Positions 1-64,000 of a stretch of 64,000 nucleotides of DNA are shown in pieces. The DNA is taken from NCBI RefSeq assembly GCF_000011185.1, contig NC_002689.2, positions 496,001 through 560,000 of the forward strand, read 5' to 3'. The DNA is from Thermoplasma volcanium GSS1 (GTDB lineage Archaea; Thermoplasmatota; Thermoplasmata; Thermoplasmatales; Thermoplasmataceae). The notes beneath the pieces were generated by a model that was not told the origin of the DNA, made no database searches, and worked only from the letters and a program-made list of their open reading frames with translations. Numbering within the stretch: position 1 is the first letter of the stretch; the number at the start of each line of letters is the position of its first letter. The position numbers and the translations under genes are program-made.

Positions 1-100
1 AAATCGCAATTGCTGCCTCTATATTCTCTTTCATCGCATCCTTGCCGCTCTCTCTTTTTGTACCTTCCTTAAGAATGAATATTGGTTGTCCCGCTATCAT
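1..100 (-). CDS. Thermosome beta subunit, N-terminal fragment
   Basis: Only the first 33 codons are inside the window; the gene runs off the left edge. The reading frame from the ATG at 98-100 begins MIAGQPIFILKEGTKRESGK, which I recognise as the start of the Thermoplasma thermosome beta subunit. This is the group II chaperonin that folds proteins in an ATP-dependent double-ring complex in the cytosol. The rest (ATPase and apical domains) cannot be seen. A TATA-like element lies about 30 nt before the start, so the message is probably nearly leaderless. Confidence 0.85.
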   Translation of the reverse strand, partial: MIAGQPIFILKEGTKRESGKDAMKENIEAAIAI

Positions 101-128
101 AGCTATCTAACAGAGTAAAAATAAACTT

Positions 129-136
129 CTATATAA
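129..136 (-). promoter_or_regulatory. TATA box of the thermosome gene
   Basis: On the minus strand the bases read TTATATAG, centred about 26 nt before position 106 and about 32 nt before the start codon. This spacing is typical of an archaeal TBP site serving a nearly leaderless transcript. No heat-shock operator was identified. Confidence 0.5.
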
Positions 137-173
137 GCATTTCTAGAAATAATCTCTAATTTATAATAATGTT

Positions 174-809
174 TTAACATCGACCGTTGATAATATCCTC
201 AACTTTCTCCTTTAGTTCCTTGGCTGCTTTCTTTACGTTCTCAGCTGCAAGGATAGCTGAAACTACTGCGATGCCATCTATGCTATAGCCGCAAAATTTT
301 GTTATAGTTTCTAGATTTATGCCTCCTATGACAAAAATTGGTATCTTCACAAAATGTCTTGCCTTTTCCAGTATTTTTATATCGTAAATTCCTGCGTCCT
401 TCTTTGTATCGGTGTGAAAGAAGGAGCCGAATGCAACATAGCTTGCGCCCTTTTTTTCAGCCTCAGTTGCAAGTTCGAGGTTTCCGTAGGTTGATACTCC
501 GATTAGGCCATTGAAAACGTCCCTAACTTGCTCAATTGGAGGATCATCTCTACCTATATGAACTCCATCTGCACCAGCTTCTTTAGCTAATTTAGGATCG
601 TCATCAACGAAAAATGGTATACCATAATCTGCAGCAATAGATGTTAGTTTTCTCGCAACCTGCAGCTTAACTGAATATGCATTCGTTTTGTCCCTGTACT
701 GTAGTATGTCGACACCTCCCTCTATGGCATCGATGATCTTTTCGTAAAACTCGGCACCATAGTAGTCGTACGTTACGAGATAGAGCCCTCTAAGCTTTTT
801 TTCATTCAT
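174..809 (-). CDS. thiE: Thiamine-phosphate synthase ThiE
   Basis: A 211-residue TIM-barrel enzyme that joins hydroxymethylpyrimidine diphosphate to thiazole phosphate, giving thiamine phosphate. Family marks are visible: QYRDK near residues 37-41, DGVHIG near 80-85 and GSFFHTDTK near 127-135, followed by a glycine-rich phosphate loop (IGGIN). The length is normal for the family. Its ATG overlaps the TGA of the upstream gene by 4 nt (ATGA), so the two are translationally coupled. The thiD kinase that makes one of its substrates lies 5 kb away and carries a related promoter box. Confidence 0.92.
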
Positions 810-1855
810 GAAAGCCCCATCTTCATTGATTTTTCAACGGCATACCAGAAAGGATCCTTTTCCGGTTCACCTATTGGCTCTGATCCATCCTTGAATTTAA
901 TTCCTTCATCCTTCGTTGTCATCTTTCCTATTACATAAGAGTCTATTCCTGATTTCGTGAGTCTCTTCATGAACTCGTCTGCATATTCCGGATCAATAGT
1001 CATCAGCAGCGTGCCTTCGCTTATGGATCTTAAGGGATCGATTCCGAATAGGGAATGTATCTCCTTTACGTAATCGTCAACGTGTATAGCTTCCTTGTCG
1101 ATTGATACGCCATTTCCAGAGGCTTCAGCGACTTCGTACACTGCTCCAAGTAGTCCTCCCTCAGTGGCATCGTGCATGCTGGTTATCGCTTTTCTTGTTC
1201 CAAATTCAATAGCCTGAATTGCCTCATCCACAGTGCTTAATTTCCTGAACAATTCAAAGCCGTAACGATATTTATCTTCACCAAGGTTTTTCTTAACGTG
1301 ATTTGGAAAAATCCTAGTGAGTAATGATGCTGCTTCTATGCCTGCAGTTTTCGTCATAATCATAATGTCACCTGGCCTTGCCATAGCTGTAGTTACATAT
1401 TTGTCATCATCGGTGAAGCCAAACATGGTTGCTCCGCCTACCATTGGAAATCCTGTATTTGCATACCTAGCCGTATGCCCCGTTATGATCGATGTCTTGT
1501 ACTTATAAGCCTCTTCATGTACAGTCTTCCACATTCTCGCTATCTCTTCATTAGAAATGCTAATGGGAAGGTTTAGATCTACTGTCATATATTCGGGATA
1601 AACACCCGCCGTGGTTATATCAGAGGCCAATATGTGGTATGCAAACCAAGCAGAATCTTCATAACCAAACACAGGGTCGAAATAGAATGGATCAGTTGTC
1701 ACAGCCATTACCTTTCCGTTACCGATGCTTATAATGCCAGTATCAACTCCATTCTTTGGTGGAACCTTATCTTCAGGTCTTCTATATCCAGTGTAACGAA
1801 GTATACTCTCGGTGAAAAATTTTCTATCTAATTTCCCAGGATTCTCCAAATACAT
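806..1855 (-). CDS. HypE/AIR-synthase-fold ATP-binding protein, thiE operon
   Basis: About 349 residues of the PurM/HypE/ThiL superfamily, closest in style to the HypE-like COG0309 group. It has an N-terminal TTDPF motif with acidic metal and ATP ligands, SDITTAG, then the C-terminal [12 protein letters not shown] signature. I start it at the ATG at 1853-1855 (product MYLENPGKL). The frame stays open upstream to 1930, but that stretch contains the promoter boxes. It overlaps thiE by 4 nt. No hydrogenase genes are nearby, so a true HypE role is unlikely. A thiamine-phosphate kinase (ThiL-like) role is an attractive inference from operon and fold, not proven by motif. Confidence 0.72.
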
Positions 1856-1880
1856 CACCATCCGCGTGCTTATTGGATGA

Positions 1881-1950
1881 ATGCTAACCAGCATAATAAG
1901 GGTTTTAATGCGAGGTGTGATTATTAGCATAAGCCTAAATTAATTAGCAT
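1881..1950. promoter_or_regulatory. Divergent promoter with ATTAGCAT boxes
   Basis: Two identical octamers ATTAGCAT lie at 1923-1930 and 1943-1950, exactly 20 bp apart and in the same orientation, 10 bp before the TATA element of the permease gene. A third copy, GTTAGCAT, is on the minus strand at 1881-1888, between a TATA-like CTTATTATG (about 1892-1900) and the start of the thiE operon. The double box recurs with the same 20-bp spacing before the carrier gene at 52252. A single box lies before thiD. The regulator that binds is unknown. Confidence 0.6.
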
Positions 1951-1958
1951 TATGGAAA

Positions 1959-1970
1959 TATTATATAATA
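1959..1970 (+). promoter_or_regulatory. TATA box of the APC permease gene
   Basis: The core TTATATAA (1961-1968) lies about 25 nt before the ATG at 1989. There is no room for a Shine-Dalgarno leader or a riboswitch, so a leaderless transcript is expected. Confidence 0.55.
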
Positions 1971-1988
1971 CGAAATAATTACTGGGCA

Positions 1989-3542
1989 ATGAACGTTGGG
2001 AATACCACTTACGAATCAAAGAGGTTGCATGGTGATGTAAGCACATGGGGAGCTATAGCAGAAGAGATATCGGCTATGGCTCCTGCCTGCGATACTGTAG
2101 CGTTCATGACCTCAGCAGCAATGTTTGCATACGTCCTTACGCCTTTGGCTTTTTTAATAGCTACATTAACAATGTATTTGGAAGTAAATACTCTCTATCA
2201 CCTTTCTAAACATCATGCCAGTGCAGGCGGATACTACGGATATATATCCACAGCTCTTGGGGCTAGGAGCGCTGTACTATCTGGGTTCCTATACGTTATG
2301 TATCAAGCTGTAAGCACGGCCGCGATACCGGTATATGTTGCTGGTATACTGCTCCCAGGGATAATGTCATATTTCTTTCATATAACGTTGCCAATTTGGA
2401 TATGGATTCCTTTCATCGCGGTATTTATAGTTGCACCCATAATCCTAGCGATACTTGGTATTAGGCCGCAGATGAAGTACGTTAAATACGCCTCTATTTT
2501 TGAAGTCGCTTTTCTTGGTGTTCTTGGTCTTATAATAATTCTTCGTTCTCCAGATAATACGATACAGGTATTCAACCCGTTTGCTTGGTCCTCATACTAT
2601 TCAGAGTTCAAGCCTATCGGAGGGCCGTTTGCCGGTCTAGGGCTTGGAATGATATTTGGATTGACAAGCTTCATTGGCTACGGAGGATCTGCACCTCTGG
2701 GTGAAGAGGTGAAAGTACATAGATCCATCACCCGTGCACTCGTTTTGGGACTTCTGATTGTTGGTGCAATATTGACAGAAGTAGCCTACGCCCTTACTGT
2801 AGGGTGGGGCACGACAAATATGGCAACTTTTGCAACTTCAGCTATACCGGGAGTCATAGTGGCGACGATGTACGCAGGAATAACAGGTGGATTGCTGCTA
2901 TCGCTTGTAGCTTTTAATTCCGCTTTTTCAGATTCTGTTGCAATGCAGGCAAATGCTGGCAGAGTTTATTTTGCAATGGCAAGGGACCGCGTAATACCAG
3001 AAAAGTTCTCCAAGATCAGCAAGAGATTTGGAAGTCCTTATGTAGCTCTTATCTTTATTGCAGTCGTATCGATAGCAACGGCGATGCTTATTCCATTCCT
3101 AGTGGAGGTTGCAATGGGGTATGCACCATTATACCTGATAACGTCTCATAACATCGAAAAAGTCAATTTAATACTCGAATACTCCTTTGATCTGCTATCT
3201 ACAATGGCATTGGTCGGCTTGATATCGGTACATCTGCTTCTTAACACATCAGTTATGACACTATTTAGAAGGCTAAAAGAGAAGCACTACGGTCTGCATA
3301 AGATAACGCATCCCATAGAGCATTATTTACTTCCATCCGTTGCTACCGGTATATTCGTATTTGTACTATATGAATCTATAATACCGCCTGTGTTTCCGAT
3401 AACACAGGCAGTTGAGGCGATCGTCGTTTACATAGTCTTCATGATAATATACATTGTTTTTCTAGGGCGGGTAAAGCCAGACGTAATAAAGAATGCTGGA
3501 AAGACCGTAAACCTTGTCAAGGAAGAGGATCTTGAGAGATAA
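1989..3542 (+). CDS. APC-superfamily permease, possible thiamine-precursor carrier
   Basis: A 517-residue integral membrane protein with about 12-13 hydrophobic segments from residue 20 onward and the amino acid/polyamine/organocation motif SAGGYYGYIS near residue 78. The N-terminal stretch AEEISAMAPACDTVAF matches the first half-helix of APC carriers. It would exchange or import a small nitrogenous solute across the cytoplasmic membrane; the substrate cannot be read from sequence. The shared operator and the divergent thiE operon suggest a thiamine precursor or thiamine (inference). Two ABC ATPase genes follow after only 4 nt. Confidence 0.8.
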   Translation: MNVGNTTYESKRLHGDVSTWGAIAEEISAMAPACDTVAFMTSAAMFAYVLTPLAFLIATLTMYLEVNTLYHLSKHHASAGGYYGYISTALGARSAVLSGFLYVMYQAVSTAAIPVYVAGILLPGIMSYFFHITLPIWIWIPFIAVFIVAPIILAILGIRPQMKYVKYASIFEVAFLGVLGLIIILRSPDNTIQVFNPFAWSSYYSEFKPIGGPFAGLGLGMIFGLTSFIGYGGSAPLGEEVKVHRSITRALVLGLLIVGAILTEVAYALTVGWGTTNMATFATSAIPGVIVATMYAGITGGLLLSLVAFNSAFSDSVAMQANAGRVYFAMARDRVIPEKFSKISKRFGSPYVALIFIAVVSIATAMLIPFLVEVAMGYAPLYLITSHNIEKVNLILEYSFDLLSTMALVGLISVHLLLNTSVMTLFRRLKEKHYGLHKITHPIEHYLLPSVATGIFVFVLYESIIPPVFPITQAVEAIVVYIVFMIIYIVFLGRVKPDVIKNAGKTVNLVKEEDLER

Positions 3543-3546
3543 CATC

Positions 3547-4467
3547 ATGAATGAAGAAATACTGCCAATACTTACCGTTAAGGATCTAAACGCTGGATAT
3601 CTCACCAATGAAAAATACATCGGCATTATACACAACATAAATATTGAACTTAATCGTGGCAAAATTGTTGGAATTACTGGTTTGTCAGGATCGGGAAAGA
3701 CAACGCTTCTTAAATCCATACTCTTGGAGACCCACATAAAATCTGGAGAAATAATTTTTAATGGAAAACCCATCATGCCTGGCGATACCAAAAATTATAG
3801 GAGATCAGTAATTTACGTACCTCAAAATTCTCTGGATTCCTTGGATATCATATGGCCGATAGAGGATCAGGTAAAGAAGATACTAAAGCAACATAACGTT
3901 GTTTACGACATAAACAAAGTCTCGGAAATAGCTAAACTAATCGATTTGGATATATCGATGCTGAAGCTCAAATCATTCGAAGTTAGTTACGGTACTAGAC
4001 ATAAGATAGTCTTGCTTATGTCTATCTTAATGGCGAAGCGTGATCTAGTTGTATTGATGGATGAACCAACATTATCACAGGATGCAATAACTGCTGAAGG
4101 CATCCTTAACATAATAGTAAAGCTCGCAAAGGACTACGGTTCCTCATTCATAATTGTATCAAGCAGTCCTGAGCCTGTATTTTATGCATCTGATTTTATT
4201 TATATAATGTATGGTGGTTGGATTGTAGAGAACGGAACACCCAATGATTTATCGAAATGGCCAAAACATCCTTTTACATACGAATTTATAAATATGCTGC
4301 CTGCACACAAAACAAGAGATCGGTTCCCCAAGTTTCCTATGACAGAATTTAGTGAGAATGGTTGCCCTTACTCCATATATTGCAAAAATAAGATAAAAGG
4401 ATGCGATTCTCACATAAACATGTTCGGAGAGGGCCACAAATACAGGTGCCTGAATCCAGTGGTTTAG
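3547..4467 (+). CDS. DppD-like ABC ATPase with degenerate motifs
   Basis: A 306-residue oligopeptide-type ABC ATPase, started at the ATG at 3547; an upstream TTG at 3514 would overlap the permease gene. Walker A GLSGSGKTT (about 45-53) and Walker B VVLMDEP (168-174) are intact. The ABC signature is VSYGT instead of LSGG(Q), and the H-loop histidine is replaced (SSSPEP near 205-210). The C-terminus has four cysteines (about 273, 279, 286, 301), as in the Dpp/Opp C-terminal extension. No peptide-binding protein or permease pair is adjacent. It could work with permeases elsewhere or be a non-transport partner of the next ATPase. Confidence 0.75.
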   Translation: MNEEILPILTVKDLNAGYLTNEKYIGIIHNINIELNRGKIVGITGLSGSGKTTLLKSILLETHIKSGEIIFNGKPIMPGDTKNYRRSVIYVPQNSLDSLDIIWPIEDQVKKILKQHNVVYDINKVSEIAKLIDLDISMLKLKSFEVSYGTRHKIVLLMSILMAKRDLVVLMDEPTLSQDAITAEGILNIIVKLAKDYGSSFIIVSSSPEPVFYASDFIYIMYGGWIVENGTPNDLSKWPKHPFTYEFINMLPAHKTRDRFPKFPMTEFSENGCPYSIYCKNKIKGCDSHINMFGEGHKYRCLNPVV

Positions 4468-4468
4468 T

Positions 4469-5242
4469 ATGAGGTTATACATTGAGAATATCTCAAAAGT
4501 TTATAAGAGGCGCACATCCGCATTTAAATGGGTAGATATTCCAGCGCTCAAAAATATCTCTTATGAATTCGATGAGGGAACGATCTATGGTGTAATAGGG
4601 CCATCCGGGTCTGGTAAGACAACGTTAGCCAACATATCTGTGCTCTATGATCGGCCAGACTCCGGATCTGTATACTACGGAAACAAAGAAGTAACGAGGA
4701 TGAAACCTGCAGATCTTAAAAGCTACGCAGGTATTGTCAGGTACGTATTTCAGGACCCATACACCTCTCTGGAGCCACTAAGGACTGTTGGCTGGCACAT
4801 AGACACTGCAGCTCAATCTATTCACATAGTACAAGAAGAAGCATGGAAAATTGCGACATATCTAGGTATGCCAGAGAGCAGGTATCGTGATTCGATAGTC
4901 GAAGACCTCTCTGGCGGTCAAAGGCAAAGGTTGGCCTTCATAATAGCCATGATCGCAGATCCAGCCATAATAATCCTAGACGAACCATTTTCTATGTTGG
5001 ATTCATATAATTCAATGTTCCTCTTGAACTATTTAAGGATGAACAAGAAAGGAAGAGTAATCATTTATATAGACCAGAACATAGGGAAGGTTCTGTATGT
5101 TGCCGATAGAATACTGGTAATGGATAATGGGTCTATAGTGGAAGATCAAGAGCTCTCTGGCATTTTATCTACCCCTTCGCATGAAACAACTAAGAAGCTC
5201 CTAAAGAGCTATAGAAAAATATATGATGGGTTGCTAAAATGA
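4469..5242 (+). CDS. DppF-like ABC ATPase
   Basis: A 257-residue ATPase beginning one base after the stop of its partner. Walker A GPSGSGKTT (about 44-52), signature LSGGQRQR (147-154) and Walker B IIILDEP (167-173) are canonical. The H-loop histidine position reads Q (YIDQNIG, near 203). The pair therefore holds one canonical and one degenerate signature. That arrangement implies an asymmetric heterodimer with one active ATP site, as in several characterised heterodimeric ABC systems (inference). It is probably cotranscribed with the permease at 1989. Nothing is encoded in the 129 bp between this gene and convergent thiD. Confidence 0.78.
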   Translation: MRLYIENISKVYKRRTSAFKWVDIPALKNISYEFDEGTIYGVIGPSGSGKTTLANISVLYDRPDSGSVYYGNKEVTRMKPADLKSYAGIVRYVFQDPYTSLEPLRTVGWHIDTAAQSIHIVQEEAWKIATYLGMPESRYRDSIVEDLSGGQRQRLAFIIAMIADPAIIILDEPFSMLDSYNSMFLLNYLRMNKKGRVIIYIDQNIGKVLYVADRILVMDNGSIVEDQELSGILSTPSHETTKKLLKSYRKIYDGLLK

Positions 5243-5371
5243 TGGTGTGACATTTCAGCCGATATACAAATAGGATGCGACTCAGCAATTCCGTACTTTT
5301 AAATAAAATTAACAGCCCATTTAAATTACGGTAAGGACTATTTTTGTAAAATTATGCAAAGTATAGAAGCA

Positions 5372-6172
5372 TCATGGATGGCATTCACCATAACGCCACC
5401 AGTGGCAAAGCGATCCAAAGCCTGATCCTGTTGGGAACGAATTCCTTATTGATCCTTCCACATATTCTTTCCCCAACGCTATCGCCTCTTGTTCTCTGTA
5501 TCCTTTTATAAGAAAGGAAAGTATAGCTGAAGATAATGTATCGCCTGTACCGTGTGTATTTTTAGTTTCATACCTTGTACCTTCAAATTTGAGGATATTT
5601 GAGCCATCATAGTATATGTCTATTGGCGGCCCATTGAAATGTCCTCCTTTAACTAGTACTTTCAAGCCAATTTCTGTACCTATTTTTTCAGCTGCAGCCT
5701 TCATATCCTCTATTGTGGATATGGACATACTTGCTAGAATCTCTGCCTCTGGAATATTTGGTGTAACTATTGTACTTTCCGGTAAAAGATATTTTATTAG
5801 CGATTCGATCGCATCCTCTCTCAAAAGCCTAGCATTGCTTTTTGATACCATTACAGGATCCACTATAACAGGTTTTATAGAATAATCTTTTATCGATCCC
5901 GTTACAACTTTAATTATTTCGCTCGAGAATAACATGCCGGTCTTGGCCCCATCCACCTTTATGTCCTTAGCGACTGTGTCTATCTGCAGTTTCACAAATT
6001 CTGGTGGCACAGGCAATATACCGGAAACTTCATAAGAATTTTGAGCTGTAACAGCAGTAATTACTGACATCCCAAAGACCGAAAGGGAGTTGAACGTCTT
6101 TAGGTCGGCTTGGATGCCTGCCCCACCTCCGCTATCCGAACCCGCAATTGTTAAGGCTTTTGGTATTGGCAT
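5372..6172 (-). CDS. thiD: Hydroxymethylpyrimidine (phosphate) kinase ThiD
   Basis: A 266-residue ribokinase-fold enzyme that phosphorylates hydroxymethylpyrimidine and its phosphate for thiamine synthesis. The substrate loop [13 protein letters not shown] spans about 11-23 and the anion-hole and catalytic motif [10 protein letters not shown] starts at about 207. It is a stand-alone ThiD without the C-terminal ThiN domain seen in many archaea, which fits a separate thiE in this window. An ATGCTAAT box (on the gene strand) ends only 3 nt before its ATG. It lies 69 bp after a regulator gene on the same strand and may share that transcript. Confidence 0.93.
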
Positions 6173-6175
6173 GAG

Positions 6176-6183
6176 ATTAGCAT
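6176..6183 (-). promoter_or_regulatory. ATTAGCAT-type box at the thiD start
   Basis: ATTAGCAT on the plus strand (ATGCTAAT on the gene strand) directly before the thiD start codon. This is the octamer that is doubled before the two carrier genes at 1989 and 52252. A one-mismatch copy, AGGCTAAT, lies at 6220-6227. A single 8-mer is weak evidence by itself; its position at a thi gene makes it worth recording. Confidence 0.4.
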
Positions 6184-6241
6184 CGCATAATGAAATGTTA
6201 ATTTTTGTTTATGAAAGAGGAGGCTAATTATAATGAGAATT

Positions 6242-6922
6242 CTATCTTAACTGACTCATGACATGGGAAACAGCTTCAGGGCTCATCTCTGTAATGAGGA
6301 GGGGGATATTCTCAATATCTGCCAGTTTTATGGCAAGGTCATCCACGTTGTCTGGCTGTATGTATACGACAGCCGCTGGTTTTAGCGGATGTACTCTTAT
6401 AGCTATCATAGGGCTCCTTCCAAATTTTACATCGGTGAAGAATATTGCTCTCTCACTAGACCAGCCATACAATTTACTGTATTCATAATATGAAAAAGCA
6501 AGTATCGCCTTGACACCATCTACTATTGTGTAACCTCGTATATTTCTCTCCACCGATACATGCGATACATTCTTGCCGTTCATCGCGCGTATGGCTTTTT
6601 CAAGTGGGACATCTCTGTCGTAATCCTTTATATCTATTAATGCATCTGAAGGTACTCCGCTCTTGTACTTCTTTATAACGTATCCTCCCCTCCTTTCGTC
6701 TATAGTTATTAAGGCATCTACTATTTTCCTTACTGAGGCGATGCTGGGAAATTTTCGTCTCCCCGTTTCATAATCACTTATTACAGACGGAGACTGGTTG
6801 AGAAAATTTGAGAGTTCAAGTTGGGATACTTTAAATTCCTCACGCCATTTTCTTATAGTTTCTGCAGGCGAATCTGAAAGTGTTATTTCTCCGGCTATCT
6901 TTTCCCTCAGTTCTATGTCCAT
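6242..6922 (-). CDS. XRE-type transcriptional regulator upstream of thiD
   Basis: A 226-residue protein with a lambda-repressor-like helix-turn-helix at about 28-62 (REEFKVSQLELSNFLNQSPS, then VISDYETGRRKFPS) and a C-terminal alpha/beta domain of about 140 residues. The architecture matches the archaeal COG1709 regulators. The C-terminal domain probably binds a ligand, but I cannot name it. The ATG sits about 25 nt after a TATA-like stretch, suggesting a leaderless message. Its position directly upstream of thiD makes it a candidate thiamine-linked regulator. The two TTTGTCGAA repeats in its own promoter could be its autoregulatory site. Both are inferences. Confidence 0.75.
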   Translation of the reverse strand: MDIELREKIAGEITLSDSPAETIRKWREEFKVSQLELSNFLNQSPSVISDYETGRRKFPSIASVRKIVDALITIDERRGGYVIKKYKSGVPSDALIDIKDYDRDVPLEKAIRAMNGKNVSHVSVERNIRGYTIVDGVKAILAFSYYEYSKLYGWSSERAIFFTDVKFGRSPMIAIRVHPLKPAAVVYIQPDNVDDLAIKLADIENIPLLITEMSPEAVSHVMSQLR

Positions 6923-6950
6923 ATATGTGAAGTGACTATGTCAATAAAAA

Positions 6951-6981
6951 TTTGTCGAAGTTAGATGCGGCATTTGTCGAA
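6951..6981. promoter_or_regulatory. Direct repeat TTTGTCGAA x2 before the regulator gene
   Basis: TTTGTCGAA occurs at 6951-6959 and 6973-6981, start-to-start distance 22 bp (about two helical turns). The repeats lie just upstream of the TATA-like stretch (6941-6950) of the regulator gene. Two in-phase copies before a helix-turn-helix gene are typical of an operator. Confidence 0.45.
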
Positions 6982-7026
6982 ACAATATTCTCATTGTTTT
7001 ACGTTCTAAATTATTCCCTATTGCGA

Positions 7027-8283
7027 TTACTTGAACTCTGAATTTGTAAATTTATTGCTATGGAAGCCAAGGATCTTTCCGTTAATTTTTTTTATTTCCC
7101 CGTCTATAATAACCGTATCTACATTTTGCGGGCTAGATGAATAAACTATGTTGCTTACAGCATTTGCTTCGTTGGTCGGGATCATTGATGGTATAGTAGC
7201 ATCCAGTAAAACAACATCAGCTAATTTGCCAACTTCTATGGATCCCGCATTTAGTTGAAGAGCACGAGCTGCATTCCTGGTTGCCATGTCAAGGATCTCC
7301 TGCGCTTTCATAAGAGATGCGTCCCATCTATAATTTTTTACAGATATAGCTGAAAATTTCATTGCCTGGAACATGTCCAGCGAATTGTTGCTACCGTTGC
7401 TATCAGTTCCAATGGTTACATTTACGTTTTCCCGCATCATTTCTGGTATCGGCGGTATACCTCCGGTGCCCAGTTTGAAATTACTGATCGAATTCCACGA
7501 TACGTTAACGCCATCTTTAGAAAGTAAACGGACTTCGTGGTAGGTTGCCCAAACGCAGTGGGCAGCTAAGACTCTCTTGTTGAGAATACCTATATTATGG
7601 AGATGCTCTATCGGCCTTTCTCCTAATTTCTTTACGGCATCGTATACCTCTTTTCTGGTCTCTGAAAGATGCATGTGGAGTATAGTGCCGTATTTTTCAG
7701 CTAAATCCATAGCCCTCCTGAACGTGTCGTCATTTGCAACGTATATGCCTTGTACACCCACCGATGGTACAACGTACTTATTTCCAACATGATTCCTTAT
7801 AAAATTCTCAGCATTTTCTACAGGATCTCCGATCTGTGTTGTCAACTCTTTGTCAAGCGTCACCCATGATAGAAAGGCCCTTATTCCGATTTCTTCCGCA
7901 GCTTTAGCTATTATATCCTCAGAATAGTAAAGGTCTACAAAGGCAGTAATCCCATTGCCAATCATTTCGTACATGCCTAGTTTCGCTGAATTGAATATGC
8001 CTGTGCTTGTTCTATCAGAATCATACTCAAACGTCTTTTTTAAAAAAGAATCAAGATCGACATCGTCAAATAGGCCCTTCGAAGCTGACATCCCTACATG
8101 TGCATGGGTGTTTATCAAGCCAGGCATCAGTACCTTGTTTGTACCGTCTATTAAAATGTCACCATCAACCTCGTCTTTGCCAACATATTGAATCTTGTTC
8201 CCATCAATTTTTACATTCCCTCTATAAACGTCTCTATTGTCATTCTGGGTAACTATGATGGCATTTGATATTGCAATAGACAT
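7027..8283 (-). CDS. Amidohydrolase, MTA/SAH deaminase type
   Basis: A 418-residue metal-dependent hydrolase of the TrzN/ATZ/guanine-deaminase group (COG0402), which includes archaeal 5-methylthioadenosine and S-adenosylhomocysteine deaminases. The metal and catalytic residues are present: HAH at about 60-62, HMHLSE at 203-208, H242 and GTDSN at about 292-296. The C-terminal strand GKLADVVLLD closes the composite beta-sandwich domain. It likely deaminates an adenosine-type compound in nucleoside or methionine salvage; exact substrate unknown. It stands alone, divergent from the PadR operon. Confidence 0.82.
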   Translation of the reverse strand: MSIAISNAIIVTQNDNRDVYRGNVKIDGNKIQYVGKDEVDGDILIDGTNKVLMPGLINTHAHVGMSASKGLFDDVDLDSFLKKTFEYDSDRTSTGIFNSAKLGMYEMIGNGITAFVDLYYSEDIIAKAAEEIGIRAFLSWVTLDKELTTQIGDPVENAENFIRNHVGNKYVVPSVGVQGIYVANDDTFRRAMDLAEKYGTILHMHLSETRKEVYDAVKKLGERPIEHLHNIGILNKRVLAAHCVWATYHEVRLLSKDGVNVSWNSISNFKLGTGGIPPIPEMMRENVNVTIGTDSNGSNNSLDMFQAMKFSAISVKNYRWDASLMKAQEILDMATRNAARALQLNAGSIEVGKLADVVLLDATIPSMIPTNEANAVSNIVYSSSPQNVDTVIIDGEIKKINGKILGFHSNKFTNSEFK

Positions 8284-8380
8284 ACTGGTTCATGTCAAGC
8301 TTAATATTTATGTTTCGTAGATATCGTTATCTGAAAGGCTTTATAATAATAGGTGAACTGTTATGTTTAAATAGTATGAT

Positions 8381-8402
8381 CATATGTCGAAATCGACATA
8401 TG
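8381..8402. promoter_or_regulatory. Perfect palindrome operator at the PadR gene start
   Basis: CATATGTCGA at 8381-8390 and its exact inverse TCGACATATG at 8393-8402 are separated by AA. The right arm contains the ATG of the regulator gene. A TATA box (TTTAAATAG, about 8366-8374) lies 26-30 bp before that ATG. A repressor bound here would cover the transcription and translation start, so this is very probably an autoregulatory operator. Confidence 0.7.
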
Positions 8403-8867
8403 GATACCTACGCCACTAGGATACTGATCCTTCTTTCAGGAAGGGAAATGACGCTTTACGAGATCTCAAAAAGGGTTGATCTTTATTCAACGGTATCCCA
8501 TGGTACGGTATTTCCAGTAATAAAGAAACTTTTAGATGGTGGGTTTATAAAATACAGAATGGAAGGGAACAAGAAGCTTTACTACGCAACAGAAAAGGGC
8601 CAGAACTACGTTACGAACATCCAGAACATTGGTAGGGAATTGAAGGAAAAGATCATGGAGAAAAGTATGGGTAATGCCCTGTTCTATCTGAACCTATTAT
8701 CTAGTGACGAAGATGCTGAGGCCTTAAGAACAGCCATTGGTCTGCTAATGCCCACATTCATAAGGATGGTTGAAGTGGTTTTCAGGCTTTACAAGGACGG
8801 AAAAAAAGATGAGATAGGCAGCCTAGTAGCAAAATTTGGAGAGATGGCACAAGATGGATCAAGTTAA
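8400..8867 (+). CDS. PadR-family transcriptional regulator
   Basis: A 155-residue winged-helix protein. I start it at the ATG at 8400 (MDTYATRILILLSGREMTLY) because the upstream open stretch contains the TATA box and operator. The motif GTVFPVIKKLLDGGFIKY (about 37-54) is the PadR recognition-helix and wing pattern, followed by a C-terminal dimerisation helix region. PadR proteins often repress multidrug transporters and release DNA on binding the drug. Its end overlaps the start of the transporter gene by 14 nt. Leaderless start is likely. Confidence 0.85.
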   Translation: MDTYATRILILLSGREMTLYEISKRVDLYSTVSHGTVFPVIKKLLDGGFIKYRMEGNKKLYYATEKGQNYVTNIQNIGRELKEKIMEKSMGNALFYLNLLSSDEDAEALRTAIGLLMPTFIRMVEVVFRLYKDGKKDEIGSLVAKFGEMAQDGSS

Positions 8868-10299
8868 ACATTCTACCAGGACAATAGCTATAGCGGCCTT
8901 CGCAGGCCTGCTTGTCACGTACGTAGAAACAATGATAACACCTGCACTGCCAATCTTAGTTACGTTCTTTGATACGAACTACGATAAGCTCTCTTGGGTA
9001 ATAACGGCATACATCATCTCTGGAACAATATCTTCTGCGATATTTGGAAGGCTTGCAGATATGTACGGAAAGAAGCGTATATTTATAGTTCTAGCCGGTG
9101 TTTATTCAATAGCAGTTTCTTTTGGTGGCTTCGCAAAGACGCTTGAAGAGCTTATAATTATACGGACAGTTCAGGGTCTTGGTATGGGCATGTTTCCTGT
9201 TTCTTTTGCCCTCATAAATGATCAGGTGCCGAAAAACAGGCTCGCACTAGCTCAAGGCATAGTCAGCTCAACTTTCTCTGGAGGGGCAGCAATAGGGCTG
9301 GTGCTTGGGGCCTGGATAACACAGAATTATGGCTGGCAGTGGTCCTATCATTCCTCTATACCGGTCGCACTTATTCTTCTTGCAGTAGCCGCTATTTATC
9401 TTCACGATGAATCATCAAGAAGAAAAAGCACAGTGGATTTCATAGGTGTCTCGATGCTGGCGATAGCCCTTGTCTCGCTTATTTTAGGCCTATCAGAGGG
9501 CGAATACTGGGGATGGTCTTCGGCATCAATTATTTCTCTATTTGCCCTTTCATTGATTCTAGTTTTTGCTTTTGTTTACCTGGAGCAAAGATCACCTGAA
9601 CCATTCATAAACCTGTCGCTGCTTAAAACGAGGAACGTTCTTCTTGCCAATATAGCAGGCTTATTTGCCATGGCTGGTATGTTTTTCCTATTCTATTCCG
9701 TACCGCCGTTGCTGCAAGACCCAGAACCAGCTGGATTCGGCGTAACTATAGTTGAGTCTGGACTTATACTGCTTCCAGCCGCTGTGCTGAACATGGTTTT
9801 CGCACCCTTGGCAGCTAAACTGACAACGAACAGAGGCCCAAAAACTGCCATAATTGTAGGTCTTATAATACTGTTCTTCAGCTACTTTGGCCTTTATTAT
9901 AACAGATCATCGATAGTAGCGATCCTTGAAGACGCATCTATTATGGGCATGGGAATATCATTCATATTCGTGGGCATAATCAATATATTGCTAGTGTCTG
10001 TTCCTAGGGAGAAGGCCGGAGAAAGTACCGGTATGAACGTTGTATTCAGGAACATTGGAACCTCGTTGGCACCTGCAATTGGTGGTGTTTTCGAAACAAT
10101 GTACGTAACATATTCCCTCGTCGGCGTAGTTCCTGGAAATTTTGCGGGCCTAGGCTTTATCCCAATATTTTCTTCTTTTCCTTCTTCAGCGGCATACGAT
10201 AGCATATACATGGTTGGTATGATATTTGTTGTAGTAGCTCTAGTTCTTTCTATGTTTATGAAAAACGTTGTAGTTGGAGGTGTAAGCGATGCGTTATAA
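8854..10299 (+). CDS. MFS multidrug efflux pump, 14-helix type
   Basis: About 481 residues with roughly 14 transmembrane segments, of the DHA2 (EmrB/QacA) drug:proton antiporter type. The MFS loop motif GRLADMYGKKR lies between helices 2 and 3, and VQGLGMGMFPVSFALINDQVP corresponds to the drug-exporter region around helix 4. I prefer the ATG at 8854 (MDQVKHSTR); the TTG at 8836 is an alternative. It is in an operon with the PadR regulator upstream (14-nt overlap) and the secreted partner downstream (11-nt overlap). Substrate unknown. Confidence 0.85.
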   Translation: MDQVKHSTRTIAIAAFAGLLVTYVETMITPALPILVTFFDTNYDKLSWVITAYIISGTISSAIFGRLADMYGKKRIFIVLAGVYSIAVSFGGFAKTLEELIIIRTVQGLGMGMFPVSFALINDQVPKNRLALAQGIVSSTFSGGAAIGLVLGAWITQNYGWQWSYHSSIPVALILLAVAAIYLHDESSRRKSTVDFIGVSMLAIALVSLILGLSEGEYWGWSSASIISLFALSLILVFAFVYLEQRSPEPFINLSLLKTRNVLLANIAGLFAMAGMFFLFYSVPPLLQDPEPAGFGVTIVESGLILLPAAVLNMVFAPLAAKLTTNRGPKTAIIVGLIILFFSYFGLYYNRSSIVAILEDASIMGMGISFIFVGIINILLVSVPREKAGESTGMNVVFRNIGTSLAPAIGGVFETMYVTYSLVGVVPGNFAGLGFIPIFSSFPSSAAYDSIYMVGMIFVVVALVLSMFMKNVVVGGVSDAL

Positions 10300-11890
10300 G
10301 TATATTTCGATAATATTGCTAGCTGCCGTTTTACTTGCATCAAGCAGTGTTATGCCAGTTTCATATGGGAGTACCCCTATTGTAGAGGTATCTGGAGTAT
10401 CGTGGTACACTGTTAATTCATCAGAGGTTGTAGCTCCAGGGATGACTTTTGTACCATTGGTCGTTACATTCGTCCCACTAGCCAACCTTTCGAGTGTTAC
10501 TGCATTTATAAATGTGACGAAGTACAATCAAGGTATTTTGAGTTACGTCAATACCTACGGGTACAACCCTGGGCCAACGGAGTACAATTTTAGTTATTTG
10601 CCAGCAGGGAAGCCGGTTACATTGGTTCAAATGGTAAACGTTAACCCAAACGCATCCGACGGTCTTTACAGGGAAGCATTGTACGTTTCCGGATTGTACT
10701 CTAGCATTCCGGTTTTTGAGAATGTATCGTTTTCTGTCCCTATTCTAGGGAAGTCGAGTATCTTGGTGTTAAATTCCTTTTTCGGTACTCAAAGTAATCC
10801 CATGGCAGGCAGATCCGGGATGAGGTTCGTGCCTCTTACCGTGATGCTGGAAAATAATGGGAACGTGTACACTCAGAACGTTTCCATATCTTATGTTCCG
10901 CAAGGTCCAATTTACGGTTACACTCAAAATACCACACTGGCTGTGATTCCTCCTGGGGAAGCAGTGCCAGTCACATTTATCGTTTCAGTAAAGAATAACG
11001 CTACAAACGGCGTATTTGTTCAGAATTTAAGCTTGAGATATCTTGGTGCATATCACAACGTATCGTTTAATCTGCAGTTAGACGGTTATTCGGAACTGTC
11101 TCTCACTTATTATTTCTTTGACCCGCCGATCGTATACACAAATGAAAAATTCATCTCACTTAAAATAGGTATTCAGAACAGTGGGAATACTTATGCTAAA
11201 AATACTTCTATCTTTATTACATCATCCGACTTCACTGTCCTGTCGCATGGATACAACGTTTCGTACCTGCCATCGGGTCAATTCAATTTCACATTTTTAA
11301 TCAATTCCGGATCGATGTATGGAACCCAAGAGATAGATATCCATATTGGCAGCGGAGTTTTCCCTATACTTATATATGTGCATAGAGTAGGAGAGCTTTT
11401 CGTATCGTACTCCCAGACAACTTTGCAGCCAGGAGTTGACAAGTCATCTCTTTACTTTAACATCACTAATGAAGGGAACCGCACAATGTACGATATAAAC
11501 GTGCATCTATTGTATCCCGCTATATTAACAATACATACACCGTCATCGAATCCACTGCTTGCCTTGACAGCCAACAATATAACTATAGCAAGGCTTGTCC
11601 CAGGGCAGAGTTTTCTTGTTGTATTCGTTGTCGATACGTCTAGCGCCGCCCATTCCGGTCAGTATCCTATTCAGTTGTACGCATCTTGGCATTATAATAA
11701 CACGAACTACTTATTTTTCAAAGTCTACGACACTAGCGTCAGAATATCTCCCACAGTTGAGCAGCAGCTATCAGACTTTTTCACTTTCAACTACGTCACT
11801 GTAGCGGTACTAGCCGTTATAGTTGTAGTAGTGGTTGGCATAGCAGTATATGCAGGGGTAAAGTCCAGGAAGGGAAATAAGGGTAGATAA
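10289..11890 (+). CDS. Secreted, membrane-anchored Ig-like protein coupled to the pump
   Basis: A 533-residue protein with an N-terminal signal sequence (about 1-27), about 460 residues of beta-rich repeats resembling COG1361/CARDB domains, and one C-terminal transmembrane helix (about 500-522) ending in a basic tail. Repeated NNGN/NSGN/NEGN motifs with MFVPLTV or FISLKI strands indicate three or four tandem Ig-like units. There are many N-X-S/T sequons, consistent with heavy N-glycosylation. A good ribosome site (GGAGGTG) lies before the ATG, which overlaps the pump gene. It would sit outside the membrane as an accessory to the pump (inference). Confidence 0.75.
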   Translation: MRYKYISIILLAAVLLASSSVMPVSYGSTPIVEVSGVSWYTVNSSEVVAPGMTFVPLVVTFVPLANLSSVTAFINVTKYNQGILSYVNTYGYNPGPTEYNFSYLPAGKPVTLVQMVNVNPNASDGLYREALYVSGLYSSIPVFENVSFSVPILGKSSILVLNSFFGTQSNPMAGRSGMRFVPLTVMLENNGNVYTQNVSISYVPQGPIYGYTQNTTLAVIPPGEAVPVTFIVSVKNNATNGVFVQNLSLRYLGAYHNVSFNLQLDGYSELSLTYYFFDPPIVYTNEKFISLKIGIQNSGNTYAKNTSIFITSSDFTVLSHGYNVSYLPSGQFNFTFLINSGSMYGTQEIDIHIGSGVFPILIYVHRVGELFVSYSQTTLQPGVDKSSLYFNITNEGNRTMYDINVHLLYPAILTIHTPSSNPLLALTANNITIARLVPGQSFLVVFVVDTSSAAHSGQYPIQLYASWHYNNTNYLFFKVYDTSVRISPTVEQQLSDFFTFNYVTVAVLAVIVVVVVGIAVYAGVKSRKGNKGR

Positions 11891-11901
11891 AGGATCTACC
11901 C
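11881..11901 (+). terminator. Inverted repeat spanning the stop codon
   Basis: GGGTAGA and TCTACCC form a perfect 7-bp stem with a 7-nt loop that includes the TAA stop. No clear T-run follows, so termination is a weak inference; it may only stabilise the message end. Confidence 0.3.
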
Positions 11902-11974
11902 TTCTGACGCATACTTTCCAACTCGAAACCGAAATATTTTAAATCGCAAATATGATTACCGCAAAAGCATTTGT

Positions 11975-12061
11975 GCGGAAGTAGTGTAGTCTGGCATCAC
12001 AGGAGCTTCCCAACTTTTAGGGAAAAAGCTCCTAACCCGGGTTCAAATCCCGGCTTCCGCA
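11975..12061 (+). tRNA. tRNA-Gly (anticodon CCC) with a 14-nt intron
   Basis: Acceptor GCGGAAG pairs with CTTCCGC, followed by discriminator A. The D arm is GTG..CAC and the T arm CCGGG-TTCAAAT-CCCGG. The anticodon stem GGAGC/GCTCC encloses 21 nt instead of 7, giving loop TTCCCA, about 14 nt of intron (12013-12026) and a final A. The anticodon CCC is at 12009-12011. CCC and GGG segments in exon and intron can pair, as needed for an archaeal bulge-helix-bulge splice site. The mature length is 73 nt; CCA is not encoded. A TATA-like stretch lies at about 11935-11944. Confidence 0.9.
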
Positions 12062-12151
12062 TACTCGAATTGAGAGAAAACAACTTTAATGGCAATTTTC
12101 AAAATTAATTTTCTTCTCGCCAGCCATTATAAGCCCTTTTCTACGCAATCA

Positions 12152-12663
12152 TCAAAAGCTCCTACTCTTTTTTAGGTTAGCCAAGCAATTGCTTTCAAAT
12201 AGCACTTCGTTTATTTGCGCCTTGCTTGTCTGCACCTCTTGGGCTCTGTTTTCTTTAGGCTTATCGCCGTCTTCAACTACATAGGTAACACGCTTCAGGA
12301 CCACAGGAACTATAACATGCACAATTGGCAAGAATTTGGAAATCTTCTTTAATATGAATCTAGGCTATGCGCCTAAGACATCAGCAAAAGCGCCGTCAAT
12401 AATGGCTAATTCATCATCGCTCAATTTAAAATGGTCATCTTTGTATTTCTTTCTAAACATCGAAAATATTAGGTTAAAGAAGCCACAGATTTTGATTTCA
12501 GATAATAGGGAGACAACATCAAAATCGCCATCTTCATTTCCATTTTTACTACTGTATTTTCTGGATTATGCGTCTTTGCTGAGTGAACCTGAAGCCTTCT
12601 TTCTTCTTTAAAGTACTTGTTATGGGTCTGGCAATAGTATTCTATATCGCTTTGGCTTTTCAT
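12152..12663 (-). pseudogene. Decayed zinc-finger-like protein gene
   Basis: The ATG at 12661-12663 follows a good ribosome site (AGGTGAT). The first 40 codons read as a classical C2H2-style finger: C11-x2-H14 with the second Cys changed to His, then F18-x5-L24-x2-H27-x4-H32. A frameshift near the A-run at about 12541-12560 moves the frame. The next frame stays open for about 60 codons (ending FADVLGA), meets a TAG at 12365-12367 and stays open again to TGA at 12152-12154. The original product was about 170 residues. Family beyond the finger not recognised. Confidence 0.6.
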
Positions 12664-12740
12664 TTAATCACCTAAAATAACTTCTAATGCGTAGTAGTTG
12701 CAGTAAGATTACCCTTCTCTTTTCTTGAAGTAAGAAGAGG

Positions 12741-13361
12741 TTATGTTTTTTGAGCTCGCTTCAGCATTTAGGCAAATGTGACATGGGAAGCGTTCAGTCT
12801 TTTGGAGAGGTCTTCAAGGTTTATTTTCTTAGGATAGCTGAAAAATCCAAGCGTTAGGGCTATTTTGACCACATATTCCTGGCGACTTGTAATTTCGCTT
12901 CTCTCAGAAAACGTTCTTTTCCTCAGCTGTTGAAACTAGACACTATTTTTGGTAAGCCTGTCCATAAAGCCTTTCACTGTAGCTTCATTAGGAACTAGCA
13001 GCTTCATTATAATATCGCTATAATCTTTTTAATAAGCTCCTGTTAGGAATAAATACCAGTCAATTATGGTTTTGCAGACAGCACATTCGTGTGCATTTAC
13101 TATTGCAGTGATATGGCTGCCATCCACGATTGTGATGCTGTCGCTTCTATTCTATTCGACTTCTAAATAGGGTTTCTTGGCTTTACTACTAGGAATGAAG
13201 AATTCGGGGCGATCCTTTATACCTTTTTTGCGTCTTTGAACGTCTCTGATTTTAATACTTGCAGAATGTGATTCAATGATATTCTTGATCCATTTTACTG
13301 GCACCTTGAATCTGTCTCTACTTCGATCATGAAGATTCAGCCGTCGATTTCTCCTTAGTTC
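12741..13361 (-). pseudogene. Decayed HTH-10 (Bat-like) regulator gene
   Basis: One minus-strand frame of about 207 codons reads as a protein interrupted only by stop codons: TAG 13152-13154, TAA 13029-13031, TAG 12936-12938 and TAA 12768-12770; it ends at TAA 12741-12743. The N-terminal part has RFKVPVKWIKNIIESHS and a CAVC motif. The C-terminal part, TSRQEYVVKIALTLGFF followed by LEDLSKRLNASHVTFA then LKRAQK, matches the HTH_10 DNA-binding domain of bacterio-opsin-activator-like regulators. No start codon remains at the expected position. This is a dead regulator paralogue. Confidence 0.7.
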
Positions 13362-13496
13362 TTAAATTGGATTTATGTATATCTAATAAAATTAATGAAA
13401 ATACAAAATATTCAAAGTCTGTACAGGAATTTTTATTATAACCGATATAGTAGAGTTAACAATGATTGAAAAATAGTAGAAGGTGATACCGTAGGG

Positions 13497-14159
13497 ATGG
13501 ATACTTCAGACCAATATTACAGAGCGATTAAGAAGATAAAGGAAGCGTCCGACTCTTCAAACAAAGCCTATCTTACATCTTCAAAACTAGCCAATATGCT
13601 TGGGTTAAGCCAGCAATCAGCTTCCCGCATAATAATAGACCTTGAAAAACTGGGGTATATTACTCGAACAGTCTCAAAGCGTGGCCAACTTCTTACTATA
13701 ACAGAAAAAGGCTTAGACCTGCTTTATACTGAATTTGCTGAGCTTTCTCGGATACTATCTATAAAGAGCAATATAGTAATGACCGGCATAGTAGTACCAG
13801 GCATGGGTGAAGGCAAATATTACATCTCCAGAAAGCAATACATAATCCAATTCCAGGAAAAACTTGGTATAATACCATACCTCGGTACTCTAAACATAAA
13901 AGTTGATCCATCAAGCATCCCAGAGCTACGTAAGCTAAGGGGCTTCACCGGCATACACATAGAGGGTTTCAGGACTGAGGATAGGACTTTTGGATCGGTG
14001 AAGGCCTTCAGGTGTAAGACAAACGGTGTGCCTTCTTTTTTAATAATGCCAGAAAGAACGGTATATACTGATGTTGTTGAAATTATATCTGACAAGTATC
14101 TAAGAAACGAACTCAATCTCAAGGACGGTGATGAGGTAACAATCGAAGTGACTGCCTAA
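13497..14159 (+). CDS. ribK: CTP-dependent riboflavin kinase with N-terminal HTH
   Basis: A 220-residue two-domain protein. Residues 1-85 form a winged helix (LTSSKLANMLGLSQQSASRI, then IIDLEKLGYI). Residues 90-220 form the archaeal riboflavin kinase cradle-loop barrel (GMGEGKYYISRKQYI, LGTLNIKVD, GSVKAFRCK). The kinase makes FMN from riboflavin using CTP. The same fusion is known from T. acidophilum and might make it an FMN-sensing regulator of its own pathway. No riboflavin gene is adjacent. TATA-like TTTTTATTATAA lies near 13429-13440. Confidence 0.9.
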   Translation: MDTSDQYYRAIKKIKEASDSSNKAYLTSSKLANMLGLSQQSASRIIIDLEKLGYITRTVSKRGQLLTITEKGLDLLYTEFAELSRILSIKSNIVMTGIVVPGMGEGKYYISRKQYIIQFQEKLGIIPYLGTLNIKVDPSSIPELRKLRGFTGIHIEGFRTEDRTFGSVKAFRCKTNGVPSFLIMPERTVYTDVVEIISDKYLRNELNLKDGDEVTIEVTA

Positions 14160-14163
14160 AGCC

Positions 14164-14415
14164 TTAAACTTCAATTGAACCGTCGTCTATTTCCTTGATT
14201 AAACGTTCAAACATTTTCCTGACATCGTTTTCTTTCAAATTGCAGTCTAGGATCTCTTTATAAATTTCAAATGGGTCTTCTTTATCACTAGGATCTCCTT
14301 CATAGACCGCGATGTATCCACATATTTTCTCGGCATCGTAGTTTAACCTGTACTCAAGCTTTACTGTCACATTTTTATTCTCTATATACTCTTGCAGGTT
14401 GATCAATTCGTTCAA
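14164..14415 (-). CDS. Small acidic protein downstream of purL, unknown function
   Basis: An 83-residue acidic protein (start TTG at 14413-14415; ends IDDGSIEV). The start is chosen because the strong ribosome site GAGGTGGT lies directly after the purL stop, 5 nt before the TTG. It is 9 bp behind purL on the same strand and surely cotranscribed. I do not recognise the family. It is not PurS, which is encoded at 43914. The composition suggests a small alpha/beta soluble protein. A role beside FGAM synthetase is possible by position only. Confidence 0.65.
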   Translation of the reverse strand: MNELINLQEYIENKNVTVKLEYRLNYDAEKICGYIAVYEGDPSDKEDPFEIYKEILDCNLKENDVRKMFERLIKEIDDGSIEV

Positions 14416-14424
14416 ATTACCACC

Positions 14425-16704
14425 TCATATGTATGCGTCCAGCCCATGTTCCCATCTTTCCCTGAGATCTTGAACAGGCAGATCCACCAAATTCATTCCG
14501 TATTCGTCGATAATTATTCGGTCTCCTCCAGTTTCTCCTATTCGCACTATCTTTAAATCTTTAAATTCCGCAGTGAATTCTTCTTCATGTATCGGATCAA
14601 TCTCAAGCACTATTTGGTTTCCGCACTCCGAGAAGAGCTTCACTGAAGATCGCGAAGCCGATACGTTTCCAAGATCGATGTTGAAGCCTATTCCACTTCC
14701 AAATGACATCTCGGCAAGGGCCATGAATAAGCCTCCATCTGATACGTCGTGTGCCGAAAGTATGTAGGGCGAGAATTTTCCGATCTTTTCTATTTCAAGC
14801 TGAAGCTCGGAGAGGTTAGGAGCTGGCAGGAAGCCATCAAATATGTTGTTCATTCTGGCGTATTCACTTCCAGAAAGGTTGTCGCATGGTGTTCCAACAA
14901 GGTATATCTGGCTCTTATTTTTCTTAAAGTAGGTTGTTCTTGCCTTGGTCACGTCGTCGATGATACCAACCATCATTATAGTTGGTGTTGGCATTATATC
15001 TTTATTTCTGAATTCGTTGTAAAAACTAACGTTGCCAGCCACTACAGGCAACGAGAATTTTCGGCAAAAATCTCCTATCGCCCTGACGGATTCAACAAAT
15101 TGGCCCATTATATCTTGCCTCTCCGGATTCCCAAAGTTTAGTGCATCAACGACTGAGTTTGGCTTTCCACCTGTCGACACTATATTTCTAACAGCTTCAG
15201 ACAGAGTTTCTAGCGTACCATTATATGGATCTATAGATACAAAGTTTGGCCTAGAACCAGAGGTTATTAGAAGTCCTCGCATTGAATCCTCTAGAGGCTT
15301 AATTACGGTGGCATCAGAATGAGTCTCTAAGTTAGGCCTTCCTGAAAATGGGCCAACGATGGTGGAACCACGTACTGTATGATCATACTGCCTAACAACG
15401 TTGAACCTTGCACTGTTGTTCAGCCTGGAAACAAAGTTTAAGGCGAAATCGTTGAGATCTTCAGGTTCACTTGGTATAGATACTTTTTTCTCTATATTTT
15501 TTCTTTCGAACGGTCTCTGGTATACTGGTGCTTTGTCGAGAAATTCTATGTCCATGTCTATTATCTTCTTATTTTTATATCTAACAGTTATTTTCTTTCC
15601 TTCAACTACTGTCCCGAGGATCGAAAAATCAAGTGACCATTTTTCTGCTATTTCCTTCATCTTTTCAACGTCTTCAGGCAGCACCTCTACGAGCATCCTC
15701 TCCTGGCTCTCGCTTATCCATATCTCCCATCCGGACATGTCGGTGTCTTTAAGTTTTATGTCGTCTAGGGATATCTCTGCTCCAAATCCACCAGCGAATA
15801 CCATCTCAGTGGCAGCACTAGAAAGGCCGCCGCCTCCCAGATCCTTCATAGCTTTGATTATACCCAGTTCGTTAGCTTCAAGCACAGCCCTCATCATAGG
15901 GTGCTCTACGATAGGGTTGCCAAGCTGTATTGCGTTTCTGCTGCTCTTTGAAATCCTCGTTAAGGTAGCTGAGGCGAAGTTAACTCCGTGTATTCCATCC
16001 CTACCTGTCTTTCCTCCTACAAGAAGGAGTTTGTCCCCTGCTTTATAGGACTTCGATCTTACTATCCTGTCCTTCCTTACTATGCCAATACAACCGGCAT
16101 TTACCAACGGGTTTGAGTTATATGACTGGTCAAAGTAGACCGATCCGGCCACATTAGGTACACCAATCCTGTTCCCGTAATCTCTTATGCCTCCAACAAC
16201 TCCCTGAAATATATATCTTGGCGAAAGCAGTGCGTCGTATTTTTGTGAAGCCACATCGCCCATAAATAGAGAATCTACCAGCGCGATAGGTTGTGCTCCC
16301 ATACATACAACGTCCCTTACTATCCCGCCTATACCCGTTGCAGCTCCCCCATAAGGTTCAACAGCACTCGGGTGGTTATGGCTTTCCATCTTCAAAACGT
16401 AGGCGTAGTCCTTATCGAACTCAACAACACCTGCATCATCTTCCATAGCCAATATTGTGTAATCTGTTTTCAAGTTTGTGAGGTACTTTTTCAGATAAAA
16501 TTTTGATGACTTGTATGAGCAATGTTCGCTCCATGACTGCGCTATCGCGTGTATTTCTGCATCTATTGGATCACGGCCTTCCTTAATAAAATAATCTCTC
16601 ACAGCTTTCATCTCATCGAGTGATAGCGAGAGGCCGTGCCTCTTGCTCATGTTGATTAAGTCATCGTCATTCATGTCCCTAATCTTGATGTGTCGATATA
16701 TCAT
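14425..16704 (-). CDS. purL: Phosphoribosylformylglycinamidine synthase II PurL
   Basis: A 759-residue small-type PurL: the ATP-dependent synthetase subunit that turns FGAR into FGAM in purine synthesis, working with PurQ (glutaminase) and PurS. Visible motifs include SEHCSYKSSKFYLKK near the N-terminus, the Mg-ATP motif KMESHNHPSAVEPYGGAATGI (in two parts), the duplicated AIR-synthase halves and VAGNVSFYNE. A TATA-like TTTTAAACC lies about 24 nt before the ATG, so it is probably leaderless. PurS is encoded far away at 43914 and PurQ is not in the window. Confidence 0.95.
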   Translation of the reverse strand: MIYRHIKIRDMNDDDLINMSKRHGLSLSLDEMKAVRDYFIKEGRDPIDAEIHAIAQSWSEHCSYKSSKFYLKKYLTNLKTDYTILAMEDDAGVVEFDKDYAYVLKMESHNHPSAVEPYGGAATGIGGIVRDVVCMGAQPIALVDSLFMGDVASQKYDALLSPRYIFQGVVGGIRDYGNRIGVPNVAGSVYFDQSYNSNPLVNAGCIGIVRKDRIVRSKSYKAGDKLLLVGGKTGRDGIHGVNFASATLTRISKSSRNAIQLGNPIVEHPMMRAVLEANELGIIKAMKDLGGGGLSSAATEMVFAGGFGAEISLDDIKLKDTDMSGWEIWISESQERMLVEVLPEDVEKMKEIAEKWSLDFSILGTVVEGKKITVRYKNKKIIDMDIEFLDKAPVYQRPFERKNIEKKVSIPSEPEDLNDFALNFVSRLNNSARFNVVRQYDHTVRGSTIVGPFSGRPNLETHSDATVIKPLEDSMRGLLITSGSRPNFVSIDPYNGTLETLSEAVRNIVSTGGKPNSVVDALNFGNPERQDIMGQFVESVRAIGDFCRKFSLPVVAGNVSFYNEFRNKDIMPTPTIMMVGIIDDVTKARTTYFKKNKSQIYLVGTPCDNLSGSEYARMNNIFDGFLPAPNLSELQLEIEKIGKFSPYILSAHDVSDGGLFMALAEMSFGSGIGFNIDLGNVSASRSSVKLFSECGNQIVLEIDPIHEEEFTAEFKDLKIVRIGETGGDRIIIDEYGMNLVDLPVQDLRERWEHGLDAYI

Positions 16705-16808
16705 TGCAAAGGCATATTACATCGGTTTAAAACGTTTAGCAGTAAGAACCCATCATACATGCATTGAAATATGAATGATTTATTCAAAATGTAATATATT
16801 TGGCAATT

Positions 16809-17897
16809 TCAATGATCAACTAAGCTCATATACAAGCTAAGAAGCTGATCTATATGCCTGTCTATGCTATACTTGCTTATGGCGAGCGTTCTAGCGGAAG
16901 TTGACATTTCGGAATATGTTGCTTGATCAATGTTCAATAGTTTATTTGCTATGTGTTTGATGTTCGAGAAATCTTCGTATACTATTGCGTTCGTGTCTTC
17001 CTTTACAGGAAACTCCTTTGAAACAATGGCTGGCAAACCCATTGAAAGCGCTTCGAAAACTGATATGCCAAAAGTATCTGCAGAAGACGGATAGATAAAG
17101 AACTTAGATACTTCCATAAGCTGCTTTTTCTCATCTTCTTTAACGTAGCCTAAAATATTTACGTTACTAATATCATTTTCTTTTACGTAAGCCTTCATCC
17201 TTTCAAGCTCCGGTCCTACGCCTGCGATGATGAATTTATATCCAGTCCCTTTCATTTCATTAGCTAGCTCTAGGACTCTATAGACCCCCTTGTCCTTTGT
17301 AAGCCTGCCAAGATATAATATTATGTCCTGCTTATTTGAAGCTTTAGCTGGTGAAAGCTCATCCGTATCTACGAATAAAGGTACAGTAACTATATTTTTA
17401 AGGCCGCACCTTTCTAAATAAGCCTTGACTTGGCAGCTCGGAGCAAGAACGAATTTGCATTTTCTGTAGAGATAAATACTGTACCTCTTCCCTAAGTCGA
17501 AGATTAAGTCGGAGAATGGCAGCCTTATGCTTTCCCTCATTTTATCTATATCCGTGTGGAATGTGGATATAGGCTTCTTTCCAAGTCTTCTAGCCACCAG
17601 ATAACCCACAGAACTCATGTAGAAGGCGTTATGAAGGTGGATCACATCCGGCATAATATCAACTGCAGTTTTGAACTCCCTGAATGGAAATGGGATGAGA
17701 GGCATTCTATACTGATCATATGGAGGAAAGGGCACAGTACGTGGTATGAAGACGTTTTTTTCATGCGGATCTCCCGTAAGCGAAAAGATGTACACCTCAT
17801 GCCCTCTTTTCTCTAGCCCCCTTTTGACGTCTTTAAGGTAGGTTGAAACACCATCTGGCGTAGGATAATAGGTGTCGGAAAAGTACGCGATTTTCAC
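16809..17897 (-). CDS. GT4-family glycosyltransferase
   Basis: A 362-residue GT-B-fold transferase. The N-terminal acceptor domain starts MKIAYFSDTYYPTPDGVSTY. The donor-binding half contains YLGRLTKDKGVYRVLELA and the E-x7-E type motif FGISVFEALSMGLP. The pattern is like glycosyltransferases that put a hexose on diacylglycerol or polyprenyl lipids, so it may build a membrane glycolipid or N-glycan precursor. Acceptor and donor are unknown. It shares orientation with the NAD-kinase-like gene upstream (74-bp gap). Confidence 0.82.
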   Translation of the reverse strand: MKIAYFSDTYYPTPDGVSTYLKDVKRGLEKRGHEVYIFSLTGDPHEKNVFIPRTVPFPPYDQYRMPLIPFPFREFKTAVDIMPDVIHLHNAFYMSSVGYLVARRLGKKPISTFHTDIDKMRESIRLPFSDLIFDLGKRYSIYLYRKCKFVLAPSCQVKAYLERCGLKNIVTVPLFVDTDELSPAKASNKQDIILYLGRLTKDKGVYRVLELANEMKGTGYKFIIAGVGPELERMKAYVKENDISNVNILGYVKEDEKKQLMEVSKFFIYPSSADTFGISVFEALSMGLPAIVSKEFPVKEDTNAIVYEDFSNIKHIANKLLNIDQATYSEMSTSARTLAISKYSIDRHIDQLLSLYMSLVDH

Positions 17898-17971
17898 TTA
17901 TTACCACGCCTCCCTCTGCATCGACTCTGACTTCATGAAAGTACAGCTGATCGTGAAGTTAAATTGCCTCT

Positions 17972-19018
17972 TCATCTTATGACCTTTACGAGCTTGTACC
18001 TGCCATAACCTACAAGCACTTTTACATATCCGTTCGACCATAGAGGTATCTGTGTATCGATATAAACATACTTCAGGTGCTCTGCCTTGGAAGGTGAAGA
18101 AACAACGATTAAATTTTCCTCACCGACTCTTTCTAGGATTCTGTCTGATATCTGCTTGTTACCTCTCCCTAAGAGAAAGTTCTGTCCACCCACAGGTGAT
18201 ATTACTAGCATGCATTTGTCCGAACATGCTTCATAAATCTCGCTTTCTGACGCATCTTCTTTAATCAGTTTTTTGTTCCTTAAAATATCGAAGCCAAGTA
18301 CGTTGCTCTTAATTCCCATCTCCTCTTCGATTGTTTTGCACGTATTCCCTGGCCCTATGATATAAGTCTCATCTGCCATATGCTCGATCACATACTCTGC
18401 TATGTCCTCAGCTCCAGCAATGTCATACTCTGCCTTTGAGTTTTCAACTATATATTGGGCTTCCGGTACTTTAAGTTGACCATACCTCTTTACACTGAGT
18501 ATGCCCTTTCTGTATAGCTCCTCATCTATATCAACAACTTCTGCTTTATCTATCCTGTAGTTGCCCTTTGCAACCTGATTGACAGCATCTGCCGCACGCT
18601 CCGGAGATATGGCAAATACAGAGCTATACATCTTTACACCAGCTGGAACGCCAATAACAGGTAAGTCGTTACGTGAGTTAAGTATGTCCCTCGCAGTTCC
18701 ATCTCCCCCAACAAATACCAGCAAATCGGCGCTTTCTATAGATTTGACAAAATTTATTGTATCTTGCCTGGTAGTAGGCGAAGAAGGCGTGTATATGACA
18801 TCATATTCCTTGGTATATATACTTACTTCTGACTCACCCATACAACCCGATGGCACAAAAAAATGTAGCCCATTAAAGTCGAGCTTCTTAAGAAACCTGT
18901 GCGACCTAACGATGGAGATAGATTTAGAAACATCCTCTAAGGCTAGGCCATCAGACCCCTTCAGGTTCAACGTAGCGCCAAGCCCAGCCACTGGATTTAT
19001 AACGAAAGCAATATTCAT
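17972..19018 (-). CDS. NAD-kinase-like protein, COG3199 type
   Basis: A 348-residue protein beginning MNIAFVINPVAGLG, with the ATP-NAD/diacylglycerol-kinase motif GGDGTARD at about 104-111 and a C-terminal PVGGQNFLLGRGNKQIS stretch. The architecture matches the archaeal group annotated as polyphosphate- or ATP-dependent NAD kinases. It would phosphorylate NAD or a related nucleotide; the actual substrate is not settled for this subgroup. Leaderless start is likely (AT-rich TATA candidate upstream). Confidence 0.75.
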   Translation of the reverse strand: MNIAFVINPVAGLGATLNLKGSDGLALEDVSKSISIVRSHRFLKKLDFNGLHFFVPSGCMGESEVSIYTKEYDVIYTPSSPTTRQDTINFVKSIESADLLVFVGGDGTARDILNSRNDLPVIGVPAGVKMYSSVFAISPERAADAVNQVAKGNYRIDKAEVVDIDEELYRKGILSVKRYGQLKVPEAQYIVENSKAEYDIAGAEDIAEYVIEHMADETYIIGPGNTCKTIEEEMGIKSNVLGFDILRNKKLIKEDASESEIYEACSDKCMLVISPVGGQNFLLGRGNKQISDRILERVGEENLIVVSSPSKAEHLKYVYIDTQIPLWSNGYVKVLVGYGRYKLVKVIR

Positions 19019-19204
19019 AAACTATAATCCTATACATACTATATTATCTTATTAAATTCAACGCATTTAGTTCATTATAACAAATTTTTACGTTTTGTAT
19101 TTTCTGCCTATTTGACATCTCCTACAATTCTCCTCCAGAAACTTTATATGTAGATTTTTTGCATTATAAACCTTTTATAACCGGTATCCATACTCTAAAA
19201 ATCA

Positions 19205-20404
19205 ATGGACACGGGGAATACGAGTGATGATGCTGGATACGCCCGTTCGTTTAGGCTCATTTTAACTTCCAGATCTGCAAGGAGCATCGGAATAATATTT
19301 GTAGCGCTATCTCTACCACTTTATCTGCTTATCCTTCACGTTTCAATAGTAAACATCGGGATCATTTATGTAGGCACAGCCTTAGTAAACGTTTCATTCT
19401 CCTTAGGCATAGGTATGCTTGGAGACAGAATAGGATACAAGTATTCACTTATGCTTGGTGAGCTTCCCGCCCTCGTGGCAACGACGTTCCTTGCCTTTTC
19501 AAAAAGCGTCGATCTAATCGTAATAGCAACTATAGTTTCAGGAAGTGTGGGAGCATCAGGTGGAATGCGTGGCTCATTTTCCGTGGGCATAACACCGTAC
19601 ATAGCCAGGATCTGGAAAGACCAGAGCGAGAGGATCTCTAAAATGGCGTACATAACCTTTGTTGCCTCAATCTCGTCAATAGGCGGCAGCCTTATGCTTT
19701 ATTCTCACGCCTACGTATCAAAGTACTTTGGAAACGCCGGTGCATTCGAACTCCTCTACAAGTTATCTTTCCTGTTAATATTAGTTTCATTTCTTTCACT
19801 TTCATTAATAAAATATGATGGGAAACAGAACAAAACAACGAAATTCCTTAGAAGAGAAACGCTGAAATTTTCAGCACGTGTGATAACTACCAATATAATA
19901 AACGGAAGCGCGATAGGCTTCTCCATGGCCCTTATTACAGCATGGTTCGAAATAAGGTATGGTGCATCTCCATCGAGGATCGGCTTAATTTTTACTATTT
20001 CTTATATTACTACGGCATTGGGATCTTACGTTGCTGGCCATATTAAGATCGAGAGAAAAAGTGCAGTTTACTTAGGCTCCGCTACAAGGATCGCACAGGG
20101 CCTGCTCCTTATAGCTATGGCACTCTCCCCACTCTTTTATCTTGCATCTGCGATATACATAGTGAGGACTATTGTTGCAGGATTTGGTACCCCAATCCGA
20201 AACGTTGTCAATATTCAGGGTGTTAGAGAAGAGGACCTCGGGACAGCTTCTAGCATACAGGGTGCACCTTCAAGGATCGCACAGTCTACGTCAGGAATAG
20301 CTGGGTTTCTGATGGATTACTACCCGCCTCTTCCTGTCGAGATAGGTGGCATAATACAGGCCGTTGGCGGATACGTGTACTATCGTTTGCTGAAAAAATA
20401 CTGA
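19205..20404 (+). CDS. MFS transporter, function unknown
   Basis: A 399-residue protein with about 12 transmembrane helices. The MFS loop 2-3 motif appears as GMLGDRIGYKYS. A second motif-like segment with conserved RI.Q (GSATRIAQGLL and GAPSRIAQSTSG) occurs in the C-terminal half, as in sugar or drug exporters. The start ATG follows two TATA-like stretches (TTATAAACC, TTTTATAACC at about 19164-19181) and there is no clear ribosome site, so it is likely leaderless. It is not in an operon. Confidence 0.75.
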   Translation: MDTGNTSDDAGYARSFRLILTSRSARSIGIIFVALSLPLYLLILHVSIVNIGIIYVGTALVNVSFSLGIGMLGDRIGYKYSLMLGELPALVATTFLAFSKSVDLIVIATIVSGSVGASGGMRGSFSVGITPYIARIWKDQSERISKMAYITFVASISSIGGSLMLYSHAYVSKYFGNAGAFELLYKLSFLLILVSFLSLSLIKYDGKQNKTTKFLRRETLKFSARVITTNIINGSAIGFSMALITAWFEIRYGASPSRIGLIFTISYITTALGSYVAGHIKIERKSAVYLGSATRIAQGLLLIAMALSPLFYLASAIYIVRTIVAGFGTPIRNVVNIQGVREEDLGTASSIQGAPSRIAQSTSGIAGFLMDYYPPLPVEIGGIIQAVGGYVYYRLLKKY

Positions 20405-20498
20405 TTATTCTGTATTTCCAGTATAATAGCGAAAATACTTGTTATTTTCTAAGGACGGTGGCAATCCTAGATTTATACTGCTGTGATGTTATGTAAAT

Positions 20499-21110
20499 CT
20501 AGTGCACTAGGAACAGGGCAGTTACTGCATCTATGAAATACTGTATTGCAAATCCAGCCAGCAGCAATCCGAATATCCTTGAAACGGCCTTCATCGCTTT
20601 GTTTCCTATGAATTTAGAGACTATTGAAGCCTCCTTGAAGAATATGTATACCATGAGAAATATTATTCCTATTGATACGAAAGTGAATATCTTATCTATT
20701 AATGGGCCCTTCATTAGTATTATAACAAGAGAAATGGCCCCGGGGCCTGCAAGAAGAGGCGTAGCAAACGGAACTATACCGATATCGAGATCCGTGGTAA
20801 CTTCTGATCCTGAAGTCTTGGGACGGTTTCCTTCCATGATCATCTCTACGGCCATCAGCAGTAAGATGACCCCACCGGCCATCTCTAACGCTTCTATGGA
20901 TATACCAAAGAAATATATTATAAACTGGCCCGCAAGAGCGAACATGACGAGTATTATCCCACCATATACAACTGCATCTTTTGTAGCACGCATTTTTTCT
21001 CCTTCGTTAAAATTGTAAGTCATTGATGTAAACAGCACTAAGCTGCCAAACGGGTCTATAACAATGAAGAGAGGGATGAACACCTTGAGGAATTCAACTA
21101 TATCATTCAC
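20499..21110 (-). CDS. MarC/UPF0056 family membrane protein
   Basis: A 203-residue, six-helix membrane protein of the MarC family. The conserved VIDPFGSLVLF near residue 18 and the NIxxx-type repeat region FATPLLAGPGAISLVI are clear. Family function is unresolved; early claims of multidrug resistance in bacteria were not upheld. It stands directly after the ABC exporter pair on the same strand (37-bp gap) and could be cotranscribed with it. Confidence 0.85.
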   Translation of the reverse strand: MNDIVEFLKVFIPLFIVIDPFGSLVLFTSMTYNFNEGEKMRATKDAVVYGGIILVMFALAGQFIIYFFGISIEALEMAGGVILLLMAVEMIMEGNRPKTSGSEVTTDLDIGIVPFATPLLAGPGAISLVIILMKGPLIDKIFTFVSIGIIFLMVYIFFKEASIVSKFIGNKAMKAVSRIFGLLLAGFAIQYFIDAVTALFLVH

Positions 21111-21147
21111 TTCGGTGTATCTAAATCCTATAAAATAGTTTTCTTAT

Positions 21148-21900
21148 CTATTCTTCCGAATGCCACTTTATCATTACGCGCCCGAGAAATGCATATATTA
21201 TAGTTTCTAAGATAAATATGTATAACATTTGCATAAGTATAGGTGACAGCCCGAATGCGCCCTGGACGATTACTGCTGCTGATGCGGCTGGTGATACAGA
21301 CAATGCATAGAGAAAAGCCTTGGGTATTATGTAGTAAGGATAAAATGTAGGTGGTAGTACGGTCATAACAACGGATAGTATCCCCGCAATCCCCCACACG
21401 TTCCTAACGTGTGAGATAAGACCAGATACTATAAATGAAATTGAGCTGGTCGATATAGTTAAAAGAATCAGGACTGCTACAAGTACAAGCACGCCTATGA
21501 ATGTGAAAACATGGAATATTATGCCAAGTATCACGTAGACTACAAGCCCAGGAATAGAAAAAACAAAATAACTTAACGTAAGCCCGAACATGTAGTCCGT
21601 TGGAGAGATAGATGTTGCTACAAATAGGTCCTGTATTCTTAGTTGTAGTCTAAGAAAAGCGGCATCTCCAGCACTCGATAGGGAGACAGATGACACGAGG
21701 CCTATAAAGCCGCCAACAAGTGCGTAGTCTAATAGTTTGCCCCGTGAAATAATGAATATTAAGAATAAAAGGGCAAGAGGCGTGCTCATTGCAGATATAA
21801 GGTAGGATGGCCCGCGCTTCACAGCTCTGAAACCGTAATACCAAGCGAACAGTGAAATGTACCTAAGGTTCAAGATATATCCTCTCCTTAATGAAAACAT
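21148..21900 (-). CDS. ABC-2 type exporter permease
   Basis: A 250-residue membrane protein with about six helices typical of ABC-2 (DrrB/NodJ-like) permeases. It overlaps the ATPase gene by 38 nt if the ATG at 21898-21900 is used; a TTG at 21871-21873 would shorten the protein by nine residues. With the ATPase it would form an exporter of a hydrophobic compound, drug or lipid-linked sugar. Substrate unknown. Confidence 0.8.
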   Translation of the reverse strand: MFSLRRGYILNLRYISLFAWYYGFRAVKRGPSYLISAMSTPLALLFLIFIISRGKLLDYALVGGFIGLVSSVSLSSAGDAAFLRLQLRIQDLFVATSISPTDYMFGLTLSYFVFSIPGLVVYVILGIIFHVFTFIGVLVLVAVLILLTISTSSISFIVSGLISHVRNVWGIAGILSVVMTVLPPTFYPYYIIPKAFLYALSVSPAASAAVIVQGAFGLSPILMQMLYIFILETIIYAFLGRVMIKWHSEE

Positions 21901-22702
21901 CGTCCAATGTAATGTTCTTTACATCACACCCCATGCTTATATACTCGTTAGCCTCCGAAGCATTTACATATTTTATGTATATCCCGCCTACTGGAGAACT
22001 ATCTGGCAACGGCTGCCTAGATTCCACTCTTATTAGGCCGTCAAATTCTGATAGGAGTTCTTTCAACGTTCCCTCTTTTATAACAGTCCCGTGGTCTACC
22101 ATTATTATGTACTTAGACAGCGATGCAGCCTCTTCCATGTAGTGTGTTGTAAGGACTATGTCTGATCTCAGGTTCCTTATGAGGGACCAAACTTCAAGCC
22201 TAGACATAGGGTCGAGTCCGGTCGTAGGCTCGTCCAAAAAAACTATATCTGCATTTGCTGAAAGAGCCATAGCAACGAATACCTTCCTCTTCATGCCGCC
22301 GGAAAGTGTGTCTGCAGGCGCTTTCATGCTTTCTTCCAGGCCCACTGAGGAGAGTGCAATCCTGGCTTCTCTATCAGCAGACGAAATAGAAAGCCCCCTT
22401 GCAACTAAGTACATTTTTACCTGCTCAAGCGGTGTTAATACACCTATTGGTGACGCTTCCTGCGGTATGCTGCATATAATTTTTCTAACTTTGTTGGATT
22501 CCTTAACTACATCATAACCGTTAATCGTTACAGAACCGCTTGTAGGTCTTAGCTGCGTTGAGAATATTCGCATCATAGTGGTTTTTCCAGCACCATTTCT
22601 GCCTATTACAGAAGTTATGCCAGAACCTATGTCCAACGATATATCTTTTAGCGCGTTGTTTCCGTTTTTGTAGACCTTGGTTAAGGATCGGGTCTCTATC
22701 AT
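21863..22702 (-). CDS. ABC-2 type exporter ATPase
   Basis: A 279-residue ATPase with Walker A GRNGAGKTT (about 34-42), signature LSGGMKRK, Walker B VFLDEPTTGLDP and an H-loop histidine in LTTHYMEEA. All catalytic elements are canonical, unlike the pair at 3547-5242. It belongs to the DrrA/CcmA group that pairs with ABC-2 permeases. It is divergent from the sulfoquinovose synthase gene, with about 77 bp between starts. Confidence 0.88.
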   Translation of the reverse strand: MIETRSLTKVYKNGNNALKDISLDIGSGITSVIGRNGAGKTTMMRIFSTQLRPTSGSVTINGYDVVKESNKVRKIICSIPQEASPIGVLTPLEQVKMYLVARGLSISSADREARIALSSVGLEESMKAPADTLSGGMKRKVFVAMALSANADIVFLDEPTTGLDPMSRLEVWSLIRNLRSDIVLTTHYMEEAASLSKYIIMVDHGTVIKEGTLKELLSEFDGLIRVESRQPLPDSSPVGGIYIKYVNASEANEYISMGCDVKNITLDDVFIKERIYLEP

Positions 22703-22779
22703 AAAAAATCACAGCTTTGGTTTACGTTCACTGCAACTCTACATAAAAAGCTTTTTATTGCTTCTTCAATACAATAATC

Positions 22780-23952
22780 ATGAAGATACTCATAATGGGG
22801 GTAGATGGCTACATAGGTTTTCCCCTTGCCCTTAGGCTGCTTACTAGAGGACATGACGTTTACGGCATAGATAATTTCATAACAAGGAAACGTGTTCAAA
22901 AGGTCGGTTCTGACTCTGCATTGCCTATAAGTTCATTTGCCTTTAGGAATTCGGTAATTAAGAAGAAATTTGGGAAAGGTATAGGATTCTTTTATGGTGA
23001 CGCGACAAATCCAAAGTTTATCTATCGGGTAATCAATGAGGTGAGGCCTGATGCTATAGTCCATCTCGCCGAACAGCGCTCGGCCCCCTACTCTATGATC
23101 GGGTTGAAAGAAGCCAATGAAACAATGGTAAAGAACATAGTGAGTACGTTGAATCTTATATATGCAGTAAAGGATATTACGCCAGAAGCCCACATACTAA
23201 AGTTAGGGACTATGGGTGAATATGGGACACCGAACATAGATATACCGGAGGGTTTCTTTGAAATCGAATACCACGGTAGGAAAGATGTTCTTCCATTTCC
23301 TAGAAACGCAAGTTCATGGTACCATTGGACAAAGGTGCACGATAGTAACAATTTGATGTTTGCAAACAAAGTTTGGGGGACAAAGGTCACCGATGTCATG
23401 CAGGGTGTCGTGTATGGCACAAGGACTGAGGAAATAGAGAAAACTGGACTTTACACCCGCTTTGATATAGACGAGGTATATGGGACTGCCCTAAATCGCT
23501 TCACGGCAGAAGCCATAATTAACGAGCCTATAACGCCATACGGAAAGGGCGGGCAGACGAGAGGATTTCTCTCCCTTAACGACAGCATCGAATGCCTTAC
23601 GTTAGCATTGGAGAATCCGCCTGAGTTCGGTGAATATAGGGTATTTAACCAGTTTGATGAGAAATATTCCGTCAATCAACTAGCAGAAATGGTTCGAGAT
23701 CTGTATAAGGAGAAATTTGGAAAAGAACCTGAAATAGTACACGTTGATAATCCGAGGGTTGAAAAAGAAGAACACTACTATAATCCAGAGCACGAAAAAC
23801 TGAAGGCTCTTGGTTACAAGCGGACTAAGGATATAAAATCAGAGATATATGATGCCATAGATGATCTCAACAAGTTTAAGGAACGATTAATGAATTTGCG
23901 CAATGTAATAATGCCCCGCACTTATTGGAAGAAATCTGCGTATAATCTCTAA
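22780..23952 (+). CDS. agl3: UDP-sulfoquinovose synthase (SQD1/Agl3 type)
   Basis: A 390-residue extended short-chain dehydrogenase. It carries the NAD loop GVDGYIG (7-13) and, most tellingly, the SQD1 signatures TMGEYGTPNIDIPEG, SSWYHWTKVHDSNN, QGVVYGTRTEE, YGKGGQTRGF and NPRVEKEEHYYNP. It makes UDP-sulfoquinovose from UDP-glucose and sulfite. In Sulfolobus the equivalent Agl3 feeds the surface N-glycan. Thermoplasma glycoproteins are reported to carry a 6-sulfo-sugar, so the same role is likely. A sugar nucleotidyltransferase is convergent, overlapping its stop by 4 nt. Confidence 0.88.
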   Translation: MKILIMGVDGYIGFPLALRLLTRGHDVYGIDNFITRKRVQKVGSDSALPISSFAFRNSVIKKKFGKGIGFFYGDATNPKFIYRVINEVRPDAIVHLAEQRSAPYSMIGLKEANETMVKNIVSTLNLIYAVKDITPEAHILKLGTMGEYGTPNIDIPEGFFEIEYHGRKDVLPFPRNASSWYHWTKVHDSNNLMFANKVWGTKVTDVMQGVVYGTRTEEIEKTGLYTRFDIDEVYGTALNRFTAEAIINEPITPYGKGGQTRGFLSLNDSIECLTLALENPPEFGEYRVFNQFDEKYSVNQLAEMVRDLYKEKFGKEPEIVHVDNPRVEKEEHYYNPEHEKLKALGYKRTKDIKSEIYDAIDDLNKFKERLMNLRNVIMPRTYWKKSAYNL

Positions 23953-24689
23953 AATTTCCCTATCTTTCTTAGAGCTTTTATGCGTGTTTCACTTACTACG
24001 TCTGCGTATCTGTCAGCCAATCCCACACTGATCCACTCGCTTCTGTCTATTTCGATTACATCGCTTTTGACGCCTTTTTTTATTGTTCTATCGATTGCGT
24101 CAGTTAGCTCTACGTTTGCCTTTCCTGTATCTATTTCGTTTAAGACGGATTTATCCAATATATATATTGCAGCCAAGGCTAGGTTGGATTTAGGCAAATT
24201 TGGTTTTTCTTCTAGGCCTGCTATATTTCCATTCTCATCCATCTCAACTACACCGTATCTCCTTGGGTCATCTACTTTGAAGGCGATAAGCCTATTCCCT
24301 GATTTGTACGAATCCACTATCCTCTTTTCGGTATTGTCATCAAATAGTACGCCATCGCCAGCATTAAGGAGAAACGGGCCGTGTATAAATTGGAGCGCCG
24401 AGTGAACAGCGTCCCCGTAACCGCGTTTCTCAGTCTGATAGGCAATTTGAACGTCGGGATAGCTTAACTCTATATATTTTTTCGTCACTTCATCTTTCGG
24501 ATCTAGCACCACTATAATATCGTCTATACCGCTAATCTTCATTCTATATATCACGCAATCTATGATTGGTCTGATTACTACCTTCCCATCCCTTGCGTCA
24601 TATATTGAGAACATCTCCTTCCGGTAGAACTGAGAGGCGCCTGAACGAGTCCCAAGACCAGCCGCCGTTATTAGACCCTGCAACTCCAT
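23949..24689 (-). CDS. Sugar-1-phosphate nucleotidyltransferase
   Basis: A 246-residue GT-A-like nucleotidyltransferase. The N-terminus ITAAGLGTRSGASQFYRKEM is the NTP-binding GxGTR loop. EKRGYGDAVHSA, LNAGDGVLF and YGVVEMDENG with EEKP follow, as in glucose-1-phosphate uridylyl- or thymidylyltransferases. It probably makes UDP-glucose or a related sugar nucleotide, which would be the substrate of the convergent sulfoquinovose synthase. The base specificity cannot be read from sequence. Confidence 0.82.
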   Translation of the reverse strand: MELQGLITAAGLGTRSGASQFYRKEMFSIYDARDGKVVIRPIIDCVIYRMKISGIDDIIVVLDPKDEVTKKYIELSYPDVQIAYQTEKRGYGDAVHSALQFIHGPFLLNAGDGVLFDDNTEKRIVDSYKSGNRLIAFKVDDPRRYGVVEMDENGNIAGLEEKPNLPKSNLALAAIYILDKSVLNEIDTGKANVELTDAIDRTIKKGVKSDVIEIDRSEWISVGLADRYADVVSETRIKALRKIGKF

Positions 24690-24764
24690 GCACTGGTAAG
24701 ATCAATTCATTAAATTACTTTTCTGCCATAAAAATAAATTTAATAATAGTCCATATTAAGGATC

Positions 24765-25991
24765 ATGGCTGATTTCTTTCTCATGGATTCTTTCGATCTC
24801 GCAGGAAGGACTATATATCTAAGGGTTGATATAAACTCACCTGTGAATCCAGTAACTGGAGAAATAATGGGTACAGATAGGTTTAGGGCCCATGTCGAGA
24901 CTATTAGGAAGCTAAGAGATTCAAAGGTCGTTATTGTGGCCCATCAGAGCCGGCCTGGAAAGGATGATTTTACGTCGCTGAGGCAGCACGCGCAGGTCAT
25001 GTCGCGTATTTTGAACAAGAAAGTAATGTTTGTAGATCAGCTCTTCGGATCACTTGTAAACAAGACTGTTGAATCAATGAATGAGGGAGATATAGTAATG
25101 CTAGAAAACGCTAGGTTCTATTCAGAAGAAGTTGACCTTACGACTTTAGAATCGATGGAAAATTCAAACATAGTTAAGGGTCTCTCTACTCTCTTCGATT
25201 ACTATATTATAGATGCGTTTGCCGCAATACATAGGGCACAGACCACCCTTGTAGGTTTCAGGAGGATAAAGCCAAACATAGCAGGTGCGCTTATAGAGAA
25301 AGAGGTTACAATGATCGATAGGTTCAGGCATCTAAACGAATCTCCAAAAATAGCCATACTAGGCGGCGCAAAGATCGACGATTCTATCGCTGTATCAGAG
25401 AATTTCCTGAAATCCGGCTTCGTTGATAAAATACTCACCGGCGGTGTTGTTGCGAACGCATTCCTTTGGGCCAAAGGCATCGACATTGGAAAGAAGAACA
25501 GGGACTTCATAATAAAAAATAACGGAGATTACGAGAAGTTGATCGCTAAGTGTAAGGGTCTGCTCTCCGAGTTTGGTGATAGGATACTGGTACCGTCGGA
25601 TTTCATTTTAAGTCCTTCAGGAGAAAGGGTCTCCGCAAACGGAAAGATTCCTGACGATCAGATACTTGCTGACATTGGACTCGATACCGTGGTCGAATAC
25701 TCCGAAATAATTGATAAGGCTAAGGCAATATTTATGAATGGCCCAATGGGTATATATGAGATCGAAGCGTATTCATCTGGTACTAGGGAGATATTTTCTT
25801 CTGTAGCAAAATCAGAGGCCTTTAGCATAGCAGGTGGAGGGCATACTCTTAGCGCACTGGACAAGCTTGGTCTGACAAACAGGATAGATCATGCGTCAAC
25901 AGGCGGAGGGGCACTCATAAGCTATTTAAGTGGTGAAGCTATGCCAGTACTCGAAGCATTGAAGGAAAGCAAACGTTTGTTTGAGGTGTAG
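24765..25991 (+). CDS. pgk: Phosphoglycerate kinase
   Basis: A 408-residue glycolytic and gluconeogenic enzyme that exchanges phosphate between 1,3-bisphosphoglycerate and [14 protein letters not shown] (20-30), [28 protein letters not shown] and the C-terminal nucleotide loop GGGHT are all present. The ATG at 24765 follows a TATA-like AAATTTAATAATAG by about 29 nt, suggesting a leaderless mRNA. The prefoldin gene follows after 4 bp, so pgk heads an operon with pfdA and ftsY. Confidence 0.95.
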
Positions 25992-25995
25992 ATAA

Positions 25996-26388
25996 ATGGC
26001 AAGAGATGTTGAGGCTCAATTGAATTACATAGAATCTCTAATTTCATCAGTTGATGCACAGATAGATGCAATTAATAAAATGGTATTGGAAGTGCAAACC
26101 ACGATACAAATACTTAGCAGTGATGAACTGAGACAGAGTAAGGAGAGGCTTATATCTGTTGGATCGGGGATATTTGCTAATGGGAATTTAGATCTGGACA
26201 GCGATTTGATAGTCCCAATCGGCTCTGGCGTATATATAGCTGAAAAAAGATCGGAAACTATAGAAAGGCTTAAGGCTAACATAGAAAACCTAAAAGAGTC
26301 GATACAGAAATTAATGGATCAAAGGCGTACCCTTGTAGATCAATACAATACCGTATATACTACGGAAGCTACAAGAAATATAAAATGA
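25996..26388 (+). CDS. pfdA: Prefoldin alpha subunit
   Basis: A 130-residue coiled-coil protein with two long helices flanking a central beta-hairpin region (IFANGNLDLDSDLIVPIGSG). This is the alpha-prefoldin layout; the hexamer holds unfolded chains for the thermosome. Helices are at about 1-55 and 85-125. It sits between pgk and ftsY with gaps of 4 and 6 bp, the pfdA-ftsY neighbourhood known from many archaea. Confidence 0.9.
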   Translation: MARDVEAQLNYIESLISSVDAQIDAINKMVLEVQTTIQILSSDELRQSKERLISVGSGIFANGNLDLDSDLIVPIGSGVYIAEKRSETIERLKANIENLKESIQKLMDQRRTLVDQYNTVYTTEATRNIK

Positions 26389-26394
26389 TGCAAG

Positions 26395-27258
26395 ATGTTC
26401 GAAAAATTTAAGAAAAAACTTGTAGAGATATTTTCAAGAAAGAAAATCGATCCTGATGAAGCTGCGGAGGAAATACCATTAAAATTGATCGAGGCAGATG
26501 TATCAGTAGAAACTGCAGAATACCTTGGAAATTTAGTAAGGAACAAACTAAAGGACAGAGATTTTTCAGGTGAACTAAACGATGTACTCTACGCCTCCAT
26601 AAAAGAGATCCTTGCGATACCTAAGCCAGACATATTAAATGTGAATAAAAAACCGTTCGTAATAATGTTCCTTGGAATAAATGGCACAGGTAAGACGACA
26701 ACGATAGGGAAAGTAGCAAAGTACTTAAAATCAAAGGGAAAGTCCGTTGTATTATCCGCTTCCGATACCTTTAGGGCAGGTGCTATTGAGCAGCTTTCTA
26801 TGATTGGCAAAGAGATCGGTGTTGAAGTAATTAAACATGAAAAGGGCAGTGACCCATCATCCGTTGCCTTTGATGCTATTCAACATGCCAAAGCAAGGAA
26901 TATAGACTACGTTCTTGTCGATACAGCCGGAAGAATGAATACAAACAAGAACCTTATGGATGAAATGAAGAAGATAAAGAGGGTTTCAAATCCAGATATT
27001 ACACTTCTCGTCCTGGATGCCGTTGCAGGACAAGATTCAATAAACCAGGCAAGAACGTTTCATGAAAATGTGGGTTTCGATGCGGTTATAGTAACGAAAC
27101 TAGATACAGACGCAAGGGGCGGTTCCATACTTTCGATTTACCATGACTTGAGAAAACCGGTTCTGTTTGCCTGCGTAGGCCAGGGCCTTGATGATATAAT
27201 GCAGTTTGACGCAGATTGGTACATAGAAAAGCTGATGCCAGAAAATAGTATAGCCTAA
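26395..27258 (+). CDS. ftsY: Signal recognition particle receptor FtsY
   Basis: A 287-residue SRP GTPase. The N-domain helices (1-85) are short and lack the long acidic A-domain. The G-domain has GINGTGKTTT (G1), DTFRAGAIEQL, DTAGR and TKLDTDARGG. It docks SRP-ribosome complexes at the membrane translocon. The SRP19 gene of the same pathway is at 47776. It is the third gene of the pgk-pfdA-ftsY operon. Confidence 0.95.
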   Translation: MFEKFKKKLVEIFSRKKIDPDEAAEEIPLKLIEADVSVETAEYLGNLVRNKLKDRDFSGELNDVLYASIKEILAIPKPDILNVNKKPFVIMFLGINGTGKTTTIGKVAKYLKSKGKSVVLSASDTFRAGAIEQLSMIGKEIGVEVIKHEKGSDPSSVAFDAIQHAKARNIDYVLVDTAGRMNTNKNLMDEMKKIKRVSNPDITLLVLDAVAGQDSINQARTFHENVGFDAVIVTKLDTDARGGSILSIYHDLRKPVLFACVGQGLDDIMQFDADWYIEKLMPENSIA

Positions 27259-27301
27259 TCAAAATGGCAAAGGTTAAAGTTATATTATAATTACACCAAA
27301 C

Positions 27302-27625
27302 ATGGAAGTTGATATCAATTACTTTCGAACGCTTGATATCAGAGCTGCGAAGGTTGTTTCATGCGAAAAGGTCGAAAAGTCTAGGAGTCTGTTGAGGATA
27401 GTTGTAGATCTTGGCGATCAACAGAAACAAATAATATCTAGCATAGCAGATTATTATAATCCATCAGATCTTATAGGAAAAACAATAATAATTCTGAACA
27501 ATTTGAAACCGGCTAAATTCATGGGGCTTGAAAGCCAGGGTATGCTATTGGCAGTAGATAACGAAGAAGGCGTCAAGCTCCTTACTGTAGACGGAGAAGT
27601 TAAACCTGGGTCAAAGGTGTCTTAA
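27302..27625 (+). CDS. Free-standing tRNA-binding (MetRS-beta type) OB domain
   Basis: A 107-residue EMAPII/Trbp111-like OB fold: FRTLDIRAAKVVSCEKVEKS at the start, then LVGKT-type LIGKTIIILNNLKPAKFMGLESQGMLLA split over two strands. Such proteins dimerise and bind the tRNA elbow; in archaea that split methionyl-tRNA synthetase this is the beta subunit. Its TAA overlaps the ATG of rfcL (TAATG). A second, CsaA-type paralogue is encoded at 43478. Confidence 0.82.
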   Translation: MEVDINYFRTLDIRAAKVVSCEKVEKSRSLLRIVVDLGDQQKQIISSIADYYNPSDLIGKTIIILNNLKPAKFMGLESQGMLLAVDNEEGVKLLTVDGEVKPGSKVS

Positions 27626-28887
27626 TGGAATGGGCCGATAAGTATAGGCCAAAACGAATTGAAGACCTTATTGTAAGTGAAGAAATAAGGCAGAAGATTC
27701 AATCTTGGATCGATGCGTGGGAGGAAGGCAGCCCTAAAAAGAGGGCATTGATATTGTATGGTGTTCAGGGCTCTGGTAAGACTTCTGCAGCATATGCAAT
27801 TGCAGGCACTTTCGGTCTTCCTGTTGTTGAAATGAATGCATCTGAACAAAGAAACAGGGAGAGCATGAAAGCTACCGCTTTGATGGCCTCGCTTTACGCT
27901 GACCTAGGCGCAAGTGATTTCAGAAAGCCAAGCAAAGTTATTCTTATCGATGAGGCGGACAATATATTTGAGAGCAACAACCCAAAGCGAGGTGGCGATA
28001 CAGGAGGAGTATATGAATTATCGAAGATAGTTAAAGAAACGCGGAATCCAGTAATAATAACAATGAACGATTTTTACGAATTTAGGAAGAAGAATTACTC
28101 ATCTGAGGTAATAAATAATTCCGAATCCATAGAGTTCAAACCTTATGCTAGAAGGTTAGATAGAAATTACAACGAGTTTAAGAAAAATGTGAGGAATAGA
28201 ATAAAATGGATAATCAATCAAGAGGGATTTTCGCTTCCAGATGATATTATAAATTCTATAATAGATAAGAACGCACCGGATATAAGGAGTATAATAAATG
28301 ATGTGGAGGCAGCAGCAGTATCGCAGTCTAGCATAAGCCAGAACAATGATAGAGATACAGTTGAGAGCGTGTATTACCTCGTGGACAAGGCATTTAAGAA
28401 AAACTACGATGACACGTTGAAGTCTATATATGGTTCCGATGTGGACAGCGATTATTTTATCAATTGGGTCGAAGAGAACCTTCCATCGAAGACGGATGAT
28501 ATATCTGATCTTAATTCAGCCTATGAACAGCTGTCTTTCGCTGATCATATCCTTTGGGCTATAGAGAGAAAAAGGCACTTCGATCTTATGACCTTTCCTA
28601 TGGAGATCGCTGGAGGATTAGCTTACTATATAGAAAATCCGAAGCATGAATACGTGAAATTCCATAGCCCTTCCTACATAAACAGCATGTCAAGATCCAA
28701 GGAAAGGAGGCACGCTCTAAATGCAGTTTCTTTGAAGATAGGTCTACTGTTACACATGAGCGGAGTTGAATCCCTCAACTATGTCTGGTTCTACCGTCTT
28801 ATGTTTAAGGTGAACGCAGGATTCAGGGACACGGTTTATGAAAGGTTGAACTTGACGCAGGGAGAGGAGGCTGTACTTGAGAGTTAG
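27625..28887 (+). CDS. rfcL: Replication factor C large subunit
   Basis: A 420-residue AAA+ clamp-loader subunit. N-terminal WADKYRPK box, Walker A GVQGSGKTS (about 46-54) and Walker B LIDEADNI (about 110-117) are clear. After the AAA+ lid a collar domain runs to the end. There is no obvious PIP box or long basic tail, which many longer archaeal RfcL proteins have. It loads the PCNA clamp with the small subunit, which is not in this window. Confidence 0.93.
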   Translation: MEWADKYRPKRIEDLIVSEEIRQKIQSWIDAWEEGSPKKRALILYGVQGSGKTSAAYAIAGTFGLPVVEMNASEQRNRESMKATALMASLYADLGASDFRKPSKVILIDEADNIFESNNPKRGGDTGGVYELSKIVKETRNPVIITMNDFYEFRKKNYSSEVINNSESIEFKPYARRLDRNYNEFKKNVRNRIKWIINQEGFSLPDDIINSIIDKNAPDIRSIINDVEAAAVSQSSISQNNDRDTVESVYYLVDKAFKKNYDDTLKSIYGSDVDSDYFINWVEENLPSKTDDISDLNSAYEQLSFADHILWAIERKRHFDLMTFPMEIAGGLAYYIENPKHEYVKFHSPSYINSMSRSKERRHALNAVSLKIGLLLHMSGVESLNYVWFYRLMFKVNAGFRDTVYERLNLTQGEEAVLES

Positions 28888-28957
28888 CTGAACCCTATGG
28901 CATGGAAGGCAAACTTATATAACAGCGTAATAATTATGGGTAAGTCAGGCGAATTTA

Positions 28958-29551
28958 ATGTCATTTACAAATCTTTACCAGGAAATAAGGGAAGAATGGA
29001 AGAGCCTTAAAAAGTCAGAGATATACGATGTAGAGAAAAGTAGGATGATTGGTTGGAGGCACGGCCCTTCCGTTGTTAGGTTAGATCATCCAACAAGGAT
29101 CGACCGGGCAAGGGCCCTTGGTTATAAGAGCAAGGATGGCTTTATAGTTGTAAGGTCGCGCGTAAGGAGAGGCGGAAGCAACAGAGAAAAGATCATGGGT
29201 GGACGCAGGCCAAGGCGTCTTGCGTATAACAAACTCACTAGAAAAAAGAGCCTAAAGCTTATCGCTGAGGAGAGGGCAGCCGATAAGTACCCTAACTTGG
29301 AAGTTTTAAACTCATACTATGTCGGAGAAGACGGCCTTTACAAATACTATGAAGTGATCCTAGTTGATAAATCACATCCAAACATATACAACGATCCCCA
29401 CATATCGTGGATATCTGAGCCTCAGAATACCGGTAGAGTTTATCGTGGTCTTACTTCTGCTGGCTACAAAGTCAGAGGTCTTCGCACTGGAAGGAAGGGG
29501 TCTAGCAAGAGCAGGCCTTCTATAAGGGCAAACGGCCGTCTCAGAAGATAA
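28958..29551 (+). CDS. rpl15e: Large-subunit ribosomal protein L15e
   Basis: A 197-residue basic protein. [16 protein letters not shown] at the N-terminus, [27 protein letters not shown] and the C-terminal [16 protein letters not shown] are unmistakable for eukaryote/archaeal L15e. The tRNA-Ser gene begins only one base after its stop codon, so both must lie on one transcript unless the tRNA has its own internal promoter. Confidence 0.96.
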
Positions 29552-29552
29552 A

Positions 29553-29633
29553 GCCGCGGTGGCCCAGCGGTACGGCGCCAGACTTGAGATCTGGTTCCCT
29601 TGTGGATCGGGAGTTCGAATCTCCCCCGCGGCG
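29553..29633 (+). tRNA. tRNA-Ser (anticodon TGA)
   Basis: Acceptor GCCGCGG pairs with CCGCGGC and the discriminator is G, as in archaeal tRNA-Ser. D arm GCC-CAGCGGTAC-GGC, anticodon stem CCAGA/TCTGG with loop CTTGAGA (anticodon TGA), a long variable arm of about 14 nt with a small stem, and T arm GGGAG-TTCGAAT-CTCCC follow. Only CA of CCA is encoded by chance. Class II tRNA, no intron. Confidence 0.93.
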
Positions 29634-29707
29634 CATTAGCTGCCTAAAGTTTTATGTTATTTGTTCATAGAATTTTTCAGACTGATTTTTTTAGTTGGCA
29701 GGATTCG

Positions 29708-29748
29708 TATTTATACGCTAAAATCTGCGGTTTTGGCGAGTATAAATA
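29708..29748. promoter_or_regulatory. Long imperfect palindrome with two opposed TATA boxes
   Basis: TATTTATAC (29708-29716) is the exact inverse of GTATAAATA (29740-29748). Inside, GCTAAAA and TTTTGGC pair with one G-T, leaving a 2-nt bulge and loop TCTGCGG. It could be a terminator hairpin for rpl15e-tRNA-Ser or an operator over opposed TATA elements. The following deacetylase-like gene starts 84 nt further. Confidence 0.4.
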
Positions 29749-29831
29749 GTGTATAAAATCATATTTTTTTAAATATTAATCTCAATCCATAAAGTGGACA
29801 ATGTATTAATGCGATGCAATAATCTGCCCAT

Positions 29832-30731
29832 ATGGATAGAGAAATATTCGTGTCTTATAGCGTAAGCGCTAATAGTATAGCCGGATGGGTAGCATACGGC
29901 GGTTCCGAATCGTTCCATGATATGTCTAGGGGCATACTGGCAGCGAGGATAGGCATCCCAAGGCTCTTGAGGATGTTTCGTAAATTCTGTATAAAATCTA
30001 GCTGGTATGTGCCTGGTATAGTCATGGAAACATTTCCTGATGAAGTTCGGGCTATATACGCTGATGGTCATGAACTTGGCACGCATGGGTACCTGCACGA
30101 ATATGCGCCATCGATGAGCTATGATCAAGAGGAACGGGTTATTGCTAAAACAGCAGAACTTGTTAAAGACATAACTGGCCACAACCCATATGGCCACCTT
30201 CCATCGCAGTGGGAGGAATCAGTGAATACTATGCGTATTCTTATGAATCATGGATACAAATATGCAAGAGGATTAGAGGACGATGATTTTCATCCATTTT
30301 ATGCTTCGACAGGTAGATCTTGGCCAAGAGTGGACTATTCCAAATTGCCAGAAACATGGATGAAGCCAATGAATCTTGGTGAAAAGATTGATTTTGTTGA
30401 GATACCGATCAACTGGTTCCTGAACGATGGCACATATTTCAACTTTAACAAGCATGTGCCTGGAAAAAGACCAATGTCACTCTCAGAAGTACTTGAGAAC
30501 TGGAAGGCTGCCTTTGATTACGTGTACAGGGAATACGAGTATGCGATATTTCCAGTAAATATACATCCAGATACTAGCGGCAACCCTGAGGTGCAGATAT
30601 TTCACGAGAAATTCATATCATACATCCTAGAGCACAATGGAGCTAGCTTTGTTTCAGATTCCTTCATCGCGGAAGATTTCAGGAAGAGATATCCATTTCC
30701 GCATGAATTCAGGGAAAAAGTTGATCTTTAA
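29832..30731 (+). CDS. Polysaccharide-deacetylase-fold protein lacking acidic metal ligands
   Basis: A 299-residue NodB-type (COG0726, PuuE/HpPgdA-like) protein. The family's metal motif H-x3-H is present (HGYLH at about 94-98), as are SWYVPG and the family's GWxxxYGGxxS context. At the first motif, where relatives read S-Y-D-F-D-A, this protein reads YSVSAN, so both aspartates (general base and metal ligand) are missing. It may be catalytically altered or inactive. Thermoplasma has no cell wall, so the target is unknown. Confidence 0.75.
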   Translation: MDREIFVSYSVSANSIAGWVAYGGSESFHDMSRGILAARIGIPRLLRMFRKFCIKSSWYVPGIVMETFPDEVRAIYADGHELGTHGYLHEYAPSMSYDQEERVIAKTAELVKDITGHNPYGHLPSQWEESVNTMRILMNHGYKYARGLEDDDFHPFYASTGRSWPRVDYSKLPETWMKPMNLGEKIDFVEIPINWFLNDGTYFNFNKHVPGKRPMSLSEVLENWKAAFDYVYREYEYAIFPVNIHPDTSGNPEVQIFHEKFISYILEHNGASFVSDSFIAEDFRKRYPFPHEFREKVDL

Positions 30732-30851
30732 TTCGAAGATAACAACATCCTTATTTTTTTGGTAATATCAATCTCAATCAAAATTCGCATCTTGGTTTGC
30801 TAGATCCTAAGGAAAGTATTTAAAGGGTAATAAAATTACGAGCAGATATTA

Positions 30852-31241
30852 ATGAGCTGGCAAGAAGCAGAAGTTAGAGAACTTAAAGTTGGCAGATACA
30901 TACTCATAGATGATGTACCTTGCAAAATAGTTGAAATAACGATGTCTAAACCAGGTAAACACGGCGAAGCAAAGGGTAGAATCGTGGCCATTGGGGTATT
31001 CGATAATCAGAAACGGAGTGTTGTATATCCAGTGAAGCATAAAGTGAAGATACCTATAATAGAAAAAAAGAATGCGCAGGTGCTATCTGTGATGAACAAC
31101 GAAGCTCAGCTTATGGATTCCGAAACTTTCGAAACATTCGTGCTCCCGCTTGATCCAGAAATAGCTGACAAAGTTAAGCCGGGAATGGAGGTGCCGTATT
31201 GGGAGGCAATGGGCGTGAGAAAGATCATGCTTCAGAATTAA
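30852..31241 (+). CDS. eif5a: Translation factor aIF5A
   Basis: A 129-residue two-domain protein (SH3-like then OB). The hypusine loop [12 protein letters not shown] places the modified lysine at about residue 36. aIF5A relieves ribosome stalling and needs deoxyhypusine or hypusine on that lysine. A TATA box (TATTTAAAGG, about 30817-30826) lies 26-35 nt before the ATG. The next gene, an agmatinase-family enzyme, starts inside its 3 prime end. Confidence 0.95.
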
Positions 31242-32110
31242 GATCTATTTTTAGCCTTAAAAAGATAGCGGATGCTGTAAACGGCTATGAGGAAGCAAAA
31301 TACGTTGTATTTGGAATCCCATTTGATAATACGTCTAGCTATAGACGTGGATCAAAGTATGCACCGGATTCTATAAGAGGAGCATACGTGAACTTGGAAT
31401 CATACGAATATTCCTATGGGATCGATCTCCTAGCATCTGGCATGGCGGATCTAGGGGATATGGAAGAATCGGAAGACGTAGAGTATGTGATAGATACAGT
31501 TGAAAGTGTGGTTTCTGCTGTGATGAGCGATGGAAAAATACCAATAATGCTAGGCGGAGAGCACTCAATAACCGTTGGTGCAGTAAGGGCTCTTCCTAAA
31601 GATGTGGATCTTGTTATTGTGGATGCGCATTCGGATTTCAGATCATCGTATATGGGCAACAAATACAACCATGCATGCGTAACTCGAAGAGCATTGGATC
31701 TGTTGGGAGAAGGAAGGATTACTTCTATAGGGATAAGATCTGTTTCTAGGGAAGAATTTGAAGATCCAGATTTTAGGAAGGTATCCTTTATTTCATCCTT
31801 TGATGTTAAGAAGAACGGTATCGATAAGTATATAGAAGAAGTTGATAGGAAGAGTAGAAGGGTGTATATATCCGTAGACATGGACGGCATAGATCCTGCA
31901 TACGCACCAGCTGTAGGTACTCCTGAACCATTTGGCCTTGCTGATACAGATGTACGGCGCCTTATTGAACGGCTTTCTTACAAAGCTGTTGGTTTCGATA
32001 TAGTTGAATTCTCACCGCTATACGATAACGGAAATACATCTATGCTTGCCGCAAAATTACTACAGGTTTTCATAGCAAGTAGAGAAAAATACTATAAAGA
32101 ACACATTTAA
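31199..32110 (+). CDS. Agmatinase-family ureohydrolase overlapping aIF5A
   Basis: A 303-residue ureohydrolase with the full Mn set: GGEHS (about 120), DAHSDFR (about 141-147) and [21 protein letters not shown] start it at TTG 31199 because an excellent ribosome site GGAGGTG ends 7 nt before it; the gene overlaps aIF5A by 43 nt. It releases urea from agmatine to give putrescine or, by analogy with the haloarchaeal route, from agmatinylated aIF5A. The tight coupling to aIF5A favours a hypusine-pathway role (inference). Confidence 0.87.
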
Positions 32111-32147
32111 TTAATAAAATTATTCTATAGAAGTAAATAAGTAAAAA

Positions 32148-32678
32148 TTAAACACCAATTGCCCCAGCTATCTCTTTTCCTTTTGTTATAACAACTTTAC
32201 AAGGCGTAGGTAGTTTTATAGCTGCCTTTTTGAGAGCAATTTTCAACTCGTGGGCATGCGCTTCGTCAGTTCTGCCTATCATTATAACATCGTTCTGGTA
32301 AACTCTCGCTGCCGTGCCTACAGGTCTTCCGAACGCAGCCCTCATTCCGCTTGATATACGGTCAGCTCCTGCCCCAGTAGCCATCTTATGCTCTCTTAAT
32401 ACGTGGTGAGGATAAGGAACAACCTTAAGATAGAAATTATCGAGGCCAGCAGCTTCTGTCATCCTCCTATTTACTGAAACCCTGGCAGCCTCCAGAGCTG
32501 TATGTCTAACCTGGCAGGATTCCATGGCAATTAGCTGCATTTCTATTGGAAAGTCTCTTTTCTGATTTCCTTGCACGAAGGTAGTTATTTTTGGATAGGG
32601 GACACCTCCCATGAATTCCTTCCTAGTATATGCAGGACCGGTAATACGTGTATACATTCTTGCTGGCTTTGTTACCAT
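32148..32678 (-). CDS. rpl10e: Large-subunit ribosomal protein L10e (L16 type)
   Basis: A 176-residue basic protein. KPARMYTRITGPAYTRKEF, YPHHVLREHKMATGAGADRIS and GMRAAFGRPVGTAARV mark the archaeal L10e/L16 family near the peptidyl-transferase and A-site. It is monocistronic here, convergent to the agmatinase gene. An AT-rich region precedes the start. Confidence 0.95.
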   Translation of the reverse strand: MVTKPARMYTRITGPAYTRKEFMGGVPYPKITTFVQGNQKRDFPIEMQLIAMESCQVRHTALEAARVSVNRRMTEAAGLDNFYLKVVPYPHHVLREHKMATGAGADRISSGMRAAFGRPVGTAARVYQNDVIMIGRTDEAHAHELKIALKKAAIKLPTPCKVVITKGKEIAGAIGV

Positions 32679-32852
32679 AAATACACCTTTTTCTCATATT
32701 AATGGCATATATTTAAACTTGTGTCACTTTCAAATTGAATATGCTTTACCATAGTGAAATTGCACTCTGAATTTGAATATTAAAACTAAAGCTTATTTTA
32801 CGGTAAAATTAAATAGTATACCTGGTAATAAAGACAAATTTCCCTTGTAAAT

Positions 32853-33095
32853 TCAAGTTCTTCTCAGTATTATAGAAACTTCTCCATTCTCCTCCTGAAC
32901 GTCTATCAATTTAAATTTTGACGTCCTTGCCAACCCATCGTATACGCTGCGGTCAAATGGGAATTTTTCTTTAAGGACTATTAGCTTAACGTCTTGTCCA
33001 GGCTCTAACTGAAATGATAGGCCCTTCAAAGTACTCTTCAAATAATTGAAGGGATCACCGCCACACGTTATATTCCTCTGATCTTCAATCTGCAT
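32853..33095 (-). CDS. Small TusA-like protein
   Basis: An 80-residue protein with a single cysteine (C11, in NITCGGDPFNYLKSTLKG) followed by LEPGQDVKLIVLKEK and a closing strand VSIILRR. The spacing resembles the TusA/SirA sulfur-carrier fold, where a Cys-Pro pair sits at the start of helix 1 and an L-x-P-G loop follows. Here the proline after the cysteine is missing, so the call is tentative. It stands alone, divergent from gyrB. Confidence 0.5.
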   Translation of the reverse strand: MQIEDQRNITCGGDPFNYLKSTLKGLSFQLEPGQDVKLIVLKEKFPFDRSVYDGLARTSKFKLIDVQEENGEVSIILRRT

Positions 33096-33097
33096 AG

Positions 33098-35155
<2,058 letters not shown>

Positions 35156-35166
35156 GGTGTTTTTTT

Positions 35167-37545
35167 ATGGAGAAGAGGCCAGTAGAAGTTGAGATAAAAA
35201 AGTCGTACTTAGAGTACGCAATGAGTGTTATCGTGAGCAGAGCAATACCGGACGCTAGGGACGGCCTTAAGCCTGTCCAAAGGCGTGTCCTGTATGCTAT
35301 GCGGGAATTGAACGTTACACATGATAAGCCGTACAAAAAGTGTGCAAGGATAGTTGGAGAAACCATGGGAAAGTACCATCCGCATGGGGATATGGCTATA
35401 TACGATGCACTAGTAAGAATGGCACAGGATTTTTCCCTTAGGTATCCGCTTGTAGATGGACAAGGCAACTTTGGTTCCATAGATGGGGACTCTCCGGCGG
35501 CGATGAGGTATACAGAAGCCAGGTTAACTCAGTTTGCGGAAGATATGATGGAAGATATTGATGAGGAAACAGTTAACTTCCGGTTAAATTTTGACGGAAC
35601 CCTGCCTGAGCCTGAATACCTTCCTTCAAAGGTTCCAAACCTTCTAGTAAATGGAAGCTCGGGCATAGCTGTGGGTATGGCAACGAACATGGTGCCCCAC
35701 AATTTATCGGAGATAAGTGATGCCATTAAATACGAGCTAAGGAATAGATCATGCAGCGTTGACGATCTCCTAAAGATCGTTAAAGGGCCTGACTTCCCAG
35801 GCGGGGGAATAGTATTTTACAGCAAGGATCTGATTGAAGCTTATAGGACAGGAAAGGGAAAGGTAATCGTGCAAGGTGAAGTTGATACCTCTGAAGAACG
35901 TAGGATCATAATAAAAAGCTTGCCGTATGGTGTGAATAAGTCAGTATTGGTAGAATCAATAGCCAACCTGGCAAAGAATGGCATTATTAAGGATATAACA
36001 GACATAAAAGATGAGAGTGACAGGAACGGTATACGAATAGTCATAAGAGTTAGGGACGAAGATCTTAAGCCATTAGTTATGAATCAATTATACGAACATA
36101 CAGATCTAGAGACGACCATAGGCATAATAAACCTAGTACTTGTCGGAAATCAGCCAAAGCTTCTTAACTTGAAGCAGCTTTTAGACCAATTCATAGATCA
36201 TCGGCTAGATGTAATTCTTAAAAGGTCACGATATAGGCTTGAGAAGAAGAATGAAAGGCACGATGTACTTTCAGGCGTATTAACAGCTATAGACAACATA
36301 GACAGAGTCGTAGAAATTGTGAGAGGTTCGGATGATGTGCAGAAGGCTTCTGAAACACTCAAGAAAACTTTTAATCTTAATGATAGGCAAGTAAAAGCTA
36401 TTCTTGAGATGAGGCTGCAGAGATTAGTACACATGGAAAGAGAGAGTGTAGTGAACGAACTGAAAAGCATAGAAAAGGAGATAGCCGATCTAAAAGAAAT
36501 AATAGAAAGCGAACAGAAGAGGATCGAAGTCCTGGAAGGTGAAATCGACGAAATAAAGAAGAGGTATGGGGATAAGCGTAGGACAAAGATCAAATTCAAG
36601 GAGATAGGAGAGAGATCGACTGAAGACCTAATTCCAAACGAAGAATCTGTTATAATGTTGAGTTACGGAGGCCTCGTTAAAAGAGTGCCTATCGACGAAT
36701 ATAGATCTCAGCGTAGGGGAGGAAAAGGCGTCAACACATCTATGAAGATATCCGATACCGTGAAAAGCATTATACACTGCTTCTCACACGATACTATATA
36801 TTTCTTCACCAGTGGCGGAAGAGTTTTCAAGATTAAGGCGTACGAAATACCAAAGAAGAGCAGAACCTCGCTTGGTGTTTCAGCTGGAGCATTCCTCAAA
36901 CTTCAGCAGAATGAAAGAGTGACTGAGGTAATGAAAGCACCCGCTGACAGAGGCGAACATCTCGTACTAGTGACAAGAAATGGATTTGTTAAGAAGACGC
37001 CTGCAGATCCTGTCTTTGATGCAAAAAGTTCTGGGCTTAAAATAATTACATTGGATGGTGACGATGAACTAGTCTCTGCGTCTACGATTGATACAGATAC
37101 GAACATGTTTGTACTTTCCTCCAAGGGTAAGGGTTCGGTCTTTAACACCTCTGAGGTTAGAGAGACAGGGCGATCATCTATGGGTGTGCGATCAATGAGA
37201 CTAGGCGAAGAAGATTATGTTGTTACAGCGTTCGTAGTTAAGGAAGGCCAAGATATACTTAGCATATCGGAGAAAGGCTTCGGAAAGAGAACAAACTTAT
37301 CGGAGTTTCCTGTACACCACCGCGGATCGGGTGGGGTGCTAGTATATAGGGACACTGAGCGCACTGGAAAGATCAGCCAGGCAATTCCAGTTAAGGAAGA
37401 CGATGAAGTAATTATCGTATCCATGAACGAGAAAACTATAAGGATAAAAGCCTCCGAAATACCAGAGACATCGCGCGTTACATCGGGAGTGAAGCTGATC
37501 GATTTAGAAGATGGAGATCGCATAATGGCAGTAGCTGTGTTTTGA
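35167..37545 (+). CDS. gyrA: DNA gyrase subunit A
   Basis: A 792-residue DNA breakage and rejoining subunit. The catalytic tyrosine is Y115 ([10 protein letters not shown]). The GyrA box QRRGGKG at about 514-520 identifies a true gyrase that wraps DNA and introduces negative supercoils, rather than topoisomerase IV. The C-terminal six-bladed pinwheel repeats follow ([33 protein letters not shown]). It is cotranscribed with gyrB. Confidence 0.96.
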
Positions 37546-37594
37546 GTTGAAAATAGTTTAGTGCAATATATATACTAAGAAATCATTTTAAGCT

Positions 37595-38221
37595 ATGGTT
37601 GCAAGACTTTATCGTGAATTGAAAGAGATAGTTGAACCTTCACATACTGTATTAGTAGCATGGGACGTACAGAATGGGCTTGTGAATTCTATATTTAATA
37701 AAAATGAATTCTTAGGCGTTGTAAAAAATGTTATACAGTCAGCGAGAAAAAAAGGTGTCAAGGTTATCTACACAAAAATAACTCCAATGCCTCCAGGTTT
37801 TGAATCCGGCTATCGCCTATACTCCATGATGAAGAGATACGGTGTAAGTGATCCGGATAAAGTAAGATTTATGGAACCTGGGTCACCGGAAGCCGAAATA
37901 TATTCAGAGCTCGCGCCAGAACAGGGCGATATCGTTATAAATAAGAACACAGCAGACCTATTCATCGGAACGAATGTGGAGTTGATGTTGCGCAATGCTG
38001 GAATAGATACAATACTGTTCACAGGCATAGCGACAGAATTTGGAATAGAATCATCAGCGAGGTCTGCAGGGAATAGAGGATTTTACCCTGTAGTTATACA
38101 AGATGGTGTTTCTTCGCCTAACAAAGACATGCACGAAGCCGCTCTGAAAATTCTCGCTACTCAGGCTATAACCATAAAATCAGAAGATCTTATGTCAGCA
38201 TGGGACACAGCAAAAATTTAA
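37595..38221 (+). CDS. Isochorismatase-fold protein lacking the catalytic cysteine
   Basis: A 208-residue protein of the isochorismatase/nicotinamidase fold. The aspartate (AWDVQNGLV) and lysine (INKNTADLF) of the usual triad are present. The nucleophile position in the cis-peptide motif reads TGIATEFGIESSARSA, with glycine where hydrolases have cysteine. It therefore cannot use the standard nicotinamidase mechanism. Function unknown; it sits between gyrA and the Mo/W transporter, with its own promoter region. Confidence 0.75.
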   Translation: MVARLYRELKEIVEPSHTVLVAWDVQNGLVNSIFNKNEFLGVVKNVIQSARKKGVKVIYTKITPMPPGFESGYRLYSMMKRYGVSDPDKVRFMEPGSPEAEIYSELAPEQGDIVINKNTADLFIGTNVELMLRNAGIDTILFTGIATEFGIESSARSAGNRGFYPVVIQDGVSSPNKDMHEAALKILATQAITIKSEDLMSAWDTAKI

Positions 38222-38245
38222 ACATTTCTTTTTTATCTCAACGAC

Positions 38246-39415
38246 ATGCAACCTTCTTTTACTCCTTCCGGCGGGAAATGGCTGTCAATTGCCGTTATAC
38301 TCTTGGTTATTGGTTTGGTTGTTGGATTTGCCGCTGGTAGATTTACGGCACCAATACAGCAATCCAAGGAGCTCAATACATTCGCTGCAGGTTCTTTGAA
38401 ATATGCATTAGGCAACGATTTTAACCCAGAATTTAATAACTTAACTGGGATAAAAGTAGGCATGACGTTTTCTGGTTCGATCTCAGGTGCCAAAGAAGTC
38501 CAAGCCGGAAAACAGTATAGTGTTTTTGTATCTGCCTCTGCACCTGTACTCTACCAGAACCTTATAAATAACACGCATTATGCAAGTTGGCAGATCGTCT
38601 TTTCTGCCAATGAGATGGCCATCACCTGGACAAACTCCAAATACGCAATAAATCCTTCTTGGCCCTACTGGTTTGAGAACATAACCAAAAATAGTACTAT
38701 AGTCGCCGCCTCAAACGCTTCCTTAGACCCGAGCGGTTTCCAGGCTATAGAGACCATGAAACTAGCAGGGATCCTCTATACGAACTGGAGCGATCCTTTC
38801 GTACAAATGGCATTCAACCATAACGAAAGCTTATTTTTACAATACAACAAAGCATACAACACTTGGTTCGAGAAACTTGGCTACAAAGCTAACGATTCTC
38901 TTGCCCTATACCATCAGATCTTCATTTCAAAGTATCTAAACCATACGACAAAACTGACAACCGTTGAGATAGGTTTGGATGGATACTTAACTTCTGGTGC
39001 TGCTGATTACGCTCTAACATATGTTTCACAGGCTATTAACCAGAACCTATCCTACTATAAGAGCGCGACTGGCGGAAATGGCCTTCCTATTTGGATAAAC
39101 CTTGGCAGTCTTAACAAAACTATAGATCAATTTTACGAACAAATAAATGAAAGCGGTCCAGCGTGGGACAACGTGGGCAATCTCCCTGGAGCACCTATAT
39201 TGTATAGCGTGACAATAATAAATAACTACACAAGCCCATACGCGGTACAATACGTATACGATCTCATAACTCAAATGGGCCAGCATTACCTTGCCATGAG
39301 CAGATTCGACCCGTTGTCTCAGCCATTCGGCATTAATATATCGAACATGCCGAAACAGCTTCAGGCGGTTGTGACTCCGCCACCTAGTTATCTGCCGGTT
39401 TCAGCCTACGAGTGA
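38246..39415 (+). CDS. Molybdate/tungstate-binding protein, WtpA/ModA type
   Basis: A 389-residue extracytoplasmic binding protein with an N-terminal transmembrane anchor (about 12-31) and no lipobox cysteine. NTFAAGSLKYALGNDFNPEF and VGMTFSGSISGAKEVQAG match the oxyanion-binding ModA/WtpA pattern (the serines of AGS and SGS are ligands). Many N-X-S/T sequons suggest glycosylation. It is cotranscribed with the permease, whose ATG starts 1 nt after its stop. The moeA genes at 56-59 kb use the metal. Confidence 0.85.
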   Translation: MQPSFTPSGGKWLSIAVILLVIGLVVGFAAGRFTAPIQQSKELNTFAAGSLKYALGNDFNPEFNNLTGIKVGMTFSGSISGAKEVQAGKQYSVFVSASAPVLYQNLINNTHYASWQIVFSANEMAITWTNSKYAINPSWPYWFENITKNSTIVAASNASLDPSGFQAIETMKLAGILYTNWSDPFVQMAFNHNESLFLQYNKAYNTWFEKLGYKANDSLALYHQIFISKYLNHTTKLTTVEIGLDGYLTSGAADYALTYVSQAINQNLSYYKSATGGNGLPIWINLGSLNKTIDQFYEQINESGPAWDNVGNLPGAPILYSVTIINNYTSPYAVQYVYDLITQMGQHYLAMSRFDPLSQPFGINISNMPKQLQAVVTPPPSYLPVSAYE

Positions 39416-39416
39416 A

Positions 39417-40211
39417 ATGAAGTCTAAAATAATTTATCTATTTTTCCCAATATTTTTGCTTTACATATTGATAATACTCGTGCCAATAATAAGGGCGCTT
39501 ACCTATTCTTCAATTGGCGAGATAACAGCTGATCTTTCTTCAGGCATATTGCCGAGCATAGAGTACACCTACGCCATATGCGGTGTTGTAGCTTTTCTTG
39601 CTGTTCTCTTTTCCCTGCCGTATTCGTATGTTATTTCCAGGCATACGGGCCCCGCTTACAAAGCCGCTGATAGCCTAGTCGAGATCCCTATAATGATACC
39701 GCACAGCGTGGTTGGAATAATTATGCTTATAACCTTCGAGCCGACCATGCCAATTGGCCATTTGCTTGCTAAATATATTCCTGGATATTCATTTGATGGG
39801 ACACTCTTTGCTGTGATCATTACCCTCTTCTTTTTATCTTCTGCTTATTCCATAAGAGAGATAGGCATTGCATACCAGAAGGATGTTATGGAGTACGAGA
39901 ACGTGGCTAAGACGCTTGGATTGGGGGAAACACTGAGTTTCGTTATAATATCAATGCGTTTGCTGCTTAGGCCAATGATGAAAGGTTTCCTCCTTTCATG
40001 GGCTCGATCTGTATCAGAGGTCGGAGCAATACTAATTGTAGCATACTACATATTTCCTAGCTTCGTAAAACTAGCAGGCGTATTTATATATTCGCAATGG
40101 CTTGGATATGGGTTGGGTCCAGCAGCAGCTTCGTCGGCCATACTCATAATTACTGGGATTGCAGTTACTGGCATATTCAAGATGGTAGAGAGCTATCATG
40201 TTAGGTATTAA
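39417..40211 (+). CDS. Molybdate/tungstate ABC permease
   Basis: A 264-residue inner-membrane permease with about six helices. The ATPase-coupling EAA loop is recognisable as EYENVAKTLGLGETLSFVIISM. It resembles ModB/WtpB. It overlaps the ATPase gene by 14 nt, so the three genes form one tight operon. Confidence 0.87.
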   Translation: MKSKIIYLFFPIFLLYILIILVPIIRALTYSSIGEITADLSSGILPSIEYTYAICGVVAFLAVLFSLPYSYVISRHTGPAYKAADSLVEIPIMIPHSVVGIIMLITFEPTMPIGHLLAKYIPGYSFDGTLFAVIITLFFLSSAYSIREIGIAYQKDVMEYENVAKTLGLGETLSFVIISMRLLLRPMMKGFLLSWARSVSEVGAILIVAYYIFPSFVKLAGVFIYSQWLGYGLGPAAASSAILIITGIAVTGIFKMVESYHVRY

Positions 40212-41100
40212 AGGCTTGAAGGTGCAGATAGGAAAGTTCCAGCTTAGCATCAAGGAGCTTTCGCTTTCGGGAAGGCACAACTTCATAATGGGTGAAAATG
40301 GATCAGGAAAATCAACGTTCCTAAAGACTATTGCCGGGTTGATTGATCCGATATCTGGAAGGATCGATATTGACGGAAATGACATCACGAATATGCCTCC
40401 TTGGAAGCGTCACATTGCGTATATCCCCCAGAATTTACTGCTCTTTCCGCAATATAAGGTCATGGATAATATCGCGATCTCCATAAAATATGGGCAGGGA
40501 GATCCAGAAATATTCAAGGAGGTCGTAAAAGTAATGCACCTTGAGGATCTATTGGAACGAAACATATATCAGCTTTCTGGTGGTCAGCAGCAAAGGGTTG
40601 CAGTAGCCAGGGCTATTGTCTCTATGCCAAGGATCCTGCTCATGGATGAACCCTTCTCTATGCAGGACGAAAGGTCTAGAATGTCGCTTATATCGAATCT
40701 CCTAGATCTTATAGATAGATACGAAATAGATTATATTTATGTAACGCACAATTCAAGGGATCTAGAACTTGGTTTTGATACCTTATCAATTATGTACAAT
40801 GGAACTATAATCGAAAGCGTACGATCAATCGATGATCTCCAAACTTACGAAGGGAACTCACTAATTGACTACAGAGATATAATAAAAATTGACGACAAGT
40901 ACTACAAAGTTGGAATATCATCAGTAATCCCAGCTCAAGACGGTTATTCATCTAGGTGCGTGAAAGAGGGCGATTACTATCTCTGTGTTGTCGATATAGA
41001 TGGCGATCAGTACTTCGTCCGTTCATCCTTCGATGCCCATAGCGTTAGATTTGACTTGTCTAAAGCTAGAGAACTTAGTATCGCCTCTTCTTTATTATAA
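40198..41100 (+). CDS. Molybdate/tungstate ABC ATPase
   Basis: A 300-residue ATPase. Walker A GENGSGKST (about 32-40), signature LSGGQQQRVAVARA, Walker B ILLMDEPFS and the H-loop THNSRDL are canonical. About 80 C-terminal residues after the nucleotide domain may form a regulatory, oxyanion-sensing domain, as in ModC/WtpC (inference). It ends about 50 bp before RNase P RNA. Confidence 0.87.
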   Translation: MLGIKGLKVQIGKFQLSIKELSLSGRHNFIMGENGSGKSTFLKTIAGLIDPISGRIDIDGNDITNMPPWKRHIAYIPQNLLLFPQYKVMDNIAISIKYGQGDPEIFKEVVKVMHLEDLLERNIYQLSGGQQQRVAVARAIVSMPRILLMDEPFSMQDERSRMSLISNLLDLIDRYEIDYIYVTHNSRDLELGFDTLSIMYNGTIIESVRSIDDLQTYEGNSLIDYRDIIKIDDKYYKVGISSVIPAQDGYSSRCVKEGDYYLCVVDIDGDQYFVRSSFDAHSVRFDLSKARELSIASSLL

Positions 41101-41151
41101 GATTGCATAAGGTTAAAAGTTTGAATATAATTCATACCTGCTGGAAACAGC

Positions 41152-41457
41152 AGATGAGAAAGCACGAGGGCAACTGACGCCGTAAGGTGAGGAAAGTCCC
41201 CCCTCCTCGGCAGGGCCCAGTTGGCGCAAGCCAGTGTTCCGAGAGGAATGGTAAAGGCAAAAGAAATCAACGGTTCCCAGTAAAGGATGAACTCGAAGGG
41301 GAGACGTTTCTGGGAGATCCGATGGGAAGCCTTCCTGGGTGGAGAAAGTCTAAAATGGCCCTGTGAAGCTGCCGTTAGGGCCGGGTGAGACGACTAGTCG
41401 AATGTTGCCAGCCCGAAAGGGTGAACAGAAGGGGGCTTACTCCGTGGATTCTCATCT
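41152..41457 (+). ncRNA. rnpB: RNase P RNA
   Basis: The conserved core is clear: GAGGAAAGTCC (CR-I, about 41188-41198) near the 5 prime end and ACAGAAGGGGGCTTAC (CR-V, about 41425-41440) near the 3 prime end. The terminal P1 helix pairs AGATGAGAA (41152-41160) with TTCTCATCT (41449-41457). The length of about 306 nt fits archaeal type A. This ribozyme trims the 5 prime leaders of pre-tRNAs. Its last bases overlap the end of the convergent glycosyltransferase gene. A TATA-like element lies near 41120-41128. Confidence 0.92.
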
Positions 41458-42204
41458 TAACTTATATAACAGGTAACCTGCAGCCCCTGCAGACATGTGC
41501 ATAAAATCATAGAAGTTGTGGCCTAACCTTATATCCGTCTTTTTAAGCATTCCCGGGTGTTTTTCCTCGAGCTGCGCCCTTCCGTAGCCATTCCAAAAAG
41601 CTTGCTTAAGAAACGATATAAAGCTATCTCTTACTTTAGCATAGACTACGCATTCATTGCAGAATCCAAATTTGAATCCGGACATAGCAGCACGGAGGTT
41701 AAGATCTATGTCCTCAGCTGTAACAAATCTCTTGTCGAATCCACCTAGGCTGAAAAAAGCTCTCTTTTTATATGCCAAATTTACTGAAGGAGCAGTAATT
41801 TCTATGCCATTGAAATAGATCTTTACTCTATCCTGTATGTACCTTTTCTTTCCGGTATATACTGTCTTTCCTATTGCAATTTCGAATCCGTTGTTTAATA
41901 CGGAAACCATGCCGCCTATCCAGCCATTTGAAACTATAGCGTCGCCATCCGTGAAAAGTATGTTTTCAAATGAAGAATTCATAGCGCCTATATTTCTGCC
42001 TTCGCCCCTGGAACACCTTGTCCTTATGTACTTTACTTTGTCGTATTTCTTCACGATGCCCTCGGTGCCATCATTGCTCATATCATCTACTACAACGACC
42101 TCGAAATGTTCGTAATCATTGTTGAATAGGCTGTCAAGCAATTTCTGTATATTTTTGGCTTCATTCTTAATTGTTATTACAACAGACGCCCCTTCTTCAT
42201 CCAT
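41452..42204 (-). CDS. GT2-family glycosyltransferase
   Basis: A 250-residue GT-A transferase. SVVITIKNEAKNIQKLLDSL at the N-terminus, VVVDDMSNDGT and the DxD-type motif FTDGDAIVSNGW are typical. It would transfer a sugar from a nucleotide or polyprenyl donor, for glycolipid or glycoprotein synthesis. One short hydrophobic segment at the C-terminus may touch the membrane. Its stop codon lies inside the 3 prime P1 strand of RNase P RNA. A small gene follows upstream with a 16-bp gap. Confidence 0.82.
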   Translation of the reverse strand: MDEEGASVVITIKNEAKNIQKLLDSLFNNDYEHFEVVVVDDMSNDGTEGIVKKYDKVKYIRTRCSRGEGRNIGAMNSSFENILFTDGDAIVSNGWIGGMVSVLNNGFEIAIGKTVYTGKKRYIQDRVKIYFNGIEITAPSVNLAYKKRAFFSLGGFDKRFVTAEDIDLNLRAAMSGFKFGFCNECVVYAKVRDSFISFLKQAFWNGYGRAQLEEKHPGMLKKTDIRLGHNFYDFMHMSAGAAGYLLYKLR

Positions 42205-42220
42205 GGCACACGAAATTGAT

Positions 42221-42409
42221 TTAAATCCAGTCGGCGCGATCTACGTCTCTTTCTTCCTTTGTCTTTTTCTTGTACTCCTTGTAGTGTTCCTTGCATAAAT
42301 GTACTTTAGTTTTGTCGGTTTTGAGGGAAAATACCTTTTTTGCTAGCTCCGCAGGCACAGTTTTAAATCTTTCATTGCTGCATTCTACGACGTCACAAAT
42401 TTTGTCCAT
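42221..42409 (-). CDS. Small Cys/His-rich protein, unknown
   Basis: A 62-residue basic protein. C5, C10, then HLCKEHYKEY give a possible C-x4-C...C-x2-H metal site. I do not recognise the family. It is probably cotranscribed with the GT2 gene behind it (16-bp gap). The amino acid composition (many Lys and Glu) suggests a soluble nucleic-acid- or protein-binding protein. Confidence 0.6.
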   Translation of the reverse strand: MDKICDVVECSNERFKTVPAELAKKVFSLKTDKTKVHLCKEHYKEYKKKTKEERDVDRADWI

Positions 42410-42468
42410 CGTATTAAGATACTATCTACTCTAATTAATTTTCTTTTTTCGTATGTTTAAATTAAACA

Positions 42469-43431
42469 TTAATCTGAGATCAACTCTATCAAAAGCGGCA
42501 GCGACTTAAGATATAAGTAGTCAAGGTCGAAGTGTGTTTCGTCGTAGGTTTCGAAGAAGTGGACTATTCCATTTTTCTCCAAAAAATTGTGCATTGCTTC
42601 CATTCCGATATCTATGTGAAAGTCATCCCTTGAGCCGACCTGCATAAACACAGCCATATCCTTAAGGACGTCGATATTGTTCGATATATTGAATGCCGGA
42701 TCGAGACGCCTCCACTTATCCCACACGTCATATTTCAGAAGCCCAGTCCTTGTATCAAATGGGAGTCCGATACCCATCTCTGCTTCCTGATCGGGACTGT
42801 AAAAAGCAGACATTGCAAGGACATTCACGACTTTCATGTCTTCTGGCGACATGTTCATTTTGCTCTTCACATAGGTGTACCATTCTAAAACACCGTATCT
42901 TCTAAAATATTTGATTGCGGCTGGAAAATCTGGGAGATAGCAATATTCAAATCCGGAATCCCCGGCTACGTCGACAAAGCCAGATATTTTGTCTGGATGC
43001 CTTACTGCAAGCGTATAGGCCCCGAAACCTCCAGAAGATTTTCCAAAGAGCCCAACAGGCCTTTTTCCATAACGTTTAAACAAATACTCTAACACATCAG
43101 ATACAATAAAATCTTCATAGTTTCCAACCGCTGGTGAATTTATGTACTGGTTCCCATAAAGTGAAGTCATTGTATCAGGCAGTGCTATTATGAAGCCGTC
43201 ATTTTCGGCTTTTTCAGCGATTTTTTCTAGTACTGAAATGAAATCAACTTTATTGAAGTATCGGTTCATAAAGCTTCTGTTAGTACCAAAGAAGCCTTGC
43301 AATCCAATCAGAATAGGCGATCGATCGTTTCTACTATGATCGATTATTATAATGGATCTTTTTGAGGGATCTTTAAGTGGATTATTCAGCAGCGATATAG
43401 AATCTATCTCATCCTCCGTGATATTCAGCAT
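42469..43431 (-). CDS. Alpha/beta-hydrolase, putative esterase
   Basis: A 320-residue alpha/beta hydrolase of the esterase-D/COG0627 type. The nucleophile elbow is GLFGKSSGGFGAY (Ser in G-K-S-S-G). An acidic residue in GSRDDFHID and the late histidine in DETHFDLDYL complete a plausible catalytic triad. No signal peptide, so cytosolic. Substrate unknown; short-chain carboxyl ester is likely. Confidence 0.78.
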   Translation of the reverse strand: MLNITEDEIDSISLLNNPLKDPSKRSIIIIDHSRNDRSPILIGLQGFFGTNRSFMNRYFNKVDFISVLEKIAEKAENDGFIIALPDTMTSLYGNQYINSPAVGNYEDFIVSDVLEYLFKRYGKRPVGLFGKSSGGFGAYTLAVRHPDKISGFVDVAGDSGFEYCYLPDFPAAIKYFRRYGVLEWYTYVKSKMNMSPEDMKVVNVLAMSAFYSPDQEAEMGIGLPFDTRTGLLKYDVWDKWRRLDPAFNISNNIDVLKDMAVFMQVGSRDDFHIDIGMEAMHNFLEKNGIVHFFETYDETHFDLDYLYLKSLPLLIELISD

Positions 43432-43477
43432 ATAGCATTTAACATATTATCATAGATTAATTTATGCTATTCTCGAT

Positions 43478-43822
43478 CTATGCAACATAATCCCCCGGAA
43501 CAGCGCCTTCGTCAACCGATAACAATTTTACCCCATCCTTCGTTATGGATCCGAGAACTAGTACCTGTGAAATAAAGTTTGCCACTCTTTTTGGAGGAAA
43601 GTTTACTACAGCAACAACTAATCGGCCTAAGAGGTCTTCAGGTTTGTAGTTAGTTATCTGAGCAGAAGAGTTCAATATACCGATGTCGTCTCCGAAATAT
43701 ATCTTTAGCTTATAGGCTGGTTTCCTAGCTTCCGGAAAAGAATCTACTGAAATGATCCTGCCTATCCTTATGTCTAGTTTTTGAAAGGTTTCGTAATCAG
43801 TTCTTTCTTTCAATCGATTCAC
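43478..43822 (-). CDS. csaA: CsaA-type tRNA-binding protein
   Basis: A 114-residue OB-fold protein of the CsaA family: FQKLDIRIGRIISVDSFPEARKPAYKL, NSSAQITNY, and VVNFPPKRVANFISQVLVLG. Bacterial CsaA has chaperone-like and tRNA-binding activity and forms dimers. It is distinct from the MetRS-beta-like domain at 27302. It is divergent from purS, with about 90 bp between the starts. Confidence 0.85.
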   Translation of the reverse strand: MNRLKERTDYETFQKLDIRIGRIISVDSFPEARKPAYKLKIYFGDDIGILNSSAQITNYKPEDLLGRLVVAVVNFPPKRVANFISQVLVLGSITKDGVKLLSVDEGAVPGDYVA

Positions 43823-43913
43823 CTGTAGAATGTAACGGACGAATTAAAAAAATATTATTGAAAATTAGAATAACGATGTAGCATAATTTAATATCTTCTA
43901 GTTATACCTTAAT

Positions 43914-44138
43914 ATGAAGTTTAAAGTCGAAGTTTCCTACAAGCCAGGCGTAGAAGACCCTGAGGCTTTGACGCTGTTAAAAAACTTAAATATACTTGGA
44001 TATCACGAAATAAGCAATGTATCCATTTCAAAGGTTTACTATTTTGATGCAGGGAACGAGGAGGAAGTTAAACAGGTAGCCGATAAGATACTCTCTAATC
44101 CCGTTATACACTCATATAAGGTAGAGAAGCTTGGATAA
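43914..44138 (+). CDS. purS: FGAM synthase subunit PurS
   Basis: A 74-residue protein starting MKFKVEVSYKPGVEDPEALTL and containing a V..YYFDAGNEEEVKQVADKIL segment, the PurS pattern. It bridges PurL (encoded at 14425) and PurQ in the small-type FGAM synthase. Its separation from purL by about 27 kb is unusual compared with bacteria, where purSQL are contiguous. Confidence 0.88.
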   Translation: MKFKVEVSYKPGVEDPEALTLLKNLNILGYHEISNVSISKVYYFDAGNEEEVKQVADKILSNPVIHSYKVEKLG

Positions 44139-44270
44139 CCTAAATTCGTATCACCAAGTTGCTATACTGCAACAAAATTATTACTAATCAATAATTTACT
44201 TGTAGAATTAATTCCAAGTAAAAATGATACCCACATCATAAAAAAAGAAATACTGGTTTCGGTTATCCTA

Positions 44271-45998
44271 TTGTTGAACACTCAAAAAAGCTCAAGAAGC
44301 ATAGACGATCTTTCCGTATTCGTCAAGAAATCAGTCAATTACAAGTACTTCATATTTCCGATAGCAACGATAGCAGCGCTTGATTATTTAATACTCAAGA
44401 ATATATACATCTCTGTAAGCCTAGTTGTAGGCACTTATCTTCTAGCCATATTTCTTGACGTGATTTTTTCAAAATTTAGTCGAATAATATTCCCAGTTAA
44501 AAGGAGCGCCTACCTGAACTTTGTCTCTTTGGTTATATGGAGTGTGTTCTTCTGGATTTTGTTCGTTATTCATGCATATAGAGATATCGATGTTTCGTTG
44601 CTGCTGGCGGTTTCATCGACCACGCTTTTTAGGTTCCTCATATTCTATGTGTTTTATCCAAATGATAGTATAAAGGAACTAATACCGTCAATGAATTATG
44701 TGTACTCTATGCTTTTGGTTTTCTTATTTTTCTTTAAGAACCAATATATTCTCGTGGTACCATTTATCCTGTCATCGCTTATTTATGCATTAAGCGCTTA
44801 TTTCTTGATTCGAAGGTCAACAAACAGCTTCGTAAAAAAATACAAAGCATCGCCATCAAAAATTCTTGAATTTTTCTTAAATTCAGGAAAAAGATTGGAA
44901 TCAAATATTTCAGTAAAGCACTTTTTCGATCATATATACAGAATTGAGCGCAAAATACCTGTAAAAATAATACAGGTTAGGAAGAAGAATGGTGACATAA
45001 AGGTAACAATGGTATTTCCATACATACACCCTGGCCCATTTGGAACTCTAGGAAGTAGCAATTTGCCTGCTAGGCTTTCACAAAGGTTGCCTGAATTTGG
45101 CGATCTAATGGTGTTTCATACTACAACAAGCAATGATAACAACTGCCGTGGGGATGAAGACATAGACAATATAGCGGCTGCCATAAGAGCTGCATCACAA
45201 AAGATGATTTTTACTGACCGCATATCAAGAGCTAGGAAAGTGGTGGCTGGAAAATACGTAGTTTATCTGCAGCGCTTTGGTAACTTTGGATTTGGTGCAA
45301 TTGTACCCGAGAAGACTCCATTTGATGATGTATCGCTAGAGGAGGGCCTTAAGGTGATTTCACACTTGAAGAAAAGTGGTGCGGATGACTTCGCTGTTAT
45401 AGATGCACAGAATAATTTTACGAAAAAAGCTCCAGAGCTAAAGAATTGTTCTACTACGATAAAGGCTTTCGAAAGGGAATTTCTAAGAAACGATCCTAAG
45501 TACCCTGCAAGGGTAGGTTACGCTAGAAGTTACCGTGAAGTACCTGGTCTCGCAGAACTTGGTATACAGGCCATTGTATTCCAGACCGCTGATAGGTTTG
45601 ATGCTGTAGTGTTAACAGATTCCAACAATGTAACCACAGAACTAATTGGGAAATCCCGCGAAAAGGTAAAAAACGTTGTTTCCAACTTAGAAATATATAC
45701 TACGGACAACCATTACGTTAACGCTAGCGTTCTTGACGTTTTTCCATTGGGATCGCGCGGTTCAATAGAAGAAATATCTGATATAATTGCGGACACAGTT
45801 AAAAGGGCCAAGGAGGATGTAGAAGATGTGCAGATTGCCATGGGGACTGAATATGCCCTAGTTAGGATGGGAGAAAAGAATAACTTCCAGAACCTTGTAT
45901 CAACCGTGTTTAGTTCCGTTAAGACGGCTAAGTATACGGCTTTATATACCATACCTGCAGCTATAGCCGCTTCATTTCTGGTATTTAGGTTTATTTAA
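44271..45998 (+). CDS. DUF2070 archaeal membrane protein
   Basis: A 575-residue protein. Residues 1-190 hold about seven transmembrane segments. Residues 210-550 form a soluble domain with the conserved HPGPFGTLGSSNLPARL, FHTTTSNDNNCRG and DAQNNF motifs, and a final helix is at about 555-575. This is the DUF2070 family, found mainly in archaea, with no known function. Histidine, aspartate and cysteine conservation hints at a metal or hydrolase site. The start is TTG at 44271 (no ATG available); the preceding 130 bp are AT-rich with no other gene. Confidence 0.75.
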   Translation: MLNTQKSSRSIDDLSVFVKKSVNYKYFIFPIATIAALDYLILKNIYISVSLVVGTYLLAIFLDVIFSKFSRIIFPVKRSAYLNFVSLVIWSVFFWILFVIHAYRDIDVSLLLAVSSTTLFRFLIFYVFYPNDSIKELIPSMNYVYSMLLVFLFFFKNQYILVVPFILSSLIYALSAYFLIRRSTNSFVKKYKASPSKILEFFLNSGKRLESNISVKHFFDHIYRIERKIPVKIIQVRKKNGDIKVTMVFPYIHPGPFGTLGSSNLPARLSQRLPEFGDLMVFHTTTSNDNNCRGDEDIDNIAAAIRAASQKMIFTDRISRARKVVAGKYVVYLQRFGNFGFGAIVPEKTPFDDVSLEEGLKVISHLKKSGADDFAVIDAQNNFTKKAPELKNCSTTIKAFEREFLRNDPKYPARVGYARSYREVPGLAELGIQAIVFQTADRFDAVVLTDSNNVTTELIGKSREKVKNVVSNLEIYTTDNHYVNASVLDVFPLGSRGSIEEISDIIADTVKRAKEDVEDVQIAMGTEYALVRMGEKNNFQNLVSTVFSSVKTAKYTALYTIPAAIAASFLVFRFI

Positions 45999-46230
45999 CG
46001 CTTGAAGCCAAAGCCTTAATTTCTTTATTTCGACTTAACATTAAACTAGCTGAGCCCATATATTTATTTCTACGAAAATTGTAAAAATAAGGTCAAAATA
46101 AACAAAATTTGGTAATCGAGGGGAAGAAATATATTGTTAGAAATTATGTATAAGATGAAAACCTAGATCATAAAGAGTCTATTACAGCATTACCATTTAC
46201 GTATAGAATGCACTATTGGTATATTAGTGG

Positions 46231-46920
46231 GTGATTAGGATAAAGGTTGCAGATATTGAGAGGCTCATATCCGATCTCAGAAGTGCGATGTACGCGGAGC
46301 AAAGCCATAGGAAAATAATGGCAATAGATCAGGCGTTATATCGCAGGGTACGAGAAGTCATAAAAGAGCTTCAAGTAGAGGCAGATCAGCAACTTAAGAA
46401 GCAGGATATACAAGAGTACATGAAGACTACGAGGCTTATAGAGACCATAAAGTCTGATTTTAGGTCATTTTTTCAAAGAAGATACGAAAAGATAGTATCG
46501 AAGGCTATATATGATATAAACAGCGAGATAATATCTGTCCTGACTGAAGAGGAAAGAGGGTTCATAGAGAAGATACACAACTTAATAATGAGCGAATATG
46601 ATAGCTTCCTACCAACGTTAAAGGATATAGCTGTAGAAGAAAACCAGGATCAGACCACTACTACTGAAGTTGAGAAGCCGATGGTTATTAGTGAACCAAG
46701 CAACCCTACCTCACAAGAGAAACCCATTAAGGATCAGGCACAAACCGAAAAGAAAGAAATAGAGAAAAAGGATGTGTTAGTTATGATAACGCAGGATTTG
46801 CCACCTATAGCACAAGCTGATAGGAATTATATTTTACACGCTAATGATCTTGTATACCTTTCTGAGGACATAGCAAGAATATTGGAAAAGAGAAATTCTG
46901 CTATTATTCTTGATCACTGA
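46231..46920 (+). CDS. gins51: GINS complex subunit (Gins51 type)
   Basis: A 229-residue protein with the helical A domain first (about 1-125), an acidic, proline- and threonine-rich linker (135-180) and a small beta B domain at the C-terminus (about 180-229, VLVMITQDLPPIAQADRNYIL). That order is Gins51 (Sld5/Psf1 type). It binds MCM and GAN/RecJ at the replication fork. Start is GTG at 46231. The 230 bp before it contain no gene; a TATA-like TTTACGTATAG lies at about 46197-46207. Confidence 0.85.
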   Translation: MIRIKVADIERLISDLRSAMYAEQSHRKIMAIDQALYRRVREVIKELQVEADQQLKKQDIQEYMKTTRLIETIKSDFRSFFQRRYEKIVSKAIYDINSEIISVLTEEERGFIEKIHNLIMSEYDSFLPTLKDIAVEENQDQTTTTEVEKPMVISEPSNPTSQEKPIKDQAQTEKKEIEKKDVLVMITQDLPPIAQADRNYILHANDLVYLSEDIARILEKRNSAIILDH

Positions 46921-47273
46921 TGCTCATGCATGCCGTGCTCATGCGTAGGCGCAGTAGCTACTGGTATACGCCCATTTATCACATCCTTAATAGCTCGTTC
47001 GACTTCTACTTCTGGAGTTATGTAAACCTTGATGCGGTCCTTCAAATAGCTGTATCCTGGCCGTCCAAGTTCGCTTAGTATTATGGCATCTACACCTCTA
47101 CTTATTGCGGAAGCCAACATTTGCAAGCCTTTAGCTCTGTATGCGTGCATAGCCGGATTCTCATATTTTTCTAGCAGATCAGCATTGCCGTCCTTTACAT
47201 CGTATATGTAAACATACTGAGATTCCCCAGGGCCGCCGACCTTATTATCCGATACAGCAACTGCAATTTTCAT
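46914..47273 (-). CDS. NifX/NifB-type cofactor-binding domain protein with His tail
   Basis: A 119-residue protein of the dinitrogenase iron-molybdenum-cofactor family: MKIAVAVSDNKVGGPGESQYVYIYDV, NPAMHAYRAKGLQML and AIILSELGRPGY. It ends in HEHGMHEHQ, a likely metal-binding tail. Nitrogenase is absent here, and archaeal members probably bind other metal or Fe-S cofactors. Its 3 prime end overlaps gins51 by 7 nt (convergent). A 24-bp perfect palindrome sits about 41 bp before its start. Confidence 0.8.
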   Translation of the reverse strand: MKIAVAVSDNKVGGPGESQYVYIYDVKDGNADLLEKYENPAMHAYRAKGLQMLASAISRGVDAIILSELGRPGYSYLKDRIKVYITPEVEVERAIKDVINGRIPVATAPTHEHGMHEHQ

Positions 47274-47313
47274 AACCTTGTATGTATAGCAAGTTTAAAA
47301 GGATATCGATAAT

Positions 47314-47337
47314 TAGATATCAATTTATTGATATCTA
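47314..47337. promoter_or_regulatory. Perfect 24-bp palindrome in a divergent promoter
   Basis: TAGATATCAAT (47314-47324) and ATTGATATCTA (47327-47337) are exact inverses around TT. It lies between the divergent NifX-like gene (start 47273) and rps8e (start 47386). Symmetry of this quality without a T-run suggests an operator for a dimeric regulator. A half-site TTATTGATATC recurs near 50300 before pepQ/radB. Confidence 0.5.
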
Positions 47338-47385
47338 TGAATAACTATAATAATAGGGTATGAGATAAGGGAAAAAGGTGGATCT

Positions 47386-47769
47386 ATGACTATATTTCAA
47401 GGTAAATCAGGAAAGAAACCGACTGGAGGTAACCTAAAGCAGGCTAAGAAAAAGAGAAGATTTGAGCTCGGGAGGGAGCCAACGCTCACGAAGCTTGGGA
47501 CAAAAGTTGAGAGGAAGGTAATAAGGACGATGGGAGGAAATTCTAAAGCCATCCTCTTCACAGCAGATACAGCGAATGTGTACGATATCCACGAAAAGAA
47601 GATAAAGAAAGTAAAGATAATAACGGTAAAAGAAAATCCTGCAAACAGCCATTACGTCCAGAGGAATATAATAAATAAGGGAACAATAATATCGACAGAA
47701 ATCGGAGAAGCTATTGTTACTTCACGTCCAGGGCAGGATGGCGTAATAAACGCAAAACTCTTAAACTGA
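47386..47769 (+). CDS. rps8e: Small-subunit ribosomal protein S8e
   Basis: A 127-residue basic protein: [21 protein letters not shown] at the start, [31 protein letters not shown] and [14 protein letters not shown] good ribosome site (AAGGTGGA) precedes the ATG. The SRP19 gene follows 6 bp later, a common archaeal pair. Confidence 0.95.
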
Positions 47770-47775
47770 TGATCG

Positions 47776-48030
47776 ATGCGCTGTGCCTTGTACCTCCAGT
47801 ATTTTAACAAGGACCTCCCAAGATCCAAAGGGAGGCGCCTTCCAAAAAAGATATTGCAGAATTTTACCGAGGAAAGGCTCAGATCTATTCTGGAGGAGGC
47901 ACGTATATCCTACGAAGTTAGAGAATGTAGATATCCGAGAGTTCCATGGCAACCCAGTAAGATGTATGTGTTAGATTCTAATTTGAAGAAAACCAGCATA
48001 CTCAAACTGATAGAGAAGAAATTATCCTAG
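47776..48030 (+). CDS. srp19: Signal recognition particle protein SRP19
   Basis: An 84-residue protein with YLQYFNKDLPRSKGRRLPKK and YPRVPWQPSKMYVL, the SRP19 RNA-binding pattern. It binds the 7S RNA tip and organises SRP54 binding. It is cotranscribed with rps8e; its stop overlaps the end of convergent priL by 9 nt. Confidence 0.92.
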   Translation: MRCALYLQYFNKDLPRSKGRRLPKKILQNFTEERLRSILEEARISYEVRECRYPRVPWQPSKMYVLDSNLKKTSILKLIEKKLS

Positions 48031-49005
48031 TCTCCTGCTTTTGACTTCGTAATAGGTCAGCGGATGCTTCATCCAATCCTGATGGCATAGTTTGTCATCA
48101 TCCATAAAACAGAGATGGTTTGATCGCATCGTCTCACATTTTGGGGGGGAATACTCTACTCCGGAAATTTCCCCCGATAGGTGCTTTATTTGGTATCTTG
48201 TTATAGATTCATCGAAGTCAGGCGCATTCCTGAAATATTCAACTATCTCATCTTCTGTATAGCCAACTTTATGTAGGAAACTTGCAATAGCTAGCCTTCC
48301 CATATGCGGTACGTTTATGCCTTCATGAAGATTCCTTATTATCTCTTTCATGCACGGAGGAAACGCTTTTGTATTGCCTCTGCCGATAGTGAGCTTTGCA
48401 TAAACGGATTTTTTGTAAAACTCACGAAGCTCATTTATTGAATCAGTTTGATCGGACAAGACGGGCGATGCGGTTGTTTGATCTATAGAATCAATTACCT
48501 TAAACATATTCGAAACAAAAGATTCTCTTAGAATCTTAATTGCCACATCTTTCTGGCAATATACTATGCCTTTTATTACACTTTGATTTGAGAGCCTGTA
48601 CTGGGATCCAGTCACTCTACTTGCATATTTTACAAAGTCGAATACGCCAATTTCGAATCTTTCAAGATCCCGGTTATATTTCATGTTTATTTTTAGGTCA
48701 TCTGCGAAATTTTCAATATCTTCAGGCTGCTGATTTTTTAAAGCATCTTCAACGGCATCCCGCTCTCTTATCACTGTTCTAGCGGTCACTATGTTTTCAT
48801 TTAATGCTACTAAAACCCATGCTATATACCTCAGCATATCCACGTTGAGAATTTCTTTCTGCTGGTCGCCAGATATGGCATTTCGGATAAATCGCATGGA
48901 ATGATCTTTGATCTCAGCATCGTCGTCCTTTGTCCCTCTAACAGAATTTGCTATTCTCTTCACGGCCTCGGAATCCTGGAAGAATAAAAGAGGTGGGAAT
49001 CTCAT
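48022..49005 (-). CDS. priL: DNA primase large subunit PriL
   Basis: A 327-residue PriL. The C-terminal Fe-S domain shows the four cysteines in FPPCMKEI, PPKCETMRSNHLC and DKLCHQDW. The N-terminal all-helical part starts MRFPPLLFFQDSEAVKRIA. With PriS it primes DNA synthesis; PriS is not in this window. It overlaps pepQ by 4 nt (ATGA type). Confidence 0.92.
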   Translation of the reverse strand: MRFPPLLFFQDSEAVKRIANSVRGTKDDDAEIKDHSMRFIRNAISGDQQKEILNVDMLRYIAWVLVALNENIVTARTVIRERDAVEDALKNQQPEDIENFADDLKINMKYNRDLERFEIGVFDFVKYASRVTGSQYRLSNQSVIKGIVYCQKDVAIKILRESFVSNMFKVIDSIDQTTASPVLSDQTDSINELREFYKKSVYAKLTIGRGNTKAFPPCMKEIIRNLHEGINVPHMGRLAIASFLHKVGYTEDEIVEYFRNAPDFDESITRYQIKHLSGEISGVEYSPPKCETMRSNHLCFMDDDKLCHQDWMKHPLTYYEVKSRRLG

Positions 49006-50084
49006 GAAACCTCAATTAGTTCGTATGTTGGTGCAGAAGTTATCTTTTCGAATCCATCTTTCTTAACTACAACGTCGTCTTCGATTCTTACTCCACCTAC
49101 GCCAGGAACGTATACGCCGGGTTCGACAGTAACAACCATACTTTCCTTTAACGGGAGATCTAAGCTAGGTGAAAGTGCAGGATGGTCATGCACTTCGAGG
49201 CCAACGCCATGTCCTAGGCTATGTATGAATCTGCCTTTGTACTTCGTTGAATCGATTACGTTTCTTGCTGCGGCATCTACGTCTTTGCCGTTTGCTCCAC
49301 TACGAATAGCGTTCATTCCGGCTTCTTGGGCCTTCTTTACAGTATAATACATTTCTTTCTGTTCTTCGCTAGCTTTTCCAAAAACCACTGTTCTTGTTAT
49401 GTCAGAACAGTAGCCTTCATATTTTGCACCGTAGTCCATTAGAACGAAATCTCCTTTCTTGAGTTTTGCTTTCCCAGGTGAATAGTGGGGCATGGAGGCA
49501 TTTTGGCCGAATGCCACAATAGTATCAAAAGAGGGGCCAGACGCACCGTTCCTCATCATGTAATAAACTATCTTAGACGCAACCTCATACTCGGTTACAC
49601 CTTCCTTTAGATCATTGAGTACGTCTGGCAGTATTTCACTTCCAATCTTTGCTGCCTCCTTGAGTTTCTTTAATTCCTCCTCGTTCTTTACCTTCCTTGC
49701 CTCTAGGATACTTGCTGAAACATCAAGAAATTCCTTATCTGGTATTATCCTCAAGAACATCTTGTAGGATGAGAGCGACAACGAGTTATAATTAAGACCC
49801 ACTGTGTTGACATCCTTTAGCAAGTCGCGAAGGATGTTTTGAAATTCTGTTCCATTTTTGAAAATGTAAACATCCATTCCCGTTGATCTGGCTGCTTCTT
49901 CCTCAAGTTGCGAGGTTACTATGGTAGCCTTATCCTTTTTTACAATTAATGCTGATCCTTCGAATATCCCCTTAGTTGTTTGAGTAATATAAGTAAAAGT
50001 TGGATCCCGGTTTTGCTCTCCAGCATTGTAGATGAGAACCGTATCAGCTTCTCTAGCGTATTCAAAAATCTTATCAAAAATCAT
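49002..50084 (-). CDS. pepQ: Xaa-Pro dipeptidase (M24)
   Basis: A 360-residue metallopeptidase with creatinase-like N-domain and pita-bread C-domain. The five metal ligands are present in MDYGAKYEGYCSDITRT (two Asp), HSLGHGVGLEVHD (His), TVEPGVYVPG (Glu) and GGVRIEDDVVV (Glu). It cleaves Xaa-Pro dipeptides in the cytosol. It is the upstream gene of a pepQ-priL pair. Confidence 0.92.
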   Translation of the reverse strand: MIFDKIFEYAREADTVLIYNAGEQNRDPTFTYITQTTKGIFEGSALIVKKDKATIVTSQLEEEAARSTGMDVYIFKNGTEFQNILRDLLKDVNTVGLNYNSLSLSSYKMFLRIIPDKEFLDVSASILEARKVKNEEELKKLKEAAKIGSEILPDVLNDLKEGVTEYEVASKIVYYMMRNGASGPSFDTIVAFGQNASMPHYSPGKAKLKKGDFVLMDYGAKYEGYCSDITRTVVFGKASEEQKEMYYTVKKAQEAGMNAIRSGANGKDVDAAARNVIDSTKYKGRFIHSLGHGVGLEVHDHPALSPSLDLPLKESMVVTVEPGVYVPGVGGVRIEDDVVVKKDGFEKITSAPTYELIEVS

Positions 50085-50467
50085 AACACCCCATTTTAAG
50101 AATGGATATAACAGTTTGCTGTACCCTTAACGCTACATAAGGATACGTTAAAAAGGTTTGAAAATATGGCTTGAGAACTATCGTTTTGAGTTTACCTATT
50201 AAAAACATGCATACATTTGCTTATCCTTACGTTCGTTAGCAGAGACTACATCGTAGTTCTGCTATTTCAGCTGTCTAAAGCCTAGATATACTATTTATTG
50301 ATATCACGTCTTGGCGGGCATAACGGATATCATAAATTAAGTGCATTTATAAGTTTGTATGGAACAGCCTGGGACGTTTGGAGATGTACCGATTAAAGGG
50401 ATCGATCAAGATTTGCCTATCCCATCGATAAGAAATAAAAATATACCAAGTAATTATATGAATATTG
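50085..50467. other. Divergent intergenic region with a hairpin
   Basis: A 383-bp region between pepQ (minus) and radB (plus). It contains a hairpin at 50239-50262 (GCAGA-G-ACTAC, ATC loop, GTAGTTCTGC; one bulged G), a TTATTGATATC half-site near 50296 and two TATA-like stretches (TTTATAAG at about 50346, AAATATACC at about 50437). The second lies about 28 nt before the radB ATG. A 46-codon frame from ATG 50359 runs into radB and was not accepted as a gene. Confidence 0.45.
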
Positions 50468-51169
50468 ATGGAGGAAATTTCACTGCAGGAAAAAATTGAG
50501 AAATTACCTTTAGGGGTGGCCTGCATAGACGGCCTAACCAACGGTGGCCTTGAAGCCGGCATTATAACCGAAATATTTGGAGAAGGTGGGTCAGGAAAAT
50601 CTAACGTGTGTATGCTTGCTGCCTGCTCTGCTTTGAGGCTTGGGAAAAAAGTTGTATTTATAGATTCAGAGGGGTTTTCGTCTGAGAGATTTCTTTCCAT
50701 ATGCAAAGCTGATAATTCAAAATTAAAGGTAATCAGAGTATTCTCACTCGATGATCAAGAAGTAGCAATAACAAAGTTTTCAAAGATCATCGAGAAGGAT
50801 GCGTCATATGGATTATTTATTTTAGATTCATTTTCTGAGTTTTTTAGACTAGAAAGGACAGGAGATAACCAATCAAGGGTGATAGATTTCCAGAGGCAGC
50901 TTTCTTTGCTGTCGAGCATAGCAGCCAAGAGGAAAATTCCTGTTCTTATAACTAATCAAATATATCAGGACATAGCCAATGGCGACATCCTTCCGTTCGG
51001 AGGCTATGTGGTAGATCACATTATGAAAGCCATATACAGACTGGAAAGGCTTCCCGATGGAAGGAGAAAAATGACAGTCATGAAACACCGTTCTGTAAAG
51101 GAGGGAAATTCGGTAGAATTCCGTATAGTACAGGATGGCATATCATGCGAGGTGAAGAATGGGAACTGA
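50468..51169 (+). CDS. radB: RadB recombinase paralogue
   Basis: A 233-residue RecA-fold ATPase without the N-terminal helix-hairpin-helix domain of RadA. Walker [10 protein letters not shown] (about 38-46), Walker [11 protein letters not shown] and a shortened L2 region are seen. RadB assists RadA in homologous recombination in Euryarchaeota. I start it at ATG 50468, about 28 nt after a TATA element (leaderless). The fen gene overlaps its end by 11 nt. Confidence 0.9.
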
Positions 51170-52166
51170 TATTTCTGACATAGTTGTATCTCACCAGACT
51201 AGTCTAAAGGATCAGGCTAACCAAGTATTCGCTATAGATACCTACAATATTCTTTACCAACTTCTGAGCAACGTCAGGCAGTACGATGGGACTCCGCTCA
51301 TGGATTCTAGTGGAAACGTAACATCCCACCTCTATGGCATTTTTTATAGAACCGTTAACCTGGTCGAAAACGGCATTAAACCAATTTTCGTATTCGATGG
51401 AAAGCCCAGCCCTTTAAAAAATAGGACGCTTGAGATTAGGCAGCTAGCAAAGGAAAAGGCCAAGGCTGAACTAGAAGAGGCTATTTCTCGGGGAGAGGAA
51501 AACTTAAAGCAGTACTATTCTAGAATAAACTATATTACGCCGCAGATCGTGAATGACACGAAGGAACTTTTAACTTACATGGGCATACCTTACGTTGATG
51601 CGCCATCCGAGGGAGAGGCCCAGGCATCCTATATGACTAGGAAGGATGCAGATGGTGTGATATCTCAAGATTACGATTGCCTACTCTTTGGCGCCAAGAA
51701 AATACTTCGAAATTTTGCTATCTATGGCAGGAGGAAGGTACCGCGGAAGAACGTTTATAGAACGGTTTATCCTGAATACGTGATGCTCGACGAAGTACTG
51801 AAAAAGAATGGAATAAACCAGGATCAGTTAATCGAAATAGGAATTTTGGTGGGAACGGATTTCAATGAAGGTATAAAAGGCATAGGGGCTAAAAAAGCCC
51901 TCGCCCTAATTAAAAAGGAAGGGAATATAAAGGCAGTGTTAAACAAGATTGGTAAAAATATAGAAAATTTGGACGAGATCATAGACTTCTTCAAGAACCC
52001 GCCCGTTGTTGACGTCAAGTACGTATTTGGAAAACCAGACCCAAAAAAGATTGAAGAGTTCCTATGCGTTGTTCATGACTTTTCAAGGGATAGGATACTT
52101 GAACATATCAATACATACGTAAAGTATTATAATAAGTCTGTCCAGTTCCGGCTTGATAGTTTCTGA
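51159..52166 (+). CDS. fen: Flap endonuclease FEN-1
   Basis: A 335-residue 5 prime nuclease for Okazaki-fragment processing and repair. N and I domain motifs [48 protein letters not shown] and [15 protein letters not shown] are intact. The C-terminus QFRLDSF is a PCNA-interacting peptide. The family's usual first residues (GVP/GI...) are replaced by a shortened head ([15 protein letters not shown]), a small divergence. A ribosome site (GAGGTGA) precedes the ATG. Confidence 0.92.
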
Positions 52167-52167
52167 T

Positions 52168-52195
52168 ATTAGCATTATCCTAATTTAATTAGCAT
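52168..52195. promoter_or_regulatory. Tandem ATTAGCAT operator before the MFS gene
   Basis: ATTAGCAT at 52168-52175 and 52188-52195, 20 bp apart and in the same orientation. This is the same spacing and nearly the same spacer (8 of 12 bases or more) as the pair at 1923-1950. It lies 13 bp before TATA TTTAAATA (52209-52216) and begins 1 bp after the fen stop. Confidence 0.65.
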
Positions 52196-52251
52196 GATGT
52201 TGATAAGGTTTAAATATGTAAATAACTTATCGGTAAGGAGGTGTAATTCCA

Positions 52252-53499
52252 ATGGAAAGCTCTATGAAGTTTGGAAGACCGGAGAGAATTAAAGCTTTAA
52301 CATTTACTTCCTTAGGCCACTTTACAAATGACTTTAATATACTCCTGTTTTCTGTGTTGATCACGTATTACCATAGGTATTTTGGAATAAGCTTGGCTTT
52401 GCTTGGAGCAATAGCAATTATATATAACATAATAAGCGGATTCCTAAGTACTCCTATAGGGCGTTATGCAGACAAGACAAGGGCATACCGCGGTTTGATG
52501 ATGCTAGGCATCTTTATACTTGGTGTTTCACTGTTTCTCTTCGGTTTTTCATTCCTTTCAGCTTCTTTCGTAATATGGATCATGCTGATAGCCGTAATAT
52601 TTCTAGGCATAGGGCAAGCCTTTTATCATCCGCTAGGCGGTTCCATACTTAACGTTACTTATGGAGAAAGAGCAGCATCAGCTTTAGGAATAAATGGGGC
52701 GTTTGGAAGTATAGGTAGATCAGCTTTGCCTGTCATATTGGTACCGCTCATACTGCTTGTTGGTAAGGCTTATGCTCTCTTCGTAGCAGGCACATACATG
52801 TTTGTTGCAGGAGTCGTTATATATGCTGGCCTGTCTTTTCTTAAAAAGCGTGAAATACCTAACAGATCCAGAGAGGCAAGTTCTGCAGCAAACAAAGAAA
52901 CCTACTTAAGGTACAGGGGAGTTCTTGCTATAATAGTTGCTATGATATTCATAAGGGCGATGTTTCTTACCGGTACTACCACTTACATATCACAATTTGT
53001 ATTGGATCGCGTAAAATCTGAAATACTGATGAGTTATATTCTTACGATAAGTTTTCTTACTGCTGTTATAGGGCAGCCGGTATTCGGGAGGCTAACTGAA
53101 AAATACGGAGGTAAGTGGTCGATATCAATTACAACGATATTATCAACGTTGTTCTTCATATTCTTTATGCTTTCTGGGGACAATGCAGTTCTAGATACTG
53201 TGACTTATGCAGCATTCGTTTTTATGGCTTTCACTGGATTTCCAGTATTAATGGGGTATGTAAACCAGATAGTCCCAAATAACATAAGCACGACTGCCAA
53301 CGGACTCGTATGGGGTCTCGGTAACACTGTAGGGGGCGGTATAGGCATCGCAGTAATGTCAATTTTCCTGAATCTGCATTTTACGTTGACAAGCGTTATG
53401 TGGATTATGATCATATTCGGCGTTATATCTGCATTCTTCATTCCACTAATACCCGGCGTGAAGAGGTCAGCGGAGCTTAAGAGTGGCTCTCCGTTATAA
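52252..53499 (+). CDS. MFS transporter sharing the thiamine-region operator
   Basis: A 415-residue, 12-helix MFS carrier. The loop 2-3 motif is GRYADKTRAYRG and the family-like FYHPLGGSILN follows helix 4. Ribosome site AAGGAGGTG lies 8 nt before the ATG. The promoter carries the tandem ATTAGCAT box found at the thiE/APC divergent promoter. It may therefore import thiamine or a precursor (inference from the shared operator only); by fold alone it could be a drug or sugar carrier. Confidence 0.8.
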   Translation: MESSMKFGRPERIKALTFTSLGHFTNDFNILLFSVLITYYHRYFGISLALLGAIAIIYNIISGFLSTPIGRYADKTRAYRGLMMLGIFILGVSLFLFGFSFLSASFVIWIMLIAVIFLGIGQAFYHPLGGSILNVTYGERAASALGINGAFGSIGRSALPVILVPLILLVGKAYALFVAGTYMFVAGVVIYAGLSFLKKREIPNRSREASSAANKETYLRYRGVLAIIVAMIFIRAMFLTGTTTYISQFVLDRVKSEILMSYILTISFLTAVIGQPVFGRLTEKYGGKWSISITTILSTLFFIFFMLSGDNAVLDTVTYAAFVFMAFTGFPVLMGYVNQIVPNNISTTANGLVWGLGNTVGGGIGIAVMSIFLNLHFTLTSVMWIMIIFGVISAFFIPLIPGVKRSAELKSGSPL

Positions 53500-53580
53500 T
53501 CTCGATCACGACGGAATTGTCACATATTTTTAGTAAGATTAATATGACGATAATATATATCGAACGAACAGGATGATCTA

Positions 53581-54096
53581 ATGGGAAAGGCATCAGCAAA
53601 CAATGTTAAAAGTGATAAGGAGGCTGCTAAGCCTGCAGCTAAAAAAGATGAAAACAAAGATTTCCAATACATAGTCAGGATAGCCAACAAGGACCTGAAT
53701 GGAGAACGCCCAATTCCTCTTGCCCTTTCGGATCTGAAGGGGATAGGTCTCAGGCTGGGCTACGCGATAGCGGAAAGGTTAAACCTTCAGCCGACCAAGA
53801 AAATAGGGGAACTGAAGGAGGATGAAATAGAGAAACTGAAGGAGTATGTGGAAAACAAGGAGTACGATCTTCCGGACTGGCTTCTGAATCACCGCAGGGA
53901 GCCTGTAACTGGCAAGAATCTTAACCTTGTAACCACTGATCTGGATGTACAGGTTCAGGAAGATATAAACCTGATGAAGAAGATACGGTCTTACAAGGGA
54001 ATACGTCACGAAAAAGGTAAAAAGGTCAGGGGTCAAAGGACGCGCTCCAACGGCAGGAGAGGCTTAAGCATTGGTGTAGTGAGGAAGAAAGAGTAA
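53581..54096 (+). CDS. rps13: Small-subunit ribosomal protein S13
   Basis: A 171-residue S13 of the archaeal S18e type. An N-terminal Lys/Ala-rich extension of about 28 residues precedes FQYIVRIANKDLNGERPIPLAL. The C-terminus has RSYKGIRHEKGKKVRGQRTRSNGRRG in two parts. It heads the archaeal S13-S4-S11-RpoD operon. TATA-like TAATATATAT lies 40-50 nt before the ATG. Confidence 0.95.
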   Translation: MGKASANNVKSDKEAAKPAAKKDENKDFQYIVRIANKDLNGERPIPLALSDLKGIGLRLGYAIAERLNLQPTKKIGELKEDEIEKLKEYVENKEYDLPDWLLNHRREPVTGKNLNLVTTDLDVQVQEDINLMKKIRSYKGIRHEKGKKVRGQRTRSNGRRGLSIGVVRKKE

Positions 54097-54106
54097 AGGT
54101 GATATC

Positions 54107-54709
54107 ATGGGAGACCCAAAATTCCACCACAAGAAATATTCTACTCCAAGGCATCCTTGGGAGAAGGACAGGATAGATGAAGAGAATAAGATACTGGTAA
54201 AGTACGGCTTGAAAAACAAAAGAGAAATTTGGAGGAGCGAGGCCATGCTATCCTCCATAAGGTCGCAAGCAAGATACCTGAGAGCTAGGCTCAGAGCAAG
54301 CGATGCCAATGCGCAGAAGCAGCTTGAAAGGATGATAAAAAGGTTAAGCCGATATAAGATTTTGTCAGATAAAGCCACTTTAGATGACGTACTGTCGCTT
54401 ACAGTGGAGAACATATTAGATCGCAGGCTTCAGACCATTGTTTTTAAGAAAAATTTAGCTTTAAGTGAGAAACAGGCGAGGCAGCTTATAACTCATGGGC
54501 ATATTACGGTCAATGGTAGGAGGGTAACTGTTCCAGGTATGCTTGTAGAGGCCCAGTATGAAGATACGATAGCATACTATGAGAACTCCCCTATTGCTAA
54601 CGAACTGCATCCAATAAGGCAGGCTCTTTTGTCTCCAGCTGAGAGGGTGAAGGAGGAAGCGGAAAAGGAAGCCGCTGCAAGCGAAGATGGAGGTGAACAG
54701 GATGAATAA
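54107..54709 (+). CDS. rps4: Small-subunit ribosomal protein S4
   Basis: A 200-residue S4 with [19 protein letters not shown] at the start and the S4 RNA-binding domain [22 protein letters not shown] near 125-150. The C-terminus is acidic and alanine-rich. It starts 10 bp after rps13 with a ribosome site (AAGGTGAT). It overlaps the longest possible frame of rps11 by 8 nt at its 3 prime end. Confidence 0.95.
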
Positions 54710-55085
54710 AACGGGAATTGCACATATATACGCATCACAGAATAATACAATAATACACGTGACTGATCCAACTGGCGCTGAGACAATAGCAATGGTATCT
54801 GGCGGCATGGTTGTAAAAAACGATAGGGATCAGGCTAGCCCTTACGCTGCCATGAAGGCTGCCGATATGGTATCCGAGACTTTAAAAGAGCATGAAATAA
54901 CTGATCTGATCATAAAGGTAAGAGCTCCAGGAGGCAATAAATCTAAAATCCCCGGCCCAGGTGCTCAAGCAGCAATAAGGGCCCTTTCGAGGGCAGGCCT
55001 GAAGATAGTAAGGATTGAAGAGGTAACTCCTATTCCACACGATGGAACTAAGAAGAAGGGTGGAAAGAGAGGGAGAAGGGTTTAG
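54702..55085 (+). CDS. rps11: Small-subunit ribosomal protein S11
   Basis: A 127-residue S11: [52 protein letters not shown] and the basic [13 protein letters not shown] end. I use the ATG at 54702 (MNKTG) rather than 54687, because the strong ribosome site GGAGGTGA sits 6 nt before it, inside the longer frame. It overlaps rps4 by 8 nt. Confidence 0.95.
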
Positions 55086-55901
55086 ATGGAAGTTAAAATA
55101 TTCAAGCTTTCAGATAAATATATGAGTTTCGAGATCGATGGTATTACACCATCCCAAGCAAACGCCTTGAGAAGAACGCTTATAAATGATATACCTAAGC
55201 TTGCAATAGAGAATGTAACTTTCCACCACGGCGAGATTAGGGATGCTGAGGGCAATGTGTATGACTCATCATTACCCCTCTTCGATGAAATGGTTGCTCA
55301 TCGCCTTGGCTTGATACCACTTAAGACTGATCTTTCATTGAATTTCAGGGATCAATGTAGCTGTGGCGGCAAAGGTTGTTCTCTATGTACTGTAACGTAT
55401 TCCATAAACAAGATTGGGCCGGCTTCAGTCATGTCAGGGGATATACAGGCTATAAGCCATCCGGATCTTGTTCCGGTAGACCCCGATATACCTATAGTTA
55501 AGCTAGGGGCAAAGCAAGCTATACTCATAACCGCAGAGGCGATCCTCGGAACCGCAAAAGAACATGCCAAATGGCAGGTAACGTCTGGTGTAGCGTACAA
55601 GTACCATAGAGAATTTGAAGTTAATAAGAAATTATTCGAGGACTGGGCGAAGATCAAAGAACGCTGTCCGAAGTCAGTGCTATCAGAGGATGAAAATACG
55701 ATAGTGTTCACAGATGATTACGGCTGCAACGATTTGTCGATTCTCTTCGAGAGCGATGGCGTACAGATTAAGGAAGACGATTCTAGATTCATATTCCATT
55801 TTGAGACAGATGGTTCTCTTACTGCTGAAGAGACGCTCTCTTACGCGTTAAACAGGCTGATGGATCGTTGGGGCATACTAGTCGAAAGTCTATCAGAGTG
55901 A
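55086..55901 (+). CDS. rpoD: RNA polymerase subunit D
   Basis: A 271-residue Rpb3/alpha-like subunit that assembles the polymerase core. The alpha motif is [20 protein letters not shown] four-cysteine motif [11 protein letters not shown] (about 96-106) lies where archaeal D subunits carry an Fe-S cluster domain. The ATG follows the rps11 stop with no gap. The operon ends here; the usual L18e, L13, S9 and RpoN neighbours are absent and tRNA-Gly follows. Confidence 0.94.
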
Positions 55902-55950
55902 TGCTTGACTCAAAAAGTATTTTAATGCCGAAATTATCTCGAACTTAAGT

Positions 55951-56023
55951 GCGGGTGTGGTGTAGCCTGGCAACACGCGAGCTTGCCAAGCTCGTGCCTC
56001 GGGTTCAAATCCCGACATCCGCA
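55951..56023 (+). tRNA. tRNA-Gly (anticodon GCC)
   Basis: Acceptor GCGGGTG pairs with CATCCGC (one G-T), discriminator A. D arm GTG..CAC, anticodon stem CGAGC/GCTCG with loop TTGCCAA, T arm TCGGG-TTCAAAT-CCCGA. No intron, CCA not encoded, 73 nt. It is the second glycine isoacceptor in the window. Confidence 0.94.
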
Positions 56024-56134
56024 TAGTTTACTTATATATTATAAGGCAGCGCTTTTTCATAATCGCAGTTCTTGTTATATGTATGAGGCTTTGACCCGAT
56101 ATCCTGATATTCGATTCTGTTATCTAAGATTTAG

Positions 56135-57325
56135 ATGGAGTTCAAAACTTTGAAGAAGTATAGCGAGGCCCTTTTGGCTGGTTCAAAATTAAATTTAAAT
56201 GTACGCATGAAAGAGGTAAGATCGGATATATCTGCAGGTATGTATTCTGCGATCCCAATCTTGAGCCCTTCAGATTTTCCTCAATACGATAGAAGTGCTG
56301 TGGACGGTTTCGCAGTAAGGTACGAAGATGTGTTAAGTGCCGGCTTGAACAATCCAATTTCATTAAAACTTGTAGGAAGTATCCACGTTGGGGATGCAAA
56401 TAATATACGGATAGGAAAGAACCAATGCGCTGAAATATTTACAGGTGCAGAGGTACCTGAAGGTGCGGATGCAGTTGTTATGCAGGAAGACGCGGAGATA
56501 GAAGGTGAATATGTTGCTATATTTCGCAAAGTGAAAAAATTTCAAAATATAGGACGCAAGGGAGAAGATCTAAAGACAGGCGATAAGATCATAGACAGAG
56601 GCCAAAGAATAATGCCATGGCATATCCCAGCGTTTATAGAGACCGGAATAGAAAAGGTTAATGTATTCGATTTGAAAATTGGAGTTCTATCAACGGGAGA
56701 CGAGATAGTTTCAGGTAAAGTCAAGAACGCAAGCGCTCCAATGCTTCAAAGCCTAATTGTTCGAGATGGGTTTAATTCTGTCTTCCTGGGAAACGTCGAA
56801 GACAATGTAGAGAAAATTAGCAACGTAATTCGATCCTTTGAGGGGGATTTGTTAATCGTTACTGGCGGATCAGGCCCGAGTTCAACAGATCTAATGGATA
56901 GTATTCTCCAAAATCTTGGCCAGATCATATTTCATGGGATCAGAATGAAGCCTGGGCGGACGACAGGGCTTGCTTTAGTTAATGATAAGCCTATCTTCAC
57001 TATATCTGGTCTCCCTGTTGCGGCCTTGATAGCCTATGAAAACGTGATTCGACCGCTCATATTCAACTGGCTTTCCATAAAGGAAACGAGGCCTAACATC
57101 GTTAAGGGGGAACTTACAAGATCTATATTCAACAATGAAGCCATGAAGATGTTTGTAAGGGTTAGGCTATCCAACAAAGATGGGAAAATCTATGTTGACC
57201 CGCTGAGGACAACTGGTTCTGGCATAATCAATTCGGTAATAAATGCAGACGGCTATCTGATTATTGATGAAAACGTTGAAGGCTATCAAGAGGGGCAATT
57301 GGTAGAAGTTAAATTAATTGGGTGA
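56135..57325 (+). CDS. moeA: Molybdopterin molybdenumtransferase MoeA (1)
   Basis: A 396-residue MoeA: PQYDRSAVDGFAVR, GEDLKTGDKII, GVLSTGDEIVSG, IVTGGSGPSSTDLMDS and the C-terminal domain IV with SGLPVAAL. It inserts molybdate (or tungstate) into adenylated molybdopterin. Its TGA overlaps the frame of the next moeA; I use the ATG at 57331 for the latter. The substrate oxyanion is supplied by the ABC system at 38-41 kb. Confidence 0.92.
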   Translation: MEFKTLKKYSEALLAGSKLNLNVRMKEVRSDISAGMYSAIPILSPSDFPQYDRSAVDGFAVRYEDVLSAGLNNPISLKLVGSIHVGDANNIRIGKNQCAEIFTGAEVPEGADAVVMQEDAEIEGEYVAIFRKVKKFQNIGRKGEDLKTGDKIIDRGQRIMPWHIPAFIETGIEKVNVFDLKIGVLSTGDEIVSGKVKNASAPMLQSLIVRDGFNSVFLGNVEDNVEKISNVIRSFEGDLLIVTGGSGPSSTDLMDSILQNLGQIIFHGIRMKPGRTTGLALVNDKPIFTISGLPVAALIAYENVIRPLIFNWLSIKETRPNIVKGELTRSIFNNEAMKMFVRVRLSNKDGKIYVDPLRTTGSGIINSVINADGYLIIDENVEGYQEGQLVEVKLIG

Positions 57326-57330
57326 GCGAG

Positions 57331-59211
57331 ATGAAGATATTCCACAAGCTGGTATCGTCTGATGAAGCTAAAGAGATAATATCGCAAGAAATATCGAAGA
57401 GGATAGTATTTGAGGACAGAAAAATTTCAGATTCGGCTGGTTATGTAAGCGCAGAGGATGTCTTTTCAAAATATGACATACCTCCGTTTGACAGATCGGA
57501 AGTGGATGGTTATGCCGTATTTCATTCTGATGTAGAGGGATCAGAAGAAGACAATCCGCATCGTCTTAAACTAATTGGAAGCGTCGCTGCGGGAGACAGA
57601 AGTGCGCCATCACTGGGAACTGGAAGCTGTGTTTATGTTGCTACAGGAGCAATAATACCTAGGGGCGCAGATGCCGTAGTTATGGTAGAGGATACAAGGG
57701 CATCTGGCCAAACAGTAGAGGTATTTAGATCGGTTTATCCAGGTGAGAACATATCATACTCTGGTACAGACATATCGCTTGGTGATCTCATCCTCAAGGC
57801 TGGTACAAGGATATCCCCAGAAGCGATTGGTGCGCTTGCTGCAGCCGGAATTGATCGGGTTAAAGTCTATAAAAAAATGAAGATCGCTATACTATCCACT
57901 GGAAATGAAGTTATAGAACCTGGAAATGAATTAAAGTATGGTGAAATATTCGACACTAACAGCAATTACTTTGTGGCAAAATTAGCTACGACAGGCCTAA
58001 TCGATCCAGAGTTTATTGGTATAGCTAGGGATAATGAAGATGAGTTATCCAAACTTGTTAATGACGGACTAAAAAAATACGATGCAATAATGGCCTCAGG
58101 GTCTACCAGCGCGGGCTTTTATGATATGCTTTACAAAATAGTAGAAGAACTGGGTGGAGAGATACTGTTCCATGGGATAAACATAAAGCCAGGAAAGCCA
58201 ACGTTCTTCGGGCTCATATCCGGGCATCCGTTTTTTGGTATGCCAGGATTTCCGCTTTCATCAGCAGTGGTACTAAATTATATAGTTATTCCTGGATTTT
58301 TAAGTGCTTATGGCATTGAACACGATAACAGTATTGAGGTCAAGGTTCCATTCAGGATCAACGCAGAAAAATTACAAGAAACAATATATCCTGCCGTGTT
58401 GACAAAAAAGGGTTACGGTTTTCCTATAATGGGTAATTCAGGCTCTATTAGTAGGATGTTATACGCTGACGGACTGATGGTAATCCCAGGAGATGAAAAA
58501 TACGTTTCTCGGGATGAAAAGGTCAAATTTTACAAATTCGATGTACCACAGGCCAAGATAATATGCATTGGAAGCAGCGATCCGTTGCTGGATGAAGTCA
58601 TATTGGAAACTGATAAAAGCGCGAAGATAGTAAATGTTGGAGCATGGGGTGGAATCTCAGCAATAAAGGCAGGTGAAGCTGACGTATCAGGTATACATAT
58701 CCTTAAAAATGGCGTCTATAACATATCTGTTTATGACAACGATCTAAGGAATGTGAGTTATCTAGTAAGAGGTTACTTGAGGAATCGTGGCTTTGTATCG
58801 AAAACTGGAGTATCCAGTTTTCAGGAGATATTGGATAAAGGAATGGTGTTTGTAAATAGGAATAAAGGATCTGGCACAAGGGATCTCATAGAGGAGCTTA
58901 TAGGCAACAACGAAAGTATAAGAAAAAATATGAAAGGGTATCTCTGGGAGACAAACACCGAAGCTGGTGTTGCCAGAGCAGTAGAACAAGGACGGGCGGA
59001 TGCTGGCATAACGCTTGAGTACTACGCTATCAAACTTGGTTTAAAGTATACCCATATAAACAAAGAAAACTACGATATCCTTATCTCAAAGGAGTTCTAT
59101 GACAGCGAGTACGGTCAGGCTTTCATAAAGAACCTTAAAGGGCTAAAAGACCGAATTAAGAACTATCCTGGTTATAGTGTCCCAGACGACATAGGCGAAA
59201 TAATCTCTTAA
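57331..59211 (+). CDS. MoeA fused to a periplasmic-binding-like domain
   Basis: About 626 residues. Residues 1-400 form a complete MoeA (PPFDRSEVDGYAVF, GTDISLGDLIL, AILSTGNEVIEPG, ASGSTSAGFYDML, GMPGFPLSS). Residues 410-626 form a type 2 binding-protein-like domain (IGSSDPLLDEVI, NRNKGSGTRDLIEEL, NTEAGVARAVEQGRADAGITL), as in known archaeal MoeA/LysR-substrate-domain fusions. The fused domain has no signal peptide and must act in the cytosol, probably sensing a ligand. The start is the ATG after GGTGA; the GTG at 57322 would overlap moeA. Confidence 0.88.
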   Translation: MKIFHKLVSSDEAKEIISQEISKRIVFEDRKISDSAGYVSAEDVFSKYDIPPFDRSEVDGYAVFHSDVEGSEEDNPHRLKLIGSVAAGDRSAPSLGTGSCVYVATGAIIPRGADAVVMVEDTRASGQTVEVFRSVYPGENISYSGTDISLGDLILKAGTRISPEAIGALAAAGIDRVKVYKKMKIAILSTGNEVIEPGNELKYGEIFDTNSNYFVAKLATTGLIDPEFIGIARDNEDELSKLVNDGLKKYDAIMASGSTSAGFYDMLYKIVEELGGEILFHGINIKPGKPTFFGLISGHPFFGMPGFPLSSAVVLNYIVIPGFLSAYGIEHDNSIEVKVPFRINAEKLQETIYPAVLTKKGYGFPIMGNSGSISRMLYADGLMVIPGDEKYVSRDEKVKFYKFDVPQAKIICIGSSDPLLDEVILETDKSAKIVNVGAWGGISAIKAGEADVSGIHILKNGVYNISVYDNDLRNVSYLVRGYLRNRGFVSKTGVSSFQEILDKGMVFVNRNKGSGTRDLIEELIGNNESIRKNMKGYLWETNTEAGVARAVEQGRADAGITLEYYAIKLGLKYTHINKENYDILISKEFYDSEYGQAFIKNLKGLKDRIKNYPGYSVPDDIGEIIS

Positions 59212-59375
59212 AATAGAATAGATTAATCCAATTCACAATTGCCAAAATTTTACCAAGCGCATAATTTTTAATTCCTAAACGTGTTGTATCTTAGCATGAA
59301 GAATAGCTAAGCCTATGGATTAAGAAATTCTAATTAAAAATCAAAAAATATTTGCTTTTACAATGCAGGCTACTG

Positions 59376-60167
59376 TTATCCCAGCAAGTATAGGCCGGAA
59401 GAAATATTTGCAAATATGTCCTTTGTGTAATAGCCTGTAGTCAATTCTATTTTCGTTGTATCCATGGAATAATCGAATACTTTGTCATCAGTAGTTCTCC
59501 TTAGTTTACAATTGACGTTTATCTTTGCGCACAGCTCAAGTGCGAAGTCTCTTGGTGTCATCGACTTTGCTGAGGCATTGTATATCCCGTTTTTATCGAG
59601 TAACCGTATGATGTATTCCGATAGATCTGCATTGCTTATAAAATTCCTCACAACTGCGCCGCTGAGGTCTATGCTCATGTTTGCCCTTGAAAGATTAATG
59701 GTGTTAGTAAGTATGTTAGGGACACATCTTCCAGTGACGAGCCCCACCCTCAATACTAAGTCCGAATTTACATCCAGCGCCGATTCCGCCTCTAGAAAGT
59801 ACTTTCCTTCCATTGTTGGCGGATACGCATTATCGTTCTCCTTCTTCTTTCCTGGCCTTGGCTCATAAACCAGATCGCTGGATATGAATATGATCTTTTC
59901 TGTTGGATAGAGCCATTTCAGCATTTTGTTGGTTACTACTGCATAATCGTGCCTGTCTACGGTGTTAACTATGAAATCGTATTTTTTATTTTTGCGTGAT
60001 ACTAATTCGGAGAGGAGGAGATTATACTTATCTTCGCTGGGGAGGATAGCATCAACATCATACCCCTCTTCAACTAGCCTCTTCCATAAGTTGAAGCCAG
60101 CTACATTATTTGCAACAGTGATTAGGGCTCTACCCTTTTCTCTTTTTGAAATTTCTGACTGGGCCAT
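59376..60167 (-). CDS. RmlD/epimerase-like protein with degenerate NAD loop
   Basis: A 263-residue short-chain-dehydrogenase-like protein. The N-terminal strand and turn reads LITVANNVAGFNLWKRL, in which only the last glycine of the GxxGxxG cofactor loop remains. ISSDLVYEP, a Y/K-like EGKYFLEAES and RNFISNADLSEYIIRLL fit the RmlD family of dTDP-sugar reductases. It may bind no NAD, or bind it weakly. It is convergent to the MoeA fusion and divergent from the moaD-like gene. Confidence 0.65.
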   Translation of the reverse strand: MAQSEISKREKGRALITVANNVAGFNLWKRLVEEGYDVDAILPSEDKYNLLLSELVSRKNKKYDFIVNTVDRHDYAVVTNKMLKWLYPTEKIIFISSDLVYEPRPGKKKENDNAYPPTMEGKYFLEAESALDVNSDLVLRVGLVTGRCVPNILTNTINLSRANMSIDLSGAVVRNFISNADLSEYIIRLLDKNGIYNASAKSMTPRDFALELCAKINVNCKLRRTTDDKVFDYSMDTTKIELTTGYYTKDIFANISSGLYLLG

Positions 60168-60253
60168 TAACTACCACATTTTCTACTAAGTAAAATACAT
60201 AGCGGATTACCGTTTCGATTAGCAGCCAAAATATATATCTTTAAGGCATAATT

Positions 60254-60526
60254 ATGGGAATAATACAGGGGGATGTGTTGGACTTGAAAGTAAGAGTTAG
60301 GTATTTTGCATATTTTAAAGAAAAAGTTGGCAAGGATGAAGAGTACTTCGAACTTTCACCGGGGTCCAATGTTGGTACATTGATTAATGAAGTTATGAAG
60401 AAATACAAGAATATATTCAATCCAAAGGATACGTTGATAGCTGTTAACTACAAGTACGTCGATCAGAATTACAATATCGCAGAAGGGGATACGGTCGCGA
60501 TAATGCCTCATGTTTCTGGAGGTTAA
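60254..60526 (+). CDS. MoaD/ubiquitin-like sulfur carrier
   Basis: A 90-residue beta-grasp protein (LKVRVRYFAYFKEKVGKDEEYF) ending in the essential HVSGG. The C-terminal Gly-Gly would be thiocarboxylated by an E1-like enzyme for molybdopterin synthase, or conjugated to proteins (SAMP-like). I show the ATG at 60254, about 20 nt after a TATATATA stretch. A TTG at 60278 with ribosome site AGGGGGAT is an equally good start and gives a normal family N-terminus (MDLKVRVRYF). Confidence 0.8.
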   Translation: MGIIQGDVLDLKVRVRYFAYFKEKVGKDEEYFELSPGSNVGTLINEVMKKYKNIFNPKDTLIAVNYKYVDQNYNIAEGDTVAIMPHVSGG

Positions 60527-60600
60527 GGATTGTATGTTCGCATAAATGATATGTTAAATAATTACACTAAGCTTATATATCAATAAAATGTTATACATAT

Positions 60601-61275
60601 GTGATAGAAGGCCAAGAAAGAAATATATTAGTTGATGATTTTTTAGCTAAGTTAAGGAGGTACAAGGGAGCAAAGATTCCAAACAACGTCTCTAGAAATG
60701 AAAACTTGAATCGTATCGCGCTATCATTGAAAAGATCAGGACTTATAGATGAAATACCCTTAGAAGTAATGAAGAACGCACTAAATATATACCTGGATAA
60801 TGTTTCGCATGGCATATCGCGGGGCCGCGGATGCACTGCGGTACTTGCTGCCTGTATTCTAGTCGCGTCAAGGTCCAGCCCATCTCCTGTTACCTTAAGG
60901 TATGTCTCTAGGGCGTTAAAAATAGATCCTTCCAGGATATGGAGGACGGAGAGCTTAGTGGTCAAAAATACAAACGGCAAAAATATGGCAGTCAGGCCGA
61001 TAGATTTTATAGAGAGGTATGCTGAATCGCTTAACGTAGACGACGATGTGCGGGACGAGGCTATTGCACTTACAAATAAAATCGCCTCGCAAGTAAGCCT
61101 TATGAGAAAATCGCCATCCACTATTGCGATTTCGGCTCTTTATTTGGCGTCAATACTTAAGGACAGAAAACTAGTACAGAGGTATGTTACTAAGAAGACG
61201 GGCATAACCGAGGTAACTCTCATTAGGACTTACAAAGAAATTTACAGTTATCTTACGGGGAATCAAGCAACATAA
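60601..61275 (+). CDS. TFB-like protein consisting of cyclin repeats only
   Basis: A 224-residue protein homologous to the core of transcription factor B. Cyclin repeat 1 (about 35-125, with ISRGRGCTAVLAACILVASR) and repeat 2 (about 125-215, with KSPSTIAISALYLASIL and GITEVTLIRTYKEI) are complete. The family's N-terminal zinc ribbon and B-reader (about 100 residues) are absent. The GTG start lies 26 nt after a TATA stretch (CTTATATAT, about 60572-60580), so the short form is probably genuine. It could bind TBP and DNA without recruiting polymerase. Confidence 0.82.
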   Translation: MIEGQERNILVDDFLAKLRRYKGAKIPNNVSRNENLNRIALSLKRSGLIDEIPLEVMKNALNIYLDNVSHGISRGRGCTAVLAACILVASRSSPSPVTLRYVSRALKIDPSRIWRTESLVVKNTNGKNMAVRPIDFIERYAESLNVDDDVRDEAIALTNKIASQVSLMRKSPSTIAISALYLASILKDRKLVQRYVTKKTGITEVTLIRTYKEIYSYLTGNQAT

Positions 61276-61378
61276 TCCTCACTTATTATCAAACAGACGA
61301 ACTGGGCACCTAAACCTTGGTTTCTGTGAATTTCAATTGCCCTTTGATATTTTCACATCAAAAAATATAATAGGAGAA

Positions 61379-62521
61379 TTAAACCCCATTCTTGATGAGT
61401 ATCTCCTGAGCCCTAGTTAACCCTGAACCTAACTTTATATTGATGCCAGCACGCAGCGCTGATCGCTCGATGACGGATAAAGCTGAAAAAACATCGTAAT
61501 AGTTAAAGTACCCCATATGCCCAATCCTAAAGTATTTTCCTTTTAATTTTGGATGGACTCCAGTCGCGAATTCTATGCCCATGGACAATGCAAATTTCAC
61601 TATGTCGTCAGATCTTTCTGCGACAACTGCAGTAACTGTATTGCTCCAGTGCTCCCTATCTGCTAGGACTTTCAAACCAATCTCTTCTAATCCTTCGTTG
61701 AGCGCTTCAGAGAAAACCCTATGCCTTTTTATGGTATTTTCTAACCCTTCTGCCCTAATATCATTGAATACGTGTGAAAGGGCCATAACAACTCCTACTG
61801 GCTCGGTTGACAAGTATCCATTTTCACCCTTTAGATACGTGTTCATAGGTTCTACCCAGTTTTTAAGATCAAAGAAATAGCCGTCACCTGCAGTGTTATT
61901 TAGCGAATCCTTTGCAACTACTAGTAGCGCAGCCCCAGGCGGTGAGGCAAGGCCTTTTTGGCTCGCCGTTATTATCGCATCTATGCCCCATTCCTTAACC
62001 TTTAACGTTTCACCACCAACGCTCGCTACTCCGTCTACAACTATTCTATCCACTAACGGTCTGGCCTTCCTGCATATTTCCTCTATGTCTGCCCTCACGC
62101 CTGTGCTCGTTTCGACATGGGTGAAGACCAAAGATGCGAAGTTGCCAGATGAGAGCTTATCCTTTATAGAAGCAGGATCAACTGACTTCCCAGGTTCAGC
62201 CTCAAGTACTTCGTATTCCATCCGGTGTGCATCTAAGATCGGCTTCCACCTATTCCCGAATACTCCATTAGAGGCTACGAGAACCTTTCCTTTTCGTGGC
62301 AATATCGAAGTAACTGATTCCATTGCTACCGTACCGCTACCAGGCAATATGAATGGCAAATACGAATTATCTGCTCCTACAACAATCCTTAGGCCTTCAA
62401 GGGAATTCCTCATAGCTTCAAGGAACTCTGGCGAAGCAAAACCGACGTTTTCTCTGACTCCTTCAAGCTGTACTTCGTAAGATGTCATTGAAGGGCCAAC
62501 ATGCATGAGTTTTCTAAGCAT
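61379..62521 (-). CDS. Class V aminotransferase (serine/alanine-glyoxylate type)
   Basis: A 380-residue PLP enzyme. The cofactor lysine is in ITASQKGLASPPG, preceded by VDGVASVGGETLKV. The glyoxylate-aminotransferase-type start MLRKLMHVGPS and the C-terminal IGHMGYFNYYDVFSAL are typical. It would move an amino group from serine or alanine to glyoxylate or a related oxoacid, in the cytosol. The 103-bp gap to the TFB-like gene is convergent; no other gene is there. Confidence 0.87.
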   Translation of the reverse strand: MLRKLMHVGPSMTSYEVQLEGVRENVGFASPEFLEAMRNSLEGLRIVVGADNSYLPFILPGSGTVAMESVTSILPRKGKVLVASNGVFGNRWKPILDAHRMEYEVLEAEPGKSVDPASIKDKLSSGNFASLVFTHVETSTGVRADIEEICRKARPLVDRIVVDGVASVGGETLKVKEWGIDAIITASQKGLASPPGAALLVVAKDSLNNTAGDGYFFDLKNWVEPMNTYLKGENGYLSTEPVGVVMALSHVFNDIRAEGLENTIKRHRVFSEALNEGLEEIGLKVLADREHWSNTVTAVVAERSDDIVKFALSMGIEFATGVHPKLKGKYFRIGHMGYFNYYDVFSALSVIERSALRAGINIKLGSGLTRAQEILIKNGV

Positions 62522-62588
62522 ATAACGAATGTATTACCTATTCATTCATTAACTTTGCCAGATAATGACATACATTTGCATATCGAAA

Positions 62589-63821
62589 TCAACTTTTTTC
62601 AATACTGGGTACTATGCCGTTCCACGATACCTTATACCCATATTTTTCCACGATGCTTAAAGGAAGTCCGTTGCTGTCCAGGAAGTCTATTATAGCATCT
62701 ATATCAGGATATAGTTTAGACAGTGCAGCCATCACATAATCCGCCTTTGTCTCTTTAGGTAAAGTTTTCCTGGCATAGGCTTGCACGAGAGACCAGTCGA
62801 TCTTTGAACGAAAGCGTAGAGGATAATTGCTCCAGTTTTTTGAAGGCCCGATATAAACTGTGATCCAATTATATCCGGATGCTCTTATTTTGGAATCTCT
62901 TTTCAGTATTCGATTAATATCATCATTTCTAACTATGTCGACGTATACCTTCTTTCCATCTATGTCCATCACAGAAGATGGAAAGTAAAGCCTCCCATCG
63001 ATATTTATTGGCTCCGGGTAAGTCTTATCTAACATCCCTTCTCTTTTCTCCGGAAGGTAATAGTTCAGCGATTGATCGAGCTGGACGGAGTAATCTTTTC
63101 CACCAATGCTAACAGTTGCTGAAATTGACCAACTCGAGGAACCTGCCAATAGTGAAAAGGCCTGAGCAAGCGCTGACCCATATCTATCCATACCACCGAA
63201 GATGCTGTTTGGCCCATCTATTATTACCGTCAAGCCCTCTTCGTTTAATGCTTCGAACATAAGGCCGAGTTCCTTGATTGCATCTATAAATGGCAGCCAG
63301 TTGCTCAACTTTTTGACGACCATGCTCTTCGCCTTATAAATTAGTGTTTCTATCTGTTCCAGGTTGTAATTTCTTACCAGCCAATCGGGAGTTATATCTG
63401 GCACGGAGATAAGCCTCTGTTCAGGTTCTATATCTCCGTACAGGGCGTCTTCTATCTCTTGTTTGCCTACAGAAAAATGCTTAGCAGCCATCTCAACAAG
63501 TGTATGGCGTTCCTCTGGTCTCACTGCCGGCCCTAGTGAAAAGAGGAAGCGCCTTACCTCTGAACTCGGGACCTGAAAGCTATCACGGAATTTCGATATT
63601 CTTTCAAGCAGCAGCGCCATGGATCTTACCGTTTTAGGATTCTTTGCCTGGTATTCTATATCCTTGATTCTCTCGTATAGCTCACGGCGCTTTAAGCCAA
63701 TAGATGAACGAAATGTATCTATTACGTTTTCTGCAGGCCATTTGCTGTCAGGTGGGATAACTATGGGTCTTATCGAACCGTTTTCAGTCTTTTTCGCTAC
63801 TAGTAGTTCTAGAGGGAACAC
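62589..63821 (-). CDS. bax1: Bax1 nuclease, XPB partner
   Basis: About 410 residues of the DUF790/COG3372 family, the XPB-binding nuclease first studied in T. acidophilum. The middle part has [22 protein letters not shown] and the C-terminal nuclease half has [17 protein letters not shown] start it at GTG 63819-63821 (product [11 protein letters not shown]), four bases after ribosome site GGAGGAGGA; a TTG at 63848 would add nine residues. It overlaps the end of the XPB helicase gene by 38 nt. XPB unwinds and Bax1 cuts in archaeal repair. Confidence 0.88.
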
Positions 63822-64000
63822 CTTTCCTCCTCCTTCTTGATGCCCCAAACTCTGCAGTTTGCGATGTTACGAGCTCATACATTACTGCCTTTTTTCCATA
63901 CGATGGCCGTAGTATCCTGCCGAGGCGCTGCCTAAATTGCCTTGTGCTGCCAGAACCGCTCATAACTATAGCTACAGATGCATCTGGAAAATCTACCCCT
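63784..64000 (-). CDS. xpb: XPB/Rad25 helicase, C-terminal fragment
   Basis: Only the last 71 codons are in the window; the gene continues past the right edge. The frame reads [20 protein letters not shown] then [21 protein letters not shown], which contains helicase motif VI (QRxGRxxRP), and it ends SSEKD before TGA at 63784-63786. It is the superfamily 2 helicase that works with Bax1. Confidence 0.87.

Follow-up and report, generated by a model that had tools for sequence, protein, structure and literature searches.

The genome of Thermoplasma volcanium GSS1, which encodes two full-length TFBs (TFB1 and TFB2) and one TBP, also encodes a third, shortened TFB (the short TFB) that lacks the zinc ribbon and the B-reader and, on the genomes searched, is specific to the genus Thermoplasma. 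This protein keeps the residues with which TFBs dock on TBP, carries an invariant substitution in the recognition helix of its C-terminal HTH, and has a conserved promoter of its own. Judged from its sequence, it appears to be a built-in promoter regulator, and probably a repressor. In the explanation that we favor, to which we give about an even chance of being correct, the short TFB is deficient in RNA polymerase (RNAP) recruitment, docks on TBP-promoter DNA with an altered BRE preference, and competes there with TFB1 and TFB2.

A TFB without zinc ribbon and B-reader

The gene lies in a window of 64,000 nucleotides, i.e., the whole stretch of DNA that was analyzed (positions 496,001 to 560,000 of the single-contig genome of 1,584,804 bases), and its features are listed in Table 1. 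Two tandem TFIIB cyclin repeats are present, both of which exceed the curated cut-off of the Pfam TFIIB family PF00382 (E values of 7e-8 for repeat 1 and 2.7e-11 for repeat 2), and the PDB entries 1AIS and 1D3U were matched by sequence as well as by fold. Alignment to the NCBIfam TFB model starts at position 105 of 312; therefore, the short TFB begins after the zinc ribbon and the B-reader. The 40 conserved canonical columns that are missing from it include GPEWRAF, DKGL, and ISW, and the B-reader is thereby absent. An earlier note on this DNA had described a TFB paralogue without these two elements, and the description is confirmed by Pfam, by NCBIfam, and by all five orthologues. It had further stated that the gene codes only for the two cyclin repeats. 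The repeats are indeed there, but the word "only" does not hold, since residues 1 to 33 form a B-linker-like segment rather than part of a cyclin repeat. This segment consists of a predicted helix (residues 2 to 20) followed by the B-linker-like stretch (LRRYKGAKIPNNVS), and its pattern RLKRYKGxRIPENxS..ENLNRIA can be aligned with the B-linker of canonical TFBs (LRKWQKRIKVSNAAERNL). The protein starts directly downstream of the B-reader position, and the part that aligns to the B-linker is recognizable but divergent.

Table 1. Location of the short TFB gene, its promoter elements, and its parts in the window
Feature	Positions	Strand	Remarks
Phylogenetic footprint ATATGTYAAATAATTACAYTA	60549..60569	+	Upstream of the TATA-like element; specific to the short TFB promoter
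TATA-like element TTATATAT	60573..60580	+	-28 to -21 from GTG
Zinc-ribbon-less TFB paralogue gene (short TFB)	60601..61275	+	224 aa; GTG start; end includes stop codon
N-terminal segment, residues 1-33	60601..60699	+	Alignment to 47 full-length TFBs; AlphaFold2 models
Cyclin repeat 1, residues 34-123	60700..60969	+	Five main helices; PF00382, models, Foldseek best 1ais_B and 1d3u_B
R74-G75-R76	60820..60828	+	Equivalent of human TFIIB K152-G153-R154 loop; downstream DNA/BREd side; invariant
R91	60871..60873	+	Equivalent of TFIIB R169, predicted to dock on TBP C-terminal stirrup glutamate; invariant (PMC6004067, PMC7221094)
Cyclin repeat 2, residues 133-219	60997..61257	+	PF00382; models
C-terminal HTH recognition helix, residues 204-219 (EVTLIRTYKEIYSYLT)	61210..61257	+	V283 equivalent kept; R286 equivalent is invariant Ile208

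According to AlphaFold2 models, in which the N-terminal helix is followed by a linker and two five-helix repeats, the short TFB is predicted to fold as a TFB core (mean pLDDT of 78.7 with 5 sequences and 82.8 with 28). The best solved matches in Foldseek were P. woesei TFB cores in TBP-DNA complexes (E ~1e-8), with low TM-scores (0.50 to 0.61) and pTM values (0.63 to 0.68) that make the mutual placement of the two repeats uncertain.

A missed N-terminus or a frameshift was considered as the cause of the truncation and rejected, since the GTG start and the truncation are conserved and no ribbon is encoded nearby. Upstream of the GTG, only 10 more codons are open in frame, and every orthologue has the same GTG start in the context ATATGTG. 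No ribbon-like CxxC pair was found in any frame within ~3 kb around the short TFB and the four orthologous loci, nor in the gap of 333 nt that precedes the orthologue in genome G098; the sole match to a CxxC regular expression near the short TFB is antisense, inside the aminotransferase gene. Across the genome, the only matches of the TFB zinc ribbon profile PF08271 above its cut-off were the two full-length TFBs, which lie near 1.14 Mb, ~0.58 Mb away from the short TFB. The remaining matches were below threshold, the strongest being a 116-aa TFS-like protein, and this profile search returned no free-standing TFB-type zinc ribbon in the genome. The argument that a TATA box ahead of the GTG speaks against a missed N-terminus also holds up: the orthologues have conserved the GTG and the promoter alike. 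A ribbon encoded upstream after correction of a frameshift is thus excluded, and the truncation is genuine and conserved.

Distribution and divergence

The earlier note had suggested looking for the same truncation in orthologues, and it is found in all five Thermoplasma genomes analyzed, each of which has an orthologue at the same locus without a zinc ribbon. The other orthologues are 57 to 59% identical to the protein in the window. A profile built from the five short TFBs scored 410 to 468 bits on its own members and 95.7 bits on the next-best match within Thermoplasmata (349 Thermoplasmata genomes searched), and the best matches listed outside Thermoplasma were TFBs of full length or reading frames truncated at the end of a contig. 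When 84,980 prokaryote genomes were scanned with motif seeds, hits came from Thermoplasma alone, and no short TFB outside the genus turned up among 117 genomes drawn evenly from the phylum.

The short TFB has evolved under purifying selection, with a dN/dS of ~0.05 (G098 versus G100) that is similar to those of the adjacent aminotransferase, Bax1, and moeA genes, these ratios being rough because dS is high. TFB1 and TFB2 are nearly frozen in comparison (dN/dS of 0.001 to 0.004); between T. volcanium and G098, they are 97 to 98% identical, versus 57% for the short TFB. The five short TFBs group in a single clade (100/100) when 52 cores are placed in a maximum-likelihood tree; the stem that connects them to the full-length TFBs measures ~10 changes per site, so long that the lineage is either old or very fast-diverging and that neither its parent paralogue nor its exact branching point can be placed. 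Purifying selection and the very long stem together argue that the gene is not a recent broken duplicate. More specifically, recent duplication of TFB1 or TFB2 was rejected as the origin because the single clade, with its long stem, lies outside both. A plasmid origin was also rejected, as the plasmid matches were ordinary TFBs of <30% identity, all six of those inspected being full length, and no relatives were found in viral contigs or phage records that would point to a viral origin. Separately, a very divergent full-length TFB was noted in genome G003, a member of the same order (L014, end branch of 1.59), which has three TFB matches.

TBP-docking and DNA-contacting residues

With canonical TFBs (TFB1, TFB2, and the P. 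woesei core in 1AIS/1D3U), the short TFB shares the two cyclin repeats, the TBP-docking Arg and Thr, the RGR loop, the TEVT motif of the C-terminal HTH, and, in divergent form, a B-linker-like stretch. Apart from the missing zinc ribbon and B-reader and its much faster evolution, it differs from them in being only 23 to 27% identical, in having Ile instead of the BRE-reading Arg, and in having lost the equivalent of K188. As a reference for these comparisons, we took 47 full-length TFBs and, from their alignment with the short TFB, the 95 columns in which at least 95% of them agree. All five short TFBs retain the canonical residue at 30 of these columns, and 33 are fixed in all five to a residue that is not the canonical one. 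The equivalents of R169 (R91 in the short TFB), T176 (T98), G153-R154 (G75-R76), and V283 (V205), in human TFIIB numbering, are invariant in the five proteins.

In TFIIB, V283 and R286 read the BRE, G153 and R154 contact the BREd, and K188 is a second TBP-contacting residue. The equivalent of K188 is Pro or Ala in all five short TFBs. The equivalent of R286 is Ile208 in all five, compared with Arg in 46 of the 46 canonical TFBs with residue data, and after Ile208 the canonical Asn and Arg are changed to Lys/Arg and Thr. This exchange in the recognition helix fits an altered promoter choice. On the TBP side, the substitution R169E has been reported to block association with the TBP-TATA complex (PMC6004067), and a conserved Arg and Thr of TFB contact two glutamates of the TBP stirrup (PMC7221094), the Thr presumably being the equivalent of T176. 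The sole TBP of the genome retains the stirrup EPEQFPGL. The proposal in the earlier note that such a protein could bind TBP-promoter complexes therefore meets mixed evidence: the docking Arg and Thr and the RGR loop are kept, but K188 and R286 are lost, and with 33 of the 95 columns fixed otherwise, binding to TBP could be weak or lost.

A conserved promoter

The spacing of the TATA-like element is consistent with a leaderless mRNA. From -55 to -29, 21 of 26 columns are invariant in four species, compared with 2 of 25 just farther upstream. When the same test was applied to control genes, the regions upstream of TFB1, the aminotransferase, and moeA had 0 to 2 invariant columns out of 26 and that of TFB2 had 23 of 26; strong footprints are therefore not unique to the short TFB gene. 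Exact copies of the footprinted element occur at the short TFB gene only, across five genomes, and near matches occur at the level of a reversed-pattern control, so that no regulon can be inferred. A separately footprinted promoter nevertheless fits what would be expected of a regulated gene. As for TFB2, the conservation extends over successive stretches of its upstream region (L007 8754-9695 and upstream; L062, L063, and L064), in which 18/25, 23/26, and 22/29 columns are invariant; the region upstream of TFB1 has no such conservation.

Proposed role at the promoter

The zinc ribbon is the RNAP-binding part of TFB (PMC7289017, PMC2246294); it recruits RNAP through the dock domain, and the BRE is read by the second cyclin fold (PMC7289017). 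With TBP-docking residues and no ribbon, the short TFB would therefore be expected to sit on TBP-TATA DNA and leave RNAP unrecruited, and the change in its recognition helix would be expected to shift it to different upstream sequences. The earlier note had proposed a natural dominant-negative regulator or a specialized partner of another factor, two plausible roles between which the sequence does not discriminate. In the explanation favored here, the short TFB, whose zinc ribbon and B-reader were either lost or never present, would serve as a promoter regulator and not as an initiation factor. At TATA boxes, its first cyclin repeat would dock on the only TBP of the cell, at the C-terminal stirrup, and the retained RGR loop and the changed C-terminal HTH, which would no longer read the normal BRE, would contact the DNA. 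The resulting complex of TBP, DNA, and short TFB would be unable to recruit RNAP, and at promoters with a suitable upstream sequence, it would compete with TFB1 and TFB2 and lower initiation. In a more specific form, which we put forward only tentatively and regard as somewhat doubtful, the short TFB would be a native anti-initiation factor made of a TFB core only, i.e., a basal factor that has evolved into a repressor, caps TBP-promoter complexes, follows an upstream-element code of its own, and is tuned by its own conserved promoter. Besides the possible weakening or loss of TBP binding, two points speak against competition with TFB1 and TFB2: (i) the retained B-linker-like segment is not obviously needed by a pure competitor and (ii) by analogy, the likewise truncated TFB3 of Sulfolobus is an activator rather than a repressor.

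The same protein suggests the main alternative, a serious although less likely one, namely, that the short TFB is a co-activator in trans, which would join TFB1 or TFB2 complexes and either help to open or stabilize them through its B-linker-like segment or target them to special promoters. Like the short TFB, the DNA-damage-induced TFB3 is truncated, accompanies two full-length TFBs as a third one, is restricted to its lineage, and is presumably regulatory; it cannot replace a canonical TFB yet activates together with it in trans (PMC7289017). The N-terminal segment, with RLKRYKG and ENLNRIA, ranks among the better conserved stretches of the short TFB, and the HTH is altered, not lost. However, TFB3 has the opposite truncation, keeping the zinc ribbon and lacking the B-finger and the C-terminal HTH (PMC2246294), whereas the short TFB lacks the ribbon and the reader and keeps both repeats, so the route of TFB3 to RNAP is absent here; moreover, a single TBP stirrup has room for only one TFB core at a time, unless the second core binds by a different surface.

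It is improbable that the cyclin repeats are a re-used scaffold that no longer binds TBP and instead serves as a protein adaptor or binds DNA as an ordinary regulator of the HTH type. The 33 refixed positions, the loss of K188 and R286, the very long stem, and the much faster evolution than that of TFB1 and TFB2 would all agree with such a change, but the invariance of the docking Arg, the Thr, and the RGR loop across orthologues of 57% identity is hard to explain without TBP binding. It is very improbable, too, that the short TFB is a working alternative factor for initiation and gains access to RNAP in the absence of a zinc ribbon, e.g., through its own conserved N-terminal helix and B-linker-like motif or a separate partner, as the profile search of the genome returned no free-standing TFB-type ribbon to act as one and contact between ribbon and dock domain is the established recruitment step (PMC7289017). 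That the gene, for being shorter than other TFBs, is a decaying pseudogene or an annotation artefact has next to no probability and is refuted by the conservation data, the gene being intact in five genomes down to 57% identity, with a low dN/dS and a conserved start and promoter.

Truncated TFBs are laboratory reagents for dissecting archaeal initiation. The short TFB is a natural, long-conserved, genus-wide TFB core in which TBP-docking residues are preserved and the BRE-reading residue is changed. If it caps TBP-promoter complexes, archaea would regulate initiation by a dedicated nonproductive basal factor, the reverse of the design of Sulfolobus TFB3. No description of the short TFB was found in the literature searched, which covered few subscription papers, so an earlier mention is possible. 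Among known proteins, Arabidopsis AtBRF5 is also a natural TFIIB-family member without an N-terminal zinc ribbon (PMC7865254), although it is an independent plant protein of the Brf type with a linker and one cyclin fold only. Sulfolobus TFS4, a paralogue of the TFS cleavage factor, is a duplicated basal factor turned into a negative regulator that inhibits RNAP (PMC5715097, PMC9501531). It belongs to another family and has another target, acting on RNAP, whereas the short TFB would act on the TBP-promoter complex.

Genomic context

In genomes G098, G099, and G100, the gene order is XPB helicase, Bax1 (DUF790), aminotransferase, MoaD, short TFB, an epimerase-like protein, and two moeA genes. 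The same neighborhood is found in the window, but the pair of MoaD and short TFB (60254-61275) is inverted relative to its neighbors when compared with the corresponding loci of other Thermoplasma (L046, L047, and L048). The XPB helicase and Bax1 (DUF790) of this conserved neighborhood lie at 62589-64000 of the window and at 2877-5550 of L046. Given that Sulfolobus TFB3 is induced by DNA damage, a link to repair via XPB-Bax1 is conceivable by analogy, the conserved proximity of the genes being all that points to it. The epimerase-like protein (window 59376-60167), which had no Pfam match at E <= 1e-4, adjoins the short TFB in the Thermoplasma loci inspected. Farther along, two adjacent moeA genes occupy 56135-59211 of the window, the second of which has a C-terminal PBP_like domain (substrate-binding type).
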